A stretch of DNA of 64,000 nt from IMG/VR virus record IMGVR_UViG_3300044705_000115, positions 1-64,000 of that record; one strand, 5' to 3'. Positions within the stretch are counted from its first letter, which is position 1. Every line of letters starts with the position of its first letter. The stretch is from a virus. Below are positions 1 to 64,000 of the stretch, piece by piece. The position numbers were made by a program, and so were the translations under genes. Below the pieces are notes generated by a model that did not search any database, was not told where the DNA came from, and worked only from the letters and a program-made list of their open reading frames with translations.

Positions 1-215
1 AGGTAGTTGGCGCAGTTCTCGCCCTGCGCCCCCCAGACCGTCACGTCGAAGTAGTTCGGCTTGTCGATCCATTCGCCCGACTGGCCGTCTTTGCGGCGGC
101 TGTTGACCGCCACCCGCAGCTTGCAGATTGCCGTGCCGCCGCCGGTATGGCGCAGCTCGGGGTCCCGGGTCAGGTTCCCGGTGATGACGACGACGTTTAC
201 GTTCGATGCGGCCAC
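1..215 (-). CDS. ssb: Single-stranded DNA-binding protein (SSB), partial at window edge
   Basis: OB-fold SSB that coats ssDNA during replication and repair. The GTG-initiated frame opens with the typical SSB beta-1 strand (residues VVITGNLTRDPELR), then the TxxGxxIxKxRVAV segment and an xxNYFDVxVWGxxGENCANYL block, as in the SSB family. Only the first 71 codons lie in the window; the acidic C-terminal tail is outside. GGAGG lies 4 bases before the GTG, and the start is preceded by the recurrent CCGACCAAGGAGG leader, so the gene appears to be first in its own operon. Confidence 0.9.
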   Translation of the reverse strand, partial: MAASNVNVVVITGNLTRDPELRHTGGGTAICKLRVAVNSRRKDGQSGEWIDKPNYFDVTVWGAQGENCANY

Positions 216-219
216 CTTG

Positions 220-253
220 CCTCCTTGGTCGGGGCCACAAGCCTACGCGCTGC
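220..253 (-). promoter_or_regulatory. Promoter-leader module for ssb
   Basis: On the minus strand GCAGC, then the -10-like TAGGCT (245-240), 7 bases, then CCGACCAAGGAGG (232-220) just before the GTG of ssb. One of 18 such modules in the window. Confidence 0.7.
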
Positions 254-261
254 AGACCCGC

Positions 262-555
262 TCAGGCGACGAGTTCTGCCGGAAAACGCTCACTCTCCTC
301 GACCACGAAGAGGTTCGTGAGCTGGGCGAGGCCGCGGGGCATCGCCCCCTGGCCCGTGTAGGCGTTCTCCCAGATGTTCTTGCCATCGGCGAGGATGCGT
401 TTCCATTCGTCCCGGGCGACTTTCTCTTCGGGCCAGCGCATCCTTTCCAGCCCGCGCTTCCAGGCGAGCTCGAAGCCGATCCCCTTCGGTCGCTGGCGCT
501 CAAGCGATTCGCGCATCTGCGCCGCAGGAGTGGGGAGTGTCCTGCGGGCGCTCAA
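262..555 (-). CDS. Hypothetical protein (97 aa)
   Basis: Not recognised. Mostly helical and rich in charged residues and tryptophan (residues RWPEEKVARDEWKRILADGK). The TTG start overlaps the upstream stop codon (TTGA), which supports translational coupling to the zinc/DUF6582-like gene before it. Last gene of the short operon downstream of the Ro60 gene. Confidence 0.6.
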   Translation of the reverse strand: MSARRTLPTPAAQMRESLERQRPKGIGFELAWKRGLERMRWPEEKVARDEWKRILADGKNIWENAYTGQGAMPRGLAQLTNLFVVEESERFPAELVA

Positions 556-956
556 TCTTCGCTGCCCTTGCCGATGTTGGGATAGCGCCGATGCACCGCC
601 GCGCGGACAGCCGACTCCTCCGGCTTGCCCGCCGAGCGCGAAAGCGCGTTCCGCGCGTGCGATTCATCGTGGATCGGGTAGGAGCCCGGCCCCGGCGCCT
701 TCTCGGGGAAGACGAAGGCCGACTTGGGCAGCGCCTTGCGTTCTTCCATCTTCAGCTTGGCCTCCTCGAGGGACAGGTCGAGTTCGCTCGCCAGCGCCTC
801 GGCCATCTTCGCCTCGTCCTTGACCGATTCGCCCGAACCGCCCTTCAGCCGCAGCTTCTTGCCGCAGCTCTTGCAGGTCACGGTCATGCCGTGCTTGGAC
901 GACTTCGCCTTCTCGCGGTCGCTCGGGTTGATCGAATGAGGAGGACAGCTAGCCAT
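552..956 (-). CDS. Small zinc-ribbon protein with HDExHARNAL motif (134 aa)
   Basis: N-terminal CKSCGKK half-ribbon (about residue 29), an acidic helical middle, then the block YPIHDESHARNALSRS followed by VRAAVHRRYP. That C-terminal block recurs in actinophage proteins (DUF6582-like), often beside or fused to head proteins; its function is not established. The ATG overlaps the stop of the upstream gene, which chooses this start over an in-frame start 30 bases upstream. Confidence 0.7.
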   Translation of the reverse strand: MASCPPHSINPSDREKAKSSKHGMTVTCKSCGKKLRLKGGSGESVKDEAKMAEALASELDLSLEEAKLKMEERKALPKSAFVFPEKAPGPGSYPIHDESHARNALSRSAGKPEESAVRAAVHRRYPNIGKGSED

Positions 957-1173
957 TGGTGGCTCCTTCGAGTTGGAGGCGGGCATCGCCTCGATAGGTG
1001 CGCACCAGGCCCAGCAGGTCGTTCAACTCGTCGGAGGGCGAACCCTCCATTTCTCCCCTTACCTCTGCTTCGAGGCCCGAGAGCGCCTGGTCGCGCAGCG
1101 CAGGGTCGGCCTGGGTCTTCGCTGCTTCAATCCGCCGGCGGAGGTCAGCAGCAGGATCGGAGAACTCGGCCAC
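949..1173 (-). CDS. Hypothetical protein (74 aa)
   Basis: Short acidic helical protein with GTG start, overlapping the next gene by 8 bases. No family recognised. Sits in the operon Ro60, 59-aa protein, this gene, zinc protein, 97-aa protein. Confidence 0.6.
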   Translation of the reverse strand: MAEFSDPAADLRRRIEAAKTQADPALRDQALSGLEAEVRGEMEGSPSDELNDLLGLVRTYRGDARLQLEGATNG

Positions 1174-1206
1174 GAGCGGGAAGTTAGACGCCGCTGCGGA
1201 TGACGC

Positions 1207-1386
1207 TCAGTCGGTCAGCGAGTCGTCGTTGTAAATCGCGCGGGTTGCGGACCAGACCTGCTCTGCGCCCTGGTCGCCGAATAGCTCCTCAGCGACCCCC
1301 TTGGCGTTGTCCCAGCGCTGCTTCTCCTCGGCCGTGCTGACGAAGGGCGGATACTCCTGAATCACTTCTGCCTCTTCGTCAGCCAC
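1207..1386 (-). CDS. Small ChaB-like protein (59 aa)
   Basis: GTG-initiated frame of 59 codons. Residues TAEEKQRWDNAKGVAEELFG and VWSATRAIYND have the helix spacing of the ChaB-like fold common among phage small proteins. The match is by eye and weak. It lies between the Ro60 gene and the 74-aa gene on the same strand. Confidence 0.55.
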   Translation of the reverse strand: MADEEAEVIQEYPPFVSTAEEKQRWDNAKGVAEELFGDQGAEQVWSATRAIYNDDSLTD

Positions 1387-1404
1387 GAGCCGAGAATACC
1401 GCCG

Positions 1405-3111
1405 TTAGACCTCGCCCCGGATGAAAGCCGACATCGCGGCCGGAGCGCTGGTGTCGAAGCCGACGACATCCATGCTTCCGCTGTCGTTCGGATCGGCGAT
1501 GCTGAAATCGGTCGCGGTCATGCCGCAAACGATCAGCTTGGCGTCGATGCCCGATTTCTCGCGGTACTCGCGGAGCGCCTGCATGGGATGGATGTCGCCC
1601 GCCCACGTTTCGTTGTCGGTGTAGACGCAGAAGGCATCGACCTCGCGTTCCTCCTGCATCGCGTAGATCATCGGCAGGGCGCAGTCGGTCATGCCAACGT
1701 GACTGAGCCGGTCGAACTCGGCAGCGACATCGTTCAGCCGCATCGACGGCGTGACCGCCATCGGCGTGAAGCCCCGCTCATCCCGGTAGCCGCTGAAGTT
1801 GCCGTGACCCTGGCCAACCCCCAGCGAGTGCTTGATCCCACCGGGGATTTCGGAGCCAGCGAAGGCTACGGTCTCGTAGCGCGACTCCGAGCGAGCGGTG
1901 ACCATCGCCATGACCGCAGCGGCTTCCAGAGGAAGCAGGCCACCGAGTCCGTAGCGACCCCCAGCGTGGCGCATCGAGTTCGAGACATCGACAGCCAACA
2001 GGAACCGCTTGCCGGTCGGCTCGATGTTCTCGAAGGCCGAGTAGAAGGCGGCGTTCAGCGCATCGACGATCTGCGCCACCGGACTCCAGGTGTTGCCGCC
2101 CCGGTCGCCGTGGCCACTCTTGTACGTCATCAGCGCTGAGAGGACGGTCAGCGGGTGGACGCGAGCGCGACGGATGCGCTCACTGTCGCCGAGCTGGGCG
2201 ATCACCTTCTGGGTCGCCTCCCCGAAGGGGTCGAGCAGTCCCGAGCGCGTCATGTTGCCGAGGTTGCGGATCAACGCCGTCATCGGCATGTCCTCAAGCA
2301 GCGCCTCCTGAACCACCGGATCGGTCAGATGCTCGGAGCGGATCGCCTCACGGGGCAGCTTGTAGTCGCGGATCAGGTTCGCCGAGTTGCGCGGCGACTC
2401 CGCAACCTGGGCCATCCTGAAGCCCTCGATGACGCGCAGCACATGCGAGGGCGCGTCCAAGTCTCCGATGGGCACCGGCTTCTTGGTCGCGTTGCCGGTC
2501 ACGAACTCGAACAGTTCGGCGTGAGCGATCGACGGTGCCTTCGGATGGGCCAGCCGCAGGATGTCGCGGTGAGACCAGCCGTCGCGCTGGCGATACTTGA
2601 TGAGCTGGTAGGCCAGCTTCTCTGCGGGCCGGCCCGTGTACCAAGCGGCGACGCCGTGCCGCGCGGCCGGACCCCAGCCGCGGAACTGCTCCATGAAAGC
2701 CACGAAGTGCAGGATGTGGGTGCCGGTGCGGGCGACGCGCGGCAGGGCCTTGAAGGCGGCGCGGCGCGTCCCCTCGTCCTTGAAGGAGCAGGCCATTGCG
2801 AGGCAGAACAGCGCCGTGTCGTTGTCGCGGGCGAGGCCACGGTCGCTGACCTCGGCGATCAGCTCGACCGTGCGCTCGCCGTCCTCTGCGAGGCAGGCAT
2901 CGAGCGCCGCGACATTGCCCTTGACCATCTCGCGCTGCCCGACGTAGTAGGAGCCGCCTTCGGCGCCTAGGATCAGGAACCGGCGCAGGCGCGTCCAGAT
3001 GTCAACCTCCCAGGCGAAGCCGCCAGCGTTATTGGCGACCTGGCTCGAACCGGGGATCGGCTCGGACTGGGGGGTCTTGCGCGTCGAGTGATCGCGCAGG
3101 TAGTTGCTCAT
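1405..3111 (-). CDS. Ro60/TROVE-domain RNA-binding protein
   Basis: Bacterial-type Ro60 (Rsr), a ring-shaped RNA-binding protein that binds Y RNAs and misfolded RNA. 568 residues. The N-terminal HEAT-repeat TROVE region (about 20-350) carries FAWEVDIWTRLRRFLILG and the SYYVGQRE block. The C-terminal von Willebrand A-like domain has MIDAS residues DVSNSM (about 375-380), T at about 475 (GMTDCALP) and D at about 499 (YTDNETWAG). The linker PTGKRFLLAVDVS matches the family. The start ATG has GGAAGGAG upstream; a perfect 7-bp hairpin precedes it. A tRNA-like Y RNA lies immediately upstream on the same strand, which strongly supports the assignment. No PNPase gene is in the window. Confidence 0.95.
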   Translation of the reverse strand: MSNYLRDHSTRKTPQSEPIPGSSQVANNAGGFAWEVDIWTRLRRFLILGAEGGSYYVGQREMVKGNVAALDACLAEDGERTVELIAEVSDRGLARDNDTALFCLAMACSFKDEGTRRAAFKALPRVARTGTHILHFVAFMEQFRGWGPAARHGVAAWYTGRPAEKLAYQLIKYRQRDGWSHRDILRLAHPKAPSIAHAELFEFVTGNATKKPVPIGDLDAPSHVLRVIEGFRMAQVAESPRNSANLIRDYKLPREAIRSEHLTDPVVQEALLEDMPMTALIRNLGNMTRSGLLDPFGEATQKVIAQLGDSERIRRARVHPLTVLSALMTYKSGHGDRGGNTWSPVAQIVDALNAAFYSAFENIEPTGKRFLLAVDVSNSMRHAGGRYGLGGLLPLEAAAVMAMVTARSESRYETVAFAGSEIPGGIKHSLGVGQGHGNFSGYRDERGFTPMAVTPSMRLNDVAAEFDRLSHVGMTDCALPMIYAMQEEREVDAFCVYTDNETWAGDIHPMQALREYREKSGIDAKLIVCGMTATDFSIADPNDSGSMDVVGFDTSAPAAMSAFIRGEV

Positions 3112-3125
3112 CTGGGGCGCTCCTT

Positions 3126-3148
3126 CCGGGTCAGAGTGGAAGACCCGG
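3126..3148 (-). promoter_or_regulatory. Leader hairpin of the Ro60 mRNA
   Basis: CCGGGTC and GACCCGG form a perfect 7-bp stem with a 9-base loop directly before the GGAAGGAG ribosome site of the Ro60 gene. It could modulate translation; no evidence beyond position. Confidence 0.5.
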
Positions 3149-3223
3149 CGAGCGGGTGATGCAGACGGGGGTGATTTTCTCCAATGAAAAGGTAACCCGC
3201 CTGCTTCGGCCCGCCGGGCCAAA

Positions 3224-3380
3224 GCTATGTCGCGCTGAGCGGGATGTGCGCATCGACGTTTAGCGCTCTACCAACTGAGCTACCGCTGCCTTTCGGCGGC
3301 GGACAGGACTCGAACCTGCGACCTCTCTCTTAGCGTGAGATAACCGATCCGCTTCGGCTCAGCGCGTGCGCGAGCATAGC
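3224..3380 (-). ncRNA. Y RNA with tRNA-like module (YrlA type)
   Basis: About 157 nt, read on the minus strand from 3380. 5' half: outer stem GCTATG, Y stem GCGCTGAGC, bulge CGAAGC, GGAT, then a small 7-base-loop hairpin resembling an anticodon arm (3326-3340), a T-arm with loop TTCGAGT (3303-3319), an acceptor-like stem closed by a GAAA tetraloop (3283-3302), a D-arm GCTC..GAGC (3265-3280), then the 3' strand ATCC, GCTCAGCGC, CATAGC. The tRNA parts are therefore in circularly permuted order and the Y stem replaces the join between D and anticodon arms. This is the known YrlA layout, and it sits next to a Ro60 gene. Ends are inferred from the base pairing. Confidence 0.85.
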
Positions 3381-3499
3381 GAACTCGGAGCGGGTTGGTG
3401 CCTGCGGGGTTCGTTGTCAAGGCGATAACCCGCAAACTCCGGCTCCGAGTCCACTTCTGACCCGGCTGCTCCTCCCAAAGGAGCGCCGAGCGCCGCAGT

Positions 3500-3886
3500 C
3501 TACTCGTCCAGCGTGCTTTCGAGATTCGGCTCGTGCCGTCGACGACGCCTCCTGCCCCAGCGGATCGGCTGCAGTTGCAGCATCGCGCTCCAGACCCTCA
3601 TGTAGGTGTCGGCCCGCTTCTTGCCCTGCCGCCGTTTGACCGCGTCCTTGAAGTTGTCGTAGTCGATTTCGTCGCCGATCTCCAGCATCGTCGCCAGCCA
3701 TTCCCGTCGCGGCACGACAGCCCGATAGCGGTAGTCGGCGTTCTTGGTCTCGAGGATCTTCATGGTCGGCATGTGCTGGATCAAAGCCTCAAGGTCTTTC
3801 CGAACCCTCGCCCGCACCAGCACGTAGTCGCTGTCTTCTCGATGCTCGACCACGCTGTAGAAACCCTTGGTCGTAAAGAGCCACAT
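3500..3886 (-). CDS. Conserved hypothetical protein (128 aa)
   Basis: Begins MWLFTTKGFYSVVEHREDSD, continues with LVRARVRKDLEAL and ADYRYRAVVPR, and ends in a basic tail. The N-terminal block recurs in actinobacterial and actinophage proteins of unknown function; I know no assigned role. The ATG overlaps the upstream stop (TGATG). Confidence 0.7.
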   Translation of the reverse strand: MWLFTTKGFYSVVEHREDSDYVLVRARVRKDLEALIQHMPTMKILETKNADYRYRAVVPRREWLATMLEIGDEIDYDNFKDAVKRRQGKKRADTYMRVWSAMLQLQPIRWGRRRRRRHEPNLESTLDE

Positions 3887-4428
3887 CACGCCTCACCCCC
3901 TTGCCGCTCGAACTCTTCGCGGCGCTTTTTCTCCTGCTTCGCCATGACCGCCCTGCCGTAGCGCAGGGCGACCTCGCTCAGCCTGTCTTTTGCCTTTCGG
4001 TCCCGCGCGACTATCGCACTGCGCTCTGGGCCGGGATGTCCCTCGAACAGGCTGATCGTCAGGTGCGCTTCAGCGATTTCCTGCTCTCTGATTGCGGCCG
4101 AAAGTTCTTCGATCAGCTCGACCGTCGCGCCGGGCCGATGCACGTTCATCAGCCCCTCTACGCGCACCCCTTTGACCATCCGCTCGAGCGCCTGGATGCC
4201 GCGCTCGGAGAGGTTGTCTTGGAAGGTGCCGCCCTCGTAGAGGTCGGGCAAGTGATTCAGCAGGTTCCAGAGCCTCGCGCCGTTCTCGGGATCGCCTGCC
4301 CAAGAATCGGGGTTGTCTGGATGCTTACCGGCAAGCGCTAGGGCTTCGCGTAGCTCGACCACATCGCCTTCGGAGAGCGCCACCAGATGCTTCGGCTCCA
4401 AGTTCGTCGGCTGGAATCCCATGCCCAT
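3886..4428 (-). CDS. Hypothetical protein (180 aa)
   Basis: Helical, acidic first half and basic C-terminus (KQEKKRREEFERQGG). No family recognised. Start is uncertain: ATG at 4428, or a GTG at 4437 that overlaps the upstream DUF3846 stop. Part of the operon that begins at 5322. Confidence 0.6.
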   Translation of the reverse strand: MGMGFQPTNLEPKHLVALSEGDVVELREALALAGKHPDNPDSWAGDPENGARLWNLLNHLPDLYEGGTFQDNLSERGIQALERMVKGVRVEGLMNVHRPGATVELIEELSAAIREQEIAEAHLTISLFEGHPGPERSAIVARDRKAKDRLSEVALRYGRAVMAKQEKKRREEFERQGGEA

Positions 4429-4430
4429 GA

Positions 4431-4805
4431 TCAGCACCCCATCCCGTCGCTCTTGGACATGTCCCCAGCCTCCGGCCCGACCAGCGTGTCGATCAGATCG
4501 TCGGGGATCGACATGGTTTGGCCCAGCGCCGCATCGAAGCCGCAGACGACGAGCGGCCCGTGGATCGCGTCCCCCCGCATCAGCACAGGGGCGAGCAAGG
4601 CAGTCGCTTTCTCGTTCGGCCCGTAGAGGAACTTGCTTTCGTCGTGGATGTAGCAGGTCGCGTCGGAGCGGTCGGGGAATGGAAGCGCGTCGATCAGGCC
4701 GCCGACGAGTCCTTGAAGACCCTCCAAAGCGCTCCCCCTCTCGTCGTCGCGGGGGATGCTGATGACCTTCGCCGCGCCCTCCTCCGGGATAAGCACGACC
4801 CTCAT
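4431..4805 (-). CDS. DUF3846 family protein (124 aa)
   Basis: Matches DUF3846 by pattern: starts RVVLIPEEG, then LQGLVGGLIDAL, a YIHDESKFLYGPNEKAT block and a late IHGPLVVCGFD strand. The family is frequent in phages and actinobacterial mobile DNA; function unknown. Overlaps its upstream neighbour by 4 bases. Confidence 0.8.
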   Translation of the reverse strand: MRVVLIPEEGAAKVISIPRDDERGSALEGLQGLVGGLIDALPFPDRSDATCYIHDESKFLYGPNEKATALLAPVLMRGDAIHGPLVVCGFDAALGQTMSIPDDLIDTLVGPEAGDMSKSDGMGC

Positions 4806-5101
4806 GGCTTTTCTCCCTCGCTGTAGCTGATGGTCGGTGGCTCTTCGTCTTCTTCGCGCTTTCGGTTCTGCTTCTCCACAAGCTCGGCGAGCCTGCGCCT
4901 AATTCTCCGCTGGCGCTTGAAGCTGTCGTAGACGAAGAAGAGGATCAGGAGGAACCCGATGGCCGCGATGAGGCGGCCGAAGCCGTTGGCGTCGGTGTTG
5001 CTCGTGAGACTTCTGCCGGTCAGGGCGGTGTAGGCGAAGCTGACCTCAAGGAGCGCGACGCCCAGCAGCGCAACGACCACCCACCACGGAAACTTGCGCA
5101 T
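4802..5101 (-). CDS. Small membrane protein, two TM segments (99 aa)
   Basis: Two hydrophobic helices (about 6-27 and 43-60) separated by a short polar loop, then a strongly basic, likely cytoplasmic tail. No family recognised. The ATG overlaps the upstream stop (TGATG). Confidence 0.65.
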   Translation of the reverse strand: MRKFPWWVVVALLGVALLEVSFAYTALTGRSLTSNTDANGFGRLIAAIGFLLILFFVYDSFKRQRRIRRRLAELVEKQNRKREEDEEPPTISYSEGEKP

Positions 5102-5322
5102 CAATTCATCTCCAATCTGAATTCGGCGAGCTTCATGGAATGGCCGACCGCTTGGGCCGGAACCGGGATCTCCTCGCCCTCAGCAACGACATGGATCTCG
5201 GCGGTGATCTCCAAGCCGAGGGCTACCTTGATCCGGTTCGGCGCCGTCGTGGACTCACGCATGGCGACTCCGATCAGGGCCGGCCCCTTGCTGTCGAAGA
5301 TGAAGGCTGACATGCGGTCCAT
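5101..5322 (-). CDS. Hypothetical protein (73 aa), first gene of operon
   Basis: Beta-rich 73-aa protein. The ATG is 7 bases after the AGGAGG of a promoter-leader module, which fixes the start. Heads the group 5101-3500 (membrane protein, DUF3846, two unknowns). Confidence 0.65.
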   Translation of the reverse strand: MDRMSAFIFDSKGPALIGVAMRESTTAPNRIKVALGLEITAEIHVVAEGEEIPVPAQAVGHSMKLAEFRLEMN

Positions 5323-5329
5323 TTAGGTA

Positions 5330-5360
5330 CCTCCTTGGTCGGGTGCCAACAAAGTTAGCA
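5330..5360 (-). promoter_or_regulatory. Promoter-leader module, TAACTT class
   Basis: Minus strand: GTGC, TAACTT (5357-5352), TGTTGGCAC, CCGACCAAGGAGG (5342-5330). Same extended sequence as the module at 42441. It overlaps the stop codon of the mIHF-like gene. Confidence 0.75.
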
Positions 5361-5633
5361 CAGATAATCGCGGTGTGCAGCACCCCAAAGTGCCTTGCGA
5401 TTAGACCTTGCGAGAACCCTCACAAGCTCTCGCCGGCGCTCGCGCGTCATGTGCCCAAGTAGCCGATGCTCGGGTTCCCCAAGCCGCTTCATAGCGGCCT
5501 TTGCCTTGGTCTCGCCGAAGAAGGGCGCCCACTGGATTACGTCGAAAACGCGGGCGTTGGCGGCACAGTCGGGGCAGATTTCGAGGACATCGTCGAGCCG
5601 GATGTCGCGCCTGTGCAGAGATTCTTTGAGCAT
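5355..5633 (-). CDS. Actinobacterial-type integration host factor-like protein (mIHF/S13-like)
   Basis: The C-terminal half (VFDVIQWAPFFGETKAKAAM, LGEPEHRLLGHMTRERRRELVRVL) has the helix-hairpin-helix/S13-like pattern of actinobacterial IHF, a nucleoid DNA-bending protein. Sequence resembling the family N-terminus (ANRVRVERRMLKESLHRRD) continues upstream of the first ATG, up to a CTG at 5693 that may be the true start. No clear ribosome site precedes either. Position between a giant virion protein gene and an early-type operon. Confidence 0.65.
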   Translation of the reverse strand: MLKESLHRRDIRLDDVLEICPDCAANARVFDVIQWAPFFGETKAKAAMKRLGEPEHRLLGHMTRERRRELVRVLARSNRKALWGAAHRDYLC

Positions 5634-5703
5634 CCGGCGTTCGACGCGAACCCGGTTGGCGATCGAGAGGTTGTGGAGCCGCTGGTCGGACAGACAAAAA
5701 AGC

Positions 5704-8700
5704 CTATCCGTCGATGCGTTTGACCCTCGTCTTGGCGTCGATCAGGCCGAGGCTGCCCGACTTGAACCCGACCAGCGTTTTGCCCTCAGGCCCAGGCCCG
5801 ACGACGGAGGCGATGGTGCCGTCTTTGTCGGTGATGACGGCGCCGGGCTCGAGTTCTTCGAGCCGGTAGTGCATGTACTTCCCTTTCGACCCCCACTTCG
5901 ATGTGTAGCCGTTGAGCTCGGAGGTCGGCACATCGTCCATCGCCTGACCAGCTTCCGCCAGCACCTTTTCGACATCGGGCGACCACTGCGACTGCAGCGC
6001 CGCCGTGGGGTCGAGCTTCTGCGTGTCTTTCAGAACCAGCGTCGATGGCAACTGGTTGAGGCTGCCCCCCTCGTCCTTGATGATCGTGTTGCCATCGACC
6101 GTGTGGGCAACGACCTCGTTGGCACCGTTCGTCGTCGTGTACTTCTCCCCCGGCTTCAGGTCGCTGACGACGAACTCGCCGGGCATTGGTTTCACGCCCG
6201 CTGCGGGTTTCGCCGGAGCCAGCGGCCAGTCGCTCGTCGTGGCGCCGGGTGGCGCTTTGTGGAAGTTGCCCTGGGCGTCCTGAAGAACCACGCCATCGAG
6301 CGATTTGGCGATGACGGTGTAGTCCTTCAAGTCGTTACCGAAGAACGTTTCGCCCTCGTGGATGCTTTCGATGTTCTCGCTGGCGAGCGCCTTCTTCAAC
6401 TCGTCATCGCCCTTCGCTGTCAGCTTCACCTTGTCGGGGATGAGCTCCGCTTTGACCGAGAACTTGGCGCCGTCGGGATCGGTCATCTCGACCACTGCGT
6501 CTTCGGGGTGCTTGCCTTTGGACGCACCGACCGTGTAGGCGTAGCCAGCGATGGTGACCTTCGTGCCGACCGGCAGTTTCCCGATCGGCGTCTCGTCGCT
6601 GTTCGGCAGCAGACCCTTGGCGGCATCTGCCTGGCCAGGGTCCGTACCCGGCCCCGGCAGCGGCCCGGTGGCGTCGTTGAAGTCGGCGGTTACGGCGCGG
6701 CCACGCAGCTTCGGGTCGGCGCTGTAGAGGAGCTGGCCGTCGGTGACGATGACATCGCCGTCGTTGGCCTTGACCTTCCACAGCTTGCCTTCTTTGCCGC
6801 GGAAGATCGTTCCCACCGGCATGTCGCCGATCTTGTCGTGGGTGTACTTGCCGCCGCTGCCGTGCTTGGAGATATACGCCTCGAAGCCACCCTCCTCGAC
6901 ATGGGAGGGCATCCCCGAACTGCTCGGCGCTGGCGACTCGGCGTGGATCGCCGGGTTCTTGCCGATGAAGGTGATCGGCTTGTCGGGGTAGCTCCAAGCC
7001 GTTTCGGAGGCGGAGAGGTGGCCGGACGGCTGCACCATCGCCACCGTCAGGTTGTCCTCCGGGCCTCCCTTGGCCTGGACTTTGAAAAGCTCCCCGCCGT
7101 CCTTGAAGTAGTCGCCCACCTCCAGGTTGCTGAGGGTCGTCGAGTCCTCGGGTTTGAGCTGGTCGTGGGGGATCGCTTTCTCGCCGAGTTCGTTCTTCGC
7201 CCACAGCTCCGTGACCTTCGCATCGTCGGGGTAAGCCGTGACATCGCCGCTGGCCAGGTTCTTGACCGGCTTCTTGCCCGGCTCAGTCGATGCATTGGGA
7301 TCGCCGAAGACGGCTTCGTAGACATTCCCGGTCCAGTCCACGAACTTGTCCCCGTGTTCGAGGTCGGCAACCTGAAGCTCGGCGCCGGGAACGTAGTCGT
7401 CAGCGCTGAACGGCGCGTCCGCTGACTTCGGCGTGTTCTTGGGCTCGTCAGGCGCCGGAGAGGCTTCGGCATCGAGCAGACGGCGCACCACCTTGGACTT
7501 GGTCGAGACCCCCGCCTCGCCCGTGTCGAGGTTCTTCCACAGCACTTTGTTGCCCTCGGTGCCGGTGACCAGATAGGGGCGCTGAGACTGGCCGCGGCCC
7601 CCGTGGAAGAGGTCGCCGACAGCGAGATCGCCGACCTTGATTTTTGAGCCGATCTTGTGCGCCTGCGGGTCGTAGAGATCAGCGAGAGCTTCGTCGTCGG
7701 GCGAGATCGCCACGACTTTGCCGCCGGACGGTTTCGCCTTGATCGTCCCATCCTTCAAGACCTTCGTGATCGTGTGCTTCTTGCCCTGATAGGGCAGCGT
7801 CATCCCTTTCTGCGGGGTGAGCTGCGGCGCAGCGACATCCTCTTCGTCGGGGACGTAGCCCTCCTTGGCGACGAGAGTCGGCGTCTTGTAGTCGGTGTTG
7901 ATCGTCCCGACTTTCCCCGTCATCAGGTCGAGAATCTGCGTCTTCGCGCCGTTGATCTGGGCTTTGACTTCGTAGGGGTTGCCGTTGACCTTGAATTTCT
8001 CCCCCTCGGCCATCTGGCCGGTGAACTTCTCGCCCGTGCCGTTCACCCAGGCGTTGGGGTCGAACAGCTCCGACTCGGCCTGCAGCTTGTGCGGGTCGGG
8101 CAGGTCGTAATGCTCGCTCAGCTTGAAGTACTGGTTCTGGCCGCCGCCCTCGAAGTTGTAGCTCTCCCCAGTGAACTTGCCGTTCTCGATCTTCACGTAG
8201 CGCAGGCCGAATCCGGTGTCGTCGCCGGGGTCCTCAACGATCAGGTAGAGCGTGCCTTTCAGCCCCATCATGTAGTCGCCGGGCTTCAGTTCCGACTCCT
8301 TGGCGACGGTCGCTTTCGGCGTGCCGTCGGCGTTCTTGAATGCCCACGGCCCCGACTTGTCGAGCTCTGCCGGAGTCCACGGCTTGCTCTGCTGCGATGG
8401 CAGCTTGTCGGCGAAGCGAGCCGAGAACTCGGCGGCCTCCGCCGGCGGGTCGATCCAGAGCTTCTGCGCCTGGCCCTGCATCTGAACATCGGGCGGCGCT
8501 GGCGGGGTCGGCAGCATCTCGCCGTTCTCGATCGCGTCGCGGAAGCGTTCGATGGTGGCGCCGCCGGAGGGCGCTTTGGTGACGCCCATCAGCCACTTTT
8601 TCTGGTTCTCGGTGATGTCGTAGAGCGAGAAGTACATCGACCGCTTGTCGATCTTGATCTGCTCCGCGACGCTGATCTCCAGCTCGCCGACGAAGTGCGT

Positions 8701-10212
8701 CTGCCCTGGGATCGGCTGCGCCGAGTAGGACGACATCAGGACATGGCGGATCGCCAGCGGCGTAGCGAGCGTGTTGTTGCCGAACTGGAAGTTGGCCCCG
8801 AAGTTGAAGCTCTGCGAGAGGCCGGACATGATCGGCTTCTTGCCGTCGATCATGGCCTGCCAGTAGCTCGGCGCGTTCGTGTTCTTGTGGAAGACCGCGA
8901 CATCCGGCGAGCGGGTGCGGTTGTAGAGGTCCCAGGCGACGATGTCTTTGTGGCGGCCCTGCAGCGCCAGCGCCAGTTTGCGCTGCTCGTCCAGCTTGCC
9001 GAGTTCGGTTTTGCCGCCCTTGAACGCCTTGAACATCGAGGCCAGCGAGAGCGTGAAGCCGCTCGACGACCCATACTGGGCGGAATAGGCGTTCTTGACG
9101 ATTGACTGGATCGTCGCCTCGTAGTCCTTGTAGCTCTCGTCGATCAAGTCCTTCGCCTTGCCCGGCGAGTATTTGCCGAATCTCTGCATCAGCTCGGCGT
9201 AATGCTCCTGATCGACCGAGCCGAAGCGCTGCCACTCCTCCGGCTTGATCTTCGAGTGGGCGGGGATCGCGATGGAAGGGTCATGGGTCGTCGGATCGAC
9301 GTAGGGATCGACGGTCGCCACGCCGGATTCGATGCCCTTGGCCTTGTCCGATTTCAGAGCTACCGGCTTGCCCTCCTTCTTGGCGTCAGCGATGAACGCC
9401 TTGCCGCCCTCAAGGGAAGGGCTGAAGACGCCGGTTTCCGCGTCTTTGAAGCTCTTGCCGATGCGGTTGGCGATGACCTTCCCGCCCGCAAGGTGGGCGA
9501 CCTGCCACTCCTTGCCGTCTCCCGAGATGAAGGTCTCGCCGACCTTGATGAACTCGCCCGCCTTCGGCGTCCCTTTCGGCCAGCGGGGGTGCAGGGTCGG
9601 GTCCCACTTGCCCTCCATCAGCGCCTCCGCGAGGCTGGCGGCGGCGCTGCCGCCGAGGGCGAAGCTGTATCGGTCGCCCCCCCAGGCGAGCGTCACGCGC
9701 GAGAACGCGACCGGGATCGGCTTCTCGATATTCGGTCGCCGGCGGGCGTAGTCGAGCGTCATGTGCGGCGTGAAGCCGTGGTCGCGGCTCGGCGGCAGGC
9801 CCGCCTGGTCGAGCGTATCGACGAGTTCCTGCCGCAGCGGAGGGAGGTCGGGAAGATCGACCGAGAGGTAGGTGACCGGCCCAGCGATGAACTGACCGAC
9901 GCCGCTGATCTCTCCGCGCATCTCTTCCGGGCACTTCGCGGCCCAGGTCGCTACGACTCGCAGCGCGTCTTTGAGGTCGAGATCAGCGGCCTTCCCGAGG
10001 AACGCGAGCGTCACATGGAGTTCATCGGCGTCCTCGCCGTCGGCGATGGCCAGCTCGGCCGCCGTGGCGGCGTCGGGGAAGAGAGCGACCATCGCGCCTT
10101 GCTTGGTCGCCGCCGTCGCGGCCTCCATAAGGGAAGCGGCAGCGGTGTCAGCGAGCAGTTCGTCGGGGTCGCCGTCAGCCTCGACCGGCTCGAAGACAGG
10201 TTCGCGCAGCAC
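5704..10212 (-). CDS. Giant multidomain protein: 2H phosphoesterase, ART-like domain, beta repeats
   Basis: 1502 residues from a GTG at 10212, chosen because it follows the upstream stop; an in-frame start at 10308 would overlap that gene. About residues 60-190: 2H-phosphoesterase (LigT-like) with the two HxT motifs HVTLAFLG (about 66) and HMTLDY (about 150). Then the WDPTLHPRWPKGTPKAGEF linker common in actinophage head proteins. Residues about 320-520 have an ADP-ribosyltransferase-like pattern ending in an E-x-E (GELEISV, about 510). From about 640 to the end are some 10 beta-rich units of the form L.vGD.F...G..Y.V. Probably virion-associated; the enzymatic activities are inferred from motifs only. 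Confidence 0.75.
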   Translation of the reverse strand: MLREPVFEPVEADGDPDELLADTAAASLMEAATAATKQGAMVALFPDAATAAELAIADGEDADELHVTLAFLGKAADLDLKDALRVVATWAAKCPEEMRGEISGVGQFIAGPVTYLSVDLPDLPPLRQELVDTLDQAGLPPSRDHGFTPHMTLDYARRRPNIEKPIPVAFSRVTLAWGGDRYSFALGGSAAASLAEALMEGKWDPTLHPRWPKGTPKAGEFIKVGETFISGDGKEWQVAHLAGGKVIANRIGKSFKDAETGVFSPSLEGGKAFIADAKKEGKPVALKSDKAKGIESGVATVDPYVDPTTHDPSIAIPAHSKIKPEEWQRFGSVDQEHYAELMQRFGKYSPGKAKDLIDESYKDYEATIQSIVKNAYSAQYGSSSGFTLSLASMFKAFKGGKTELGKLDEQRKLALALQGRHKDIVAWDLYNRTRSPDVAVFHKNTNAPSYWQAMIDGKKPIMSGLSQSFNFGANFQFGNNTLATPLAIRHVLMSSYSAQPIPGQTHFVGELEISVAEQIKIDKRSMYFSLYDITENQKKWLMGVTKAPSGGATIERFRDAIENGEMLPTPPAPPDVQMQGQAQKLWIDPPAEAAEFSARFADKLPSQQSKPWTPAELDKSGPWAFKNADGTPKATVAKESELKPGDYMMGLKGTLYLIVEDPGDDTGFGLRYVKIENGKFTGESYNFEGGGQNQYFKLSEHYDLPDPHKLQAESELFDPNAWVNGTGEKFTGQMAEGEKFKVNGNPYEVKAQINGAKTQILDLMTGKVGTINTDYKTPTLVAKEGYVPDEEDVAAPQLTPQKGMTLPYQGKKHTITKVLKDGTIKAKPSGGKVVAISPDDEALADLYDPQAHKIGSKIKVGDLAVGDLFHGGRGQSQRPYLVTGTEGNKVLWKNLDTGEAGVSTKSKVVRRLLDAEASPAPDEPKNTPKSADAPFSADDYVPGAELQVADLEHGDKFVDWTGNVYEAVFGDPNASTEPGKKPVKNLASGDVTAYPDDAKVTELWAKNELGEKAIPHDQLKPEDSTTLSNLEVGDYFKDGGELFKVQAKGGPEDNLTVAMVQPSGHLSASETAWSYPDKPITFIGKNPAIHAESPAPSSSGMPSHVEEGGFEAYISKHGSGGKYTHDKIGDMPVGTIFRGKEGKLWKVKANDGDVIVTDGQLLYSADPKLRGRAVTADFNDATGPLPGPGTDPGQADAAKGLLPNSDETPIGKLPVGTKVTIAGYAYTVGASKGKHPEDAVVEMTDPDGAKFSVKAELIPDKVKLTAKGDDELKKALASENIESIHEGETFFGNDLKDYTVIAKSLDGVVLQDAQGNFHKAPPGATTSDWPLAPAKPAAGVKPMPGEFVVSDLKPGEKYTTTNGANEVVAHTVDGNTIIKDEGGSLNQLPSTLVLKDTQKLDPTAALQSQWSPDVEKVLAEAGQAMDDVPTSELNGYTSKWGSKGKYMHYRLEELEPGAVITDKDGTIASVVGPGPEGKTLVGFKSGSLGLIDAKTRVKRIDG

Positions 10213-10228
10213 GCGAGGAAGGGTAGGG

Positions 10229-10411
10229 CTAGAGGCGGCTGATCTGAATCGACTCGCCGCACTTGATGCACGTAACGGCCCCAGCGCCGCGAGATTTGGC
10301 TGTCGCAAGCACCGCCTCTGAGACTGCGTGACGACCTCCCTCCGCGCACTCCAGGCTGTCCGCCTTCATGCCCTGCTGCTTCAGCGAGACTCCCGGTCCT
10401 TCGGCTTTCAT
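10229..10411 (-). CDS. Small protein with CxxC near C-terminus (60 aa)
   Basis: 60 residues ending TCIKCGESIQISRL, a half zinc ribbon. No family recognised. It lies 10 bases after the Lys/Arg-rich gene and ends just before the giant gene. Confidence 0.5.
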   Translation of the reverse strand: MKAEGPGVSLKQQGMKADSLECAEGGRHAVSEAVLATAKSRGAGAVTCIKCGESIQISRL

Positions 10412-10420
10412 GGCGCTCTC

Positions 10421-10582
10421 CTAGTAGCTGATCTCGGGCGGCGCTTCCTCGCCGATCCCTGGATTGGCCCGCTTGCGGCGGGGTCGTCGACGGCGGGCGG
10501 CCTTCGCCCTCGTCCGCGCGGCCGCTTCGGCGGCCGAAGCCTTCGGTTTGCGCTTCGAGGGCTTGGACTTCGGTCGCTTCAT
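10421..10582 (-). CDS. Very basic histone-like small protein (53 aa)
   Basis: Lys/Arg/Ala-rich (KRPKSKPSKRKPKASAAEAA, then a run of arginines), probably nucleic-acid binding by charge. ATGA overlap with the upstream gene fixes the start. Confidence 0.6.
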   Translation of the reverse strand: MKRPKSKPSKRKPKASAAEAAARTRAKAARRRRPRRKRANPGIGEEAPPEISY

Positions 10583-10881
10583 CGCGGCACGTTCTGGGAG
10601 CGAACGGTGAAGGAGCGCTCCTCCGCGCCCTGGTGATTCCCAGCCCCATCGAAGGCGTACCACCACCGGCCCGACCGATCAACGATGATCGTCGCCCTGT
10701 AGACCCCCGTTTCCACTTTGGAAACAGTTGGCGTCAGGTAGTCAGAGGCGGGTGCTTTCGGTGGTCGCACCGTGCAGACGACCACTTCGGGATCAACCCG
10801 TTCCTTGGTGGTCGCGTCGGTGAAGACGACGGTCAGAATCGGCTGGTCGCCGATGTCGTAGATGTTCTCCTGGTCGCTCAC
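10579..10881 (-). CDS. Ig-like phage structural protein (100 aa)
   Basis: Beta-sandwich pattern: N-terminal YDIGDQPILTVVFTDA, middle VSKVETGVYRATIIVDRSG, then RWWYAFDGAG. Similar small proteins accompany tail or head genes in actinophages. GTG start overlaps the stop of the long tail protein (GTGA). Confidence 0.6.
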   Translation of the reverse strand: MSDQENIYDIGDQPILTVVFTDATTKERVDPEVVVCTVRPPKAPASDYLTPTVSKVETGVYRATIIVDRSGRWWYAFDGAGNHQGAEERSFTVRSQNVPR

Positions 10882-13800
10882 GAGAAGCCGTCCGTCATCG
10901 ACAGGTTAGTCGCGGCGCGGTCGTCCGTGTCGCTGCTGAGCGCCGCGATGTCCTCGAGGGAGGTCTTGGTCGAGAGCAGGTCTGCCAGCGCCAGGATCGC
11001 TTTGTGGGCCGCCATGCCTTCCGGCCTGACCCGCTCTTCAAGGTCGGTGAGCTCGTGGAGCGCCTTGACCTGATCCCGTCGCAGGCCCTCTGCGATCGAC
11101 AGCGCCTCGTGGATGTTGACGCCGAGGTTGTGGAGGGTGGTGACCGCATCGTCGAAGGCTGCGGCGTCCTTCGGCGTCAGGCCCAGGCCGCGGCTGCGGA
11201 AGTCGAACGGCAGGATGTGGTCGCGCAGAGACAGGGCGTAGCTGCGGCGCATCTGGTCGGTGAAGGAAGCCGTGTCGCGGCGCCGGGCGGCGGCGCTGGC
11301 ATTCCGCCCGTCAGCAGCGGTCGCCGCGTCGCGGATGCCCTTGCCGGGGCCGCTCCGCCGGCCATCGACCAGAGCGAAGGCGGCTTTCAGTACTTCGGCC
11401 ACATGGTTGCTCCGGGCGTCCTGGGGGATGACCATCTCGTGCAGCGACTTTGAGATCGAGCGCCGCGCCAGCTCGCTCGCCGCGATGCTCTCCGGCCGTC
11501 GCAAGCCGATGCCGCGCCGTACGTGTTCGCCGAGAGCGAGCAGATCGCCGAGGTGCTTGGCGATGGCGCTCGCGTGGCTGTCGGGGACGAAGATGCCCTC
11601 TCGCATGAGGCGCCGGAAGCCGAGCGAGCGGTGATCAGAGACCGTCGCTGCATCTGCCCGTTTGAAGACCGCCGCCCACATCCGCTCGAGCGCGTCTTTG
11701 ACGACTGCGTGCTCGTGGGGGTTGGTGCCTTTGGCGGCCAGGGCTTCGATGGCGTCTTCGAGGGAGAAGAGGTCGGCCACGTTGACGACAGCACCCCAGG
11801 CCCGCTCGCTTTCGTCGGTCAGCACTAGCGCCTCCGCCAGGTGCTTGCCAGCGGCGACCCGGGCGGCATCCAGCAGGCCCAGGGAGTCCGCTGCACGAAG
11901 CTTCGCCGCCCAGGCCCTCGCCACCGCATCGGCGACCTCGACCATGTTGCCGATGCCGATCCCCTCGATCGGGTGGATGGCGTCGGAGACACCGACCATC
12001 TCGGAGAGGCCTTTGCCAACGGCGAGGCGCCGGGCGGCGCTGACGCTGAGCGAGTCGCTGGTGTGAATTCCCGCTGCGCGGCGCACGACTGCGGCCACGG
12101 CTGCCGCGTCAGCCCTCCTCAGCGCCGTAGAGAGCCTGCGCGAGTCCACGGGGGAGAGATGTTCGTCGAGGGCGACATGGGCCGCCCAGACGCTCACAAG
12201 CGCGTCGGAGAGATCGGCGATCTCGTCGATTTCGAGTTCCTGGCCCAGCTTGACGATGAAGTCGTCGCTGAGGGGAATCGAGTCCGCGAGCGAGCGCCGC
12301 GCGATCCAGGCATGGATCAGCAGCTCTTCCAGCAGCGCCGCGTCGGCGATCCGCTTGGATCCGCTCCGCCTCAGCGAGTCGGTCGGGCTGGCAGCGTCTT
12401 TCCGTCGGACGCCGGGGCGCAGGTTGTCAGCATCGGCGGTGGCGAAGGCGTCTTTGCGGGCCACGCCGGCGCGGCGATGCATCACATCGACGATGGTCGC
12501 CGCCTCCGACTTCCGCAGGCCCAGCGTCCGCGCCAGTTTGTCGGTCAGGGCCACCGAGTCCGCCCGCTTCCCGCCCGCCGTGCGTTTGATCGCGTCGGCG
12601 AGGGCGATGATGTCTTTGCGCTGCGGGCCTGCCGCGCGTTTCAGCAGGTCGCTGAGCGCCTGGGTATCGCTGCGCTTCATGCCAGGCCGCTTGCTCCGCG
12701 ACTCCGAGACCGAGAGCAGCGCATCGGTGCGTTTCATCTGGTCGGCGCCTTTGCGCGACTCCGAGGGCGCCACGCTGTCTTCGAGTTTCAGCGTTTTCGC
12801 TTCGCCAGCAGCAGCCTTGAAGCCGATCTGGATGCCGATCGTCGCTTCCGCTTCGCTGACCGTGAAGTTCAGTTCGCCAGTCGCCGTTTCTTTCGTCGGC
12901 ACGACCTTGCGGGCGACGTACTGGGCGTGGGTGCTTTCCACGGCATCGTCGTGGGTCAGGATCGACGCTGCAGGGTAGGCGGTCACTGGGTGCCCGACGG
13001 TGCCACCCACCCAGGCCAGAAGCAGCTCGTCGGCGAATCCGGTGGTCAGCCCTTTCGTTTTCAGCGTGGTCGATGAGGCATTGGTCTGGTTGGTCGAGGT
13101 GTCCAGTCCGACTTTGCCGCCCGAGCGCGGGCGGAAGGACATCACGACAGCCTGGATGCTTGCCGATCCAGACCATTCGATTTTGAGGCTCTGAGAGCCG
13201 TCGTCTTCCTTCCAGAAGACCGCCTGGCGGTCGGTCGAACTCGCTACATCGACCGCCTTTTCCCAGCCAGCAGTGAAGCCGGTGATCGCTGGCGGCGGCG
13301 TCGTGTGGAAGTTGACGAGGACGACGAGCAGATCGCCTTTTTCGGCCCCAGTTGGCCGCGTATAGGTTTTCGAGCTGGAGACGCCTTCGTTGAATTCCGC
13401 CTTCTTGCCCGTCATGAACCAGCGGGCCGGGCGGACGCTGAAGGAGACGTTGGCACGTTCGGCCGAGGTCGCTGCGGTGGCGATCATGGTGCCGGTCGCG
13501 CCAGCCTTCGGCAGGATCGCCGAGGCAACCATGAGCGAGCCGCCGTCGCCTTCCGCCGTCGTGTTGTCGATGCGCTCGTTGATCGACGTGACGGAAGCGT
13601 TGGTCTGAGCGGAGAACTCGGCCGTGCCGGTCGCATCGGGCAGCGAGCCAGCCGAGGCGAAGAAGATGAGGTCGTTATCGACTTTCGTCGTGTGGCCGAA
13701 GACCTGCACTTCTTTGCTCGCGGCCTGCGTGTTGAATTCGCCTTCGTCGAAGGGGTTGTCGCGATCGAAGGTGCCAGCCTTGACGGCGATGATCCGTGCC

Positions 13801-14663
13801 ATCTGGTGATCGCCCGTGTCGGGGACGGTGCGCCCAGGCGCCGTCGACGTGGCGACCTGCCAGAGCACAGTCAGCCGCGTGTTCCCTTTCAGGTTCGATT
13901 CGCCGAAGACATTGCTCCAGCCCGAGATCGTCGGCACCGTTCCCGACCCCTGCGATTCGATGAACATCAGCAGCAGGTCGTCCAGCACGACCCCAGCGGG
14001 CATCCCCGGCGTGATCGTGCCGGTGCCAGCGGCGATGGCACCGACAGCGCGGACTTCCGGCGCCGTGGTCGTGAGCTGGAAGGCGCCTACGTTGGCGACG
14101 CGGCCAGCGGTGCCAGCGATGCCTTCTGACCAGAAGAAGATCGCAGCCCTGAGGGCTACCGATTCCGGCACAGCCCCCGTCGTGCTGAAGGCTTCCGACC
14201 AGGCACCGCCCGTTTTCCGCCAAGCCGTGAGTTTGCCGCTCGGCTCCCAGCTCAGAGCAAAGGAGTCGCCCGCAGCGAGGCCGACTCCGGTTTTTTCCGT
14301 GCCTGCCGGGATGCTGGTGCCGAACAGCGAGAGGGTGCAGGTCGAGGTGCCGGTGCGGATGATCGCCAGCCCTGCTTTCTGGTTTTCCCCAGCGACGCCG
14401 AACTGCATTTCGACCGCTTGGCTGGTGGCTGGCAGAACCGGGATTTCAAAGCCGATTAGGCCTCCGACAGTCCAGACCTGAGCGGTTTTGCGCCGTGCGC
14501 CAGCCGAGCCTTTTTCAGCAGTGATCGTCCATCCGGTAGAAGTCGCCTGGCCGCTGTTGGCTACAGCTTCGGAGGCTTTTTCCCATTCACCAGCGAGCGG
14601 GTTTTCGGTGCGCTTCAGCGTGTCGATGACCCCGAGGCCTTCGACCTGTTCTTTGACCGTCAT
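10878..14663 (-). CDS. Large tail protein with beta N-half and helical repeat C-half
   Basis: 1261 residues. The first 620 or so are Ser/Thr/Gly-rich beta structure typical of tail fibre or minor tail proteins, with recurring units around VGAIAAGTGT and FSVRPARW. From about 630 to 1240 there are roughly 28 short repeats of 18-22 residues built on hRRxDxhxhxDxhxRxxG, which look like a helical rod. No catalytic motif seen. It follows the 149-aa tail protein gene. Assignment as tail fibre is inference from composition and context. Confidence 0.65.
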   Translation of the reverse strand: MTVKEQVEGLGVIDTLKRTENPLAGEWEKASEAVANSGQATSTGWTITAEKGSAGARRKTAQVWTVGGLIGFEIPVLPATSQAVEMQFGVAGENQKAGLAIIRTGTSTCTLSLFGTSIPAGTEKTGVGLAAGDSFALSWEPSGKLTAWRKTGGAWSEAFSTTGAVPESVALRAAIFFWSEGIAGTAGRVANVGAFQLTTTAPEVRAVGAIAAGTGTITPGMPAGVVLDDLLLMFIESQGSGTVPTISGWSNVFGESNLKGNTRLTVLWQVATSTAPGRTVPDTGDHQMARIIAVKAGTFDRDNPFDEGEFNTQAASKEVQVFGHTTKVDNDLIFFASAGSLPDATGTAEFSAQTNASVTSINERIDNTTAEGDGGSLMVASAILPKAGATGTMIATAATSAERANVSFSVRPARWFMTGKKAEFNEGVSSSKTYTRPTGAEKGDLLVVLVNFHTTPPPAITGFTAGWEKAVDVASSTDRQAVFWKEDDGSQSLKIEWSGSASIQAVVMSFRPRSGGKVGLDTSTNQTNASSTTLKTKGLTTGFADELLLAWVGGTVGHPVTAYPAASILTHDDAVESTHAQYVARKVVPTKETATGELNFTVSEAEATIGIQIGFKAAAGEAKTLKLEDSVAPSESRKGADQMKRTDALLSVSESRSKRPGMKRSDTQALSDLLKRAAGPQRKDIIALADAIKRTAGGKRADSVALTDKLARTLGLRKSEAATIVDVMHRRAGVARKDAFATADADNLRPGVRRKDAASPTDSLRRSGSKRIADAALLEELLIHAWIARRSLADSIPLSDDFIVKLGQELEIDEIADLSDALVSVWAAHVALDEHLSPVDSRRLSTALRRADAAAVAAVVRRAAGIHTSDSLSVSAARRLAVGKGLSEMVGVSDAIHPIEGIGIGNMVEVADAVARAWAAKLRAADSLGLLDAARVAAGKHLAEALVLTDESERAWGAVVNVADLFSLEDAIEALAAKGTNPHEHAVVKDALERMWAAVFKRADAATVSDHRSLGFRRLMREGIFVPDSHASAIAKHLGDLLALGEHVRRGIGLRRPESIAASELARRSISKSLHEMVIPQDARSNHVAEVLKAAFALVDGRRSGPGKGIRDAATAADGRNASAAARRRDTASFTDQMRRSYALSLRDHILPFDFRSRGLGLTPKDAAAFDDAVTTLHNLGVNIHEALSIAEGLRRDQVKALHELTDLEERVRPEGMAAHKAILALADLLSTKTSLEDIAALSSDTDDRAATNLSMTDGFS

Positions 14664-14684
14664 CGGGGTTCTCCCCCGGCGGCC

Positions 14685-15134
14685 TTATTCGACCGTGATC
14701 GTCCAGGTGATCGTGAGGGTGTCTTCCGACCCCTTGTTCACGACCGAGAAGACCGCGCGAGCGAACAGCGTGCCTTCCGAGGACGCCGAGAAGATGCCCG
14801 CCTCAGTGATGGCCCCCGTGCCGTCGCCAGCGAGCCATTCGGCTTTGATCGTGACGACTTTGCCCGAGCGCGTCTTTTCCGCGATGGCGTTGCGGTCGAG
14901 CTCGGTTTTGAGTTTGGTGTCGCCGGCGGCGGCGGCTTCGGTGCCGGTTCCGATCGCCATGTGCGTCGGCTTGCCGAGCGTGGGAGCCGCAAGCAGGTTG
15001 TCGGCGATGCCTTCTTTGCCGACCGTCGGGATGAGGTTGTGGATCTCCTCGCGCTGCTTCAGCTCGCCGTCAGGCCCGATCAGATCGACCTGGACGTTGA
15101 TGCTGAAATCGGGCTTCTCGATGACGGCGGGCAT
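14685..15134 (-). CDS. Phage tail-associated protein (149 aa)
   Basis: Pattern known from many actinophage tail regions: N-terminal strands, NLIPTVGKEGIADNLL, MAIGTGTEAA, TKLKTELDRN, then ITEAGIFSA and GTLFARAVFS. Probably a minor tail or fibre-tip component. Upstream sequence CCGCCAAGGAG is a variant of the recurrent leader. Confidence 0.7.
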   Translation of the reverse strand: MPAVIEKPDFSINVQVDLIGPDGELKQREEIHNLIPTVGKEGIADNLLAAPTLGKPTHMAIGTGTEAAAAGDTKLKTELDRNAIAEKTRSGKVVTIKAEWLAGDGTGAITEAGIFSASSEGTLFARAVFSVVNKGSEDTLTITWTITVE

Positions 15135-15252
15135 GTCGCTCCTTGGCGGGAGGATTGGCGGCTGCTGCGGGTGAAGGTAGCAGCGGCAGCAGCCAGTACC
15201 CGGAGAAAAACTTCTGGGAGGAGATGGCGCCGTGGCGGCGAAGGAAGCTGGT

Positions 15253-15298
15253 GCGGGGCCGGTCGGCTGGGAGGCCGCCTTAGGTCCGCCGGCCCCGC
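15253..15298. terminator. 10-bp hairpin between tRNA-Trp and tail genes
   Basis: GCGGGGCCGG and CCGGCCCCGC form a perfect 10-bp stem with a 26-base loop. No U-run follows. Could separate tRNA transcripts from the tail operon. Confidence 0.45.
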
Positions 15299-15312
15299 GT
15301 CGAGTGGATCAG

Positions 15313-15383
15313 CGAGGGACCAGGGAATCGAACCCCGACAGTGCGGCTTTGGAGACCGACCGGCACAACCTACGCTGTCCCCC
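15313..15383 (-). tRNA. tRNA-Trp (CCA), atypical D-arm
   Basis: Acceptor GGGGGAC/GTCCCTC pairs with one G-U; anticodon loop CTCCAAA; T-arm loop TTCGATT. The D-arm is short and lacks the usual GG-containing loop geometry. No encoded CCA. Confidence 0.65.
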
Positions 15384-15477
15384 AAGCTTGGCCCGATTCC
15401 CTCGTCACTCAGTTGGGTTGATCATCCGCATCGCCGAGGCGAGAGGCGTACATAGAGGCGGAGGGGCCAGAACCGGA

Positions 15478-15549
15478 TAGCGAGGGCGGGGATCGAACCC
15501 GCGACTTCCGGGTTATGAGCCCGGCGTTCTGCCACTGAACTACCTCGCA
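15478..15549 (-). tRNA. tRNA-Met (CAT), initiator-like
   Basis: Anticodon stem-loop CCGGG-CTCATAA-CCCGG contains the three G-C pairs of initiator tRNAs, and position 1:72 is a T-T mismatch. The D stem is elongator-like. Confidence 0.85.
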
Positions 15550-15585
15550 GCGTTGGCGCCAGTGTAGCGATCCTGCTGCTGAAAG

Positions 15586-15659
15586 TCGGGACGCCGAGAC
15601 TCGAACTCGGAACCTTGCGGACCCAAACCGCACGCGCTGCCAGATTGCGCCACGCCCCG
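15586..15659 (-). tRNA. tRNA-Pro (TGG)
   Basis: Acceptor CGGGGCG/CGTCCCG, anticodon loop TTTGGGT, T-loop TTCGAGT. Confidence 0.9.
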
Positions 15660-15674
15660 TAGGTGTTCTGCGGA

Positions 15675-15747
15675 TGGGACGGGCTGGAATCGAACCAGCG
15701 GCCTTGGGTGTTTCAAGCCCACGCTCTTCCTACTGAGCTACCGCCCC
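15675..15747 (-). tRNA. tRNA-Phe (GAA)
   Basis: Acceptor GGGGCGG/CCGTCCC, D-arm GCTC..GAGC, anticodon loop TTGAAAC with a C-A closing mismatch, T-loop TTCGATT. Confidence 0.85.
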
Positions 15748-15845
15748 GAGGAGATTCAGGCGGCAGGGACGCGCAGAACCGGCCCTGCCGCTAGGCGGGC
15801 GGTCGAAATCGGAGCGCGTCGGCCAGAAGAGCCATGCGAGGCAGT

Positions 15846-16766
15846 CTAACAGCGGGACATTTCCCGAGAGAAGACGCGACCCAGCTTGGTCAGCTCGATC
15901 ATTTCGCGGTCGAGTTCGGCTTCGCCGAGAACCGCTTCGATCTGAACCTCAACCTGTCTCGCGCCCGGCTTGTAGGCCACGCTTTTTTCGCGGCCCACCA
16001 GCGGTACTTCGTTCCGATCCATCCGTTCGGTGACCGTCTTCACCACCCAGGCTTCTGAGAGTCCGACGATCTTGAACCTGACCTGCAGCGGTTCAACGCC
16101 TTCTTCCTTTGCGATGCGGGTCGTGTCGAAGAGGAGCAGCGTGCAGATGACGCGAACCTTCGGGGACGGGCGGCTCTGCCCATGCCATAGGTAGTGCTGC
16201 GGGTTGCGATAGCTGGCAGAGGGGAAGTCATCGACGATGACGGGGCGGGGCGGGGGCAGCGTCGCGGGGTCGAACAGCTCGCCCATCTGCAAGCCAGCAG
16301 CTCGCAGTTCGCCCGGCGTGTCGCAGAGCGGCAGGTCGTAGCGCTCCGCGACCTTCTCCGCCAGCGGTGACCAGCGCAGCGCAACTGGGAGCCCCTTCTC
16401 CGACCGCAGGCCGCGGCGGTGCTTGGTGGTCTCGCCGAAAGCGAGGAAGGCGCCGAAGACGAAGTTTTCTTCGGCAGTCAGCTTGAAGATGGAGGTATCG
16501 GCCGGACGCACATGCTCCAAGATCGGCGTCTCGTAGGTACGGGGGATCTCGTAGTAGCCGTAGAGTCCGCAGGTGCATCCACTCTGGCCGGGCGTATGGT
16601 CCCGTGGCTTCTTCGGGCAAACGGCGGAGACAGTCTTCCCCGGAACTCCCCACGGGTTCTTGCCACCCCGCAGGTAGTTCCGGTAGCGAGCGGTGAGGAG
16701 GTCTTCTTCGACCCCCCACTCGCGGAAGACGATGATCGGCTTCGCCGAGTTCTCCGGCTCGGACAT
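15846..16766 (-). CDS. Hypothetical protein with CxC-rich motif (306 aa)
   Basis: Around residues 45-65 it has VCPKKPRDHTPGQSGCTCGLYG, resembling the HxxP..GCxCGIYA motif of actinobacterial proteins of unknown function; the remainder is unassigned. The ATG has upstream coupling to a Pro/Glu-rich gene. First protein gene downstream of the small-gene operon 19223-15846. Confidence 0.65.
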   Translation of the reverse strand: MSEPENSAKPIIVFREWGVEEDLLTARYRNYLRGGKNPWGVPGKTVSAVCPKKPRDHTPGQSGCTCGLYGYYEIPRTYETPILEHVRPADTSIFKLTAEENFVFGAFLAFGETTKHRRGLRSEKGLPVALRWSPLAEKVAERYDLPLCDTPGELRAAGLQMGELFDPATLPPPRPVIVDDFPSASYRNPQHYLWHGQSRPSPKVRVICTLLLFDTTRIAKEEGVEPLQVRFKIVGLSEAWVVKTVTERMDRNEVPLVGREKSVAYKPGARQVEVQIEAVLGEAELDREMIELTKLGRVFSREMSRC

Positions 16767-16773
16767 CGCGCCT

Positions 16774-16929
16774 CTAGGCCGGAACCTTCTCCGGCTCCTT
16801 CTCGGGTGCGGGCGCGGCGGGAACCGGCTCAGGCTCCCGCTCCGGCGCACGCTCGGGCTCGCGCGGCGTCTTGACGGGGACGGGATCGGGGATCCGCGTC
16901 GTCTCGATCTCTTCTCCGAGTTCTCCCAT
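16774..16929 (-). CDS. Pro/Glu-rich small protein (51 aa)
   Basis: Disordered-looking, with repeats of PEREPEPVP and APEKEPEKVP. Reading-frame position between two coupled genes supports reality; function unknown. Confidence 0.5.
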   Translation of the reverse strand: MGELGEEIETTRIPDPVPVKTPREPERAPEREPEPVPAAPAPEKEPEKVPA

Positions 16930-16940
16930 GATCTCCTCTC

Positions 16941-17174
16941 CTAGTTGGGGAATGTCCAGGCCGTGAAGGGGACGTAGTCGTATCCGGGCGGCGGCGCTGG
17001 TGCCCCGCCGCGCAGTTCGAGGAAGGCGCCGAGAACGTAGGGTAGCCAGCCCGGAAACGCCCACACGGAGCGCTCCCCTGGCTTCCCTGCAACGCGCAGG
17101 AAGCGCTGGAAATTCTCGACCTCGCGCCGGTCGTGCGGGGTCAGTGAGATCAGGGTCTCGGCGAAGCTAGGCAT
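16941..17174 (-). CDS. Hypothetical protein (77 aa)
   Basis: Contains SLTPHDRREVENFQRFLRVA then a Pro/Gly-rich C-terminus. The ATG overlaps the upstream TAG. No family recognised. Confidence 0.55.
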   Translation of the reverse strand: MPSFAETLISLTPHDRREVENFQRFLRVAGKPGERSVWAFPGWLPYVLGAFLELRGGAPAPPPGYDYVPFTAWTFPN

Positions 17175-17721
17175 CGCGCACCGCAACGACAGCACGGAAG
17201 TCCTCGGAATCGCCGCCAGCGTCGGGGTGGGTCGCCTTCAGCGCCGCGCGGAGCGAGCCGTACTCCTCGACCAGTCGTCGACCCCTCGCAAGAGCGTCTT
17301 CGCTGGTTCCGCCGGCGGGCAGCGCCTTCCAGCCCGTGTACTGCTCGCCGCGCTTGGTGACCCCGTAGCGGTCAACCGCCCGCAGAGCCTCCAGGCCCAG
17401 CGCGATCCCGCGCACGTTGTCGATGAAGCGGTCGAAGGTGTCGGTCGCGTACTGCAGCGGCCCGAACTTCGAGTTGAAGGCGACGATGACGCCGGGGCGC
17501 GAGGGGCGCGAGCCTGAGCGTGGCCAGCCGTCGAGTTTGATCTGATCCTCGCGCAGGTACGCCTGCACGACCACATCCTCAGCATCGAGGTAGGCAAGCT
17601 CCCGTTTGAGCAGGCTCCAGGTCGCGCTCTCGCTCGAGCCGAACAGCGAACGACGTGGCGCCGGGTTCTCCCGCTCGGGCCAGCGCTCGATCGGCCGGAA
17701 GGTGATCTTCTCGACGCCCAT
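17167..17721 (-). CDS. J-domain-like conserved protein (184 aa)
   Basis: Contains DGWPRSGSRPSRPGVIVAF, GPLQYATDTFDRFIDNVR, ALGLEALRAVDRYGVTKRGE and QYTGWKALPAG, the signature of a protein common in actinobacteria and their phages. The C-terminus ALKATHPDAGGDSEDFRAV has the HPDxGG core of a J-domain. Possible co-chaperone for the neighbouring AAA ATPase operon; that is inference. Confidence 0.8.
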   Translation of the reverse strand: MGVEKITFRPIERWPERENPAPRRSLFGSSESATWSLLKRELAYLDAEDVVVQAYLREDQIKLDGWPRSGSRPSRPGVIVAFNSKFGPLQYATDTFDRFIDNVRGIALGLEALRAVDRYGVTKRGEQYTGWKALPAGGTSEDALARGRRLVEEYGSLRAALKATHPDAGGDSEDFRAVVAVRDA

Positions 17722-18111
17722 CTACCTCTCCTCAATCGCGTGGATTTGACGGCGGGGTGGCTCGTTGGGATATGCCCGGCGCAGCGCCGGGCAGTCCTGC
17801 TCCTCCTCGCCCTTGTCGAGCCGCATGTGGCAGTGGATGCAGGTCGGGCGCGGGTCGAGCGAGGAAGCATCGTGCAGCGCATCCTGGGTGCGGCAGAACC
17901 GCGCCGAAGCGGCCTGGTAGCGCTGGACGGCCTGGATGAAACGCTCGGCGTCAACATCGCGCTGCGGGTAAAGCCGATCCTCGCGCACGAGGGCGAAGAT
18001 CGCCTCCCGCGCGTTTTGGACATCGAGGTATGCGTGCGCCCACTCGCGGGCAGCATGGCCGTGGAGGATGCCGTCCTCTACCGGGTCGTATTCGCGTTCG
18101 AGGTCAGCCAT
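17722..18111 (-). CDS. Hypothetical protein with CxxC (129 aa)
   Basis: Helical N-terminus, then PTCIHCHMRLDKGEEEQDCP, a possible zinc site. ATG overlaps the stop of the AAA ATPase gene. Confidence 0.6.
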   Translation of the reverse strand: MADLEREYDPVEDGILHGHAAREWAHAYLDVQNAREAIFALVREDRLYPQRDVDAERFIQAVQRYQAASARFCRTQDALHDASSLDPRPTCIHCHMRLDKGEEEQDCPALRRAYPNEPPRRQIHAIEER

Positions 18112-19223
18112 CAGGCGAAGCCGACTTTGGCCTTCCCTTTCGGGCGACCACCGTCCCGGCGCTCGGCGAGCGCGTAGATGCTGGCGAGCGTGTGCGACTG
18201 AGCGGGCATCTGATCGGCCGCATCGAAGTCAGCCAGCTTTTCGAGCAGGTTGGCGGCCTCGACGACCGACAGCCGGGCGAAATGAACCTCGGAAGCAGCT
18301 CGACCATGCCGAGTCACGGCCTCGTTCAGGTCGCCCAGTTCTTCGTTCGTGGTGACCATCGTCATCACGCGGAGGCCCTGGCCGATCAGCCCATCGACGG
18401 AATTCAGGAAGCGCGAGAGGGCGGCGCCGACCTCGCTCTTGGCGTCCTTCGCCAGCAGCTCGCCCGCGTCCTCGAGGACGAGCAAGCGCCACTTCGCTGG
18501 CGCTTCTCCGTCTTCAAGATCCTCCTCGTCTTCGTCACTGCCAGCGCCAAGCATGACCTGCAGCATGTAGTCAGCATGGGAGCCGAAGAACTGATCGGGG
18601 TCGGTGATGTAGTGGATTTCGGCCCAGTCCTTCCAAGCCTGCCCGAGCGCCCGCAGAGCTGTCGTCTTCCCAGTGCCAGGCTCGCCGTGCCAGAGAACGA
18701 GCTGACCGGAGCGGCCGGGCCGGTAGTCGGGCTGCATCAGCGGCCCAAGGCGCTGTACGGCCTCCGCTGCGTAGTTGCCTTCGATTTCCGCCCAGGTCGG
18801 TGCGAGCAGGTCGCGGCGGGTGGCGTGCGGCCCTTCCGGCGTGTAAGACCAGAAGGTGACCGGGATGCGGCCCTTGTCCTTCGGCTCATGGCGCGGCAAC
18901 ACACCCCGGAAAGACTCGATGCCCGCGCGGGCCTGCTCGGGCTTAACGGCGGCGACTTTGATGTCGGCGTTGCCGTACCCCACCCAAGCGCTGACCGCGA
19001 TCTCGTTGCTGACGATCCACAGGCAGCGGAAGACGCCCGAGTTGATCTCATCGACGATGTCGGGTGCGGGGTCGAGCGTGAACGGGTCCTTGATCACGCA
19101 GGGCCAGGAGGCCGAAGCGAGGTAACGGAGGCCGTTGACGGTGCGGGCCTTGATGAAGTTGGCATCCGCAGGGAAGCCAGTTTCAACTACGAAATCGAAT
19201 TGAACTGCGTTCTGGTCGGACAT
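18111..19223 (-). CDS. AAA ATPase with DUF5925 N-terminal domain
   Basis: 370 residues. The N-terminal 130 residues match the DUF5925 pattern (RTVNGLRYLASASWPCVI, VAAVKPEQARAG). AAA core: Walker A GEPGTGKTT at about 177, Walker B LLVLEDAGELL, sensor TTNEELGDLNEAV and a downstream arginine region GRAASEVHFARL. This protein type is widespread in actinobacteria and phages; the substrate is unknown. Heads an operon of six genes. Confidence 0.85.
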   Translation of the reverse strand: MSDQNAVQFDFVVETGFPADANFIKARTVNGLRYLASASWPCVIKDPFTLDPAPDIVDEINSGVFRCLWIVSNEIAVSAWVGYGNADIKVAAVKPEQARAGIESFRGVLPRHEPKDKGRIPVTFWSYTPEGPHATRRDLLAPTWAEIEGNYAAEAVQRLGPLMQPDYRPGRSGQLVLWHGEPGTGKTTALRALGQAWKDWAEIHYITDPDQFFGSHADYMLQVMLGAGSDEDEEDLEDGEAPAKWRLLVLEDAGELLAKDAKSEVGAALSRFLNSVDGLIGQGLRVMTMVTTNEELGDLNEAVTRHGRAASEVHFARLSVVEAANLLEKLADFDAADQMPAQSHTLASIYALAERRDGGRPKGKAKVGFA

Positions 19224-19262
19224 GGCGGCGACCCTAGCCGCTGCACGAGACGCAGTAACCGC

Positions 19263-19655
19263 TCAAACCGGAATGTCCAGCTTTTCCTGCTCCTCTGACA
19301 CCTCGGGCGGCGCGATGACTTCCGGCACCGCGCCGCAGCCCTTGGCGTGCTCCTCCAACGAGTCCCCCGCCCAACCACACTCGCGGCATTCTCGTTCTGG
19401 CGCTGGCCCCTCCTCTGGCACCGCCTCGACCAGTTCCTCCAGCGATCCTGATTCAGAGTCGCAACCGCCGCAGTGATAGCCGGTGCGAGCCTTGTCCCTC
19501 CATTCGGCTTCCCGCTCGCCAGTCTCGTCGTAAGTCAGGCGAGCGGGGTTGTCCTCGTTGGGTCGAATGCCGTCGATTCCCTCCCAGCCCGGCACCTCGA
19601 CCAGAACACTGATCTGGTCGGTTTTGCCGCACTTCCGGCAGGCGTACTTAGGCAT
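19263..19655 (-). CDS. Multi-zinc-ribbon protein (130 aa)
   Basis: Cysteine pairs YACRKCGK, YHCGGCDS and CRECGW suggest three zinc knuckles in an acidic protein. Overlaps its upstream neighbour by 8 bases. Confidence 0.65.
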   Translation of the reverse strand: MPKYACRKCGKTDQISVLVEVPGWEGIDGIRPNEDNPARLTYDETGEREAEWRDKARTGYHCGGCDSESGSLEELVEAVPEEGPAPERECRECGWAGDSLEEHAKGCGAVPEVIAPPEVSEEQEKLDIPV

Positions 19656-20097
19656 CCTTCCAGCCCGAGATCATCACGTAGCCCCGGCCAGCGAGCATGT
19701 CGGCCTGCTTGCCCTCGAAGCCCAGCGTCTCCGGCGTGATGACCTTCCAGAGGTCGAGTACTTGGCCAAGCGCCATCAACCGCAGCGCCACATCCTGCGA
19801 ACCAACGGCGGCGCCGAGCTCGATGTAGCTCGGGCCGCCAGCCAGCCGTTCGGGTTCGGGGTAGTTCTTGCACCAGCCGATCAGCTCGGGCTTCATCGCC
19901 TCGGCCTTCTCGCGGTCGATCCCCACGACGATGAAGTGCATGTCCACCTGGGCGAGGTCGGGCGGCGCGTCCGCGAGGCTGGGCATCGCGTAGATGTGCG
20001 TGACCTTGACCGCTCCTTTGTCTTCCTCGACGACCTCCTCGCCCTTGCGGAATTCCGCCGTCGCGTCGATCAGGGCTTCTATGAAGGCGGACTCCAT
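19648..20097 (-). CDS. Hypothetical protein (149 aa)
   Basis: Alpha/beta protein, with VTHIYAMPSLADAPPDLAQV and HFIVVGIDREKAEAMK. No family recognised. Coupled to the upstream membrane protein gene. Confidence 0.6.
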   Translation of the reverse strand: MESAFIEALIDATAEFRKGEEVVEEDKGAVKVTHIYAMPSLADAPPDLAQVDMHFIVVGIDREKAEAMKPELIGWCKNYPEPERLAGGPSYIELGAAVGSQDVALRLMALGQVLDLWKVITPETLGFEGKQADMLAGRGYVMISGWKDA

Positions 20098-20555
20098 CAG
20101 CAGACCCGAGCCTGCATTTCGGTCAGCGTCGGCGCCCGCTGCGGGTATTCGTTGAAGCTGGGGCCAACGACCTTCGCTTCAAAGATGTTCGCCTGCCGCC
20201 GGTTGTAATCGACAACGATCTGGCGGTACTTGGCCTTGTACGCGAGGGCCGGATCTTCGAGCAGCGTCGGTGACTGCCGCGACCCCTTCGAGTTTTCGGC
20301 ACCGCAGGCGTTTTCGGCCGCAGCTTCCATCGCGTTCCAGTCTTCGATGACGGCGTGGTACTGCGCCTTCACGTTCTCGGGGCCAGCGACTTCAGCGGCG
20401 GTGTTGAACCAGTTGCCGATCCAGCCGATGACGCCGATGACGACTGCCAGAACCACGACCACGGCGATGACGCCGAGACCCCAGCGGATGCCGGTGCGGA
20501 CGGGGCGGTCGCCGAAGCGATCCGCCTCCCGTTCCGCGCGGTCTTCCCAGCTCAC
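20097..20555 (-). CDS. Single-pass membrane protein (152 aa)
   Basis: Cytoplasmic N-terminus (about 25 residues), one TM helix (about 27-48), and an extracytoplasmic region with two cysteines likely in a disulfide. Coupled to the lipoprotein gene before it, so both may act at the cell surface. Confidence 0.65.
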   Translation of the reverse strand: MSWEDRAEREADRFGDRPVRTGIRWGLGVIAVVVVLAVVIGVIGWIGNWFNTAAEVAGPENVKAQYHAVIEDWNAMEAAAENACGAENSKGSRQSPTLLEDPALAYKAKYRQIVVDYNRRQANIFEAKVVGPSFNEYPQRAPTLTEMQARVC

Positions 20556-21157
20556 TGACCTGCCGCCTGCTTGAGGATCTTCTCCGCCTTGGCCTTGTCG
20601 CCGGCGGCGAGGGCCTTTTCGGCTTCGCCGGTCGCCTTGGCGAGCGAGCCGTCAACCGAGAGCGCGATCGACTGCGTCTGGTATTCGAGCGGCTGCGTCG
20701 TGCAGAGCGTCGGCATGTCGAAGAAATCGACGTACTGGCCGCCGGGCGTGAAGCCGTAGCGATACTGCGGCGGATTCGGGTGGTAGAGGCCATCGACCGA
20801 ACGACGCGGGAGCGCTACTGCGCCGTGCTCGCCGCTGACCCTTTCTTCGGGCCGGAAGAACGTCGTCGTCGAGGAAGTCAGCTTGCCCGCGACAGGAACC
20901 GTGACCGGCTTCTCGGTGGGCGACTGCGGGAACGCGGTGCACCAGAGGATCGTCGCGGGGTTGTCATAGAGTTCCTGCGACTGGTTGTAGTTGTGGAACT
21001 CGACGCCGTTCTTGGGGATGTAGGCGTGGTAGCTGCGGGCGACCGCCGCGACTTCTTCTTCTTCCTTCGAGTGATCTTCTTCGTCGCACGCAGAGATGAA
21101 GATCGCCATCGCCAGCACCGCGACGATGAGCATCAGGAACTTCGGCAACTGCTTCAT
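20552..21157 (-). CDS. Phage lipoprotein (201 aa)
   Basis: Signal peptide with lipobox FISAC at the expected position (about residue 24), followed by an acidic stretch and YHAYIPKNGVEFHNYNQSQE, a motif I have seen in phage surface proteins. A prophage-type lipoprotein could act in superinfection exclusion; here that is speculation. First gene after a promoter-leader module. Confidence 0.75.
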   Translation of the reverse strand: MKQLPKFLMLIVAVLAMAIFISACDEEDHSKEEEEVAAVARSYHAYIPKNGVEFHNYNQSQELYDNPATILWCTAFPQSPTEKPVTVPVAGKLTSSTTTFFRPEERVSGEHGAVALPRRSVDGLYHPNPPQYRYGFTPGGQYVDFFDMPTLCTTQPLEYQTQSIALSVDGSLAKATGEAEKALAAGDKAKAEKILKQAAGQ

Positions 21158-21168
21158 GGCTTGGTGAG

Positions 21169-21204
21169 CCTCCTTGGTCGGTTGGCGGGCAGGGTAGACG
21201 CTGC
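21169..21204 (-). promoter_or_regulatory. Promoter-leader module for lipoprotein operon
   Basis: TGCAGC, TACCCT (21196-21191), 9 bases, CCGACCAAGGAGG (21181-21169). Confidence 0.75.
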
Positions 21205-21219
21205 ACCGACCTCGGGCAA

Positions 21220-21540
21220 CTATCCGCGCAGTTCCTCCTCAACCTCGGCATGGCAGTTTGCGCAGAGGAGGTCGCACTTATCGGCCTCGCGGCGCATCCG
21301 CTCCATCGACAAGGAGTTGCCGCCATGAACAGCCGGGTCTTTCTCAGAGGGGTCGCGGTGATGCCACTGAAGCGCGGCAAGGGAGCGGTCGTAACCGCAG
21401 CGTTCGCATTTGCCGCCTCGCTCCTCGACAAGGATCGTCTTGATCCGTCGCCGGCGCCTAGTCACCGCCTCGGAGAGGCATCGACGACATCGCCAAGCAG
21501 CATGGTCCAGAAGTGCCAGGTCTCGCCGTGGCGCTGGCAC
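21220..21540 (-). CDS. HNH endonuclease, probably frameshifted at its 5' end
   Basis: C-terminal domain RRRRRIKTILVEERGGKC, ERCGYDR, LQWHHRDPSEK and DKCDLLCANCHAEVE is the HNH family common in actinobacteria and phages. Canonical members start C.RHG.T.H before the CRRC. Here that block (KCQRHGETWHF, 21557-21500) is in another frame, ending in a stop after about 30 codons. So either a mutation near 21493-21500 or programmed slippage separates the two. An internal GTG at 21465 overlaps that stop. Confidence 0.65.
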   Translation of the reverse strand: MPAPRRDLALLDHAAWRCRRCLSEAVTRRRRRIKTILVEERGGKCERCGYDRSLAALQWHHRDPSEKDPAVHGGNSLSMERMRREADKCDLLCANCHAEVEEELRG

Positions 21541-21564
21541 TTCCGAATCTCGTCGTCCTTCAAG

Positions 21565-21637
21565 CTCCGACGCCTGGACTCGAACCAGGAACCTCCCCGT
21601 TAACAGCGGGGCGCACCGCCAGTTGTGCTACGCCGGA
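21565..21637 (-). tRNA. tRNA-Asn (GTT)
   Basis: Acceptor TCCGGCG/CGTCGGA, anticodon stem-loop CCCCG-CTGTTAA-CGGGG, T-loop TTCGAGT. A -10-like TAACCT lies about 12 bases upstream. Confidence 0.9.
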
Positions 21638-21711
21638 ATGCAAGTTGAATGCAGGTTAGCCCGGCAGGACGCCTGCTGCACATTCGATCTGAATGCAATC
21701 TGCATTCACGA

Positions 21712-21785
21712 TGAGGCCGACGGGCCACGATCCCGCATCTCCCGGATTAAAAGTCCAGCGCTCTGCCCACTTGAGCTACAGCCTC
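21712..21785 (-). tRNA. tRNA-Lys (TTT), divergent T-loop
   Basis: Acceptor GAGGCTG/CGGCCTC, anticodon loop CTTTTAA. T-arm stem pairs, but the loop reads ATCGTGG instead of TTCGANN. Confidence 0.75.
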
Positions 21786-21798
21786 GCGTTGTCTGAGG

Positions 21799-21873
21799 GG
21801 CGACCGACGGGACTCGAACCCGCGTCTGCCTGGACCACAACCAGGAGCCATACCCATCTCGGCCACGGCCGCC
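21799..21873 (-). tRNA. tRNA-His (GTG)
   Basis: Anticodon loop TTGTGGT. An extra 5' G pairs with C73, the hallmark of tRNA-His. Confidence 0.9.
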
Positions 21874-21935
21874 ATGTGCGGCCGGCTACCCCGCTGACGA
21901 CGCTCGAACGTTCACGCGCCAGCGGGACCGACCAA

Positions 21936-22008
21936 AGCCGGAGACGGGCCTCGAACCCGCAACCGCCCCATTACGAAAGGGGTGCTCATCCATTTGAGCT
22001 TCTCCGGC
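21936..22008 (-). tRNA. tRNA-Thr (CGT)
   Basis: Acceptor GCCGGAG/CTCCGGC, anticodon loop TTCGTAA, T-loop TTCGAGG. Confidence 0.9.
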
Positions 22009-22014
22009 GTGAAG

Positions 22015-22088
22015 TGGTTGGGGAAGGACTCGAACCTTCGGTCTCCGCCTTATCAGAGCGGCGCTCTAACCTGCTGAGCTACCCAACC
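22015..22088 (-). tRNA. tRNA-Ile (GAT)
   Basis: Acceptor GGTTGGG/CCCAACC, anticodon loop CTGATAA. Confidence 0.92.
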
Positions 22089-22096
22089 GGGTGAAG

Positions 22097-22167
22097 TGGA
22101 GGAGGAGGGAGTCGAACCCTCATCGGTCGGTTGCAAGCCGGCTGCTCTGCCATTGAGCTACACCCCC
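22097..22167 (-). tRNA. tRNA-Ala (TGC)
   Basis: Anticodon loop CTTGCAA. The acceptor has a G3-U70 pair, the alanine identity element, which favours Ala over the alternative Cys reading. Confidence 0.8.
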
Positions 22168-22243
22168 GAGCGCCAGTCTTTCGCCTATAGCGGCTGGGCA
22201 CTGGCGACCCTTGCTCGTCGCGGGCCGAAGCCGTTGATCGAGA

Positions 22244-22316
22244 AGCGGTAAGTCGGAGTCGAACCGACGGCCTCCACGTTGGCAACGTGGCGCTCTGGCC
22301 TCTGAGCTATTACCGC
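22244..22316 (-). tRNA. tRNA-Gly (GCC)
   Basis: Acceptor GCGGTAA/TTACCGC, anticodon loop TTGCCAA. Confidence 0.9.
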
Positions 22317-22332
22317 GAGCACTGCGATTGAA

Positions 22333-22405
22333 TGGCGTCGGCGGGAGTCGAACCCGCAACCCTCGGATTAAGAGTCCGCTGCGCTACCTATTGCGCCACG
22401 ACGCC
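22333..22405 (-). tRNA. tRNA-Lys (CTT)
   Basis: Acceptor GGCGTCG/CGACGCC, anticodon loop CTCTTAA. Confidence 0.92.
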
Positions 22406-22423
22406 GGGTTGGTGCGACCTGAG

Positions 22424-22495
22424 TTCCGGGCGGAGGACTTGAACCCCCCTCTCGCGGTTCAGGGCCGCGCGTCTTGCCTGATAGACCAACCCGGA
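22424..22495 (-). tRNA. tRNA-Gln (CTG)
   Basis: Acceptor TCCGGGT/GCCCGGA, anticodon stem-loop CGCGG-CCCTGAA-CCGCG. Confidence 0.88.
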
Positions 22496-22729
22496 TCGGC
22501 TACTGCTTCTCGTAGAGGCCGGGTCTTCGCTGGTGCGAGCCCGGCTAGCTCTGCGCGGGTTGGCCGTGGGGCTTTCGACCCGTGGCCGCATGGCCGCCTG
22601 TGGCGGTAGCCGCAGTCGCGGCGCTGGCGATTCGTTTGCACAGGTAGGCCATGAACGCAGGGTACTGGTCGCGCCCGTCGTCCGCAAATCGAATGACGCA
22701 ATCTGCGCCGAGCCGGTGCCTCTATCTAC

Positions 22730-22873
22730 ATGAAGACGAAATGGATTTGCGCGAAGTGCGGCTTGCCCGCTGTCCCCTACTACTACGGCTGGAAGCATCA
22801 CCCCGGCGGTGGCCGCAAGGTTCCTTGGCCCCATCGGGCCGTTCCGGTCGAAGTGCAGCGCCGGATTCGGTGA
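22730..22873 (+). CDS. Small zinc-binding protein (47 aa)
   Basis: MKTKWICAKCGLPAV, then GWKHHPGGGRK and PHRAVPVEVQ. The CxxC plus downstream His pair resembles small actinobacterial zinc proteins. No ribosome site; a TATCTA box ends 3 bases before the ATG, so translation may be leaderless. First gene of the only rightward island. Confidence 0.6.
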   Translation: MKTKWICAKCGLPAVPYYYGWKHHPGGGRKVPWPHRAVPVEVQRRIR

Positions 22874-22919
22874 GAAGACGCGGTTTCGCAAATTCGGCGT
22901 TGCACGGAGCGCTGGAGGA

Positions 22920-22950
22920 GTGATAACTTCGTTGGCACCGACCAAGGAAC
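22920..22950 (+). promoter_or_regulatory. Promoter-leader module (rightward), TAACTT class
   Basis: TGATAACTTCGTTGGCA followed by CCGACCAAGGAAC. The same extended sequence is found leftward at 51021-51052. It is the only module of the family on this strand. Confidence 0.75.
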
Positions 22951-22951
22951 G

Positions 22952-22967
22952 CCCCGATACCTCGGGG
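22952..22967 (+). promoter_or_regulatory. Leader hairpin before oxidoreductase
   Basis: CCCCGA-TACC-TCGGGG, a perfect 6-bp hairpin between the promoter motif and the AAGGAGAG ribosome site. Confidence 0.55.
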
Positions 22968-22981
22968 AGAAGGAGAGAGCT

Positions 22982-24529
22982 ATGTCAGAACGACCCCCGG
23001 AACGAGTCGCTGCTGCGATGGCGAAGATCGCCAGCGACTCGCAGATGAACGACGGCCTCGAGGCGATGATGGGTCGCGTCTCGGAGTTCAACACGCCGAT
23101 GGCGGCAAAACTCACCGGCATCGCCCTGAACCCCATCGCCCGCAGGCTGTTCGACGACACCCTCGACGCAATGTGGGCGACGACCAAAGTGCCGAGCCAC
23201 GCCCAAGAGATCATCATCGGCGGCGGCCTGTCAGCGGCGATCTACTCGGCGGTCAGGGTGAGCGAGGGTCACCCCAAGCCGCTCGTACTTGAGGCCAAAG
23301 AGCGGGCCGGAGGAGCCTTCGCGTCCAGCCGCGAGGCGACCTTCTTCCTCAACAGCCGCAACCGGCCAGGCAAACTCGGTACGCCGGGGCGCGGTGAGGC
23401 GCTGAACTACCTGCCGGGTGCGGTCGTGCAGCCGTCCGACCTCGGCAGCGAGGAGTACCAGACCAATGCGGCGCTCGCCTTCGCGATCCGCGCGACGCTG
23501 GCGATGACGGCTCGGGTGGTCACGGGCCAGAGGGTCGAAAGCGCTGACTCAAGCGGTGTCGTGCTGGCTGGCGGCAAGAAGGTGAAGGCCACGCGGGTCA
23601 TCTGGGCGACCGGTCTCGGCCAACCGATCTCGCCCCCCGAGACCGACGGCAGGTACTTGATGGACTACCTGCAGTTCCTCTCGCACCTCGACCAGCCGTT
23701 CCCCTTCAAAGGCATCGACCGCGTGGCGGTCGTCGGGGCGCAGGACGCCGGGCGCACCGTCATCGAGGCGCTGACCGGGCAGGGGCCGTCGCGGAACTGG
23801 TCGATCTCCTCGCTCGACTACATCAGCACGATCGACTGGTACGGCGTCGCCGAGACCTGCACCACGAAGGAGCGGTGGGAGCAGAACAACCGATCCCGCT
23901 ACAAAGGCATCGGTCGCCTGCTCCCGAGAGTGACCAACGAAGAAGGCAAGCCCATCGGCGACAGCGAGTTCCGGGTAACGCCGATCACGCGCAGGGCCGA
24001 GAATGTCGGCGTCGGATTCGACGGTGCCTACGTCGATGGTGCCCGCTACGACCTCGTCATCTTCGCGGCTGGCTTCACGGGGATGGATGTCGCCGACATG
24101 ATCGAATACCGCGCGGGTGGCCGCGTGGTGGCGCGGATGGGCGAGTCCGGCCTGTTCGTGATCGGACCCGCCGCGAAGATCGCCGACGAGGTCCGCGAAG
24201 CCAATGTCCCAACCACCGTCCCCGAGAACTCGGCGGCGCTCTTCCGCTACGCCGACCGCACGGCGGCGCTGGCGAAGCACCTGCCCGCGTTGGAGTTGTC
24301 ATCGACCGCTGTCGAGCCGAAGCCGAAAGCGCGAGCGCGAGCAGCGGCCCCGAAGAAGAAGGCAAGGGACACGAGCGACTACCGCAACTGGACTCGGGGC
24401 GACACCATCGAACTCGACGGCAAAGAGGCGGAGGTTCTGTCCGTCGAGGGCCGCGATGTGCGGGTGCGGGAACGCAACAAGGAACCCCGCTACCTCTCCC
24501 AGCCGAGCGCTTGGGAGTTCGTTCGCTAG
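22982..24529 (+). CDS. FAD/NAD(P)-dependent oxidoreductase-like protein (515 aa)
   Basis: Two Rossmann units: IIIGGGLSAAIYSA (about 77) with acidic E at the end of the next strand (VLEAKERAGGAF), and VAVVGAQDAGRTV (about 250). The WATGLG and FAAGFTG segments correspond to the ATG motif and the C-terminal FAD region of flavoprotein reductases and monooxygenases. The last 60 residues are an added basic linker and a small SH3/KOW-like domain (RGDTIELDGKEAEVLSVEGR). Substrate unknown. ATG with AAGGAG upstream. Paired with the 131-aa gene downstream. Confidence 0.75.
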   Translation: MSERPPERVAAAMAKIASDSQMNDGLEAMMGRVSEFNTPMAAKLTGIALNPIARRLFDDTLDAMWATTKVPSHAQEIIIGGGLSAAIYSAVRVSEGHPKPLVLEAKERAGGAFASSREATFFLNSRNRPGKLGTPGRGEALNYLPGAVVQPSDLGSEEYQTNAALAFAIRATLAMTARVVTGQRVESADSSGVVLAGGKKVKATRVIWATGLGQPISPPETDGRYLMDYLQFLSHLDQPFPFKGIDRVAVVGAQDAGRTVIEALTGQGPSRNWSISSLDYISTIDWYGVAETCTTKERWEQNNRSRYKGIGRLLPRVTNEEGKPIGDSEFRVTPITRRAENVGVGFDGAYVDGARYDLVIFAAGFTGMDVADMIEYRAGGRVVARMGESGLFVIGPAAKIADEVREANVPTTVPENSAALFRYADRTAALAKHLPALELSSTAVEPKPKARARAAAPKKKARDTSDYRNWTRGDTIELDGKEAEVLSVEGRDVRVRERNKEPRYLSQPSAWEFVR

Positions 24530-24543
24530 GGCGCTTACAGCCA

Positions 24544-24572
24544 GCCCGTGCCGCCTCAGAGGCGGCGCGGGC
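24544..24572 (+). terminator. 13-bp hairpin between rightward genes
   Basis: GCCCGTGCCGCCT-CAG-AGGCGGCGCGGGC, one G-U pair. No U-run; it may attenuate or protect the 3' end of the oxidoreductase message. Confidence 0.5.
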
Positions 24573-24608
24573 CCAAATCGCAGTGCCAACCCAGACAGGA
24601 GGAGAGCC

Positions 24609-25004
24609 ATGCCCAGACAGCCGCGCTTCCGCGCGAAGCGCACCACGCCCGACCCCTACCCGACGCACGATGTGCTGGTCTTCGTCGGCCCTGAGACGAC
24701 GGAGGAGGAGATCAGGCGCTCGCAGATGGTCAACGTGAGCGACCTCGCGGGGCGCTTCCACGAGAGCGCCTACGGCAACGAACTGACCGAGATCGTGGAG
24801 GTCAGCCCCGGCCCGCACTTCCGCGCCAAGCTGACCTCCCAGGACGAAGTCGTTCTGCTCACGACGGCGCTGACGCTGGAGGAGGTCATGGCGCTGCCCG
24901 AGGATGTGCTGCTCGAAATCTCGCACCCCGACGGCGGCCCCGCCCAGGCGGTCAACCGCTCCCAGCTCGCCGAGTTCGAGCCGCTGGCGGCCACCGTCGC
25001 CTAG
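24609..25004 (+). CDS. Hypothetical protein (131 aa)
   Basis: Starts MPRQPRFRAKRTTPDPYPTH, continues DVLVFVGPETTEEEIRRSQM. No family recognised. ATG follows GGAGGAGAG. Codon use matches its neighbours. Confidence 0.65.
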   Translation: MPRQPRFRAKRTTPDPYPTHDVLVFVGPETTEEEIRRSQMVNVSDLAGRFHESAYGNELTEIVEVSPGPHFRAKLTSQDEVVLLTTALTLEEVMALPEDVLLEISHPDGGPAQAVNRSQLAEFEPLAATVA

Positions 25005-25015
25005 CTTCACGACGC

Positions 25016-25048
25016 GACGCCCGCTGGCCGATCAGGTCGGCGGGCGTC
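25016..25048. terminator. Convergent-gene hairpin
   Basis: GACGCCCGC and GCGGGCGTC, perfect 9-bp stem, 15-base loop, between the end of the rightward island and leftward tRNAs. Confidence 0.55.
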
Positions 25049-25052
25049 GAGT

Positions 25053-25091
25053 TGAACGCAATCCTGAACGCATCTGCGAACGCATCTCCGC
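25053..25091. repeat. Three short direct repeats GAACGCA
   Basis: GAACGCAATCC, GAACGCATCTGC, GAACGCATCTCC in tandem just downstream of the tRNA-Ser(GCT). A related set GAATGCA occurs at 21636-21706 between tRNAs. Confidence 0.5.
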
Positions 25092-25098
25092 ACACCAG

Positions 25099-25190
25099 CG
25101 GAAGGAGCGGGGATCGAACCCGCAGGACCGCCTCTCGACCGTCCACGCCCTTAGCAGGGGCGCCGCGCCGCCAGCCATTGCCGTCCTTCC
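25099..25190 (-). tRNA. tRNA-Ser (GCT)
   Basis: Class II with variable arm GGAC..GTCC. Anticodon stem-loop CGCCC-CTGCTAA-GGGCG, acceptor GGAAGGA/TCCTTCC. Confidence 0.9.
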
Positions 25191-25192
25191 AG

Positions 25193-25274
25193 TGCAGCGC
25201 GATGGACTCGAACCACTCGCCAGAGGCACCGGATTTACAGTCCGGCTCCCGGTTCCGACCGGGTAACGCGCTGC
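25193..25274 (-). tRNA. tRNA-Tyr (GTA)
   Basis: Acceptor GCAGCGC/GCGCTGC, anticodon stem-loop CCGGA-CTGTAAA-TCCGG, class II variable arm. Confidence 0.9.
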
Positions 25275-25282
25275 GGGTTAAG

Positions 25283-25369
25283 TAGGGGCGGAAGGAGTCG
25301 AACCTTCAATGTCCTTTCGGACCTTCCGGGTCTGAGCCGGACGACTTTTGCCAATTTGTCCACGCCCCC
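25283..25369 (-). tRNA. tRNA-Leu (CAG)
   Basis: Anticodon stem-loop TCCGG-CTCAGAC-CCGGA, variable arm GTCC-GAAA-GGAC. First acceptor pair is G-T. Confidence 0.88.
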
Positions 25370-25382
25370 AAGGGGTTTAAGG

Positions 25383-25466
25383 CGGAGGGTGGAGGAGTCG
25401 AACCCCGGCGTGTTACCGCCCCCTGGCTTTCGACGCCAGTTGCCGGCCTACCCAGCGGCACCCTCC
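25383..25466 (-). tRNA. tRNA-Ser (CGA)
   Basis: Acceptor GGAGGGT/ACCCTCC, anticodon stem-loop CTGGC-GTCGAAA-GCCAG, class II variable arm. Confidence 0.9.
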
Positions 25467-25617
25467 GCGAGTGCGACTAGGCGGTCGGTCGGGATCGACT
25501 AGCGAAGTCGCAGGGCCAAATATCGGCCTAGGGATGAGCGCGAGCGCGACGAGGAACTTCGGGTGTCAGCGGCGACGATCATCTGCTCGGGCAGAGTAGC
25601 CGCCGCCGCCGACACGG

Positions 25618-26052
25618 TCAAGCGGCGAGAGGCGGCTGCTCCTCGTCCTGCTTCGGTTTCGGCATCAACGCCTGCACCTTGCCCTGGATCGACGCCAGGT
25701 CGGCCCGCTCGTCGTCGCTGAGGACGGGGTTGCTTCCGTCGGGTACGAGGTCGTCGATGACGCGCAGGATCGTCTTGCGCTCGCGCGGACTCAGGTTGAG
25801 GTCGCCGGAGGGGCTGACGATGTTGGTCGAGCGGTAGAAGTGCTCGACGGCGCCGCGGCGCGGCTCCGTTTTGACGAGTTCGATGGTGCCGAGTTCGAGC
25901 AGCGTCTTGACGTGGTAGCTGACGTTGCCGAGCGGCGCGTGGAGCTGCTTGGAGAGTTCGTTGGGGCTGGCCATCCTGATCTCCAGGCGTTCCAGAATCT
26001 TCACGCGCAGGGGATGGGTGGTCGCTTTGGACAGGTCCGATTTCTCGGCCAT
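25618..26052 (-). CDS. ArsR-like winged-helix transcriptional regulator (144 aa)
   Basis: Winged-helix pattern: HPLRVKILERL, SPNELSKQLHAPLGNVSYHV (recognition helix), KTLLELGTIELVKTEP (wing). A helical C-terminal extension follows. Alone behind a promoter-leader module and closed off upstream by a strong hairpin, so it is a monocistronic regulator. Target unknown; no metal-site cysteines seen. Confidence 0.85.
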   Translation of the reverse strand: MAEKSDLSKATTHPLRVKILERLEIRMASPNELSKQLHAPLGNVSYHVKTLLELGTIELVKTEPRRGAVEHFYRSTNIVSPSGDLNLSPRERKTILRVIDDLVPDGSNPVLSDDERADLASIQGKVQALMPKPKQDEEQPPLAA

Positions 26053-26063
26053 TGGCAAATCCT

Positions 26064-26094
26064 CCTCCTTGGTCGGTTATCGACAATCTTAGAC
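26064..26094 (-). promoter_or_regulatory. Promoter-leader module for ArsR-like gene
   Basis: TAAGAT (26091-26086), TGTCGATAA, CCGACCAAGGAGG (26076-26064). Confidence 0.75.
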
Positions 26095-26119
26095 CAAAAA
26101 GAGGCTTCCTGAACGACAG

Positions 26120-26146
26120 AAGGCCGCCTTCGCGCGAGGCGGCCTT
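26120..26146. terminator. 10-bp terminator-like hairpin
   Basis: AAGGCCGCCT-TCGCGCG-AGGCGGCCTT, downstream of the DUF5662 operon and before the regulator promoter. Confidence 0.65.
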
Positions 26147-26244
26147 CCGCTGGAGCTCAGAACTCGCGTGCGGCGCCAGCGTTGCTGCTGACGCTCCTCA
26201 ACGACGCTCGAGGAACCATGAAGCGAGGGTACTGCTGCAGGCGG

Positions 26245-26766
26245 CTAGAGAAGCCGCATCCGCATCGCGATCCCACGCAGGCGCAGCTCAGTGTCGCGGT
26301 CGTAATCGAACCGGTCGGCGTTCTGCACGATGGAGCGGTCGAGATCCCCGTCAGCGTGTCGACGAACGGCGGCGCCCCAGTCGGCCACCATCTCGATCAG
26401 GTCCGCCGTCGACATGCCCTTGATCCCGTTGCGGTGATGCTCAGGGTGATGGCTGTTCCGCGAGTAGTGGCGCTCGATTGCGGGCTTGATGACGCGAAGC
26501 AGTCCCCGGTACTCCGCTGAGCCGTACTCGGTTTCGCGCAGGCGGTGGGAGGTCGCGGCGAACGCCGCCGCCTCGTCAGGCGAGTACTTCGAGAGGTCGT
26601 GGACGACCGCACGCTGCGCGAGGTCGAGCCAGAGACGCCAGTCCCAGTCGTCTGACATCGGCGAGCAGCCCTCAAGGAAGTCGTCGATGATGAACAGGCT
26701 GATGTTGCGGGCGACCCAGAACTTGTGGGTCGTGGTTCCGGCGAAGTGGCGGATCCAACCGATCAT
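26245..26766 (-). CDS. DUF5662 family protein (173 aa)
   Basis: Contains VVHDLSKYSPDE, HYSRNSHHPEHHRNG, MSTADLIEMVADWGAAVRRH and DRSIVQNADRF, the DUF5662 pattern; conserved His/Asp suggest a metal-bound HD-like hydrolase fold, function unknown. The ATG at 26766 overlaps the stop of the 22-codon gene upstream (ATGA), which favours it over TTG at 26772. Confidence 0.85.
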   Translation of the reverse strand: MIGWIRHFAGTTTHKFWVARNISLFIIDDFLEGCSPMSDDWDWRLWLDLAQRAVVHDLSKYSPDEAAAFAATSHRLRETEYGSAEYRGLLRVIKPAIERHYSRNSHHPEHHRNGIKGMSTADLIEMVADWGAAVRRHADGDLDRSIVQNADRFDYDRDTELRLRGIAMRMRLL

Positions 26767-26831
26767 CGGCAAGTGCAGCGGACTCCGATTCGGATGTGAC
26801 CCAGCGGTCCGCCGTGCCGCGGGCAGTTCAT
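26763..26831 (-). CDS. 22-residue zinc-knuckle micropeptide
   Basis: MNCPRHGGPL..GVRCTCR, with Cys/His spacing for one zinc site. ATGA overlaps with both neighbours are the main evidence that it is translated. Confidence 0.45.
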   Translation of the reverse strand: MNCPRHGGPLGHIRIGVRCTCR

Positions 26832-26905
26832 GGGAGCTGGGGCTGAACGAAGACGCACCAGGCGGCGACGAAGGCCAGAAGGCCGAGCAGCGCGAGGCGG
26901 CTCAT
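26828..26905 (-). CDS. 25-residue hydrophobic micropeptide
   Basis: MSRLALLGLLAFVAAWCVFV then QPQLP, one TM helix. Overlaps the upstream stop and the downstream start by ATGA at both ends. Confidence 0.45.
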   Translation of the reverse strand: MSRLALLGLLAFVAAWCVFVQPQLP

Positions 26906-27252
26906 CCGACTGGACTCTCGATGCCACGGCCCTCGTCCTTGAGCAGCATTGGGGTACCGGAGGCCAGCGCCTTGCGCTTGGTTCGGCCGATGACCGCCTC
27001 GATTTCATCGAGCGCGTCTTCCCCTAGGTCGGCCCGCTTCTCCGCCCGGGCGCGGGCCGCGCTCTCTGACCCTGCACGTCGCTCGGCGCGAACCTCTGCT
27101 TCCTCCGCCTGCTTCAGCTTCTCGCGCAGGATGATGATCTCGTTGGCGAGGAGCTGAAGGTTCTCCCCCTCGTCGCTGCGGGGGCTGCCGCCGAGCGAGT
27201 TGACGACCTCGCTCACGTTGAGGTTGGTCTGCGCCATGCAAGACAGGTTCAT
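26902..27252 (-). CDS. Coiled-coil protein (116 aa)
   Basis: Residues about 30-90 form a heptad-like helix (EIIILREKLKQAEEAEVRAE). Alternative ATG at 27237 is possible; no ideal ribosome site for either. Function unknown. Confidence 0.55.
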   Translation of the reverse strand: MNLSCMAQTNLNVSEVVNSLGGSPRSDEGENLQLLANEIIILREKLKQAEEAEVRAERRAGSESAARARAEKRADLGEDALDEIEAVIGRTKRKALASGTPMLLKDEGRGIESPVG

Positions 27253-27269
27253 CCTTGCTGCGGACGGAA

Positions 27270-27548
27270 CTACTCAGTGATGTATGGAGGCGACCAGCCG
27301 ACGATGTCGGCGAGCGCCAGGTGTAGGGGGGCCGAGACAGTGATTCGCGCCTTCGTCCGACCGTTGCGCACGAAGACGGCCTTGTGCAGCGCCTCCTCAT
27401 CGAGCGGGACATCCATCGTCTCGCCATCGACGGTCCAGGTCGCCGGCGGCAACTCTGGGTCGTGGAGGAATTCGGCCCAGAACGCCCACTTCTTTGCCTT
27501 CGCGTCTCGTGCAGACGTGTCCTGCTCGAGGCGCGTGTAGATGTCCAT
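27270..27548 (-). CDS. Hypothetical protein (92 aa)
   Basis: Contains KWAFWAEFLHDPELPPATWT and HLALADIVGWSPPYI. No family recognised. Coupled to the Fic gene. Confidence 0.55.
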   Translation of the reverse strand: MDIYTRLEQDTSARDAKAKKWAFWAEFLHDPELPPATWTVDGETMDVPLDEEALHKAVFVRNGRTKARITVSAPLHLALADIVGWSPPYITE

Positions 27549-28090
27549 CAGGGCCTCGGGCGCCTCGTCAGTTCGAGCGCCTGGTAGTAGTAGCGGTGCA
27601 GGAAGCTGAGGGCGAACGGGTCGTCCCCGATCCTCTCCATGTGCCAGGCCCAGATCGCGCGGCCACTGCGGCCGTTGCCGTCGGTGAAAGGGTGCAGCGA
27701 CTCGTAGGCGCCGTGCGCCTCCGCTGGCGAGAGGTCGCCCCGGTTGATCGTTTCGAGCAGTTCTTCCAGCCTCCCGGCGATGTGGGGGCCTCCCTCGGGC
27801 GGCCTGTAGACGACCTCCCCTGTCGCGCCATTGCGAATGAAGACATTGCTGCCGAAGCGAACGCGGAGCCGCGCCTTCGGCTCGATCAACTTGACGAAGG
27901 CGCGGACATTCGTCAGCTCGACCTTCGGCAGAGCTAGGAAGAGACGCAGCGCAGTGACATGGTCCTCGCTCGGCTCTTCGATGCCCTCAATCCGATCAGA
28001 CTCGGCAGCGAACTCACGCAAGAGTTCATCGCGCATCTCGGCTTCGGCATAGCGCTGCAGTTGCTCGGGCTCGATCTTCGGCTCGGTCAC
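27548..28090 (-). CDS. Fic domain protein (180 aa)
   Basis: Fic enzymes transfer AMP (or related groups) from nucleotides to proteins. The core HPFTDGNGRSGR (about 132-143) is intact including the catalytic His. Upstream, SDRIEG at about residue 30 fits the inhibitory helix motif (S/T)xxxE(G/N), so the protein is probably an autoinhibited class II member. GTG start overlaps the upstream stop. Could be a toxin or host-modifying enzyme; no separate antitoxin is needed in this class. Confidence 0.85.
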   Translation of the reverse strand: MTEPKIEPEQLQRYAEAEMRDELLREFAAESDRIEGIEEPSEDHVTALRLFLALPKVELTNVRAFVKLIEPKARLRVRFGSNVFIRNGATGEVVYRPPEGGPHIAGRLEELLETINRGDLSPAEAHGAYESLHPFTDGNGRSGRAIWAWHMERIGDDPFALSFLHRYYYQALELTRRPRP

Positions 28091-28293
28091 TCGACCAGCG
28101 CCTTCCCGAAGTCCTCCCAGCGCCGTTTGACGCCGTGGCCGTCTAGCTCCCAGCCGACGACGACGCAATACACCGGGTCGCAGTCCTCGCAGAGGATCGC
28201 CCAAGGATGGGTTTCCGACATCGGCCCCTCGTTCACGGAGAGGCCGCTGACCTCGCCGTGGACGGGGCAGATCAGCGTCTCCTCGTCAGCCAT
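28087..28293 (-). CDS. Small zinc protein (68 aa)
   Basis: LICPVHGE and ILCEDCDPVYC pair into a zinc site. Start ATG overlaps the end of the 59-aa zinc protein. Confidence 0.6.
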   Translation of the reverse strand: MADEETLICPVHGEVSGLSVNEGPMSETHPWAILCEDCDPVYCVVVGWELDGHGVKRRWEDFGKALVE

Positions 28294-28465
28294 GCGCCTT
28301 CGCCTCCAGTACGTACGTCGCCTTGATCGGGCTGGCCTTGTGCCACTTCCCCTTGCACTTCGGCAACTCCGCATCGAGGTTGTAGCTCTGCCCGCTCAGC
28401 CTCTTGCCGCAGGCGGGGCAGCGGTAGTCGATGATCTTCTCGGGGAAGACGCTCTCCTCAGCCAC
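28286..28465 (-). CDS. Small zinc-ribbon protein (59 aa)
   Basis: GTG-initiated. YRCPACGKRLSG and a later KCKGKWHKA form a C-x2-C..C..H site. Overlaps both neighbours by 8 bases. Confidence 0.6.
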   Translation of the reverse strand: MAEESVFPEKIIDYRCPACGKRLSGQSYNLDAELPKCKGKWHKASPIKATYVLEAKAHG

Positions 28466-28931
28466 CCTGAATCACCGCCTTGACCTCGACCATCTGCGGC
28501 CCCATCGCCCGGCACGGGTAGGGGTGGCTCCGGCACTTGCCCGGCGCCATCGAGAGATACCCGCACTCCGCGACAGGGCAGATGTAGAGGGTCAGCTCCC
28601 TGCCCTCCGGTTGCTGCTGGCGGAGTCGGTGGAGATCGCTGATGTGGATGTAGGCGCCGTCGTCGGTCTGGTCCATGCCGACGCCCTTGCCCTTGCGATA
28701 GCTGGGCGTCCACAGTTGGATGCCGAGCGACCGCGCCAGATCAGCGGGCTTCAGGTTCTGCTCGCTCGCCTCCGGCACATCCTTGTCGGCCGCCACGGCG
28801 GCGAAGCTCTCCCAAGTCTCGGGGTCGCACTCGAAGGTACCGACAAGCTCGCCCTCGGTAGGGGCGACGCCGACGAAGCGGGATCGCTCGTCGTACTCGA
28901 AAACCAGCGGGCCGATGGTTAGCTCAGTCAT
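28458..28931 (-). CDS. Hypothetical protein with C-terminal C2H2-like site (157 aa)
   Basis: Last 50 residues contain ICPVAECGYLSMAPGKCRSH, followed by PYPCRAMG, a likely zinc knuckle. N-terminus beta-rich. ATG overlaps the upstream TGA. Confidence 0.6.
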   Translation of the reverse strand: MTELTIGPLVFEYDERSRFVGVAPTEGELVGTFECDPETWESFAAVAADKDVPEASEQNLKPADLARSLGIQLWTPSYRKGKGVGMDQTDDGAYIHISDLHRLRQQQPEGRELTLYICPVAECGYLSMAPGKCRSHPYPCRAMGPQMVEVKAVIQGG

Positions 28932-29520
28932 CGAAGCTCTCCGTGACGGCGCCGAGCCAGTCGGTCGCTTCCTTGGCCCGCTCCTTGACCTCGGCGATCC
29001 GAGCGTCAGCCCGCTCGATTTCGTCCTTGCAGCTTTGAATGACGGAGTCCCTGTAGTGGGCGGCGCTCTGGGGCTCGGACTGCACGCCGAAGCTGCGGTG
29101 TGTGCCGTCCTGGTCGATGGTTCCCTTGATCTGTTCGACCATGAACTCCTTGTAGCGCTCGTGCATCGGCGTCGGTGGCTCCCAAGCTTCCGCCTTGGCC
29201 AGCACCTTTTCCAGCTTCTCCCGATTCTCGTTGGCTTCCTTCTCCCGTTGCTCGTCGCGCAGGGCAGAGAGCGCGGCGACGTTGTCGGATGCCTCCTGGG
29301 CATCGGCGTCGGACCACTTGCTCGCCGCCTCCAACTGCGCTTCGGCCGTCGCCTTGACCTTCTCGTAGTAGGCGGTGTCCGGCTCGAAGGTCTTCGGAAG
29401 CTCTTGGTCGAGCGGGTATTCGCGCAACTGAGGGACGAACTGGCGAGCGCAGCGAAGGGCGAACTGCTCGAAGGTGAGGTCTTCGCCGTCGATGATGCCA
29501 GCGGTTAAAGCGGTAGGCAT
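28924..29520 (-). CDS. Conserved phage protein, coiled coil (198 aa)
   Basis: MPTALTAGIIDGEDLTFEQF ALRCAR is a recurrent phage N-terminus. Two long helices follow (70-120, 150-190). ATG lies 6 bases after the AGGAGG of a promoter-leader module, so it heads the zinc/Fic operon down to 26245. Confidence 0.7.
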   Translation of the reverse strand: MPTALTAGIIDGEDLTFEQFALRCARQFVPQLREYPLDQELPKTFEPDTAYYEKVKATAEAQLEAASKWSDADAQEASDNVAALSALRDEQREKEANENREKLEKVLAKAEAWEPPTPMHERYKEFMVEQIKGTIDQDGTHRSFGVQSEPQSAAHYRDSVIQSCKDEIERADARIAEVKERAKEATDWLGAVTESFDD

Positions 29521-29525
29521 GGCAG

Positions 29526-29562
29526 CCTCCTTGGTCGGTTGACCGCAGAGGCTACCTGCTGC
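29526..29562 (-). promoter_or_regulatory. Promoter-leader module
   Basis: TGCAGCAGG, TAGCCT (29554-29549), 10 bases, CCGACCAAGGAGG (29538-29526). Confidence 0.75.
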
Positions 29563-29573
29563 ATCTTCTCCCG

Positions 29574-30095
29574 TCAGCCTTCTTCCGCGCCCTTGGCGGC
29601 GCCCCCGAGCAGGGAGTTGGCCTCGACCGCATCGTCCTGATGCAGCTCCAGGTGGTTGCCGCCCCCGACCCGCATCGTCGCGCCGTGGCGATCCATCACG
29701 AGAGAACAACGGTGGCTATCCGCGAAGGCCACGAGCGCCTTGATGTGCGCAGCCTCGAAGCGCTCGCGCCGAATCGTGATGCGGCAGTCCCGGTGGACAT
29801 TCGTGCCGTGCTCCTCGTAGTCGCCCCCGTAGACGACGAGTTCGGCCTGAAAGCCGGTCACGGCGACCAGCCGGCGAAGTACCCAGGCGGTGCGGGCGAT
29901 CTTCTCGTCGATCGCGGTGAACGGCGTCGCGGAGCGTCCGGTGCCGAACCGCAGCGTTTCGTACTCCGAGACGGCCTCGTCGAGCGCCGCCAGGCCCGGC
30001 CAGCTCCGTTCCTCGGTGATCTCCCTGACGAGCTCGACCAGCGCATCGGCCCGCTCGAGCGCGACCTCGTTCATGGCGTTCGGTGAAAGCGACAT
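29574..30095 (-). CDS. Hypothetical protein (173 aa)
   Basis: Helical N-terminal half and a beta-rich C-terminal half (FQAELVVYGGDYEEHGTNVH). No family recognised. ATG is 6 bases after AGGAGG; a GCAGC..TAGTC element resembling the recurrent promoter precedes it. Confidence 0.6.
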   Translation of the reverse strand: MSLSPNAMNEVALERADALVELVREITEERSWPGLAALDEAVSEYETLRFGTGRSATPFTAIDEKIARTAWVLRRLVAVTGFQAELVVYGGDYEEHGTNVHRDCRITIRRERFEAAHIKALVAFADSHRCSLVMDRHGATMRVGGGNHLELHQDDAVEANSLLGGAAKGAEEG

Positions 30096-30146
30096 CTGAA
30101 CCTCCTGTTTGGACTCCGCCGGCGACTACCGGCGGCTGCTGCGGAG

Positions 30147-30171
30147 ATTTCCATCGGATGCGGATGGAAAT
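30147..30171 (-). terminator. 9-bp hairpin after DUF3307 gene
   Basis: ATTTCCATC-CGCATCC-GATGGAAAT on the minus strand, immediately after the stop codon of the DUF3307 gene. Confidence 0.55.
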
Positions 30172-30585
30172 TCAGCCGATGACGACCGCAACGAGCGCGA
30201 TCACGGCGATGTGCCAAACCTGATCGGCGGCGATGGTGACCGCCTGCCCGATCGAGAGGTACTGCGGCGGAACCGGCGTCTGCTCCGGTGTCGTCTGGTG
30301 GATCAGCCGCGACCAGCCGATCACCGGCTCTTTCGTGTCGATCACCATGTGGATGAAGCCGATTGCGAGCGCCGCCGCTGGCGGGAAGACGAGCAGCAGG
30401 GCGAGGACGTGGGCGGCGCCGTGGACGTAGAGGCTCGGGTGCCGATCCCACCAACGCGAGGTCAAGGTGCGCCGACCCTGCTTGTGCAGCGCGATCCACT
30501 CGTTCTGGGTGAGCCAGTCAGCGACGAGGTGCGCGACGACACCCCAGACCAGCAGCGTCGTGACCGACTCGCTGAACGAGATCAC
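30172..30585 (-). CDS. DUF3307-like membrane protein (137 aa)
   Basis: Three to four hydrophobic segments. Contains VVAHLVADWLTQNEWIALHK, HPSLYVHGAAHVL and FIHMVIDTKEP, which match the His/Asp-bearing membrane family DUF3307. Function unknown. Confidence 0.75.
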   Translation of the reverse strand: MISFSESVTTLLVWGVVAHLVADWLTQNEWIALHKQGRRTLTSRWWDRHPSLYVHGAAHVLALLLVFPPAAALAIGFIHMVIDTKEPVIGWSRLIHQTTPEQTPVPPQYLSIGQAVTIAADQVWHIAVIALVAVVIG

Positions 30586-30632
30586 GATCCGAAGCTATGG
30601 CCGCAGCGCTGCCCTCGCTGTGAGAGGCATCA

Positions 30633-30690
30633 CGCGCCCGCCGCGTGACAGGGGGATGTCGGGCGTCAGGGAGAGCCTGCGGCGGGCGCG
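30633..30690. repeat. 12-bp perfect inverted repeat
   Basis: CGCGCCCGCCGC (30633-30644) and GCGGCGGGCGCG (30679-30690) separated by 34 bases, between tRNA-Asp and the DUF3307 gene. It would form a leader stem-loop. Confidence 0.6.
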
Positions 30691-30755
30691 GAGAGGAACG
30701 TAGACGAAGCGGGGTGAGCGTCAAGCAAGTCATCCCGCATCCTCCGAGAAACGAG

Positions 30756-30827
30756 CGAGGTCACAGGGACTTGAACCCTGACTTCCGCCTCGACAGGGCG
30801 GCGTCCTGACCTTTGGACCATGACCCC
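30756..30827 (-). tRNA. tRNA-Asp (GTC)
   Basis: Acceptor GGGGTCA/TGACCTC, anticodon stem-loop CCGCC-CTGTCGA-GGCGG. Confidence 0.9.
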
Positions 30828-30835
30828 AGGTTGAG

Positions 30836-30908
30836 TAGCGCCACGGAGGCTCGAACTCCGACTTGAGGCCTGAGAAACCCCTGTCCTGACCGGTTAGACG
30901 ATGGCGCC
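30836..30908 (-). tRNA. tRNA-Glu (CTC)
   Basis: Acceptor GGCGCCA/TGGCGCT, anticodon stem-loop GGGGT-TTCTCAG-GCCTC with wobble pairs, T-loop TTCGAGC. Confidence 0.8.
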
Positions 30909-30924
30909 ACGACGCAGTCTAGAT

Positions 30925-31009
30925 GGTCGGCGCCGACACTGGGCGCCCAAGCACAGGGCCTGTCGAGAGGCGGACCAGACAGTCGTCCCCCCCTTCCCCG
31001 GCGCCGACC
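30925..31009. repeat. 11-bp inverted repeat around a gene-free stretch
   Basis: GGTCGGCGCCG (30925-30935) and CGGCGCCGACC (30999-31009). The core CGGCGCCG is itself palindromic, so each arm may also be a dimer binding site. Confidence 0.5.
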
Positions 31010-31032
31010 GAGACGAATGTTGCTCCCGAATC

Positions 31033-31293
31033 CTACCTACGCCCGGTCCAATAGAGCGGCCAAACTTCCGCATCGTCCGGGCAAATCGAGCCGTACTCAA
31101 GGCGGGCGCAAATCAGCTTGATCTTGCGCGGGTTGCCGCGCACCAACTTTGCGTCTTCGATCACGTAGGCCGCGCCGGCGTGGCTCGCCAGCAGGTCACC
31201 CTCGACCGGCATCGCTCCCTCGACCCAGGGCCAGTCGGACTCGTAGGTCAGCTTGACTTCGGTGCCAGCCTCCCAGCCGACCGGCTTGGCCAC
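31033..31293 (-). CDS. Hypothetical protein (86 aa)
   Basis: Beta-rich; VKLTYESDWPWVEGAMPVEG and YVIEDAKLVRGNPRKIKLIC. Starts at GTG right after the upstream TAG. No family recognised. Confidence 0.55.
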   Translation of the reverse strand: MAKPVGWEAGTEVKLTYESDWPWVEGAMPVEGDLLASHAGAAYVIEDAKLVRGNPRKIKLICARLEYGSICPDDAEVWPLYWTGRR

Positions 31294-31511
31294 TAGATCA
31301 CTTTGACGGTGATGTCGATCATCTCGATCTGCGGCAGACGCACGTAGTAATCGACCTCGCCGATCAGATCGCCGCCGCACCCGCAGAACGGGTCGCCCTT
31401 CACCGTCTCCTCGAGCGGAAAGCGTGCGCCGCAATCGGCGCAGCGGATCGGTCGTGGCCCGACGCGAACCCAGATCGTCGGATCAGCGGATCTGTCGGAC
31501 TTGAACTCCAA
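31293..31511 (-). CDS. Zinc-ribbon protein (72 aa)
   Basis: PIRCADCGARFPLEE and PFCGCGGDL form a four-cysteine ribbon. No ATG/GTG is available after the tRNA-Cys; TTG at 31511, 2 bases after the tRNA, is the likeliest start. Confidence 0.5.
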   Translation of the reverse strand: MEFKSDRSADPTIWVRVGPRPIRCADCGARFPLEETVKGDPFCGCGGDLIGEVDYYVRLPQIEMIDITVKVI

Positions 31512-31512
31512 A

Positions 31513-31584
31513 AGCGCCTGCGGGAGTCGAACCCGCGTCGAGACGGCTTTGCAGACCGCCACCTATCCGCTCGGTCAAGGCGCC
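31513..31584 (-). tRNA. tRNA-Cys (GCA)
   Basis: Acceptor GGCGCCT/AGGCGCT, anticodon loop CTGCAAA, T-loop TTCGACT. Confidence 0.9.
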
Positions 31585-31606
31585 GCTACGGACTGTAGCG
31601 AACCCT

Positions 31607-31858
31607 TCAGCGGTTGACGACCTGGCGGCCACCATCAGGGTCATACCGTTCCTTCTCCCAGTGCCCGTGCCAGCGCCCGACTTCGGGGTTGCACTCCGAG
31701 CAGCGGGCATTGCCGTCGCCAAGCCCGGCCTCGACCCAATCCGGGTGCTCCTCGACTTCTTCCTTGCGGAGGGCGATCTTGCGGCCGTGGTAGCCGCGGA
31801 AGCCTGCGGTGGCGGTGTTCTCGACGCAGCCGCAGATGTCGCAGACGAAGAGGCTCAC
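31607..31858 (-). CDS. Zinc-ribbon protein (83 aa)
   Basis: FVCDICGCVENTA at the N-terminus and RCSECNPEVGRWHGHW at the C-terminus give two CxxC pairs with GYHGRK between, a rubredoxin-like knuckle. GTG start coupled by GTGA. Confidence 0.6.
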   Translation of the reverse strand: MSLFVCDICGCVENTATAGFRGYHGRKIALRKEEVEEHPDWVEAGLGDGNARCSECNPEVGRWHGHWEKERYDPDGGRQVVNR

Positions 31859-32106
31859 GAGACGAGGTGGAACAGCTCGGGGTCTTGCACTTCGCCGTCG
31901 ATACTTCGATGCACCGCGCCCGTCTCCCTCCAGACCGCGAAGTCGTAGGAAGCGGGGAGCGCGGCGTCATAGGCGATTACCCAGGTGAAGGAGACGAGCA
32001 GCCACGGACTCCCAGGCTGGTCGGTGACGCGCACCGCGAAGTCCTTGCGGTCGTGTCCCTCGACTTCCATCCACGCCGAGAGGCGCTGTGCGGCCAAGTC
32101 CATCAT
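31855..32106 (-). CDS. Hypothetical protein (83 aa)
   Basis: Alpha/beta; RKDFAVRVTDQPGSPWLLVS. ATG overlaps the upstream TGA. No family recognised. Confidence 0.55.
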   Translation of the reverse strand: MMDLAAQRLSAWMEVEGHDRKDFAVRVTDQPGSPWLLVSFTWVIAYDAALPASYDFAVWRETGAVHRSIDGEVQDPELFHLVS

Positions 32107-32306
32107 CGGTCGCGCCAGCCTTCGTACATGCGGCGGCCCTCGCTGCTGACCAGCGGCCCCTGCTTCGCCGGACACTCCTGGCAGTAGCGGTTCTGCGCGT
32201 GCATCGGTTCCCGTTCGGGGTAGCCGACGATGCTGTCCCAAGTCCACGGCCCCCAGCGGTGGAAGCCGAACCTGCAGCCGAGACGCTGCTTCAACCGAGC
32301 GATCAC
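32103..32306 (-). CDS. Small protein with CxxC (67 aa)
   Basis: Starts IARLKQRLGCRFGFHRWGPW, then RYCQECPAKQGP. Similar short phage proteins with GFHxWxxW exist; role unknown. GTG start overlaps the upstream stop. Confidence 0.55.
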   Translation of the reverse strand: MIARLKQRLGCRFGFHRWGPWTWDSIVGYPEREPMHAQNRYCQECPAKQGPLVSSEGRRMYEGWRDR

Positions 32307-32665
32307 GCCAGCTCCCGGGCGAGCCAGTCGGCGTCCACCCCAGGGGGCAGCGCAGAACGGGCCGTGAAGCCCGTCCCGTCCTTGGCCCGCTCGAGTTCGT
32401 ACAGCGCCTCCAGAATCGAGCGCTCGTAGCGCCATTTCAGGACTTCCTCGAACTTAAACTGGCCCTCGCCGCGGCCCGGAACCATCAGCTTGACCGGGAA
32501 GACCGCCGCCGAGCCCGGCGCGATCCGGCTGAACTCGCACCAGCGGATGTCGTGGTCGCGGCCGAAGTAGGGGCCGCAGTCAGCGAGGCCCTCAAGGCCG
32601 CCGTAAACCCAGCCGTTCTGCGGTCGGAAGTCCTCCGGCATGTTGATGTAGCGGGGCGGACTCAC
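32303..32665 (-). CDS. Hypothetical protein (120 aa)
   Basis: Contains GWVYGGLEGLADCGPYFGRD and a basic region. No family recognised. GTG start coupled by GTGA. Confidence 0.55.
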   Translation of the reverse strand: MSPPRYINMPEDFRPQNGWVYGGLEGLADCGPYFGRDHDIRWCEFSRIAPGSAAVFPVKLMVPGRGEGQFKFEEVLKWRYERSILEALYELERAKDGTGFTARSALPPGVDADWLARELA

Positions 32666-32856
32666 TTCTCCAGCGAGGGATGCGGCGCCTTGGCCGGGTC
32701 GATGCGCACGTAGACACCGCTCTCGGTCTCCTGCCCGCAGTAGACGCAGGTCTCCTTCTTCGGCTCTTTCAGGCGCACCGCTTCGCGGTCTGGATTGCGG
32801 TCGGTCCAGCAGCTATCGCAGCAGGGCTGTGTCCAGCCGTAGCGCTTCTCGCTCAT
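32662..32856 (-). CDS. Zinc-ribbon protein (64 aa)
   Basis: PCCDSCWTDRNPD and TCVYCGQETESGVYVR, the latter like actinobacterial small ribbons with a CxxC-G-x5-GIYVR strand. Confidence 0.65.
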   Translation of the reverse strand: MSEKRYGWTQPCCDSCWTDRNPDREAVRLKEPKKETCVYCGQETESGVYVRIDPAKAPHPSLEK

Positions 32857-33743
32857 GCGGCCACCAACTCCCGTTCCTGGTCGGCCGCGTAGGCCAGCTT
32901 GCGCCTCACACTCGGCTTCAGGCGGATGCGCGGTTTCCGATCCGTGACATTGGCGGCGGCGACGAAGTCCTCCTCAAGGTCGGGGTCTTCCAGTTGGAGC
33001 TTGGTCGCCAGCGCGACATCGCCATCGGGCATCCAGTCCTCAGGGTGCAGGCAGTAGGAGAAGAGGACAGCGTTGGTCAGCAGGTCGGTCTGCCAGAACC
33101 CGTTGCCAGCCTGCACCACGTAGGAATTGCCGGTCAGCCCGCCGAAGCAGCGGAAGCTTTCCTGCAGGCGGTATTCGAGGAGCTGAGTCGGCGCCAGCAT
33201 GGATTCGAGCAGCGTCTCGGCCCGCTCCTCGGCGCGGCGACGCTCGACCTGCTGCATGATGAACTGGGCGAGCGCCCTGTCCTTCCCGACCTCCTCGACG
33301 AGGCCGTCGAGTTTGCGCGTGTGGTGCAGGGCATCGCGCCAAGTCAACTCGCGCTGCGACCCCTGCATCTCCCAGCCGCCGAAGGATTCGCCCCGCTCAT
33401 CGTCCAGTAACTCGGTGTCCCAGCGGTAGATGCAGGGGCGGTATATCCACTGCTGGGTCGGCTCATGGTGCTGCGGAACTAGGCCGCCTGGCGCCAGCAG
33501 CGCCATCGTCCCGTAGAAGGCCGGGAACATCCTGACTTCCTGCCCGATCTTGCCACCGAGCACATAGAGCATTTCGTAGACCTGGAAGCCATCTTCGGTT
33601 TCGCTGCTCGGCAGCCCGGCGGTGCGCGAATCGGGCCTGATCTTGCCAAGGACAGCCGCCGGCAGGCCGTCCCTGGAGATCCAGTCCTTCGGCGGGATCA
33701 GCTCGGGCTCGCCCGCGTACGGCAGGTCGCCGTTGGTTCTCAT
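32853..33743 (-). CDS. Hypothetical protein (296 aa)
   Basis: Between about residues 165 and 235 it has RAETLLESMLAPTQLLEYRL then FRCFGGLTGNSYVVQAGN and a CLHPE motif. This small domain (a helix, then a beta-hairpin and a Cys-His-Pro) is seen in many actinophage proteins of unknown role. The first 160 residues are unassigned. ATG overlaps the upstream stop. Confidence 0.6.
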   Translation of the reverse strand: MRTNGDLPYAGEPELIPPKDWISRDGLPAAVLGKIRPDSRTAGLPSSETEDGFQVYEMLYVLGGKIGQEVRMFPAFYGTMALLAPGGLVPQHHEPTQQWIYRPCIYRWDTELLDDERGESFGGWEMQGSQRELTWRDALHHTRKLDGLVEEVGKDRALAQFIMQQVERRRAEERAETLLESMLAPTQLLEYRLQESFRCFGGLTGNSYVVQAGNGFWQTDLLTNAVLFSYCLHPEDWMPDGDVALATKLQLEDPDLEEDFVAAANVTDRKPRIRLKPSVRRKLAYAADQERELVAA

Positions 33744-34102
33744 CGGCGGCGCGGCGCGACTGCCCCAGCGATGTCGGCCATGCCCCGGCCGATGTCGGCG
33801 AAGCCCTGCGGCAGGCTCCCGAGACCCCGCGCTTTGGAGTCGAGCGGACCTCCGGCCATCGCGCGGCCACCTTTGCGCTGCGCCTCGGTCTTCGCGGGCG
33901 CGGGCGCGGCGATGACCTTGCCGAGCTTCTTGGAGAACCGCGTGACGCGCTTGCCCTTGGTCTCGGCGACCTCGAAGAACTCGTAGCCATCCTTCTTCAG
34001 CTTGGCGAATTCCTCCTTCGCCTTCTGGGTCGATTCCCGGTCGCTCGGGTCCCACTCGATCTTCGTGTCCCCGCTCTGGTCGAGAACCAGCATCTCGCTC
34101 AT
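33740..34102 (-). CDS. Hypothetical basic protein (120 aa)
   Basis: N-terminus LVLDQSGDTKIEWDP, then a Lys-rich helix, KDGYEFFEVAETKGKRVTRF strand, and a Gly/Ala/Arg tail. ATG follows GGAGGAGCGAC of a promoter-leader module and heads an operon to 31607. Confidence 0.6.
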   Translation of the reverse strand: MSEMLVLDQSGDTKIEWDPSDRESTQKAKEEFAKLKKDGYEFFEVAETKGKRVTRFSKKLGKVIAAPAPAKTEAQRKGGRAMAGGPLDSKARGLGSLPQGFADIGRGMADIAGAVAPRRR

Positions 34103-34108
34103 GTCGCT

Positions 34109-34147
34109 CCTCCTTGGTCGGTTGCTCAGCTCAAACGTAGCCGCTGC
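34109..34147 (-). promoter_or_regulatory. Promoter-leader module
   Basis: TGCAGCGGC, TACGTT (34139-34134), 12 bases, CCGACCAAGGAGG (34121-34109). Confidence 0.75.
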
Positions 34148-34302
34148 ATCAGCGTCTCCACAGCGTCAGCGTGTCGTGAATGCCCTGAAAGCGAGGAATC
34201 TCGATCTGGGCGGTCATCAAGGATGTCGAGGCCATTGAAACCCCGCAGGGCGGATTCCTCAATAAGGCCCTGCTTGCGGGCGACCTGCTCGTACTCCGTC
34301 AT
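34126..34302 (-). CDS. Hypothetical protein (58 aa)
   Basis: TEYEQVARKQGLIEESALRG then an acidic stretch. ATGA coupled to the 40-aa gene. Its 3' end lies within the next promoter. Confidence 0.5.
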   Translation of the reverse strand: MTEYEQVARKQGLIEESALRGFNGLDILDDRPDRDSSLSGHSRHADAVETLMQRLRLS

Positions 34303-34421
34303 GCCGCCTTGCTCTTGCGCTTGGGGGGCGTGGCCGGTTCCTCCAGCAGGGCTTTGTAGACCAGCGCCGCCGCCTCCTCGCGGCCTTCCTTCCTCAGCTC
34401 GCGCACCCACCATTCCGCCAT
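34299..34421 (-). CDS. Small helical protein (40 aa)
   Basis: MAEWWVRELRKEGREEAAAL then a basic tail. AAGGG lies 7 bases before the ATG. Confidence 0.5.
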   Translation of the reverse strand: MAEWWVRELRKEGREEAAALVYKALLEEPATPPKRKSKAA

Positions 34422-34438
34422 CCGGCGACCCTTGCTGT

Positions 34439-34732
34439 TCAAGGCGCGACATACTCTTTCTCCGGGTCGCCGTCGGGTCGACGACGGCCCGAGCCGATGT
34501 GCCGATGCCAGCCGTACGGGGGGTCGTCTCCTTCCCCGTCCCACTCGGCGGCGGCGAGGATCGCCTGCCCCGCCGTCGCGTAGCAGTAGGCGTCGTCGTA
34601 GCCGCCCTCGCCAGCGGGTCCAAGGCAGAGCCGCGCCTTGCCGAAGGTCATCGGCGCGACGCTGAGCTCGCGGCCATCATCGAGGTAGCGGGTGTAGAGA
34701 CAGCCGGGGCGGATGTCGGGCAGGTCGCTCAC
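34439..34732 (-). CDS. Hypothetical protein (97 aa)
   Basis: RPGCLYTRYLDDGRELSVAP then FGKARLCLGPAGEGGYDDAY. Pattern resembles short actinophage proteins; role unknown. GTG start coupled to the gene upstream. Confidence 0.6.
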   Translation of the reverse strand: MSDLPDIRPGCLYTRYLDDGRELSVAPMTFGKARLCLGPAGEGGYDDAYCYATAGQAILAAAEWDGEGDDPPYGWHRHIGSGRRRPDGDPEKEYVAP

Positions 34733-35010
34733 GCCTCAATCGGCCTCTCCAGCTTCACGCCGTTCACGGAGTGGCAGCGGAACTTGCCCGTGCGAACGTT
34801 GACCGTGCCTTCAAGGGCGACCTCGTAGCCCGAGTAGACGAAGTTGCGTTTGGCGGCCTCGGAGAGATTGGCCTCGACCAGCACTGCGTCGCTCTCCAGC
34901 TTGTACCAGTTGTCGTCCTTGTCGGTGCCGACGTAAAGCTTGATCTCGACCTCCGGCTCGGAGGAGCCCGGAACTCCCAGCTTGTTTTCGATGTCGCGCT
35001 GCAGGCTCAC
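34729..35010 (-). CDS. Hypothetical protein (93 aa)
   Basis: Beta-rich: EVEIKLYVGTDKDDNWYKLE and FVYSGYEVALEGTVNVRTG. GTG start with AGGAGG 4 bases upstream, overlapping the stop of the 46-aa zinc protein. Confidence 0.55.
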   Translation of the reverse strand: MSLQRDIENKLGVPGSSEPEVEIKLYVGTDKDDNWYKLESDAVLVEANLSEAAKRNFVYSGYEVALEGTVNVRTGKFRCHSVNGVKLERPIEA

Positions 35011-35147
35011 TCGTCCTCCTTCGTTTCCGCGCTCAGTGCCTCCATCGGCAGCAGGCAGGTTGGGCAGGTCGGCAGGTCGTCCTGCGGCCCTTCGATTGTC
35101 TCGGTGGCGCCGCAGCCGGTGCAGCGGACTTTGACGAGGATCTTCAT
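35007..35147 (-). CDS. Zinc-ribbon micro-protein (46 aa)
   Basis: VRCTGCGATETIEG and PTCPTCLLPMEA form a four-cysteine ribbon. Overlaps both neighbours by 4 bases. Confidence 0.6.
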   Translation of the reverse strand: MKILVKVRCTGCGATETIEGPQDDLPTCPTCLLPMEALSAETKEDE

Positions 35148-35359
35148 CCGGGCGTCGTCCTGACATCGAGGTAGTCGCCAGCCACCAGAGTCGAGAGCGC
35201 GGCGAGGCTGTGCGCCTGGGAGACCTGCGCGTAAAGCTCGGCGCGGCGGTTCGTCTCCTCGTCAGGCGTGTGGCCCGAGTGAACGGCTTCCCGGTCGGCG
35301 GCGTCAGCCCAGCGCCGTGCCTCGCTTGCGTGATGGCGAGCTTCGTCAGCCGCGCTCAC
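35144..35359 (-). CDS. Hypothetical helical protein (71 aa)
   Basis: ADEARHHASEARRWADAADR and HSLAALSTLVAGDYL. GTG start overlapping DUF6283 by 14 bases. Role unknown. Confidence 0.5.
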   Translation of the reverse strand: MSAADEARHHASEARRWADAADREAVHSGHTPDEETNRRAELYAQVSQAHSLAALSTLVAGDYLDVRTTPG

Positions 35360-35756
35360 GAAGCGCCTCCATCTTCGCCATGACGCGCTTCGCCGCCGCG
35401 TCGGGGTTGTTGATGCGGGCGATCCCGTGCTGGGCGGCCTCAGCGCCGGAGCCGAAGACCTCCGTGGACGTCTGGTAGCCAACGATGGCGTCAAAGGTCT
35501 TGGAGTCGAGCCGCCCATCGGAGTAGCCGACGCGGATCGCCAGCGAGTGTTCCATGTCGTGAGCGGCGCACCAGCCCGCGCAGACGCGCCCGTCCTGGCG
35601 GTGGCAGAGGAAGATGCCGTGCGGCTGGAATGGCGTCTCCTTGTCGTACTCGATCAGCTTCAAGTACTCGTCCAGCACCCAGATGCCGGACGGCACATCG
35701 ACCCGATACGGGCAAGAACCGCAGGGGTTCGCCGCCGGCGGCAGAATCTCGCTCAC
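35346..35756 (-). CDS. DUF6283 family protein (136 aa)
   Basis: NPCGSCPYRVDVPSGIWVLD, then FLCHRQDGRVCAGWCAAHDM. Conserved Cys spacing of DUF6283, common in actinobacteria; the cysteines may bind a metal or an Fe-S cluster. Directly follows the 152-aa gene. Confidence 0.85.
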   Translation of the reverse strand: MSEILPPAANPCGSCPYRVDVPSGIWVLDEYLKLIEYDKETPFQPHGIFLCHRQDGRVCAGWCAAHDMEHSLAIRVGYSDGRLDSKTFDAIVGYQTSTEVFGSGAEAAQHGIARINNPDAAAKRVMAKMEALRERG

Positions 35757-36215
35757 CTAGAAGACCTCCTCCGGCTCCGGGTCGAGCGTTTCCCCATCGA
35801 AGAGCGGCGGCGTCGGGGTAGAGCCAAGGCGGTTCGGCTTGACGATGTTCCCCTTCTTGGTCTCGATGATCGTGGTGCCGCCATCACGTAGGCGCTGCAC
35901 GGAAGTCGGCTCGACGACCTCGCCGTCGATCCAGACCTTTGACTTCCCGCGCTCGGTGTACGGATCACCCTCGATCCGTACGTATCGACCCTTGCGGGTC
36001 CATCCCTCGACGAAGGGCGCCTCTCCTTCGACGACGATCATCCCTCCCTGCCCCATCTGGTTTCCAACGCGCACGCGGGCCACGACGACATAGGTACCGC
36101 TCGCGGCCGCTCGGTATCGCAGCGTACCCTCGAGGCTCCCGCCCCGTTCTACTTCCGCCTTGATCTCGCCAAGCAACTCGACCAGCTCTTTGCCGGTCAG
36201 CATTCGCCCGTTCAC
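35757..36215 (-). CDS. Hypothetical protein (152 aa), operon head
   Basis: Mostly beta after a short helix (KELVELLGEIKAEVERGGSL). GTG lies 6 bases after AGGAGG of a promoter-leader module, which decides the start over an ATG four codons in. Confidence 0.6.
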   Translation of the reverse strand: MNGRMLTGKELVELLGEIKAEVERGGSLEGTLRYRAAASGTYVVVARVRVGNQMGQGGMIVVEGEAPFVEGWTRKGRYVRIEGDPYTERGKSKVWIDGEVVEPTSVQRLRDGGTTIIETKKGNIVKPNRLGSTPTPPLFDGETLDPEPEEVF

Positions 36216-36221
36216 TGGAAA

Positions 36222-36255
36222 CCTCCTTGGTCGGAGCCGCCAGCCTACCTGCTGC
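36222..36255 (-). promoter_or_regulatory. Promoter-leader module
   Basis: CGCAGCAGG, TAGGCT (36247-36242), 7 bases, CCGACCAAGGAGG (36234-36222). Confidence 0.75.
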
Positions 36256-36267
36256 GTTCCAAGATCG

Positions 36268-36465
36268 CTACTGGTTTTGCACGCGGCGCACAAGCGCTCT
36301 TGTGTTCTGCAGCGAGCGGCGGTCGGAGGGCGTGCGGTGGAGCATCACGGAGCCCTTCTCGTGAACCAGCATCACGCCCTGGGCCTTGGGCCGAACCTCG
36401 AAGCCAGCATCCAGCGCTTCTTCGATCAGGACGCGGAACTCCTTCCGAAAGCCCGTGACCTTCAC
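36268..36465 (-). CDS. HicA-like small protein (65 aa)
   Basis: VKVTGFRKEFRVLIEEALDA GFEV, then a His-containing strand and TPSDRRSLQN. Layout (helix, strands, TPSD, helix) is that of the HicA-like dsRNA-binding fold found in actinophages. No HicB partner is adjacent. GTG start coupled by GTGA. Confidence 0.55.
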   Translation of the reverse strand: MKVTGFRKEFRVLIEEALDAGFEVRPKAQGVMLVHEKGSVMLHRTPSDRRSLQNTRALVRRVQNQ

Positions 36466-36743
36466 GGCTCGAACTCGACCGAGACGCTGGGGAAGTGCAG
36501 GGTGATCTCCTCGGTTAGCAGCGGGTTCCACCGCAGCCACCGCAGGGGTTGTCGCCACGGCACCGGCTTCGGTGTCTTCACGCGCGTCGTGAAGGTCATC
36601 TCGAAGGTTCGCGCGACGGTGGGCGCTGGGACGATGCCTAGGAGCTGGCGGTAGACCTCGCCTTCGATGCTCTGAACCCTCAACGACCCGCTGCGTTGGG
36701 GGCGGTTGCCATCGAAGGCTTGGGCTAAGTCGTCGGCGTTCAT
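36462..36743 (-). CDS. Hypothetical protein (93 aa)
   Basis: Beta-rich with PWRQPLRWLRWNPLLTEEIT. ATG overlaps the upstream gene. No family recognised. Confidence 0.55.
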   Translation of the reverse strand: MNADDLAQAFDGNRPQRSGSLRVQSIEGEVYRQLLGIVPAPTVARTFEMTFTTRVKTPKPVPWRQPLRWLRWNPLLTEEITLHFPSVSVEFEP

Positions 36744-37030
36744 GGCTCCTCGCCAAAGCCGACCTTCGGCTTCGGGTCGCCGTCGGGATGGTGGGTCTCG
36801 TGGTAGTCGTAGGTGGTCTCGCCCCGGTAGGTCTGCCGTGACTCCTGCCGTGACTCGTCGCGGGCGGTACGGTTGTGGATGTAGTGGCCGCCGGAAGGCC
36901 CGTGGGCGACCGAGCCGAAGGCTTCGGCGGCGGCCTTCAGCAGATCGGCATCCCCCTCTTTGGCGGCGTTCTCGACGCAGGCGATTACTGCGTCGTACAG
37001 GGCCTCTTCGGCGTCAGTTCTCTTCGCCAT
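36740..37030 (-). CDS. Hypothetical protein (96 aa)
   Basis: Helical first half, then a His/Arg/Tyr-rich low-complexity region (SRQESRQTYRGETTYDYHET). Role unknown. Confidence 0.5.
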   Translation of the reverse strand: MAKRTDAEEALYDAVIACVENAAKEGDADLLKAAAEAFGSVAHGPSGGHYIHNRTARDESRQESRQTYRGETTYDYHETHHPDGDPKPKVGFGEEP

Positions 37031-37235
37031 CTGGCGGCCTCAGCCGAAGGTTGAAGTGCTCGCAGAGCGCGTTGAGGCGGTGGCTATTGGCGTGCGTGAC
37101 GGCCATCGTGGCGTCCTGGGGGTGGCCGTCATCGTGGAAGCGTCCCGCCATCTCCTCGAAGGTCTGGGCGTCCCGTAGGTGCTGCTGGATTTTCAGCCGG
37201 CGAGCCTCGGCGACATCGGCGGGGTCAGGCGGCAT
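37014..37235 (-). CDS. Hypothetical helical protein (73 aa)
   Basis: Two helices with HPQDATMAVTHANSHRLNAL between. Overlaps its neighbours. No family recognised. Confidence 0.5.
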   Translation of the reverse strand: MPPDPADVAEARRLKIQQHLRDAQTFEEMAGRFHDDGHPQDATMAVTHANSHRLNALCEHFNLRLRPPDGEEN

Positions 37236-37404
37236 CGGCTTCCTCCAGCGGCAGGCTGCGGAAGGTCTCGACCCGCTTCTCGGGGTGGCCGAGCTTGACG
37301 ATGACGCGGCCCTCCTCGGGCGCTGCGCGGCGCGAGCGCTCCTTCCAGCCTCGCTCGAGCATCTTCGCCAGCCCCTCCTCGTCGATCCAGTTGGCGATCT
37401 TCAA
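37225..37404 (-). CDS. Hypothetical protein (59 aa)
   Basis: LKIANWIDEEGLAKMLERGW then VIVKLGHPEKRVETFRSLP. TTG at 37404 overlaps the upstream stop; an ATG at 37425 is an alternative start. Confidence 0.45.
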   Translation of the reverse strand: MKIANWIDEEGLAKMLERGWKERSRRAAPEEGRVIVKLGHPEKRVETFRSLPLEEADAA

Positions 37405-37796
37405 CTCAGTTCTTCTCCCATCCAACGGCGCATCTCTATCGAGAGCGAGGAAAGATCCTTCGATAAGTTCTGCATCTGGCGCTCCAGCGCCATCTTGAAG
37501 TCGAGGGCCATCTTTCGCGCCCGCTCCTCGGCAGGATCAACCTCGTGCATCGGCTGCCACTCGATCCACTCCCTCGGGAAGCGGCGCTCCATCTCTCGCC
37601 GAACCCCTGGGTCGCACTGCGGCCCCACTTCAATCACGCGGTCGGTTTCCCAGTCGAGGTGGAGGCCTTTGATTTGCATCGGCTGGGAGACGACCTTGAT
37701 CGGGGTCTTGGTCGGATCGACCCCGCGGCTCTTCATCCACTGAACGCCGATGCCTTGGGTGCAGAGCAGAACGATCAGCGGCTTGCGGGCGGACAT
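37401..37796 (-). CDS. Hypothetical protein (131 aa)
   Basis: N-terminal strand KPLIVLLCTQGIGVQWMKSR, then KVVSQPMQIKGLHLDW and a helical C-terminus. GAGGG precedes the ATG. No family recognised. Confidence 0.55.
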   Translation of the reverse strand: MSARKPLIVLLCTQGIGVQWMKSRGVDPTKTPIKVVSQPMQIKGLHLDWETDRVIEVGPQCDPGVRREMERRFPREWIEWQPMHEVDPAEERARKMALDFKMALERQMQNLSKDLSSLSIEMRRWMGEELS

Positions 37797-37827
37797 TGCC
37801 CTCAACTACTAGCTGCTGCGCCCGACG

Positions 37828-37986
37828 TTATTCGCGATCCTTTTCCCAAATTCCGGCACCGAAGAAGGCGAGCGCCGCGACCCCGAAGATCGCGGCGCCG
37901 ATGAGATTCTGGCCGTGACCAGGAGCGGCCGCCACGGCGGCTGCCCAGACCGAGATGCCGGTCAGAACGATCCATCGCGTCCTCAT
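37828..37986 (-). CDS. Small membrane protein, two TM helices (52 aa)
   Basis: Hydrophobic segments WIVLTGISVWAAAVAA and LIGAAIFGVAALAFFGAGIW, charged ends. ATGA coupled to the gene upstream. Confidence 0.55.
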   Translation of the reverse strand: MRTRWIVLTGISVWAAAVAAAPGHGQNLIGAAIFGVAALAFFGAGIWEKDRE

Positions 37987-38582
37987 GGCGCAGCGACCTT
38001 CTCCTCGGCCTCCTGCATGGCGAGCCAGTCCTTGTGGATCTCCGCCAGCTCCGCCTCGGCCTCAGAGTCGCCGGACATCAACTTGCCTAGCGCGATCCCG
38101 AGCGCGATCGCTGGCGTCTCCTGGGGGTCGAGGCCCGCGACCTCCAGCGCCAGCGGCCCTGGCCCTACGCGGTCAGCGGCCTCTGTGACGCCGTAACGGT
38201 CGCTCAGTTCGCGCCCCGCACGCGCGAGGCGCACGATGGCCTCCTCAAGGGTTCGCCGCGCCGGCGGGGCCGGAAGCCCTTTGCGGAAGGCTGCGCTCAG
38301 CGCCTCTTCGATCGGCTGCTGGTCGCGCAGGTTCGGGGCGTGAAAGGCGCGGACGGCGGCTTTGATCGACTCCGGGCGCATCATCCGCCGCTCGAGGTCG
38401 TCGGCGATCTCCCGGTACATCGGCTCGATGGCGACCCTTGCGTCCTCGAGCCAAGCCTTCCGCTGCTCGCGGCTCAGCTCGTACCAGCCGACATCGAGGC
38501 GCCGGCGACGCATGGCCCTGCCGTACATCTGCTTGGCGAGGGCATCAATAAGACGAGATGGAACTTGAAGGTCATCAGACAC
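37983..38582 (-). CDS. Hypothetical protein (199 aa), operon head
   Basis: Helical. Contains ALAKQMYGRAMRRRRLDVGW and YELSREQRKAWLEDARVAIE, a segment resembling phage proteins that precede nucleotide-metabolism genes; identity uncertain. GTG is the first start after the promoter-leader motif at 38590. Confidence 0.6.
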   Translation of the reverse strand: MSDDLQVPSRLIDALAKQMYGRAMRRRRLDVGWYELSREQRKAWLEDARVAIEPMYREIADDLERRMMRPESIKAAVRAFHAPNLRDQQPIEEALSAAFRKGLPAPPARRTLEEAIVRLARAGRELSDRYGVTEAADRVGPGPLALEVAGLDPQETPAIALGIALGKLMSGDSEAEAELAEIHKDWLAMQEAEEKVAAP

Positions 38583-38589
38583 TCGATTC

Positions 38590-38616
38590 TCCTTGGTCGG
38601 TTGCGAGCATCCTATT
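38590..38616 (-). promoter_or_regulatory. Promoter-leader module
   Basis: TAGGAT (38614-38609), GCTCGCAA, CCGACCAAGGAG (38600-38590). Lacks the upstream GCAGC. Confidence 0.7.
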
Positions 38617-38623
38617 GCCCTGA

Positions 38624-39256
38624 TCAAGCCCCCAGATCAACGCTTCCTTCCAGCCACTTTGCGGCGTCCACGAACTCCACCCCAGCCGCCTCAGCCGCCG
38701 CCCTGTCGCTGTCCCTGTCGCCCACAAACACGGTGTCTCCGGGCATCGTCCCGTGCTTGACCATCGCCTCGATCAGCATCCCCGGCGCGGGCTTGCGCAG
38801 ATGGAGTTCGTGCGGGGTCGGGTCGCCGTGGCCCGGATAGGCCGTCGCCACATGCACCGAGTAGGGCTGCCAGTTGAAGTTCACCAGCAGGTCGAGCGAA
38901 CGCCTGATACGCAGACGGACTTCCTCCTCGGTCTGGAAGCCGAGCGCGACTCCCCCCTGGTTGGTGGCGATGGCGAAGGAGTTGCCGAGCGAGGGCAGCG
39001 CAAGGTCGCGGATCAACGAACCCACGCGGGGCAGCAGAGCAGGTTCGACATACGCGCGGTCCTCGCGCGGCACGAGCTGGGAGCCGCGCCCATTGCAGAC
39101 ATCGCACTTCCGATGCCCCGGCGCTCGCGGCGGATGGAAGATCGGGTTGCCGGGGTCATAGACCTCGCCCGAGCCGCCGCAGCGCTCGCACTTGCGGTCG
39201 ATCAGGTGGTCCTCGACCAGCGTCCCGTCGAGGTCGAAGATGAACAGCCGCTTCAC
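38624..39256 (-). CDS. HAD-like phosphatase with DnaJ-type zinc insertion (210 aa)
   Basis: HAD motifs: DLDGTLV (about 9), TNQGGVAL (about 98), RKPAPGM (about 153) and VGDRDSD (about 174). This resembles histidinol-phosphate/heptose-bisphosphate phosphatases and polynucleotide 3'-phosphatases. Between motif I and II, CERCGGSGEV and CDVCNGRGSQ form a DnaJ-like CxxCxGxG zinc module that is not part of ordinary HAD enzymes. Possible nucleic-acid 3' end repair; substrate not shown by sequence. Confidence 0.75.
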   Translation of the reverse strand: MKRLFIFDLDGTLVEDHLIDRKCERCGGSGEVYDPGNPIFHPPRAPGHRKCDVCNGRGSQLVPREDRAYVEPALLPRVGSLIRDLALPSLGNSFAIATNQGGVALGFQTEEEVRLRIRRSLDLLVNFNWQPYSVHVATAYPGHGDPTPHELHLRKPAPGMLIEAMVKHGTMPGDTVFVGDRDSDRAAAEAAGVEFVDAAKWLEGSVDLGA

Positions 39257-39498
39257 GGCTCCTCGCTTTCCCGCGCCCGCTTGGTGGCGATGTAGGCTCG
39301 GCGTTCGTCACGCTCAGACCAGTAGGTGCGCCAGTCCTTCGCGCCGCCGTAGAGGCTGGTGAGTCCCAGCAGATAGACAACGACCGCGCCAGCCGTTTCG
39401 TTGGCGGCAGCTAGGAAGACCAGGACGATGCACAGCGCGATTTGCAACACCGCAGAAAGCAGTTCCATCCGCGAGGGCTCAGGCGGAGGCGGCGACAT
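39253..39498 (-). CDS. Membrane protein (81 aa)
   Basis: Two TM helices (LLSAVLQIALCIVLVFLAA, AGAVVVYLLGLTSLYGG) and a charged C-terminal tail. ATGA coupled to the HAD gene. Confidence 0.6.
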   Translation of the reverse strand: MSPPPPEPSRMELLSAVLQIALCIVLVFLAAANETAGAVVVYLLGLTSLYGGAKDWRTYWSERDERRAYIATKRARESEEP

Positions 39499-39929
39499 CA
39501 GATCGTCCCCATCGCCGTCGCGTAGGCCAGTTCAAGGAGCTTCGCGCCCCGGTCGAGCATCGGCACCATCATCCTCCGCGACTCGGCGATGACGCCCGCC
39601 ATGTGCGCTGCGGAGGTCGGGTCCTCGGGATCGCCGAAGTCAGGACTCTCCTGCGGATGCTCTTCGTCGAATTTCACCAGCCAGTACTCGGGCTTCGAGA
39701 GCGCGTTGGCGAGGTCGCGGCCCGCGATGTAGATGGGGATGACGCGCTGGATGCGCTCCGGGCTGATGCCTTCGCCCCGATTCACGATGCCGTTCGTCCA
39801 GCGCTCCACGTTCTCGGCGTCCTCCGGCCCTGGCCAAAGGATCGGCATGACGGCCCGCAGAGCGTGGTTGGCATCGCGCAGCACTTCACGCTCGGCGTAC
39901 TCGAATTCGACGTAGGTGAGCCTCCTCAT
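39498..39929 (-). CDS. Hypothetical protein (143 aa)
   Basis: Helical, contains VEFEYAEREVLRDANHALRA and GRDLANALSKPEYWLVKFDE. No family recognised. Confidence 0.55.
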   Translation of the reverse strand: MRRLTYVEFEYAEREVLRDANHALRAVMPILWPGPEDAENVERWTNGIVNRGEGISPERIQRVIPIYIAGRDLANALSKPEYWLVKFDEEHPQESPDFGDPEDPTSAAHMAGVIAESRRMMVPMLDRGAKLLELAYATAMGTI

Positions 39930-40123
39930 GGCGCCACCGAATCGACCGCGCCGCCAAGCGCCTTCGCCTGGATCGTCTGGTAGACGATCTCGCGCACAGC
40001 CTCTTTCAACTCGGCGGCGAGGATGTCGTCAGCCCTGACCTCGATGTGAACCGCTCCCGGCCCGAGCGTCATCGAGCCTGCCTCGTATGGGCCGATCTGA
40101 ACGTTGATTTCTACGCCCTTCAC
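39926..40123 (-). CDS. Hypothetical protein (65 aa)
   Basis: Beta N-terminus (EINVQIGPYEAGSMTLGPG) and one helix. GTG overlaps the upstream stop (GTGA), which decides the start. Confidence 0.5.
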   Translation of the reverse strand: MKGVEINVQIGPYEAGSMTLGPGAVHIEVRADDILAAELKEAVREIVYQTIQAKALGGAVDSVAP

Positions 40124-40431
40124 TCTGCAGCCCTCCATTCGCCGTCGCCTTGGTAGACAAGGCCGTCCTCGTTGATTTCTCCAATCCGCTCGCGGTCGCG
40201 GCGGTCTTCGTCCAGCAGCCGGACCTCCTCGCGGTCGAGCGATGCCTTCTCGCCCTGGCGGGCGCCATCGAGCAGCGCCCTGATTTCGTCGCGTATCTCG
40301 ACCGCGCAGCCCGCGCAGACCTTGATCCCAGTTCCGTCGATCTTAGTGGCGGCTCCGCCTGATCGGACCTGAACCTTGACTTCGTGCGAGCGGTCTTGGG
40401 TTCCGCAGCGCGGGCAGGTTCGCTGGCCCAT
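40120..40431 (-). CDS. Zinc-ribbon protein (103 aa)
   Basis: RTCPRCGTQDRSH and KVCAGCAVEIRDEI pair into a ribbon, followed by a charged helix. Coupled to the sigma-like gene. Confidence 0.6.
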   Translation of the reverse strand: MGQRTCPRCGTQDRSHEVKVQVRSGGAATKIDGTGIKVCAGCAVEIRDEIRALLDGARQGEKASLDREEVRLLDEDRRDRERIGEINEDGLVYQGDGEWRAAE

Positions 40432-41183
40432 CAGCCCATCGCCTCCGCCATTGCGCCGATCTCCCTGATGGAGGTCGTCCCGAGTACCCGCAGCGTGGTT
40501 CGCAGGCCGGGGAACCCGTTGGCCCTGCGCCGCTCGCGGTCTTTGGGCCAACGCCCTGCACGAGCGTAGAAGGCGCGGTAAGCCGCCAAGATCGCCTCGC
40601 GGCTCCAAGGGCCGGGCATCTTCGGCGGCGGCGGCGTCCCCGCCAGTTCGCTGATCGTCGTGTTGTTGTGGCCCAGATCCCAGAGAATCGAGCGGCCCGG
40701 CAGTCGCGGGTCGCTGAGGAAGTCCTTGCTCGTCGGTCGTCGACCCTCTTCGCGTACGAAGGCGCGAACGGCCTCGACCGCCAGCTCGAGCGACCAGCCG
40801 CCCCAGTGCCGATGGATGACTGGCCGATTACCGCGCTTGACGGCTTCCATGCGCCTGCGCATGACGGGGTTCGCGGCTATCTCCGCGAGTTCCACATGCG
40901 AGTCGAAATCGACCTCCTCGATAGCAATCTCCTTGGGCGCAGTGTCCTCGTCTGCTTCAAGGAAGGCATCGAGAGAGACATTGCTGCGCTCGCGGCGCCG
41001 CATAGCGTTGAGGAGGCGGCGCCGAGCGCAAGTGACGATGTTCGGCGCGGTCATTTCCCAGCCCTTCTCCAGCGCCTCGGCAACAGCGACCTGGATCGCT
41101 TCTTCCGCATCGTCACGGTTCGCGGCCGAGTGCGCCCGCAGCACGGTCGGCAGAACATCGTCAAAGTCGAAGGCAACCTGCAT
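40431..41183 (-). CDS. Sigma-region-2-like protein with two homing-endonuclease-associated repeats (250 aa)
   Basis: N-terminal 85 residues (NRDDAEEAIQVAVAEALEKG, IVTCARRRLLNAMRRRERSN) follow the pattern of sigma-70 region 2 helices. The C-terminal half has two units: GGWSLELAVEAVRAFVREEG RRPTSKDF and PWSREAILAAYRAFYARAGR WPKDRE, typical of the DNA-binding homing-endonuclease-associated repeats frequent in actinophages. Likely DNA-binding regulator. Region 4 is absent. Confidence 0.65.
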   Translation of the reverse strand: MQVAFDFDDVLPTVLRAHSAANRDDAEEAIQVAVAEALEKGWEMTAPNIVTCARRRLLNAMRRRERSNVSLDAFLEADEDTAPKEIAIEEVDFDSHVELAEIAANPVMRRRMEAVKRGNRPVIHRHWGGWSLELAVEAVRAFVREEGRRPTSKDFLSDPRLPGRSILWDLGHNNTTISELAGTPPPPKMPGPWSREAILAAYRAFYARAGRWPKDRERRRANGFPGLRTTLRVLGTTSIREIGAMAEAMG

Positions 41184-41659
41184 CAGCCAATCTCCTTCCT
41201 GTACTCGTCGGTGACATGGCGAAGCGTCGAGAAACTGCCGATGTGGGCGAACACCCGCTGGTCGTCGGGGTGCATGTCGGCCACCGCGTCGCGGATCGAC
41301 TGGGTCAGGCGCTCGTAGTTGCCGACCAGCGTCTCGTAGTGGGTCAGCGCCTCTAGACGCATGATGTGCGCCGCGACCGCCTCCTCGTCGTACTCCCACG
41401 CCGGAACCCACTCCTTGTCCCCGCAGCGGCGAAGTTCGAGCGGCTGGTCGGCGCCGGGCGAAACGCATCCTACGGGCAGAGGCAGGACTTCTTGGCGCGG
41501 GATGTGGGGGCGGGTCTTCTGCTTGGAGGGCTCGCGGTCGATGTAGAGGGCGACCTGCCCATTGCCGTAGGTATGGAGGTCGCCTTCCTTGCCCTCCCAG
41601 CGCCCGATCACATGGAAGCGGTTTACGTGGTCGTAGAGCTTGGGCATCGAGTTGATCAT
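41183..41659 (-). CDS. Hypothetical protein (158 aa)
   Basis: N-terminal beta domain (HVIGRWEGKEGDLHTYGNGQ) and helical C-terminus. No family recognised. Confidence 0.55.
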   Translation of the reverse strand: MINSMPKLYDHVNRFHVIGRWEGKEGDLHTYGNGQVALYIDREPSKQKTRPHIPRQEVLPLPVGCVSPGADQPLELRRCGDKEWVPAWEYDEEAVAAHIMRLEALTHYETLVGNYERLTQSIRDAVADMHPDDQRVFAHIGSFSTLRHVTDEYRKEIG

Positions 41660-41880
41660 CGTTCCCTCTGCTCCTTCCTGACGCGCCGCTCGCGCAGGAT
41701 GTCCAGTTGGTTGCTCGCCTGCGTGATCAGGTCGATCAGCTTCTTCTCCGTCAGCGGGACGCGCCGCAGGCGGTCTGATTTGCCGACCGCGAGGTCTAGC
41801 GTCGGGCCGCTGTCCTCCTCGCCGGGCCGAGCCGGAGGCTGGCGGCTGATACCGATCAGGCGAATCTCTGCGTCAGCCAT
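41656..41880 (-). CDS. Hypothetical protein (74 aa)
   Basis: Short strands then a helix EKKLIDLITQASNQLDILRE. ATGA coupled. Confidence 0.5.
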   Translation of the reverse strand: MADAEIRLIGISRQPPARPGEEDSGPTLDLAVGKSDRLRRVPLTEKKLIDLITQASNQLDILRERRVRKEQRER

Positions 41881-41882
41881 GA

Positions 41883-42422
41883 TCAGACCTTCTCGACAAC
41901 CGTGCGCGGGAAGCGGATCGGGTTGGCGTAGGGCTTGCCGCCGGAGCGCTTGACCCTGTCCAAGTCGCTCTCCTCGACCTTGACGGAGACGGTGGTGCCG
42001 TTGATGCCAACGACCTCGCCGTGCATGTTCATCAGATACTTGGGCTTGACATTCGGGCCGATGGCGACCTTGTCCCCTTTGGCCAGTTTGCCCGCGCGGT
42101 CGATGCGACGCGAGTCGGGAACCAGTTGAGAGCCGCTACCCGTCTCCTTGATGGCGACCTCCGTACCCAGCTCGTAGTCCGCGCCGTTCTTGTCGATGAA
42201 TTTCAGGTCGCGTTTGATGTCTCTCAACGAAATCCAGCGACCCTCTTGTTGGGCGGCCTTATCCGCCACAGCGAAAACCTGCTCGTCGGGCAGTTCCGCG
42301 AAGACGCCTTTGCCCTCGTAGGCGGCGCCGTCGGACAGGCGCTCGAAGAAGTCGCCGCCCGCTTCCGGCAGGGTCAGAACATCGGCTGCGGTCGAGCCAC
42401 CCTTGATCAGCAGAACCTTCAT
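41883..42422 (-). CDS. Hypothetical protein (179 aa), operon head
   Basis: Beta-rich with KGDKVAIGPNVKPKYLMNMH GEVVGINGTTVSVKVEE, a KOW/SH3-like barrel that could bind nucleic acid. ATG has AGGAGG 7 bases upstream, downstream of a promoter-leader module. Confidence 0.6.
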   Translation of the reverse strand: MKVLLIKGGSTAADVLTLPEAGGDFFERLSDGAAYEGKGVFAELPDEQVFAVADKAAQQEGRWISLRDIKRDLKFIDKNGADYELGTEVAIKETGSGSQLVPDSRRIDRAGKLAKGDKVAIGPNVKPKYLMNMHGEVVGINGTTVSVKVEESDLDRVKRSGGKPYANPIRFPRTVVEKV

Positions 42423-42440
42423 GTCGAACCTCCTCGTAAG

Positions 42441-42466
42441 CCTTGGTCGGTGCCAACAAAGTTAGC
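42441..42466 (-). promoter_or_regulatory. Promoter-leader module, TAACTT class
   Basis: GTGCTAACTTTGTTGGCA then CCGACCAAGG; identical over this stretch to the module at 5330. The ribosome site is a separate AGGAGG 10 bases on. Confidence 0.75.
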
Positions 42467-42493
42467 ACAGAGAGGAGGACGGTGCAGCAGGAA

Positions 42494-42670
42494 TCAGGTC
42501 GGATCGCCGATCAGCCCGTGGTCGGCGGCGGCGAGCAGAGCTGTCTTCGCTCGCGCCGTGTCCCAGCGGAGCCGCTTCGCTACTTCTGCGGCATCCGCGT
42601 TGCCGCCGAGTTCTTCGACAGCAACGGCGGCGTGGTGCATATCGCCGAGCGTGGAGGCGCCTCGAATCAC
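42494..42670 (-). CDS. Small winged-helix-like protein (58 aa)
   Basis: VAVEELGGNADAAEVAKRLR then WDTARAKTALLAAADHGLIG has helix-turn-helix spacing. GTGA coupled to the gene upstream. Confidence 0.55.
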   Translation of the reverse strand: MIRGASTLGDMHHAAVAVEELGGNADAAEVAKRLRWDTARAKTALLAAADHGLIGDPT

Positions 42671-43122
42671 AGGCTCTTTTTGCCCTTCCTGAGGCCAGGG
42701 TCGAGTTCGGGCATCGGGAAGATAGAGACATCGCCGCCATCGGTGGGCATGTGGCGGTCGCCTATCCGCAGGCTCAGGCTGTCGGCTGGCTTGAGGATGA
42801 CATCGAGCTTGTAGTAGGAGAGCGGTTCGTTGAACTGGTTGACCAGCTTGGCGTAGCTGACATGGACGGTCGAAACCTTCTCCGCCCCCAGCAGTCGCCG
42901 CCACACAGACGGCTCACCTGGGCGCTGCCAGAAGAAGACATCCGGCTCGTAGAGGACGCGCAGACCACTATCGCCGGGATTCTTCAGTTCCGGCTGCTTC
43001 GCCTCGTAGAGGCAGTGCTGCGGAGCGAGGCTGGGATCGCCGATGATCGGCAAGCCGAAGTTGTCGAGGAGGATGATCCGGCCCGGCCGCTTCACGGGCC
43101 GGAACCTACTGCCGCCAGGCAT
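42667..43122 (-). CDS. Hypothetical protein (151 aa)
   Basis: Beta-rich: RIILLDNFGLPIIGDPSLAP, VHVSYAKLVNQFNEPLSYYK. No family recognised. Overlaps the upstream gene by 31 bases. Confidence 0.55.
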   Translation of the reverse strand: MPGGSRFRPVKRPGRIILLDNFGLPIIGDPSLAPQHCLYEAKQPELKNPGDSGLRVLYEPDVFFWQRPGEPSVWRRLLGAEKVSTVHVSYAKLVNQFNEPLSYYKLDVILKPADSLSLRIGDRHMPTDGGDVSIFPMPELDPGLRKGKKSL

Positions 43123-43379
43123 TCATCGACAACCTCGACGGTGCGGCGATCCCGGTATTTGGGGTCGCCGATCGTCGCCTCAAGCCGGTCGGTCCCCTCG
43201 GCGACGACATGCTGATGCTCGGGCGCGTGTGCGACGGCCATCGTCGTCTGCTCGCCCTTGTCGGTGCGGACGCCCACGTAGATGCGGCAGCCGCAGGGAA
43301 GCTCGGCGGCTTCGCGGGAGACGAACGCGAAGGGGAACTGGCCGCCGGCGGGGATGTACCACAGCCCTTCGACGATCAC
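43092..43379 (-). CDS. Hypothetical protein (95 aa)
   Basis: Contains ELPCGCRIYVGVRTDKG. GTG coupled to the DUF6166 gene. Confidence 0.55.
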   Translation of the reverse strand: MIVEGLWYIPAGGQFPFAFVSREAAELPCGCRIYVGVRTDKGEQTTMAVAHAPEHQHVVAEGTDRLEATIGDPKYRDRRTVEVVDECLAAVGSGP

Positions 43380-43672
43380 TGCGCCTCCACCCAGAGCGCG
43401 ATGTCATCAGACCTGAGCTCGAATGCACCGCCGAACTCGAGCGGCTCGATGATGTCGGCCTTGAATGCCTGGTAGTCCACGGGCAGCTCGTCGTCTCCCG
43501 AGAGGCCGAAGTGGTCGAGCAGTATGCAGCGGGCGAGGTCCGAAGGGCCCGATCCGCCGTAGCCCCAGGAGAACCCGGTTGGGCTGTGGCGGACGAAGTG
43601 CTGCAGGTTCTCGACATGGCCGGGGGTTTCAACGACGACATGATGCGGCGGCTCGCCGCGGTAGAGCTTCAC
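43376..43672 (-). CDS. DUF6166 family protein (98 aa)
   Basis: KLYRGEPPHHVVV, HSPTGFSWGYGGSGPSDLAR and ILLDHFG, the DUF6166 signature. GTG at 43672 overlaps the upstream stop and matches where the family starts; an ATG 45 bases upstream is less likely. Confidence 0.85.
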   Translation of the reverse strand: MKLYRGEPPHHVVVETPGHVENLQHFVRHSPTGFSWGYGGSGPSDLARCILLDHFGLSGDDELPVDYQAFKADIIEPLEFGGAFELRSDDIALWVEAQ

Positions 43673-44139
43673 GACGCCCTCAGGACGGTCTCGAACTTCC
43701 AGCAGCCGCCGGTCCATCGAGAGGACGCCGTGTGGATGCGCCCATATGGAAGGCGCCCATGCAGCTCTTGAAACTCCAGCTCCGGCGGATGGAAGTCGCC
43801 GAAATCGAAGAGGTGGATGATCGTCCCCATCGGCAAGCCGTAGCGCTCGGTCTCGAAGCGGCTGCGGACGCTGTCGCCCACGGCCAGCGGGCGTCCGACC
43901 CCATCGACCACCGGCACGCTGTCTTGCCAGCGGGCCAAGGGAAACTCCCGCCCTCTCCACATCCGCGCCGAGTCGAGCAGGTCGTCGCCAGTCTTGAACT
44001 CCTGCGCGTACTCCTCGATCAGCGCGATCCGTTCGTTGCCGTCCTGTCGGCGCCCGCGCCGCTTCATCGCCACGGCGGCGTCCAGCGCCTCCACCATGAA
44101 GGCGACTTCCTCGTCTCTGGTCGGTGCTGCGGGCTTCAC
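43669..44139 (-). CDS. Hypothetical protein (156 aa)
   Basis: C-terminal half GDSVRSRFETERYGLPMGTI IHLFDFGDFHPPE looks like a small beta-barrel. GTG coupled. No family recognised. Confidence 0.55.
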   Translation of the reverse strand: MKPAAPTRDEEVAFMVEALDAAVAMKRRGRRQDGNERIALIEEYAQEFKTGDDLLDSARMWRGREFPLARWQDSVPVVDGVGRPLAVGDSVRSRFETERYGLPMGTIIHLFDFGDFHPPELEFQELHGRLPYGRIHTASSRWTGGCWKFETVLRAS

Positions 44140-44291
44140 TCGCTCCCCCTCTCCGGGATGTAGAACCCAAGCAGGCCCTCTTTGTGGCTGAACCCGATCA
44201 CGACCGGTTTCGGTATCTGCCGCGCCGGCTCGGCCCCCTCGTTCTCCTCGGCCTCCGGCTTCTCTGCCTCGCTCACATCGTCGCTAGCCAT
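44136..44291 (-). CDS. Acidic small protein (51 aa)
   Basis: Glu-rich N-terminus, then VVIGFSHKEGLLGFYIPERG. Overlaps both neighbours. Confidence 0.5.
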   Translation of the reverse strand: MASDDVSEAEKPEAEENEGAEPARQIPKPVVIGFSHKEGLLGFYIPERGSE

Positions 44292-44431
44292 CGGTCTCTC
44301 GTCTCCTCCCACATCGACGGTTCGTCGTGTTCCTCTGCCCAGTGCAGCAGATAGCTGTACCGGAAGTCCTCGGCCATCAGCAGTTGCAGCGCCAGCAGGT
44401 TCAGGAAGTGCCGACGCAGTCCGCTGTCCAT
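44273..44431 (-). CDS. Small helical protein (52 aa)
   Basis: GLRRHFLNLLALQLLMAEDF then WEETRDRWLATM. TGATG coupled to the gene upstream. Confidence 0.5.
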   Translation of the reverse strand: MDSGLRRHFLNLLALQLLMAEDFRYSYLLHWAEEHDEPSMWEETRDRWLATM

Positions 44432-44805
44432 CAGGACAGCAGGTCTATCGACGGCTTCCAGTAGGGCTCGACCTTCGCCCAGAACGCTTCGATCACTTCC
44501 ATCCGCCGGCGGTATTCGCGTACGCGCAGGGACTCGAAATCATCGGGCCAGGTGCCGATTGGCTCGTTGCGGGCGTTGACCAGCCGGTCGCCGATCCACT
44601 GGACGCCAGGCAGGTAGCCGGGGGCGCCGAGCATCGGGCGCTTCTGGATGCTCGTGAAGGCGGCCTCGGGGTCGATGACCACGCCCTCGTTCTCCAGCGT
44701 CACGCCGCCATCGTCGTCTACGGACTCCGGCGCGGCGTCTTCCCGCTGCTGGCGGCGCTCTGCGGCCTTCTGGCGGCGTTCCTCCCTGCGCCTCGCCTTC
44801 CCCAT
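44431..44805 (-). CDS. Hypothetical protein (124 aa)
   Basis: Very basic N-terminus (KARRREERRQKAAERRQQRE), acidic linker, then an alpha/beta part. No family recognised. Confidence 0.55.
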   Translation of the reverse strand: MGKARRREERRQKAAERRQQREDAAPESVDDDGGVTLENEGVVIDPEAAFTSIQKRPMLGAPGYLPGVQWIGDRLVNARNEPIGTWPDDFESLRVREYRRRMEVIEAFWAKVEPYWKPSIDLLS

Positions 44806-44949
44806 CTAAACCACCGCCCCTGCGAGAGCGATCACGCCCAACACGGCCGCCACGGCGGCCATGACGAGGAAGACGCTCACGACCAGCATCACCACGATCA
44901 GGGAGACGAACAGCATCGTGAACATCGCTTCTTCCATCCGGTCGGCCAT
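44806..44949 (-). CDS. Small membrane protein (47 aa)
   Basis: Long hydrophobic stretch MLFVSLIVVMLVVSVFLVMA, amphipathic start. TGATG coupled. Confidence 0.55.
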   Translation of the reverse strand: MADRMEEAMFTMLFVSLIVVMLVVSVFLVMAAVAAVLGVIALAGAVV

Positions 44950-45104
44950 CAGGGCGCCTCCCAACGGCCCTGCCGCTCGTTCCAGACCCAGCCCCAGCGC
45001 TTCATCTCGACATGCTTGGGGTCGTCACAGCGACAGGTGCCGTCCTCGCGGAAGTGCTGCGGCGCGAGGATCCCGAGCGGGCAGGTTGAGAGCCGCACCC
45101 TCAT
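44949..45104 (-). CDS. Small Cys-containing protein (51 aa)
   Basis: STCPLGILAPQHFREDGTCR CDDP; possible zinc site, then EMKRWGWVWNERQGRWE. ATGA coupled. Confidence 0.5.
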   Translation of the reverse strand: MRVRLSTCPLGILAPQHFREDGTCRCDDPKHVEMKRWGWVWNERQGRWEAP

Positions 45105-45292
45105 CGCCGTGGCCCCAGCGCTTCTAGGCAGTCGATCTTCAGCGTTTCCTTGCTCAGCCCCCGCTGCTTGCCTTCGATGACCAGCGTGGCGCTGCCGCAT
45201 TCAAAGGTCGTGCGGTTGTCGTTTTCGACGATCAGGAACATGGCTAAGACCACGACGACCATCACGAGCGCGGCGAAGACTGCGGCGCCCAT
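45101..45292 (-). CDS. Small membrane protein (63 aa)
   Basis: One N-terminal TM helix (FAALVMVVVVLAMFLIVE), soluble C-terminus with two cysteines. TGATG coupled. Confidence 0.55.
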   Translation of the reverse strand: MGAAVFAALVMVVVVLAMFLIVENDNRTTFECGSATLVIEGKQRGLSKETLKIDCLEALGPRR

Positions 45293-45492
45293 CAGACCGC
45301 CGCCGCGACGATGATGGCCGCCCCGATGATCGCCACGCCGATGATCACCGCGAAGAGAACCAGCCCGCGAAAGATCGCGTTGCCGATGACATGGAAGTTC
45401 TGCTCGTAGTGGTTCCCGTTGCCGCTGAGATTGACATGGAAGGCTCTCGCTGGCTGCTCGATCTGAACGCGCTGCGGCTCGTTCGCCGCCAT
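45292..45492 (-). CDS. Small tail-anchored membrane protein (66 aa)
   Basis: Polar N-terminus, C-terminal hydrophobic segment LVLFAVIIGVAIIGAAIIVA. Confidence 0.55.
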   Translation of the reverse strand: MAANEPQRVQIEQPARAFHVNLSGNGNHYEQNFHVIGNAIFRGLVLFAVIIGVAIIGAAIIVAAAV

Positions 45493-45725
45493 CAGCCCGC
45501 ACCTGCCGGGAAGCGCCAGGTTCCGCCCGGCACGCCGGAGGCGTCTTCCTCGGCCATGTGGGGGTAGCGCTTGACGCCGCGCACCCTTTTGACCGGTTCG
45601 TCGCCGTCGCCGACGCCGAACACCGAGAGCGTCACGATCTGATCTTCGGCGTTCTCGACGGCAGTGACGATAGCCGCGAGGTCGCGGCCGTTCTCGGTGC
45701 GGTAGATGACCGCCTGGGCCAGCAT
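45492..45725 (-). CDS. Hypothetical protein (77 aa)
   Basis: AVIYRTENGRDLAAIVTAVE and beta strands. TGATG coupled to an 11-codon leader frame. Confidence 0.5.
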   Translation of the reverse strand: MLAQAVIYRTENGRDLAAIVTAVENAEDQIVTLSVFGVGDGDEPVKRVRGVKRYPHMAEEDASGVPGGTWRFPAGAG

Positions 45726-45760
45726 CAGGCGTGCCTCTGGAACTTCACCTTTTCGCTCAA
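45725..45760 (-). CDS. 11-residue leader peptide
   Basis: TTG start 8 bases after the AGGAGG of a promoter-leader module; encodes LSEKVKFQRHA; its stop overlaps the next ATG. It may load ribosomes for the downstream gene. Confidence 0.4.
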   Translation of the reverse strand: MSEKVKFQRHA

Positions 45761-45768
45761 CGCGAAAT

Positions 45769-45800
45769 CCTCCTTGGTCGGGTGCGAGCAGGCTACCGGA
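45769..45800 (-). promoter_or_regulatory. Promoter-leader module
   Basis: GTAGCCT (-10 at 45795-45790), GCTCGCAC, CCGACCAAGGAGG (45781-45769). Confidence 0.75.
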
Positions 45801-45801
45801 T

Positions 45802-46308
45802 TCAGAGACCCCTGCGGCGCATCTCCCGCGCCGGCGGCCAGCGCATCCCGTTACTTGCGGTCTTACTGCCCTTCAGCACGTTGCAGCGCTTGCACATCGT
45901 CTGCAGGTTGTCGTCCTTGGAGGAGCCGCCGCGGGAGACGGGGATGATGTGGTCGAGCGTCAGCTCGCGCTTGTCGTTTTCGCCGCAGCGCACGCACTCG
46001 TAGCCGTCGCGCTTGTAGATGCGCTCGCGCTTGGCCTTGCTGATCTTGCCCCGGCGCCCGCGCTTCTTGCCTTCGGCCTTGGCGAGGGCTCGCTTCTGGG
46101 CGCGGCTGTATGGGCGCTTGGTCTTGGCGCCCTGATCCCCGACTCCGGCGCCCGGCGACGGCGGCTCGGCCACATCCGGGCCGATGCGCCGCCAGCCTTT
46201 GTCGCGGTCCTTGGTGACCTTGACCAGCAGGGTTCGGCAGAAGTCGCACTCCGTCGGCGGAAGCTTGGAATCGAAGATCGTGCCGCAGTACCGGTGTTCC
46301 CAGCCCAT
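45802..46308 (-). CDS. HNH endonuclease (168 aa)
   Basis: C-terminal HNH: RDGYECVRCGENDKRELTLD HIIPVSRGG, then NLQTMCKRCNVLKGSK, with both zinc CxxC pairs and the catalytic DHI. The N-terminus has its own YCGTIFD/CDFC knuckle and a very basic linker. Could be a homing or packaging-associated nuclease; stands alone between a terminator and a promoter. Confidence 0.85.
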   Translation of the reverse strand: MGWEHRYCGTIFDSKLPPTECDFCRTLLVKVTKDRDKGWRRIGPDVAEPPSPGAGVGDQGAKTKRPYSRAQKRALAKAEGKKRGRRGKISKAKRERIYKRDGYECVRCGENDKRELTLDHIIPVSRGGSSKDDNLQTMCKRCNVLKGSKTASNGMRWPPAREMRRRGL

Positions 46309-46324
46309 CGCCTGATCAAATCAA

Positions 46325-46359
46325 GCCGCCCGGCCTCTGGGATGAGAAGACCGGGCGGC
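46325..46359 (-). terminator. Terminator-like 9-bp hairpin
   Basis: GCCGCCCGG and CCGGGCGGC with a 17-base loop, followed on the minus strand by TTGATTTG. It separates the peptidase gene from the HNH gene. Confidence 0.6.
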
Positions 46360-46432
46360 GGGGGACTGCATCAGGGAGGAGAGTTACCTCTATGTGGCTA
46401 CGGTCACCGCAGCAGGGCAAACCTTAGACCGC

Positions 46433-47146
46433 CTAGCGGTCGGTGACTAGGCCCACTTCGCCTTCCTCGCGCAGGAGCCGATCAACGGTCTCCAGCGGCA
46501 TGTGGACGATGTGGGGGTAGGCGCGACCCCACGAGTTGAGGATCGGCAGCAGTTCGGAGTCGTCGGGGATCCCCACGACCGCCTTGACTTCCTCGGCGCT
46601 GGTCGCCCAGCGGTAGGCGGCGATGCCCTCGCGCAGGTAGGGGCCGTAGTCCTTGCCCGCCCTCAAGGTGACATGGCCCTTGTCGAGCAGGATGCTGAGC
46701 GCGGCGCGGACGGTCGAGCCTTCGCCCGGCGGCGTGTCCGGGAATTCGTCGGCGAGCTGGGCTTCGCGGTAGAGCCAGAGCGCGTCGTAGCGCTTGCGGT
46801 TGAGCAGGGACATCATCCGGCTCGCGCCGAAGCCCGTGCAGGCACCTTCGCGCCCCTGGTCGTAGAAGTCCCACCAGGCGACGGGATCGCCGAGCGCTGG
46901 CGGCTTGGCCGCGAAGCAGTGCCCGCCGCGGACGGTGCCGAGATGATCGACATCGCGGCCGATCAGGTAGATGTAGGCGCCGCTGGCGCTGCGGACTTTG
47001 ACCGGCGTGTCGAAGTCCGTGTACCAGTTGGAGCCGATCACGATCGGCGAGTTGACGGGCTGTTCGGCGGCGCGGAGGGCGCGGAGGGGGTACTTCTCTA
47101 CGTGGGCGAAGTCGGCTGGGATGCGGCGTCCGAGCGGCCCTTGCAT
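46433..47146 (-). CDS. C1-like cysteine peptidase, blocks in permuted order (237 aa)
   Basis: DQGREGACTGFG gives Q97 and catalytic C103, NSWG gives N204. The blocks that normally lie between them in phage C1 peptidases (a GPVVIGxxWY strand and GGH) occur at the N-terminus instead: PIVIGSNWYTDF at about 34 and GGHCF with H76. GEGSTVRAAL and YRWATSAEEVKAV keep their usual place. This looks like circular permutation, but fold and activity are not proven. Ends at a hairpin terminator. Confidence 0.65.
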   Translation of the reverse strand: MQGPLGRRIPADFAHVEKYPLRALRAAEQPVNSPIVIGSNWYTDFDTPVKVRSASGAYIYLIGRDVDHLGTVRGGHCFAAKPPALGDPVAWWDFYDQGREGACTGFGASRMMSLLNRKRYDALWLYREAQLADEFPDTPPGEGSTVRAALSILLDKGHVTLRAGKDYGPYLREGIAAYRWATSAEEVKAVVGIPDDSELLPILNSWGRAYPHIVHMPLETVDRLLREEGEVGLVTDR

Positions 47147-47304
47147 GGCTCGGATTCTAGGTTCTCCGCAGCAACGAGCCGGTCTAAATCTTTCCTAAGC
47201 CGCCGAATGCGGTCGTTGTACAGCACCTTGTTCTGCTGCAGAACCCGTCGCCGCCCGCGTTCGGCAAGGTCGAGTTCGGCTTCCACTATCTCGCGGTCGG
47301 TCAT
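47098..47304 (-). CDS. Coiled-coil protein (68 aa)
   Basis: EAELDLAERGRRRVLQQNKV and DRIRRLRKDLDRLVAAENL. Overlaps the peptidase start by 49 bases. Confidence 0.5.
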   Translation of the reverse strand: MTDREIVEAELDLAERGRRRVLQQNKVLYNDRIRRLRKDLDRLVAAENLESEPCKGRSDAASQPTSPT

Positions 47305-47305
47305 G

Positions 47306-47650
47306 TCAGTAAGCGCTGAGGAGGATGTCGAGCCAACGCAGCATGTGCTGGCGCTGAGCGGAGTCCTTGATCACGCGGCCCGAGCCGCGAGCGAGCCGGA
47401 ACAGCAGGCCAGCGGCGATGACAGCGACGGGATCGTGGATAGGCTCGGCTGGCCGCTCCGGCGCTAGGCGTAGCTCAAGGGGACCGACCTGAACCAGCGG
47501 GCCGCTCGCATACTCGTGGCCCTCGTCTCCCCAGCGGGCCACGATGGTCGGTGGCACCCCTCCGCCGCCTTGGTCGCAGGTGTAGATGTCGTGGCCGACG
47601 AGCTGGCCCCTGAACCTGCAGCGCTCGCAGTCGTGCTGGAACTCGGGCAT
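47306..47650 (-). CDS. Hypothetical zinc-containing phage protein (114 aa)
   Basis: HDCERCRFRGQLVGHDIYTC, then VARWGDEGHEYASG, a pattern found in several actinophage proteins; helical C-terminus. TGATG coupled. Confidence 0.65.
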   Translation of the reverse strand: MPEFQHDCERCRFRGQLVGHDIYTCDQGGGGVPPTIVARWGDEGHEYASGPLVQVGPLELRLAPERPAEPIHDPVAVIAAGLLFRLARGSGRVIKDSAQRQHMLRWLDILLSAY

Positions 47651-47832
47651 CAGCGGTCCCACCAGAAGGAGAACGGCAGCACGACGACGGCGGCGATGAT
47701 GATCCACTGCGTCAAGGACAGCGTCGTGCCGATCACGATTTCGACAGCCGTCGCCGCGATCACGATCAGCAGCAAGGAGATAACCGTTCCGAGCCACCAG
47801 CGCGGCTCCCCGATAACGCCCAGCGGGTTCAA
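47650..47832 (-). CDS. Small membrane protein, two TM helices (60 aa)
   Basis: LGTVISLLLIVIAATAVEIV and LTQWIIIAAVVVLPFSFWW. TTG start overlapping the upstream stop. Confidence 0.5.
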   Translation of the reverse strand: MNPLGVIGEPRWWLGTVISLLLIVIAATAVEIVIGTTLSLTQWIIIAAVVVLPFSFWWDR

Positions 47833-48038
47833 AGCACGAACTCCTCCAGGGTCGCCGTCACATGGGCCATCTTCTCGGCGACATCGATCGCGGAGCGCGG
47901 GCCGTGAACCCGCATGTGTTGGCGAGTCGCGTCGGTCATCTGCCGTTTCGCCTCCTCCGTGCCGACTTCCTCTTGCCAGTCGGAGTAGGCGAAGGGGTCG
48001 TCCAGCAGGCTCAGCGGGAACTCCTCGAAGGTACTCAT
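47829..48038 (-). CDS. Hypothetical protein (69 aa)
   Basis: Acidic N-terminus and one long helix (EEAKRQMTDATRQHMRVHGP). ATGA coupled. Confidence 0.5.
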   Translation of the reverse strand: MSTFEEFPLSLLDDPFAYSDWQEEVGTEEAKRQMTDATRQHMRVHGPRSAIDVAEKMAHVTATLEEFVL

Positions 48039-48319
48039 GCATTCGTCCTTTCCAGTAGGCCGCGTATCTCGGTCGCAGCGTTTACTTCGCCCTCGGCCCG
48101 GGCGATGTCGTTGGGCAGACCCTCCTTGGTGGCTGGGCCACGATCTTTCTCGATTCGGCGGCATTCGGCAAGCGCAGCGGATATTGCGTCCTCGCGGTCT
48201 TTGACCTGGCCCCGCGACATCGCCAGCAGACAAGCTAGGAAGTCGGTCTCCTCGTCCACGGTGAAGAGTTTGGGGATGCCCTTCCGCTCGAGCAGGCGGT
48301 TGATCCACGATCTGATCAT
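48035..48319 (-). CDS. Hypothetical helical protein (94 aa)
   Basis: WINRLLERKGIPKLFTVDEE, then charged helices. No family recognised. Confidence 0.5.
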   Translation of the reverse strand: MIRSWINRLLERKGIPKLFTVDEETDFLACLLAMSRGQVKDREDAISAALAECRRIEKDRGPATKEGLPNDIARAEGEVNAATEIRGLLERTNA

Positions 48320-48329
48320 GGCTCTGCCT

Positions 48330-48716
48330 TCAATCCCACAGGTGGCCGTACCACTCGTTGAACAAGGCTCTGGCCTCGCCGATCACTTCCGTCTTCTCCC
48401 GCGCCTCAGCCGTGTCCTCCAGCGGGTAGCCGCCCTCCTCGGCATAGAGCGAAAAGCCAGCGACGATCTTGTCGAGGATCGCGCCCCAAGCGGCGAGCGC
48501 GTCGGCATCGCTGTCGGTGGCCTCTGACAACTGCATGGGCCAGCCGTGCAGGTTGTCCCTGATCTCCTGCACGCCGCCGGCGATGACGCAGGCGAGGTAG
48601 CCGTCGAAGTCGTAGGTGTCCTCGGTCGAGTAGCCGCGCCGTGCCCGCTGCGCCCAGTTCGTCAACCAGCGACGCGGCGAGTACTCGGAGGCGAGCCGCT
48701 GGATCCGGCGGATCAT
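48330..48716 (-). CDS. Hypothetical protein (128 aa)
   Basis: YDFDGYLACVIAGGVQEIRD and WGAILDKIVAGFSLYAEE suggest an all-helical protein of a type seen in phage small-gene regions. ATGA coupled. Confidence 0.55.
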   Translation of the reverse strand: MIRRIQRLASEYSPRRWLTNWAQRARRGYSTEDTYDFDGYLACVIAGGVQEIRDNLHGWPMQLSEATDSDADALAAWGAILDKIVAGFSLYAEEGGYPLEDTAEAREKTEVIGEARALFNEWYGHLWD

Positions 48717-48904
48717 GCCTTCTCCCCGAAGCGCCGCCCGTACTCCAAGACGACGATGACGCGCTGCCAATGCCAGTGCCAGTCTTCCTCCTCGAAGCGG
48801 CGACGAAGCTCCTCGTCTGAGGAGTCCGCGATCAGCTTCCTCCATGCATCGCGTTCTTCGCCTTCGCGGTAGGAGCGCTCGTTGCTGGCTTCCGGCCAGT
48901 TCAT
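48713..48904 (-). CDS. Trp/His-rich small protein (63 aa)
   Basis: EEEDWHWHWQRVIVVLEYGR near the C-terminus. ATGA coupled. Confidence 0.5.
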   Translation of the reverse strand: MNWPEASNERSYREGEERDAWRKLIADSSDEELRRRFEEEDWHWHWQRVIVVLEYGRRFGEKA

Positions 48905-49095
48905 CCCATCGTCGCCTGACAGTGCGGGCAGCGGCAGGACATGCCGGGTCGCAGGTCGCCGCAGTTCTGGCAGTGGGTGATCATCTTGGCGCTCGGCGGG
49001 TTCTTGTGGCCGCAGTGGCAAGTCCACGCGCTCGGGTCGTACTTGCCCTGCACCGTGGCTTTCTCGCTCATCAACTGCGTCAGCGGGTTCTCCAT
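48901..49095 (-). CDS. Double zinc-ribbon protein (64 aa)
   Basis: WTCHCGHKNPPSAKMITHCQ NCGD then SCRCPHCQATM: three CxC/CxxC sites, RanBP2-like first finger. Confidence 0.6.
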   Translation of the reverse strand: MENPLTQLMSEKATVQGKYDPSAWTCHCGHKNPPSAKMITHCQNCGDLRPGMSCRCPHCQATMG

Positions 49096-49439
49096 CGTTC
49101 CTCCTCGGGCTTGAACTGCCAGTTGTCGATCCGGCCGAACCACGAGGCCAGCATGTAGCCAGCGGCCGCGACCTTGTACTCGTGCGAGAAGGCGAAGCAG
49201 CCGATGGTCGTCTGAACGGCTTTGAAGGCGTCTTCGGCGACGATGCCCTCGTAGGGGTAGAACTCGACGCCTTTGGGCAGGCCGTTGCGGAACCACGATT
49301 CGACGATCTCCGTCCACTCGTTGCCGTCCCAGAACTCCTTCGGGATGTCCTCCTCCGCAGGCGCCCACTCGGTCGCTCGCGCGGGGAAGGCTACATCGAC
49401 TTTGGTGATGTCGCTGGGCGGTGGCCCTAGCTCAGCCAT
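49080..49439 (-). CDS. Hypothetical protein (119 aa)
   Basis: WTEIVESWFRNGLPKGVEFY, AAAGYMLASWFGRIDNWQF. No family recognised. Confidence 0.55.
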   Translation of the reverse strand: MAELGPPPSDITKVDVAFPARATEWAPAEEDIPKEFWDGNEWTEIVESWFRNGLPKGVEFYPYEGIVAEDAFKAVQTTIGCFAFSHEYKVAAAGYMLASWFGRIDNWQFKPEEERWRTR

Positions 49440-49770
49440 CGCTTTTATCCTTCGCTGCGGCTAAGGCTTCAAGCCAGCGCGTTATCAGTGCTTCGGCCTC
49501 TTCGTGATCGAAGTCGATTGCCTCGCCTGGGTCGTCGGCTTCCCGCTCTAGCACTGCCGAGAACAACTCGAAGAGCATCAGCGCAGAAAGCGGCTGACGA
49601 AGCCCTGCCTCCCACTCCTCCCGGAGGGCTGAGACCTCGGCTACTTCAACTTTCTCCCCCAGCTTGAAATGCACATCGGGAGTTGCGGGACGAACCTCGA
49701 CGGGGCCTCCCTGCGGCGGACCGACCAGCATCCAGCGCCGTGCCTTGCTCATTGTCTTGACCTCATCCAC
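49432..49770 (-). CDS. Hypothetical protein (112 aa)
   Basis: Beta N-terminus and acidic helical C-terminus. GTG chosen because GGGAG lies 6 bases upstream; ATG six codons later is possible. Confidence 0.5.
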   Translation of the reverse strand: MDEVKTMSKARRWMLVGPPQGGPVEVRPATPDVHFKLGEKVEVAEVSALREEWEAGLRQPLSALMLFELFSAVLEREADDPGEAIDFDHEEAEALITRWLEALAAAKDKSDG

Positions 49771-50125
49771 CCAGTACTCCCTTCAGCATCGGTTCGAGCC
49801 GCAGCGCCTCGTCGCGGTCGATCACGAGCATGGTGATGGTGCGCGGGTCGTCGGGGTTAGCGTGGATCCGCTGCCACTCGAACTGGTCGTAGATGACCAT
49901 CGCCGCATCGAAGTTCTGGGTCTGGAACACATCGTTTGCGCGACCGCCGCCGATGATCGACCCGATCTTCTGGCCCTCCCGGTTCTCGGCGACAGCGACC
50001 AGCACCTTGCCCTCCGGCACATCGGCCAGCGAGGCCCCGGTGAAGTCCTCAGCGCCGTGGTCGTTGCGCAGGCGAGCCGCCTTGCCGATGCTCAGGCGGT
50101 CGGGCCAGTCGAGGTAGACGCCCAT
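49763..50125 (-). CDS. Hypothetical protein (120 aa)
   Basis: Mixed alpha/beta: KVLVAVAENREGQKIGSIIG. No family recognised. TGATG coupled downstream. Confidence 0.55.
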   Translation of the reverse strand: MGVYLDWPDRLSIGKAARLRNDHGAEDFTGASLADVPEGKVLVAVAENREGQKIGSIIGGGRANDVFQTQNFDAAMVIYDQFEWQRIHANPDDPRTITMLVIDRDEALRLEPMLKGVLGG

Positions 50126-50364
50126 CAGCTTCTCCCCGTAGGCGGCGTAGGGAACCAGCTTGCAGCGCGGGTCGCTGTCGCGTGGACATTGCGCATCGTC
50201 AGCATCGCAGCCTTCTGGCCCACGACGGTACTCTCCAACGCCCTGATGTAGGCGTCGATCTGCTCGCCCGTCGCTGGCTCGTCACCCGGTGGCCAGCCCG
50301 CTTCCTCGCGGATGCGCGGCAGCGTTTCTTCCTGTGCCTGCTGCAGCGTGTCGCGGAAGGCCAT
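50125..50364 (-). CDS. Hypothetical helical protein (79 aa)
   Basis: QQAQEETLPRIREEAGWPPG and TGEQIDAYIRALESTVVGQ. TGATG coupled. Confidence 0.5.
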   Translation of the reverse strand: MAFRDTLQQAQEETLPRIREEAGWPPGDEPATGEQIDAYIRALESTVVGQKAAMLTMRNVHATATRAASWFPTPPTGRS

Positions 50365-50549
50365 CAGTCCGCCGCCAGCAGGTCGTACCAGTTGCCCTCG
50401 GCGTCCTTCTCGAACCCAGCGTCCCGTAGCCGCTGCTCGATTACCTCGGGGTGGTTGGCTTCTAGGTGGGCTTTCTGGCCCGGCAGGTCGGCGGTCGGCA
50501 GCTTGAAGCCGCAAACCGGACAGGCGATGTTCTCTTCGTCGTCGGGCAT
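50364..50549 (-). CDS. C2H2-like zinc finger protein (61 aa)
   Basis: ACPVCGFKLPTADLPGQKAH LEANH is a classical C-x2-C..H-x5-H finger. ATG follows GGAGGAGGATTCG of a promoter-leader module. Confidence 0.65.
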   Translation of the reverse strand: MPDDEENIACPVCGFKLPTADLPGQKAHLEANHPEVIEQRLRDAGFEKDAEGNWYDLLAAD

Positions 50550-50557
50550 CGAATCCT

Positions 50558-50584
50558 CCTCCTCGGTCGGGTCGGCCAAGGTTA
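50558..50584 (-). promoter_or_regulatory. Promoter-leader module (variant)
   Basis: TAACCT (50584-50579), TGGCCGAC, CCGACCGAGGAGG (50570-50558), one base off the consensus. Confidence 0.65.
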
Positions 50585-50639
50585 CCGCCCGAAACCGGCA
50601 GCGAGGGCGCTGAATGGCCCTCGCTCCGGCTTCGGTCAC

Positions 50640-50969
50640 CTAGGCGTGCGTCAGGGTGTTGAGCGCGAACGCCTTCCAGTCGAGGCAGGCGTCGAGGTTG
50701 ATGCCGTCGAGCAGACCGTTGAGGTCGTCGATCGCCTTCGGGTCGGGCTTGCCGTTGACCGGCGGCTTGTAGCTGTCGCAGTTGAACGAGACTGCGCAGA
50801 CCGGTTGTCCTTTGTCGTCGGTCTCGATCTCCCCGACGACGATCCGCTCGTCGAGGTTCAGCGTGTCGATCCGGCGCTGCAGGTCCTTGATCGCCTCCGG
50901 GCCGGCGCCCAGGTAGCTGAGGGTGGTGACCAGCCGCGTCGTCGCGTCGTGGTCGAGTTCCTTGGTCAT
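50640..50969 (-). CDS. Hypothetical protein (109 aa)
   Basis: Helix then strands (ERIVVGEIETDDKGQPVCAV). ATG at 50969 has AAGGAGAAGGC; an in-frame ATG at 51002 lacks one. Confidence 0.55.
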   Translation of the reverse strand: MTKELDHDATTRLVTTLSYLGAGPEAIKDLQRRIDTLNLDERIVVGEIETDDKGQPVCAVSFNCDSYKPPVNGKPDPKAIDDLNGLLDGINLDACLDWKAFALNTLTHA

Positions 50970-51020
50970 GCCTTCTCCTTCGTTGTGCGCCCAGCCCGAC
51001 ATGCCACGGGGGGCGGGCGT

Positions 51021-51052
51021 TTCCTTGGTCGGGATGCCAACGAAGTTATCAG
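51021..51052 (-). promoter_or_regulatory. Promoter-leader module, TAACTT class
   Basis: TGATAACTTCGTTGGCA then CCGACCAAGGAAA. Same extended sequence as the rightward module at 22920. Confidence 0.7.
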
Positions 51053-51056
51053 TCCT

Positions 51057-51545
51057 TCAGCAGCCCTCGCAAGGCTCGGCCAGCGATGGCAGGGAGCGCC
51101 ACCAGCGCAGATGGACATCGGGGACGGACGTATAGCCCCAGAAGGTTCCCGTCTCGGTCGGGATCGCCGGAACCATGAAGCCGATCTGGTCGGTGCGAGC
51201 GAAGTAGCCGGGGATCATCCCGTCATCGTCGATCCCCATCACATCCTTGCTTTCGCGCTCGCCGGCGCAGCGGGCGCACAGAAGAGTCTGCTCATCGGCG
51301 AAGGTCTGGAACTCGCGCCAGAGCTTCACCCCCTCCTCTCCGCATCCCTCGCAGGCGTAGGGAATCCGCCTCTTGGAGCCCGTGCCGCCGCACCCGCCAC
51401 AGGTGACGAAGCCAGCTCGCTGCCCGCTGACGCTGATCATCAGCGTGCCGTAGCCCTCGCATCCAGGGCATTGCTCGTCGCCGTCGAGTTGGCGCTGCCG
51501 AGCCAGCTCATCGGCCTTCCATTTGATCTCCGGTGGGATCGACAT
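51057..51545 (-). CDS. Protein with DnaJ-type zinc repeats (162 aa)
   Basis: CPGCEGYG, CGGCGGTG, CEGCGEEG and CARCAGE follow the CxxCxGxG pattern of the DnaJ central domain, without J-domain. Possibly a protein- or RNA-binding scaffold. First and only gene behind its promoter-leader module. Confidence 0.7.
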   Translation of the reverse strand: MSIPPEIKWKADELARQRQLDGDEQCPGCEGYGTLMISVSGQRAGFVTCGGCGGTGSKRRIPYACEGCGEEGVKLWREFQTFADEQTLLCARCAGERESKDVMGIDDDGMIPGYFARTDQIGFMVPAIPTETGTFWGYTSVPDVHLRWWRSLPSLAEPCEGC

Positions 51546-51549
51546 CGCT

Positions 51550-51580
51550 CCTCCTTGGTCGGGAAGGCGAGCCTAGAAGA
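51550..51580 (-). promoter_or_regulatory. Promoter-leader module
   Basis: TAGGCT (51575-51570), CGCCTTC, CCGACCAAGGAGG (51562-51550). Confidence 0.75.
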
Positions 51581-51616
51581 TGAGGCGCCCGGCCGCTAGC
51601 CACACGGCGACCTCCG

Positions 51617-51807
51617 GCTTGACGGGGCGGGTCTCGGTACCGAGATACCCCGCACCGCACCGACGCTCTTTTGAAGCCCTCCCCGGACTACGGACGGGGG
51701 TTGGTGTTTCCCCGCACCGCCTCGAGGCAACTGCTGTCGGCCCTCCGTTGCCAGAGGCCGCAGCCGGATCAGTGAAGCTTCGTTGGCGTACTGAGCTACG
51801 GGCGCAG
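51617..51807 (-). other. Gene-free structured stretch with a tRNA-like 5' half
   Basis: From 51805 leftward: GCGCCCGTAGCTCAGT, a D-arm-like tRNA 5' end without matching T-arm; then hairpins around 51731-51762 and 51684-51702 (CCCCG/CGGGG), and a strong hairpin GCGGG..TCTCGG-TA-CCGAGA-CCCGC near 51619-51647. It may be a degenerate tRNA or a structured RNA. Confidence 0.4.
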
Positions 51808-51880
51808 AGCGGTCGACGAGACTCGAACTCGCTACCTCCACCTTGGAAGGGTGGCGTCGCTCCTGTGCGACCTCGACCGC
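51808..51880 (-). tRNA. tRNA-Gly (TCC)
   Basis: Acceptor GCGGTCG/CGACCGC, anticodon stem-loop CCACC-CTTCCAA-GGTGG. Confidence 0.9.
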
Positions 51881-51980
51881 GAGACGGCTCGCCGAGCCGC
51901 CGCGTCTTCGAGTCCGAGGAGGATTCGATGAGAGAGGCGACGGCTGCGGTCCGCCATGCGGCGAGACTACCAGCGCCGAG

Positions 51981-52802
51981 CTACAGCGGGTAGGCCCGGC
52001 TCCCGCCTTCCTTCTGGATCGGTGGCCGACTGCGAAGGCGGGCGGTCTTGCGCAGGCGTTTGGCCAGCGCGTAGGCGACGCCACCCCAGCGGTCGGTTCC
52101 CGGCGTCCCGAAAATCTCGGCTTCGCCCTGGGCCTGCCGCAGCGCTTTTGCGGGCACCACAGCCGTCAGCCGTTTCCACTGGGCGGGCGTGAGGTCGAGG
52201 TCGTAGTCGTCGCGCACGAGCAGGCCCAGCGCCCTGATCCAGTGCGAGGTATTGGCTTTCGGGTCCTCGCGCCAGTGCGTGTTCAGCGTCAGCGTGCGGC
52301 GGAGCTCGTCGGGGCCGAGCATCTGGTAGATGCCGTCGAGCGCGTTGACGGTTTCGATCCGGTGGTAGGGCTTGCCCTTGGAGAGTTTGCCGATCTCGAA
52401 GTTCAGCCCCTCTGTGATGGCCTTGATCTCGACGGCGACCGGCTCCTTCATCTTCACCCGCTCGAGGAAATGCTCCAGCGGCGAGACGCGCCGGCGGTCG
52501 CGGTCGATGGCGAGCTTCAGCGCCGCCTTTTCCTGAACGGAGCGAACCTCCGAGTGGACATCGCAGCGCCACTCCTTGACGCCGCGGGCTTTCCCCGCGA
52601 GGAAGCGATGGCGGCCGTCGATGATGCCGTACTTCGGGAAACCGTCCTTGCTCGGCAGCGGCGCCACCACCAGGACGACGACATAGGAGGGATTCCAGTT
52701 CTCGATCATCTGATCGACGCGCCGCTCCTCCAGCGTGTGGTCGATCTGGACGTCTGGGTCAGGGATCAACTGCTCGGTAGGGAGAACCCGCAACGAAGGC
52801 AT
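51981..52802 (-). CDS. ParB-like nuclease domain protein, DUF6551-like (273 aa)
   Basis: N-terminal ParB/Srx-type fold: EERRVDQMIENWNPSYVVVL, KYGIIDGRHRFLAGKARGVK (DGRHR core), then EKAALKLAIDRDRRRVSPLE. The helical remainder is typical of phage DUF6551 proteins. DGxHR suggests nucleotide or DNA phosphodiester chemistry. ATG follows the promoter-leader motif. Confidence 0.85.
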   Translation of the reverse strand: MPSLRVLPTEQLIPDPDVQIDHTLEERRVDQMIENWNPSYVVVLVVAPLPSKDGFPKYGIIDGRHRFLAGKARGVKEWRCDVHSEVRSVQEKAALKLAIDRDRRRVSPLEHFLERVKMKEPVAVEIKAITEGLNFEIGKLSKGKPYHRIETVNALDGIYQMLGPDELRRTLTLNTHWREDPKANTSHWIRALGLLVRDDYDLDLTPAQWKRLTAVVPAKALRQAQGEAEIFGTPGTDRWGGVAYALAKRLRKTARLRSRPPIQKEGGSRAYPL

Positions 52803-52814
52803 CAGTTCTCTCCT

Positions 52815-52850
52815 CCTTTCTTGGTCGGGTTCCAGCGTTCTAGACGCTGC
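52815..52850 (-). promoter_or_regulatory. Promoter-leader module
   Basis: TGCAGCGTC, TAGAAC (52842-52837), 8 bases, CCGACCAAGAAAGG. Confidence 0.65.
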
Positions 52851-52861
52851 ACCCGACGCAA

Positions 52862-52932
52862 TAGGGCGGCCCGGAATCGAACCGGGACCTACGGGTTATG
52901 AGCCCGGCGCTCTGCCGTTGAGCTACCGCCCA
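52862..52932 (-). tRNA. tRNA-Met (CAT), initiator-like
   Basis: Loop CTCATAA closed by GGG/CCC pairs, acceptor GGGCGG/CCGCCC with T1-T72 mismatch, as in the copy at 15478. Confidence 0.85.
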
Positions 52933-52936
52933 GCGC

Positions 52937-53167
52937 TTATCGGCCGAAGCATTCGTCGAGCCGTCGGCGAACCCACCGCATCGCGTGCGTGTGGGCCGCA
53001 GAGCGCTGCTCGCGCTCTCCAAGCCGCACCGCCGAGTCCGCTGGCAAGCGCCTGCCCGTTGCCTCCTCTGCGACATCTAGAGCGCTGGCGCGGACGCTCA
53101 TGCCAAGCCCCCGCATACGCGAGAAGGCTGGCACCGGATAGCGGTAGTGGTCGGGGAAGTAGGTCAT
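52937..53167 (-). CDS. Hypothetical protein (76 aa)
   Basis: Helical, basic C-terminus. No family recognised. Confidence 0.5.
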   Translation of the reverse strand: MTYFPDHYRYPVPAFSRMRGLGMSVRASALDVAEEATGRRLPADSAVRLGEREQRSAAHTHAMRWVRRRLDECFGR

Positions 53168-53195
53168 GGCTCCTCCTTCGGTTTGGCGAACCGCA

Positions 53196-53693
53196 TCAGT
53201 GCGAGCGCGAGTGAACCGGGCATCCGTCGCGCAGGGCGGCTGCCAGCTCGGGCCGGATGTCGCTGCGCTGATGCGCCTCGAAGATGCGCGTGATCAGCCC
53301 CTCGTCAGCGAGCATCGCCGTGGCGCTGTCGGCACAGGTGCAAACCTCGCTCTCGCGCTCGTGCGGGTTCTTCCACGGCAGCGCCAGCCCATCGCCGAGA
53401 CGGCGCGGCAGGACATGGAAGTGGAGATGGCGAACAGTCTGTGTCGCCTCCTTGCCCTTGCTCGTGATGAGGTTGGCGGGGGTGCCGTAGCTGGCCGACC
53501 ATTCGGCTGCCCGCGCCGCGACCTTGCCGGTCACCAAGGGGTTCTCGGCGAAGTCCTCGACATGCACCCACGGGACGACGAGGACATGCCCTGCGGTCAC
53601 CTGGCGCAGCGGCTCGATGACGTAGCAGTCGCCGTAGTCCATCAGCACATCGCTCGGCCCCTCGTAGTCGCAGAACGGGCAGCCGTCTCTCAC
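53196..53693 (-). CDS. HIT family hydrolase/transferase (165 aa)
   Basis: HLHFHVLPR carries the His triad HxHxH; upstream GHVLVVPWVHVEDF and N-terminal CPFCDYEG zinc site match HIT proteins that cleave nucleotide phosphoramidates or Ap4A-type dinucleotides. The C-terminal 45 residues are an added helical piece. GTG start coupled. Confidence 0.85.
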   Translation of the reverse strand: MRDGCPFCDYEGPSDVLMDYGDCYVIEPLRQVTAGHVLVVPWVHVEDFAENPLVTGKVAARAAEWSASYGTPANLITSKGKEATQTVRHLHFHVLPRRLGDGLALPWKNPHERESEVCTCADSATAMLADEGLITRIFEAHQRSDIRPELAAALRDGCPVHSRSH

Positions 53694-53821
53694 TTTCCCT
53701 CCTTGTCGAAGGCTTCAAGCTCTCGCCGAATCCTGGCCATCTCGACGAGGTCCTTGGCCTGGTTCATGCGGTCGATGATCTTTTGGCGTTCAGCGCGGCG
53801 CTGCGCCTTGGCGTCGCTCAT
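53690..53821 (-). CDS. Small helical protein (43 aa)
   Basis: QRRAERQKIIDRMNQAKDLV. Overlaps both neighbours by 4 bases. Confidence 0.5.
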   Translation of the reverse strand: MSDAKAQRRAERQKIIDRMNQAKDLVEMARIRRELEAFDKEGK

Positions 53822-54126
53822 CGAAGCAACGCTTCTTCCCACGGCTCCAGCGCGTAGGCCGCCGCAAGCTCTTTCGCCTGCTCCAAGGTGAAGCGATGGT
53901 GCCGCAGGAACTCGGCGTCTCGGCTCGCTGGCGGTTGTGGCTCGAGTACCCATCTGCCGTCGTCGCACAGCACGCGCCGCTGCCGTTCGATCTTCCATCG
54001 GTCGAGGTCAGCGATGCGGACGAAGCCATCTACGATGGCGCCACTGCGCTTGATCTCGGTGTAGTCGTATGGATGTCGCGGAAAGTCCGGCCCCTCGATG
54101 AGGTAGCCGCATACAACGAAGTCCAT
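53818..54126 (-). CDS. Hypothetical protein (102 aa), operon head
   Basis: MDFVVCGYLIEGPDFPRHPY and FRHHRFTLEQ-like region near residue 80. No family recognised. ATG after a variant promoter-leader motif. Confidence 0.55.
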   Translation of the reverse strand: MDFVVCGYLIEGPDFPRHPYDYTEIKRSGAIVDGFVRIADLDRWKIERQRRVLCDDGRWVLEPQPPASRDAEFLRHHRFTLEQAKELAAAYALEPWEEALLR

Positions 54127-54135
54127 AGGCGCTCT

Positions 54136-54170
54136 CCTCTCCTCGGTCGTTGGACGAGAGGAAGCCTACC
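54136..54170 (-). promoter_or_regulatory. Promoter-leader module (variant)
   Basis: TAGGCT (54168-54163), TCCTCTCGTCCAA, CGACCGAGGAGAGG. Confidence 0.6.
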
Positions 54171-54239
54171 GGTAAAGAAGAGATACGGGAAACGATTGTC
54201 CGCGGCCCGCCCAGACACGGGCCGTCGGTCAACCGGAAC

Positions 54240-54416
54240 CTAGCGCGTGTGAATCCAGGCCGAGAGCGTTGCGATCCACTTGGCCGGATAGGCCCCGTGG
54301 CGGGCGAGCGGGTTTTCCGGCGTCCCTTCCTGGCCCGGCACTCGCCAGAACCAGTTGAAGAGCGGCACCCACGAGCCTTCTTCCTTTTCGACGATGAACT
54401 TCTCCTGCTTTGGCAT
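54240..54416 (-). CDS. Hypothetical protein (58 aa)
   Basis: PKQEKFIVEKEEGSWVPLFN and a Trp-rich C-terminus. No ribosome site stands out. Confidence 0.45.
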   Translation of the reverse strand: MPKQEKFIVEKEEGSWVPLFNWFWRVPGQEGTPENPLARHGAYPAKWIATLSAWIHTR

Positions 54417-54453
54417 GGCGCCGATTGTCCGCGCCGCCTCGGACGCGAGCGTC

Positions 54454-54672
54454 CTAGCTACGAACCTGGCGCCACAGGTAGCGCCTCGCCGGGTACTCAA
54501 CCGGCTCGACGGTTCCGGTGTTCTGCCAGAGGCAGTAGAGGCATTTGCGGGTCGTCTGAATCGAGAGCATCGTCAGAGATGCGATGCGCTTGGTCGAGTA
54601 AGGGCCAGCGATCTCGTTGCGCTCCAACCCGCGAAGAGCGCTCCTGACTTCTCTCAGTGCTTTGGTCGTCAT
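54454..54672 (-). CDS. Winged-helix-like protein (72 aa)
   Basis: GPYSTKRIASLTMLSIQTTR KCLYCLWQNTGTVEPVEYP fits an HTH plus wing. A TAGCGT box ends 12 bases before the ATG; it starts right after the terminator of the upstream segment. Confidence 0.55.
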   Translation of the reverse strand: MTTKALREVRSALRGLERNEIAGPYSTKRIASLTMLSIQTTRKCLYCLWQNTGTVEPVEYPARRYLWRQVRS

Positions 54673-54693
54673 GGCGATGACGCTACGCACAAC

Positions 54694-54716
54694 AAAAAAG
54701 GCTGGCAACCGGCCAG
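54694..54716 (-). terminator. Intrinsic terminator
   Basis: CTGGC-CGGTT-GCCAG-CC followed by TTTTTT on the minus strand. The clearest U-run terminator in the window. Confidence 0.7.
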
Positions 54717-54812
54717 TGACTACCTACAGCGCAAGACGGAAGGCTCCGAGCCGCTGCCACCCGCGACGACTCGGAGCCCTTCCCACCGAAAGGAGAGGCC
54801 CAGCCGACCCCT

Positions 54813-54849
54813 CGACCGGCAAGCTGACGGCGCCCGGTCGATCAGCTTG
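54813..54849. repeat. Interleaved perfect inverted repeats
   Basis: CGACCGG (54813-54819), CAAGCTGA (54820-54827), CGGCGC, CCGGTCG (54834-54840), A, TCAGCTTG (54842-54849). Confidence 0.8.
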
Positions 54850-54874
54850 GCGTCCCCCGTCGCCGCTAGCTTAC

Positions 54875-54944
54875 TCAATCTGCGATCTGCGATTTGCGAA
54901 TTGCAAATTGCGATCCGCGATTCACGGTTCATGAATCGTGAAGA
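54875..54944. repeat. 7-base iteron array and palindrome, AT-rich
   Basis: On the minus strand ATCGCGG, ATCGCAA, TTTGCAA, TTCGCAA, ATCGCAG, ATCGCAG, ATTGAG in register (about 54920-54875), next to TTCACG..CGTGAA (54921-54942). Markedly AT-rich for this genome. Confidence 0.75.
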
Positions 54945-55020
54945 GTGGCTGCGCGGCGCGATGCGCTCGCCCGCAGGCGATGCCTCGCGCCGCGCTTGCC
55001 CGGCCGGAAACTGTGGGGGG

Positions 55021-55269
55021 CTAGCCGCCGGGCGGCGTCCAGCCCAGCTTCTCCCGCGCTCCCTCGTCGTGCGTGATGAAGTTGCCAGCCGATGCGCCAA
55101 GGTCGCGCAGGATGGTGCTGGCCTCTTCTGGGAAGCAGGCGCCCGCCCCGCCGAACCGTTTGTCGGCGCCGTCCCAGACGAACAGGACGAAGCTCACCTT
55201 GCCCTCTCGCGCGGCCCTCTCGCGCTCGGCCTTTTCGCTGGCTTCCTGCTCAGGGGTGAAGTCGGTCAT
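55021..55269 (-). CDS. Hypothetical protein (82 aa)
   Basis: Acidic/basic helix then FVLFVWDGADKRFGGAGACF PEEAS. No family recognised. Follows the methyltransferase gene. Confidence 0.55.
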   Translation of the reverse strand: MTDFTPEQEASEKAERERAAREGKVSFVLFVWDGADKRFGGAGACFPEEASTILRDLGASAGNFITHDEGAREKLGWTPPGG

Positions 55270-55278
55270 CGCTTCCTC

Positions 55279-56019
55279 CTACTTGTCCAAGATCACGGTG
55301 ATGGTGTTGACGGCGGTGCCGCTCGCCTTGAAGGAGTTCGCGGCGTTGGGGATGTGATAGCCGTGCTGCCCGACCAGATCGGCGAAGGCGATGTTCTTGC
55401 GGCGCTCCCCGGTCAACGCGCCGGCGCCCATGACCGACACCAGCTTGCCGCCCGGCGCGAGCAGCGAGAACGCCTTCGTCACATGGTCGATGTCCTGCTG
55501 GCGCTCGAAGGGCGGGTTCATCACCACGCGGTCGAAGAGCAACGGGAACTCCGCCGCCATGAAGTCCTCCACGAGCAGGTTGGGCAGGCTCAGATGCTCG
55601 GCGTGCTTGGGCTGAATCTCCACCGCCCACAGGTTCTCCGGCGCCACCCCCATCTGCAGCACCCGCTCGACTATCGCGCCGCGCCCGGCGGATGGCTCGA
55701 GGACGGTGTGGTTGGCGTGGACATCGGCGAGGTCGACGAGCAGATCGACCAGCCGCTCCGGCGTCGGGAAGTAGCCCATCTTGTCGATTGGCTCGACCTT
55801 GCCCTCGGCGAGCAGCGCTTCAAAGCGCTCGCGTGACTCCGGCTCGGTCAGCACATGGCCGCCCTTGCTGCGGTTCCACTTCGCGCCGATCGACTTCAGC
55901 ACTTTGTCCACGCGGACGTATTCATCGCGGTCGAGCTGGGTCTTCAAGACGAGCAGGTCGCCGTCGAGCTCAGCGTCGGCGAGGATCGTCAGAATGGCAG
56001 GGTCTACTGCGCGGGGCAC
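55279..56019 (-). CDS. N6-adenine-type DNA methyltransferase-like protein (246 aa)
   Basis: SAM motif I LEPSAGRGAIVERVL (about 108), VEIQP after strand 2, and catalytic NPPF (VMNPPFERQQD, about 168), then LLAPGGKLVSVMG. NPPF is the N6-adenine/amino-MTase signature. The N-terminal 90 residues (YVRVDKVLKSIGAKWNRSKG) are a module often fused to phage MTases. No target-recognition domain or partner endonuclease is adjacent, so host-evasion or epigenetic use is likely. ATG follows a promoter-leader module. Confidence 0.85.
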   Translation of the reverse strand: MPRAVDPAILTILADAELDGDLLVLKTQLDRDEYVRVDKVLKSIGAKWNRSKGGHVLTEPESRERFEALLAEGKVEPIDKMGYFPTPERLVDLLVDLADVHANHTVLEPSAGRGAIVERVLQMGVAPENLWAVEIQPKHAEHLSLPNLLVEDFMAAEFPLLFDRVVMNPPFERQQDIDHVTKAFSLLAPGGKLVSVMGAGALTGERRKNIAFADLVGQHGYHIPNAANSFKASGTAVNTITVILDK

Positions 56020-56023
56020 GGCG

Positions 56024-56058
56024 CCTCCTTGGTCGGTTGGCGCCAGCCTATCCGCTCA
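56024..56058 (-). promoter_or_regulatory. Promoter-leader module
   Basis: GAGCGGA, TAGGCT (56050-56045), GGCGCCAA, CCGACCAAGGAGG (56036-56024). Confidence 0.75.
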
Positions 56059-56685
56059 GAGGCCGAGCGGCGCCTTGAAGCCCCGCCACATCAGTTTCTC
56101 GCCCACGATGCGGAAGACGATGCCGGTGCGCAGCTCGATCAGGTCGGCGACCTCGGCGAGCCGGGAAGCGCCCAAGTCCTTCAGATGCACGGTGTAGAAC
56201 TTCTGATGGATCGTGTCGCGTGTGCCGAAGCGGTAGTAGCGCAGCGGGTCAGGCTCGTCTAGCTCTTCCTCTTCGACGCCCCAGGCGCCGTCGCGCTTGA
56301 GGATCTCGATCTGCTCCGGCGTCAGGTCTGCCATCGGGATTTCGTCCGGGCCGGGCGGCCTGTACTCAGAGCCGCCTTTCGCGTAAGCCCCTTCCTTTGC
56401 CTCGTAGCGCCCGCCGATGTAGGTGAGCCGGTCGGGGTCAGGACTCGCCACGTCGATGTAGACCTTGTGCGGCCAGCCGTACTTCCAGTCGGCGACCTCG
56501 AGGCGCTTCGCAGCGCCGGGTTCGCAGAGCTTCACGAAGGTCTCGGGATCGACCGAGCCGCAGTAGGAGCAGTAGCGGGCGCCGGGAATGACGAGCCAGC
56601 CATGATCGTCGCGCTCCTCCCAGACAGCGTCCGCAGTGAGGAAGGGGGACGAATCCGCGCGATGGACATTCGGCAGGTCGCTCAC
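56056..56685 (-). CDS. Hypothetical protein (209 aa)
   Basis: RYCSYCGSVDPETF zinc site near residue 38, then strands (HKVYIDVASPDPDRLTYIGG) and HLKDLG..EVADLIE helices. Similar proteins occur in phages with no known role. GTG start. Confidence 0.6.
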   Translation of the reverse strand: MSDLPNVHRADSSPFLTADAVWEERDDHGWLVIPGARYCSYCGSVDPETFVKLCEPGAAKRLEVADWKYGWPHKVYIDVASPDPDRLTYIGGRYEAKEGAYAKGGSEYRPPGPDEIPMADLTPEQIEILKRDGAWGVEEEELDEPDPLRYYRFGTRDTIHQKFYTVHLKDLGASRLAEVADLIELRTGIVFRIVGEKLMWRGFKAPLGL

Positions 56686-56695
56686 GGGCCGCACC

Positions 56696-56929
56696 CTAGC
56701 TGTCCCAACGGCGCAGACAGGTGCTGCACACCGAGTCGATCTCGCTTCTCGTCGCACAGTCCGCGAAGATCACCATCGCTGGCACCTTCCGCAGGCCGCA
56801 GCACGCTACGGCTGGCTCTGAGCAACACGCCGCCTTGTCGCTGTCGCTGGCGATGTGCAGGACGGCGGATTTGCGGAAGCGCACGAGCGTCGGGCGCTCA
56901 GCGGTGGTGCTGCGGGCAGGCTCAGTCAC
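56696..56929 (-). CDS. Cys-rich small protein (77 aa)
   Basis: ACCSEPAVACCGLRKVPAMV then DSVCSTCLRRW. GTG start overlapping the upstream stop. Probably zinc-binding. Confidence 0.55.
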   Translation of the reverse strand: MTEPARSTTAERPTLVRFRKSAVLHIASDSDKAACCSEPAVACCGLRKVPAMVIFADCATRSEIDSVCSTCLRRWDS

Positions 56930-57137
56930 GGATCGACTCGAAGCTACGCACCAGCACGGACGCCGCCTCCAACTCCCTCAGCGGCGGCACTGGCTCGCCC
57001 TCGGGCGGGAGGATCAGCAGATCCATCGTCGACCATTCGCCGAGCATCGGGGATTTCTGATGGAGGATCGCCAGCACTTCGGCCCGCGACATGTGGGTCG
57101 CGTAGCGGTTTCCGTTGACGGTGATGATCGTCGCCAT
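56922..57137 (-). CDS. Hypothetical protein (71 aa)
   Basis: IITVNGNRYATHMSRAEVLA ILHQK. TGATG coupled. No family recognised. Confidence 0.5.
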   Translation of the reverse strand: MATIITVNGNRYATHMSRAEVLAILHQKSPMLGEWSTMDLLILPPEGEPVPPLRELEAASVLVRSFESIRD

Positions 57138-57562
57138 CAGGCTGGCGCCTTCTCGCGCTCGCGGTCACGGCGGTTGGCCTCGGCGACGATCTCGGCCATG
57201 CTCTTGTGTTCCTCGGCCGAGAGCGCCTGCAGGATCGCGTTCGTCCCCGCCCACAGCGGCGGTTCGCGCTTGCCTTCCTCGGCCCAGATGCGCTTGACGG
57301 TTTCGAGCATGTCGAGCGCCGCCCAGAGCGCTTCGGCGTCGAGGACGGGCGCCTGGCTCTCGCCCATGATGTCGGCCGCTTCGTTCAGCACCTTGGCCTC
57401 GCGCAGGCAGCCGGTGTAGGCGTCCGCCGCCGCGTCGAAGGTGTCCTGCAGGTCGAAGGGCAGCACCCGTGTCGCCCGCTGCGGCCCCAGCCATGAGAGC
57501 GCTTCGCCGTGGCGCTTGGCCCAGATTTCGGCCTTCGTCGCCTCCTCCCTGATCAGCCTCAC
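57137..57562 (-). CDS. Hypothetical helical protein (141 aa)
   Basis: FDAAADAYTGCLREAKVLNE and AEALWAALDMLETVKRIWAE. GTG coupled. Confidence 0.55.
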   Translation of the reverse strand: MRLIREEATKAEIWAKRHGEALSWLGPQRATRVLPFDLQDTFDAAADAYTGCLREAKVLNEAADIMGESQAPVLDAEALWAALDMLETVKRIWAEEGKREPPLWAGTNAILQALSAEEHKSMAEIVAEANRRDREREKAPA

Positions 57563-57771
57563 CAGATCGCCCCCGCCGCGAGGATGACGCCGCAGATGAT
57601 CGACACGACGACCGCGTAGATCAGGATGCCGAGCGCCGTCACCAGCACCTTCTCGCGGACGCTGCCTTTCTTCGGCTCCCCGCCGGCGACGAGGCCGACG
57701 AGGATCACGAAGGCCATGACGAAGGCGACGAGGATCAGAGTCAGGGCGAGCCGCCCCAAGATGTCATCCAT
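57559..57771 (-). CDS. Membrane protein, two TM helices (70 aa)
   Basis: LILVAFVMAFVILVGLVAGG and ALGILIYAVVVSIICGVILA, with a basic loop between. Confidence 0.55.
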   Translation of the reverse strand: MDDILGRLALTLILVAFVMAFVILVGLVAGGEPKKGSVREKVLVTALGILIYAVVVSIICGVILAAGAIW

Positions 57772-58006
57772 CCGTGACCGCCTTCTCGACGAACTTCGCG
57801 TAGCGCTTCGCCATCCCTAGCCCGACCGCTGCTGCCTCAAGGTCGAAGTCGATCTCGGCGGCGAGAACGCCCCAGTCGGTGAGCATCTGCGCCGCATCGA
57901 CCGCGTAGGGGTCCTCGATGGTCGCCTCCATGTCGCGTTCGAGCAGTTCCCTGACGATGCGCTCGGCGTCGGGCGATAGGTAGCGGCGGTGTTCGGGGGC
58001 GGGCAT
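57764..58006 (-). CDS. Hypothetical helical protein (80 aa)
   Basis: YLSPDAERIVRELLERDMEA. TGATG coupled. Confidence 0.5.
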   Translation of the reverse strand: MPAPEHRRYLSPDAERIVRELLERDMEATIEDPYAVDAAQMLTDWGVLAAEIDFDLEAAAVGLGMAKRYAKFVEKAVTDG

Positions 58007-58323
58007 CAGTCGCCTCCTCCGAACCCGAACACGGCGCGAGCCTTCGCTTCTGCTGCCTCCCGCTTGCCCTCGTAGGCGAGTTGCGCTCCGCTGAAAGCGA
58101 AGGTCGCCCAGATCCACGGGCCGAACAGCAGCACCGCGACGACGAGGCCCGCGATTTTCAGCGGCTTCGGCAACGCGAAGTAACGCTGCACCCACTTCGG
58201 CGCGTCCTTGGGCAGGAAGGTCGCCTTGTGAACCTCGTCGATGATCGGTTCGGCGACGATGCGGCCTGCCACCGACCACACCGCGATCAGCACCCAGACT
58301 GGCACCACGATCCTGCGCCTCAT
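58006..58323 (-). CDS. Membrane protein, two TM helices (105 aa)
   Basis: VVPVWVLIAVWSVAG and LKIAGLVVAVLLFGPWIWAT. Charged helical C-terminus. ATGA coupled to the lipoprotein gene. Confidence 0.6.
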   Translation of the reverse strand: MRRRIVVPVWVLIAVWSVAGRIVAEPIIDEVHKATFLPKDAPKWVQRYFALPKPLKIAGLVVAVLLFGPWIWATFAFSGAQLAYEGKREAAEAKARAVFGFGGGD

Positions 58324-58538
58324 TCTTCTTCCCCTTCCAGGTCGAACGCCGAGTTGTCCTGACAGACCACGACGCTCGGCGTCCCGTAGCGGTCGGTCGA
58401 GATTTGCCTGACGCCGCCGTGGGCAGCGCAGGCGGCAGAGGCATCGGCCGCGTCGGGCGGTCGGTAGCCGCCCAAGCCGCCGCAACCGACCAGCGACCCT
58501 GCGAACGCGAGGGCGAGAACCAGCGCGAGCGGTCTCAT
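58320..58538 (-). CDS. Small lipoprotein (72 aa)
   Basis: Signal peptide with lipobox SLVGC at residue 19, mature part with two further cysteines and an acidic C-terminus. ATGA coupled. Confidence 0.65.
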   Translation of the reverse strand: MRPLALVLALAFAGSLVGCGGLGGYRPPDAADASAACAAHGGVRQISTDRYGTPSVVVCQDNSAFDLEGEEE

Positions 58539-58777
58539 ACGAAGTAGATGAGGACGGAGTTGTCGCGCTCGCCGACGGTCATCATGCCCTCGCGCTGCGC
58601 CTGCTGGTTGATGTCTTCCAGCCGCCCAATCTGACCGAGCATCGCCGGCACGGTGATTTCGATCTCCACCTTGTAGCTGCGCTCGCCCCCATGCGAGATG
58701 GACACCAGCCGAACGTCGCTGTCCGGGCAGTGGGACTCCAACACGCGAAGCAGGGGTTCTGCTTCTAGGTACTTCAA
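58535..58777 (-). CDS. Hypothetical protein (80 aa), operon head
   Basis: TTG start 5 bases after the AGGAGG of a promoter-leader module: LKYLEAEPLLRVLESHCP, then YKVEIEITVPAMLGQIGRLE. A longer in-frame start would run through the promoter. Confidence 0.55.
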   Translation of the reverse strand: MKYLEAEPLLRVLESHCPDSDVRLVSISHGGERSYKVEIEITVPAMLGQIGRLEDINQQAQREGMMTVGERDNSVLIYFV

Positions 58778-58782
58778 CTGGT

Positions 58783-58815
58783 CCTCCTTGGTCGGTTCGG
58801 TGAAGACTACCCGCT
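58783..58815 (-). promoter_or_regulatory. Promoter-leader module
   Basis: GAGCGGG, TAGTCT (58809-58804), TCACCGAA, CCGACCAAGGAGG (58795-58783). Confidence 0.75.
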
Positions 58816-59032
58816 CGCCAGGGCGCTCGGGGCCGTAGTCGGGCGCCGCTCCCGCCGGGGCCACGGCCTGCCTCGAAGGTGGCCGAGCTTTCGTATGTCC
58901 CGGCGGCAGCGAACTCCGGCACTAGGCGGACTCAGGACATGCCGCACCCGCGACCCTTCCCCGTCCCTGTATCAACCGCCGGCGGGTAGGTCCGCGCTCG
59001 CCGAACCTAGCCGCGCGTGAGGACGGCGTCGA

Positions 59033-59203
59033 TCACCAGAACAGCCAGAAGGCGAAGCTGATCGAACCGCCCATGCACAGACCGCCTGCGGAATAGGCCG
59101 CATTTCGCGTCTCGGGGCCGAAGAACCAGACTGCGTTGCCGAGCAGCAGTAGGACGATGGCCAGTGTCAACAGGAGCCAACGTGGGACGACGATGTAAGT
59201 CAC
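59033..59203 (-). CDS. Small membrane protein, two TM helices (56 aa)
   Basis: WLLLTLAIVLLLLGNAVWFF and GGLCMGGSISFAFWLFW. GTG start shortly after the head protein stop. Its 3' end runs into a degenerate copy of that protein's last codons. Confidence 0.55.
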   Translation of the reverse strand: MTYIVVPRWLLLTLAIVLLLLGNAVWFFGPETRNAAYSAGGLCMGGSISFAFWLFW

Positions 59204-59212
59204 GGCGGCAGG

Positions 59213-62200
59213 CTACGACCGCGTCAGGACGGCATCTATCACGAGCGAGCCGTTCTCCTCGTGAGCGCCAGCGATGCGGACGCTCTGGCCGCGGTTGATC
59301 AGTACCGCGCCCGGCTCGGTCGAGTACTCGCCCATTGGCAGCGCCGGGGCGCCGGCTGGCACGAGGATGCGCATCACGGCTTTGCCGGTCTCCGCCTGGG
59401 AGGGATCGATCGAGGCGATCAGGTAGCCAGCGTCCCGCAGGCGACGGCCCCGCAGCGCTTCTGCGTCCTGGGCGCCAAGTCCCTCGATCGAAGTCGGCAC
59501 GTAGACGTAGGCGTCTTCGGGCGAGCGCACATCGCGCATCAGCGCGTCCATGACATCGACCGTCTTCGCGTGGTCGCCAGGGTCGCCGGAGCGCAGCGCC
59601 GCGTTGATGGCCTCGCCGCCATCCGCCAGGTCGCCCAGCGCGTGTTCCTCCTCGGGGTAGAGGCCGCCGGCCTTCCTCAGCCCGGCGTCGAGTTCGCGCT
59701 GTGCGTCCGCGCCCTCAGCGGGGCCGGGCAGGCCCTCGGTGCCATCGGCGATCTCCCCCATGAACGAGACCCGCGCCTTCAGGTTTTCGCGCACCCGCTC
59801 GCGCATCGCCTCATCCGCGAAGGGCGCGGCATCGACGAGCGCGTCGATCCGCTGCGGCGTCAGCCGCTCGGCGATGTCCCCAGCCTGGTCGCGGAGCATC
59901 TGGTCGTTCAGCGCCATGCGCCCAAACGCCTGCCCGCCGCCGGGCGCCCGCATCGTCCAAGCCTCGGTCGGCACCGGGCCGTAGGGCTTCGGTTTGCCCA
60001 TCGCCCGGAACTCGAAGGTGCCGCCCTGGTCGAGGCGGATCGGTTCGCCGTCCGGCCCCCAGAGGACGTTGTCCTGGTCGAGTCCGACGACATCCCAGTT
60101 GCCGAGCAGCGCATCGGCCATGAAGCCTTCCCCGAGCGGCTGGCTCTCGCCATTCCAGCGTTCGATGTCGCCGTCGCGGGCGGGGTAGGCGACGGCCGTC
60201 CAGCTCTTGCCGCCAGTGGGGAAGGCGTGCTGCTGGGCAGTGGCCTTGCCGAGCGAAGCGATCTGGCCGCTCCATGCAGAGTTCGCAGCGTCGAAGTCGG
60301 CCTTCGAGACCTCCTGATCACCGACGAAGTAGGTCTTCTTGCCATCAACCGTCTTCACTTTCGGGTCGCCCTTGGGAGGGGGTGACGGCTCCTCGACTGG
60401 CGCCTTTTTGAGGGAGCTATCGACCTGCATCTGACCGGCGTTCGGCACGTCGATCCCCAGCTCGCGGTAGACCGCGTTGGCCAGCAGCTCGCTCGCCACG
60501 CGGTCGCGGTTGCCGCGGTAGGGCTTCACCAGCCATTTGCGCCCGTCTTTGTCGGTGGCGAACTGGGCGCCGTTGGATCCGCCGGCGGGCTTGAAGTCGG
60601 TCAGCCCCGCATCCTCGGCGCTGTAGCTCGGCACGCCGAGTACTGGCGCCGGCGGTTTTTCGGCCAGGCTCATCTGCAGCGCCTTGTCCTCCTCGGCAGG
60701 CGCACGCTGCTCAGTCCCGTCGCTGGGCGCCATCTGCGGCGGCACAGCTTTGCCCAGGCGGTCGTCGGTGATGCCGTGGCGTTCGAGTACCCCGACGGTC
60801 TCGGCGTTGGCGAGGCGCTGTGGCGTCGAGTACAGCTTGCTCTCGCCGTCGGGCTTGGTGAAGCGCATCGAGCCTTTCGGCCCGCGTTTGATGTTCGAGC
60901 CGTCGGCCAGCGTGACCATCTCCGGCGCGGCACTGTTGAACGGCTCGTAAGCGGGCAGCGCCGCCATCTTGCGAAGGAGCGAGCGCCGCGGGTCCGAGTA
61001 GTGCCGCGCGTCGAAGAACTGCGGCCCTGACCCCTTCGTCAGCTTGACCGGCTCCCCAGGCGCGTTCTGCGCGGTCTCCGCAGCGATCTGCGGGGCTTCT
61101 ACCGCTCCCCCCGTGTCCGTGGGTCCATCCCCGGTCTTCGACGGCTCAGCGGCGCTGAGAACGCCCTCGGGGACTACCGGGAGCTTCGTGTCGTAGTCGG
61201 GAACCAGCGCACCGCTCTCGTCGGCGATCCCGAGCTCGTGGTCGCGCTCCCCGCGCAGAGTCGCCCGCACGCGGATGCCAGCTTCGCCGGGCGAGATGCC
61301 CTGCTGCTTGGCGAGCAGCCCGCCGAGCAGAAGTACTCGCGCCTGATGCCCCTGCCGGAAGCCCATCGTCTCCACCAGTCCGGCGCGGGCCTCGGCCGGT
61401 ACGCCCGCCTCATCGAGCAGATGCGCGAGCCGCGTGCGCTCCAGCGTGTACGCGCCTTTGGCCGTGGGGTGGTCGGGGTTGGCCTCGGCCCACTTGCTCG
61501 CGCCCTCGAACCCGTCAGCGGCGAGCCAGCGCTTGCCTTCGATCCGCCCCGTCTCCTCGGCCAGCGCCTCCTCGAGGGCGTAGCCGTCCGGCGTCGAGTA
61601 CTCCTCGGGCGTGACCGGGTTTACCCCGTGGCCGACCGCCTCGTGCGCGGCCCGGGAGTAGAGCAGGTAGCCCCGGCGCTGCGCCTCGGCGTTTTCGGGG
61701 TTGGCCCGCAGCTCGTCGAGATGGCCAGGCGCGTCCTTGCCGATCTCGCTCCTCCCGTCGAACCAGCGCAGCGCCGTGGTGTCGGGCTCGTTGGGGTTTA
61801 CGTCGATCCCCTGAAAGACCGCCTTGGCATCGTGCGCCGCGGCGGCCTCGTCGACCCCGTCCTGAACGCGACCGCGCCAGGCGTGGAAGTCCTTGGGCGG
61901 CCCGCCAGCGTGCGGATGCGTGTCCTCGTTGGCTGAGACCGGGCCGTGGCCGCCGGGCATCTTGTCCACACCGACTTCGCGCAGCCGCTTCGCCGTCTCC
62001 TCGCTCTTCGCCCATGCCCGGCGGTAGCTATCCGGCGTGTGACCGCCGGGCGGGCGCGGCACCGCCACCTTGGCCGAGCCGGCGCGGCCACGCTTCTTGG
62101 TGTTCACGGCCAGCAGGTCGCCGACGGCATCTTTCAGGTCGTGGCTGACTGCTGCGGCGAAGCCGCCGACTTTGGGCATGAACTCCCCGCCCTTGACCGT

Positions 62201-63058
62201 GCCTTTGGCGAAGCGCCGGTCGTAGGGGGCCTCGATCAGGTTCATGGCGACGCGGTGATCCTCCATCGCCTCGACTAGGCGCCGCAGTTCGTCCTCGTCG
62301 GTGACCGCCTCGCGCAACTCGGCGAAGCGTTCCTGAAGCTGGCGGGCCAGTGCGATCCCGTCCTCGGGCGGCGGAGGCGTGAAGTCGTGCGGCAGGAAGC
62401 CCTCGCTGATCGCTTCATCCAACCCGTAGAGGCGGCAGGGGCAGTTGGGGTGGCGCGGAGGGTGGATGACGTCCAGCACCGCCCACGGCCAGAACTTCCC
62501 CGCCATCACCAGGCAGTCGATCGTGTGCGACTTCACGAACGGGCTGAGCCGCCAGTAGGCGCCGAGCGGCGAGGTCCGCTTCAGCGACTCGCGCTCCTGG
62601 GCGGAGATGGAGCGGCTGAGCATCGCTTCCTGCCGCTGGCGGATGTAGCGGAACTCGCGTTCGAGCAGTACTCGCAGGGCGGCTTCGGGGTCGTTGGAGG
62701 AGAGCAGCGCCTTCGGGATGTCGCGCTCGAGCCGCGCTTCCATCTTGCGGATGAACTGCGCCCCGCGGTCGGCCTCCTCCTGGGCCAGCTTGCGCAGCAG
62801 GTCTTCTGGCTCGGCCGGGAACTGCCGGCGGAGCGTCTGCCACAGCCAGAAGATGTCGTCGGAGCCGTTCCCCCAGAACTTCCGCAGCGCCTCGATCGAA
62901 GCGGCGGTGGTGGCGGCGAGCGCGGCTGGCTCGAGGACGGCGGCCCCGGTCGCCGGGATCGCGGTCGCCGCCGCGGCGGTTGCGGCTCCTGCACCGGCCG
63001 CTCCGGCGGCCCCAGCGCCCGAGCTGCGTGGTTCTTCGGCGCGGCGAGGCTGCGGCAT
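59213..63058 (-). CDS. Multidomain MuF-type head protein with HExxH, kinase-like and ART-like domains
   Basis: 1281 residues. About 50-215: MuF/SPP1 gp7-like head morphogenesis domain, ending HPPRHPNCPCRLYGL. 471-510: HEAVGH with a downstream acidic helix (EEALAEETGR), a zincin-like metallopeptidase motif. About 820-1020: kinase-like fold related to HipA/PI3K-type phage domains, with KWLVK (K845), NWDVVGLDQDNVLW (about 987) and RLDQGG (D1010). About 1120-1281: ADP-ribosyltransferase-like fold in which the expected first Arg, S-T-S and E-x-E residues are not seen, so probably inactive. Likely injected or head-internal; that is inference. Confidence 0.8.
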   Translation of the reverse strand: MPQPRRAEEPRSSGAGAAGAAGAGAATAAAATAIPATGAAVLEPAALAATTAASIEALRKFWGNGSDDIFWLWQTLRRQFPAEPEDLLRKLAQEEADRGAQFIRKMEARLERDIPKALLSSNDPEAALRVLLEREFRYIRQRQEAMLSRSISAQERESLKRTSPLGAYWRLSPFVKSHTIDCLVMAGKFWPWAVLDVIHPPRHPNCPCRLYGLDEAISEGFLPHDFTPPPPEDGIALARQLQERFAELREAVTDEDELRRLVEAMEDHRVAMNLIEAPYDRRFAKGTVKGGEFMPKVGGFAAAVSHDLKDAVGDLLAVNTKKRGRAGSAKVAVPRPPGGHTPDSYRRAWAKSEETAKRLREVGVDKMPGGHGPVSANEDTHPHAGGPPKDFHAWRGRVQDGVDEAAAAHDAKAVFQGIDVNPNEPDTTALRWFDGRSEIGKDAPGHLDELRANPENAEAQRRGYLLYSRAAHEAVGHGVNPVTPEEYSTPDGYALEEALAEETGRIEGKRWLAADGFEGASKWAEANPDHPTAKGAYTLERTRLAHLLDEAGVPAEARAGLVETMGFRQGHQARVLLLGGLLAKQQGISPGEAGIRVRATLRGERDHELGIADESGALVPDYDTKLPVVPEGVLSAAEPSKTGDGPTDTGGAVEAPQIAAETAQNAPGEPVKLTKGSGPQFFDARHYSDPRRSLLRKMAALPAYEPFNSAAPEMVTLADGSNIKRGPKGSMRFTKPDGESKLYSTPQRLANAETVGVLERHGITDDRLGKAVPPQMAPSDGTEQRAPAEEDKALQMSLAEKPPAPVLGVPSYSAEDAGLTDFKPAGGSNGAQFATDKDGRKWLVKPYRGNRDRVASELLANAVYRELGIDVPNAGQMQVDSSLKKAPVEEPSPPPKGDPKVKTVDGKKTYFVGDQEVSKADFDAANSAWSGQIASLGKATAQQHAFPTGGKSWTAVAYPARDGDIERWNGESQPLGEGFMADALLGNWDVVGLDQDNVLWGPDGEPIRLDQGGTFEFRAMGKPKPYGPVPTEAWTMRAPGGGQAFGRMALNDQMLRDQAGDIAERLTPQRIDALVDAAPFADEAMRERVRENLKARVSFMGEIADGTEGLPGPAEGADAQRELDAGLRKAGGLYPEEEHALGDLADGGEAINAALRSGDPGDHAKTVDVMDALMRDVRSPEDAYVYVPTSIEGLGAQDAEALRGRRLRDAGYLIASIDPSQAETGKAVMRILVPAGAPALPMGEYSTEPGAVLINRGQSVRIAGAHEENGSLVIDAVLTRS

Positions 63059-63094
63059 CGCAGCAGAGGATAGGCGCGGGGGCGGGCTCTTACC

Positions 63095-63295
63095 TCAGCC
63101 GCACGCTACGCAGAGTACATCCGAGCGCAGTGGCGAGGCGCATCGCTTGCAGACGCCGTAGTCCGGCTTGCAGTCCGGGCAGAGCCATTCGCTGTTCTCG
63201 ACTCGGGCGCAGATGCCGCAGACCGGGCGCTGGCAACCGAAGCAACGGAATGCCTCGTCGTGGTCCTCGCCGTCGCCCTCGCGGTGACAGATCAC
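63095..63295 (-). CDS. Multi-CxxC zinc protein (66 aa)
   Basis: VICHREGDG, FRCFGCQRPVCGIC, WLCPDCKP and VCKRC..LCVACG: four zinc-knuckle pairs (B-box/PHD-like spacing). GTG overlaps the upstream stop. Confidence 0.65.
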   Translation of the reverse strand: MICHREGDGEDHDEAFRCFGCQRPVCGICARVENSEWLCPDCKPDYGVCKRCASPLRSDVLCVACG

Positions 63296-63573
63296 ACAGG
63301 GTCGCCCTTCCAGTCCGTCCCCTCGACGGGCCGCAGGTCTGTGCTGGCCTTCGCCGCGCATCCGGCACACCAGATGTGGTAGCGGCGGTGCGGTTTGGCG
63401 ATCAGGTACGGCTCGCCCTCGGCGAGTCCCTTCAACTCGACGCTCGGTGGCAGTTTCGCGTAAGAGCCGCAGAGCGTCGGGAGCATGGCGCGGCTGTTGC
63501 GCCGCCCGGCGAAGCTTGGACTGCCGAAATAGGCCGGGTCGGACGGGAGGTGGATGACGATGGGGTCATCCAC
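63292..63573 (-). CDS. Hypothetical protein with CxxC (93 aa)
   Basis: Strands then HIWCAGCAAKASTDLR near the C-terminus. GTG at 63573 chosen over 63582 because of ribosome-site spacing. Confidence 0.5.
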   Translation of the reverse strand: MDDPIVIHLPSDPAYFGSPSFAGRRNSRAMLPTLCGSYAKLPPSVELKGLAEGEPYLIAKPHRRYHIWCAGCAAKASTDLRPVEGTDWKGDPV

Positions 63574-63826
63574 TGGGCGCACACCTCGGGCAGAACTCGC
63601 CGCGCTCGTTGGTGGTCCAGCCCTCCGGCAGCGCTGGCTCGCTGACGCGCTTGATGGAGCCGCAGGAATCGCACATCACGCTCATCGTCTCGGAGCCCGC
63701 GCCGGCGCCGCGGCGAATCGCCTCGGCTCGCATAGAGGCGAAGCGCTCCTCAACCGTCTCCTCGCCGGTCGCCTTCATCTCGATGGTGCCAGTGTCTAAG
63801 TGGAGGATGTTTCGCTTGGTCGGCAT
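63566..63826 (-). CDS. Zinc-ribbon protein (86 aa)
   Basis: SVMCDSCGSIKRVSE and EFCPRCAPSG form a ribbon preceded by a helix. A TAGGAT box lies 5 bases before the ATG; possibly leaderless. Confidence 0.6.
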   Translation of the reverse strand: MPTKRNILHLDTGTIEMKATGEETVEERFASMRAEAIRRGAGAGSETMSVMCDSCGSIKRVSEPALPEGWTTNERGEFCPRCAPSG

Positions 63827-63908
63827 CGCGCTATCCTAGCCGCCATGCTCCTCAGCTACGGAACCCGGCCCCGCTCCGAGAGCGCTCCCGGCCCGCTGGA
63901 ACGCTAGC

Positions 63909-63925
63909 GCGGCTCGACCGCGCTT
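63909..63925. terminator. Hairpin between divergent units
   Basis: GCGCGG-CTCGA-CCGCGC, 6-bp GC stem between the leftward zinc gene and the rightward tRNA-like sequence. Confidence 0.4.
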
Positions 63926-63942
63926 CCTCAGCAGTACTCATG

Positions 63943-64000
63943 CGTCCGTAGCTCAGATCGGTTAGAGGCACGGCAACGTGTCCAGAGCGTCGCCCTTTCA
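63943..64000 (+). tRNA. Partial tRNA-like sequence at window end
   Basis: GCGTCCGTAGCTCAGATCGG resembles a tRNA acceptor and D-arm. What follows (GGCACG-GCAA-CGTGTCC) forms a tetraloop hairpin, not an anticodon arm, so it may be a tRNA-like RNA instead. Truncated. Confidence 0.35.

What the first reader, a model, noticed from the sequence alone, without database searches (positions are those of the whole stretch)
5704..10212. 1502-residue protein: 2H phosphoesterase, ART-like domain and about ten beta repeats
The 2H domain has both HxT motifs. A middle region shows an E-x-E after a Ser-Phe strand, as in ADP-ribosyltransferases. The rest is a string of L.vGD.F...G..Y.V units that I do not recognise. 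2H enzymes can remove 2'-5' oligoadenylate or ADP-ribose 1''-2'' phosphates, so linkage to an ART-like domain or to anti-CBASS/anti-OAS defence is an attractive idea.
Basis: partly seen in the sequence, partly recalled or inferred. Interest (0 to 1): 0.7.

Follow-up and report, generated by a model that had tools for sequence, protein, structure and literature searches.

The report
Giant multidomain phage effector protein
A roughly 130-kb phage encodes a 1502-residue protein that joins an intact phosphodiesterase domain, a possible ADP-ribosyltransferase and twelve small barrel repeats; it looks like one of several large proteins that such phages pack in the particle and inject to disarm the host, a known kind in a new domain combination.

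Summary
The ORF is real: minus strand, 5704-10212, 1502 aa, GTG start. An ortholog (1434 aa, same gene order) occurs in a 134,735-bp phage, and four more homologues (1413-1873 aa) lack the 2H domain. The 2H domain is certain: Pfam score above cut-off, both HxT motifs invariant in 34 aligned relatives, confident AlphaFold2 core, Z 17.4/15.7 to CPDase/LigT. Its nearest relatives are embedded in portal, MuF, head-protease and capsid proteins, so it belongs to the head-linked 2H group of phage 'polyvalent proteins' (Iyer 2017), not to the Acb1 family. The 'ART-like' region is a conserved domain with invariant H442, S463-x-L-S466 and E510-x-E512 in six homologues, but no profile search identified it and its model is poor: unproven. 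Repeats: 12 found, probably Tudor/KOW-type SH3-like barrels; one is cleanly absent in the ortholog. A linker motif (HPR..KG..GEF) marks exactly three proteins of the phage, all giant, and an N-terminal DPDxLL motif recurs among siblings. Best reading: a head-packaged, injected effector whose 2H cleaves a host nucleotide signal or RNA. The substrate (anti-CBASS or otherwise) is untested. New variant of a known kind.

The parts
5704..10212 (-). whole gene, 1502 aa, GTG start
   Evidence: ortholog G001 1434 aa; five homologues in all
10105..10212 (-). N-terminal helical lead segment (residues 1-36) carrying the DPDxLL motif (10153-10170)
   Evidence: motif within the first 45 residues in 1 of 200 own proteins; also in the G001, L055 and L056 homologues and the L053 Nudix-Zeta sibling
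9649..10104 (-). 2H phosphoesterase domain (residues 37-188)
   Evidence: PF13563 4e-11; model core pLDDT 94-98; Z 17.4 to 5h7e, 15.7 to E. coli LigT
10009..10017 (-). first HxT motif, H66-V-T68
   Evidence: H66 and T68 invariant in 34 aligned relatives and H,T invariant in 66 ORFs
9757..9765 (-). second HxT motif, H150-M-T152
   Evidence: invariant
9550..9609 (-). linker motif KWDPTLHPRWPKGTPKAGEF (residues 202-221)
   Evidence: pattern hits exactly 3 of 200 own proteins, all giant, against 0.05 expected after shuffling
9409..9558 (-). barrel repeat 0 (residues 219-268)
   Evidence: leave-one-out profile; model matches Tudor/KOW barrels, Z 4-5
8473..9312 (-). ART-like domain (residues 301-580)
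   Evidence: conserved in six homologues, 38-78% identity; family not identified
8887..8889 (-). invariant H442 (FHK/FHGS motif; possible first catalytic position of an H-type ART)
8815..8826 (-). invariant S463-x-L-S466 (possible STS-like motif)
8677..8685 (-). invariant E510-x-E512 (ExE motif)
5710..8298 (-). barrel repeats 1-11 (residues 639-1501)
7204..7371 (-). repeat 5 (residues 948-1003), absent as a unit in the G001 ortholog
59213..63058 (-). sibling 1281-aa MuF-type protein with the same linker class (RRFAKGTVKGGEF), a kinase-like region and a degenerate ART-like end; its homologues lie immediately upstream of the ART-repeat gene in other phages

Best explanation
It is a phage 'polyvalent protein': a large multidomain effector, most likely packaged in the head and delivered with the DNA, that works at the start of infection. 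In the proposed mechanism the N-terminal DPDxLL segment and the HPR..KG..GEF linker direct the protein into the procapsid or mark domain boundaries. After ejection the 2H domain, using the two HxT motifs, hydrolyses a 2'-linked or cyclic phosphodiester: a host nucleotide alarm signal or an RNA end. The ART-like domain modifies a host target using NAD+. The twelve Tudor/KOW-like barrels hold the protein on a host nucleic-acid or protein complex. Shown here: gene, ortholog, purifying selection, intact 2H motifs and fold, conserved domain with H/SxLS/ExE, repeats, head-type kinship of the 2H, and shared motifs with sibling giants. Inferred: packaging and injection, 2H activity and substrate, ART fold and activity, function of linker and repeats.
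For: 2H: PF13563 above cut-off; HxT motifs invariant; confident model and Z 15-17 to CPDase/LigT. Head linkage: of 66 2H relatives, 18 match Phage_portal, 12 MuF, 10 XkdF protease, 3 capsid, with the same picture in PHROGs; structural neighbours in viral proteins are mostly large actinophage proteins, two annotated as structural or capsid morphogenesis. Context: in L053 and L055 the homologous gene follows portal and MuF-kinase-ART genes, in L054 and L056 a giant polyvalent protein; the siblings carry Nudix, Zeta kinase, GNAT and ADPrib_exo_Tox domains, the typical polyvalent repertoire (PMC5512222, PMC9503650). The linker motif is confined to the three giants. dN/dS 0.24-0.28 in both candidate enzyme domains.
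Against: No direct evidence of virion location. In this genome the gene lies about 50 kb from portal and MuF, although it leads into the capsid module if the contig is circularly permuted. No family search identifies the ART-like region and its model is unreliable. The barrel assignment of the repeats rests on weak matches to a moderate-confidence part of the model.
Confidence: 0.6

Rival explanations
1. Anti-CBASS/anti-signalling enzyme in the strict sense: the 2H domain is a functional equivalent of Acb1 that degrades cyclic oligonucleotides or 2'-5' oligoadenylate-like alarm molecules, and the rest of the protein is delivery and anchoring.
For: Same fold and catalytic motifs; structural matches include rotavirus VP3 (Z 15), MHV ns2 (Z 12.8), Acb1 (Z 11.2) and poxvirus cGAMP PDE (Z 9.6). 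Iyer et al. 2017 proposed this role for polyvalent 2H domains.
Against: The best structural matches are bacterial CPDase/LigT, not Acb1; no Acb1 Pfam match at E<=1, and only 5 of 66 relatives match it, at best 3e-4. Acb1-type proteins in the structure lists are about 150-aa standalone proteins.
Confidence: 0.3
2. RNA-end repair or processing: the 2H opens 2',3'-cyclic phosphates left by host RNases and the ART-like domain removes the 2'-phosphate as Tpt1/KptA does, together with the phage's Ro60, YrlA-like RNA and tRNAs.
For: The 2H matches LigT/CPDase best; 2H plus KptA-type ART is a known repair pair (PMC9503650); Ro60 and YrlA-like RNA lie just downstream and 21 tRNA genes are in the window.
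Against: No RtcB and no above-cut-off RNA_ligase (PF09414) in the contig; Iyer et al. never found these 2H versions with RNA ligases; no Tpt1/KptA Pfam match; a virion-associated giant is an odd place for a repair enzyme.
Confidence: 0.15
3. A structural head protein in which the 2H and ART-like parts are vestigial and serve only binding.
For: 2H domains recur inside portal, MuF, protease and capsid proteins; some sibling ART-like ends look degenerate.
Against: Both HxT motifs are invariant in 66 relatives, H/SxLS/ExE are invariant in six homologues, dN/dS is low; the 2H is dispensable, being absent in four of six homologues.
Confidence: 0.1
4. The middle domain is not an ART but an unrelated, perhaps new, enzyme or binding fold; the ExE is coincidental.
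For: No profile or structural match; other residues (NRTxSPD, TPxAIRH) are just as conserved.
Against: The order and spacing H442 / S463-S466 / E510-E512 fit ART motif order (own knowledge of the family), and one homologue has VFHGS, like the HGT/HGS motif of H-type ARTs.
Confidence: 0.45

Closest known systems
Polyvalent proteins of phages (Iyer et al. 2017, PMC5512222), 2H-bearing and ART-bearing members
   Same: Large multidomain phage protein, 2H domain of the portal/MuF-linked kind, siblings with Nudix, Zeta, GNAT, ART, kinase and MuF in neighbouring genes
   Different: The array of about 12 Tudor/KOW-like repeats and this ART-like family were not found described; 'Tudor', 'KOW' and 'SH3' do not occur in that paper's text. 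Packaging not shown
LigT / bacterial CPDase 2H phosphoesterases (5h7e, 5ldm)
   Same: Fold (Z 15.7-17.4) and both HxT motifs
   Different: Those are standalone cellular proteins of about 180 aa; here the domain heads a 1502-aa phage protein
Acb1 anti-CBASS nuclease (7t26)
   Same: 2H fold (Z 11.2), two HxT motifs, phage origin
   Different: Acb1 is a small standalone protein; no Acb1-model match here; substrate unknown
MuF-ART proteins (PF03496) of the same phage group
   Same: Neighbouring genes in related phages, same linker class, ExE-type ART
   Different: The ART-like domain of this protein does not match PF03496 or the sibling ARTs

Membership tests
2H phosphoesterase superfamily | two HxT/S motifs | tested here: met
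   H66-V-T68 and H150-M-T152; H and T invariant in 34 and 66 relatives
2H phosphoesterase superfamily | 2H fold | tested here: met
   Core pLDDT 94-98, Z 17.4, rmsd 2.4 over 148 residues to 5h7e; Pfam above cut-off
2H phosphoesterase superfamily | phosphodiesterase activity | not testable with these tools
   needs an assay
Polyvalent proteins (Iyer 2017) | several effector-type domains in one large phage polypeptide | tested here: met
   2H plus a conserved second domain plus repeats in 1502 aa; only the 2H is identified with certainty
Polyvalent proteins (Iyer 2017) | encoded among or fused to virion/packaging genes | tested here: met
   Directly after portal-MuF genes in L053 and L055; 2H relatives fused to portal, MuF, protease, capsid. 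In this genome itself the gene is 50 kb from portal
Polyvalent proteins (Iyer 2017) | packaged in the virion and injected | not testable with these tools
   needs virion proteomics
ART superfamily | R/H - S/Y - E catalytic motif order | tested here: inconclusive
   H442, S463-x-L-S466, E510-x-E512 invariant in six homologues, but not aligned to any known ART
ART superfamily | ART fold or profile match | tested here: inconclusive
   No profile match; model below pLDDT 50
Acb1 | match to the Acb1 family profile (PF23474) | tested here: not met
   Not among matches at E<=1
Acb1 | cleavage of cyclic oligonucleotides | not testable with these tools
   needs an assay
Tudor/KOW/SH3-like barrel repeats | five-stranded SH3-like barrel | tested here: inconclusive
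   Repeat 0 matches many Tudor/KOW barrels at Z 4-5 over 50-60 residues; model pLDDT 54-67
RNA-repair 2H (LigT/Pnkp-type with RNA ligase) | RNA ligase partner in the genome | tested here: not met
   No RtcB; PF09414 only below cut-off, at the DNA ligase gene. Other RNA ligase families not tested; the contig may be incomplete

The most novel reading that the evidence does not exclude
The phage group uses a shared code to load different effectors into its head: an N-terminal DPDxLL peptide and an HPR..KG..GEF linker act as packaging or prohead-protease processing signals, so that enzyme domains (2H here; Nudix and Zeta in a sibling; none in others) are swapped as cassettes in front of a constant ART-like plus Tudor/KOW-repeat chassis that anchors them in the host.
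Probability: 0.3. Interest if true: 0.65.

Novelty: new variant of a known kind. Interest (0 to 1): 0.45.

Why it matters
2H domains inside phage head proteins were predicted in 2017 to disarm nucleotide-based immunity or act as RNases; in the papers searched here I found no test of it. A protein whose 2H is intact, easily excised at a marked linker, and present in only two of six homologous chassis gives a clean natural comparison. If the linker and N-terminal motifs prove to be packaging or processing signals, they would predict injected effectors in many phages and could be used to load cargo into phage heads.

Tried and rejected
Plain tblastn of the ART-like and repeat regions against 50,697 phage records: no match even at E 10 and 1. 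Single-sequence scans of viral contigs for P0001 or the ART-like region: none; they worked only after the MCP scan led to the G001 ortholog and an alignment was used. Genome-contig scan: none. A profile scan of 22 MCP relatives found only G001, so the gene is not a core gene of that MCP group. A combined 2H+ART alignment for one model was misaligned by MAFFT and dropped. AlphaFold2 of residues 205-720 gave a poor ART-like core; its Foldseek matches were not used for that domain. hhalign of the ART-like profile against sibling ARTs found nothing. PF03496 found nothing in the own contig, but the control was silent too, so this is uninformative. DNA tandem repeats: none. A further profile scan brought no new homologue. 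The first repeat profile was trained on its own units and is circular; only the leave-one-out version is cited as evidence.

Full report
What is there. The ORF lies on the minus strand, 5704-10212, 1502 aa. The window is the first 64 kb of a 130,043-bp virus contig. The contig has phage packaging and tail genes: terminase large subunit 69.2-71.0 kb, portal 66.3-68.4 kb, major head protein 118.0-119.1 kb, tail sheath and tape measure protein, so it is a contractile-tailed phage. A close relative, G001 (134,735 bp), has an ortholog of 1434 aa in conserved order. Its gene order continues from the left end of our contig into its right end, so the two ends are neighbours in the genome and our gene leads into the capsid module.

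2H domain. Pfam 2_5_RNA_ligase2 at 43.6 bits against a cut-off of 27. The two HxT motifs are invariant in 34 aligned relatives, and in the 66 non-redundant ORFs only M1, H, T, G, F, H, T are invariant. The AlphaFold2 model has core pLDDT 94-98 with both motifs on or at predicted strands. The closest solved structures are bacterial CPDase/LigT (Z 15.7-17.4), then rotavirus VP3 (15.3), MHV ns2 (12.8), Acb1 (11.2) and poxvirus cGAMP PDE (9.6). Of the 66 relatives 18 match Phage_portal, 12 MuF, 10 the XkdF head protease and 3 a capsid family (PHROGs). Structural neighbours among viral proteins are mostly large actinophage proteins, including 'putative structural protein' and 'capsid morphogenesis protein'. 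So this is the head-linked 2H group.

ART-like domain. Residues 301-580 are conserved in six homologues found through IMG/VR. H442, S463, L465, S466, E510 and E512 are invariant, and one homologue reads VFHGS at the histidine. This order resembles ART catalytic motifs. But Pfam, PHROGs and PDB profile searches find nothing, hhalign against the ARTs of sibling proteins finds nothing, and the model is unreliable there. I put the ART reading at about even odds.

Repeats. Twelve units of about 50 residues (one before and eleven after the ART-like domain) were tested by leaving each out of the profile: 11 of 12 beat at least 199 of 200 shuffles. In the ortholog one unit is missing cleanly (residues about 935-1010), and the C-terminal repeats evolve fastest (dN/dS 0.54 against 0.24-0.28 elsewhere). 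The first unit, modelled with moderate confidence, matches Tudor/KOW SH3-like barrels (UvrD C-terminal Tudor, Spt5, NusG) at Z 4-5; this is suggestive only.

Modularity and delivery. Four of six homologues lack the 2H but keep linker, ART-like domain and repeats. In L053 and L055 the gene follows portal and MuF-kinase-ART genes, and in L053 also a Nudix-Zeta protein; in L054 and L056 it follows a giant polyvalent protein. The linker HPR..KG..GEF occurs in exactly three of 200 own proteins, all giants, against 0.05 expected by shuffling. A short N-terminal DPDxLL motif recurs in the ortholog, two further homologues and the Nudix-Zeta sibling. This suggests cassette exchange between a constant front peptide and a constant linker; packaging or processing roles are inference.

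Mechanism. The most likely account is a head-packaged, injected early effector. Iyer et al. 2017 already proposed that polyvalent 2H domains act as RNases or degrade immune nucleotides, and ARTs in packaged phage proteins are described in PMC9503650. The substrate cannot be chosen from sequence. An RNA-repair role is less likely, as no RtcB or above-cut-off RNA_ligase was found.

Novelty. The class is known. New here are the combination of 2H, an unidentified ART-like family and a Tudor/KOW-like repeat array, the repeat loss, and the shared motifs. Interest is moderate.

Noticed in passing
window 3145-3451 (-), upstream of the TROVE/Ro60 gene 1405-3111; L050:17261-17942 in the relative: YrlA (Y RNA-like) matches below Rfam's gathering score but at E 6e-5 (own) and 5e-7 (G001), with T-arm-like and D-arm-like stretches, directly upstream of a phage Ro60 gene in both phages: a candidate phage Ro60-Y RNA pair. 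Folding energy alone is not unusual.
   Followed up: partly
window 59213-63058 (-): 1281-aa MuF-type polyvalent protein with an HEAVGH peptidase-like stretch, a kinase-like region and a C-terminal ART-like end that lacks the usual catalytic residues; homologues in L053 and L055 carry an intact-looking ADPrib_exo_Tox domain.
   Followed up: partly
contig 121188-125690 (-), outside the window: 1500-aa protein with four peptidoglycan-binding domains, the same linker motif and an SH3-like stretch, just upstream of the capsid genes.
   Followed up: partly
L056:49-6906 (+): 2285-aa protein with GNAT, ART, Zeta kinase, RyR and kinase-like regions in one chain, next to the ART-repeat gene.
   Followed up: no
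L085:5507-12001 (+): N-terminal 2H followed by HPRDHNGRF and an SH3-like stretch in an ORF of over 2100 aa: the same front architecture in an unrelated phage.
   Followed up: no
window 10878-14663 (-): 1261-aa protein with long DxxxLxDxxxR-type repeats in its C-terminal half; no family match. The ortholog is only 775 aa at 31% identity.
   Followed up: no
contig 126703-128583: DNA ligase on the minus strand beside a Ku-like gene on the plus strand: a phage end-joining pair.
   Followed up: no
window 15478-52932: 21 tRNA genes in several clusters.
   Followed up: no
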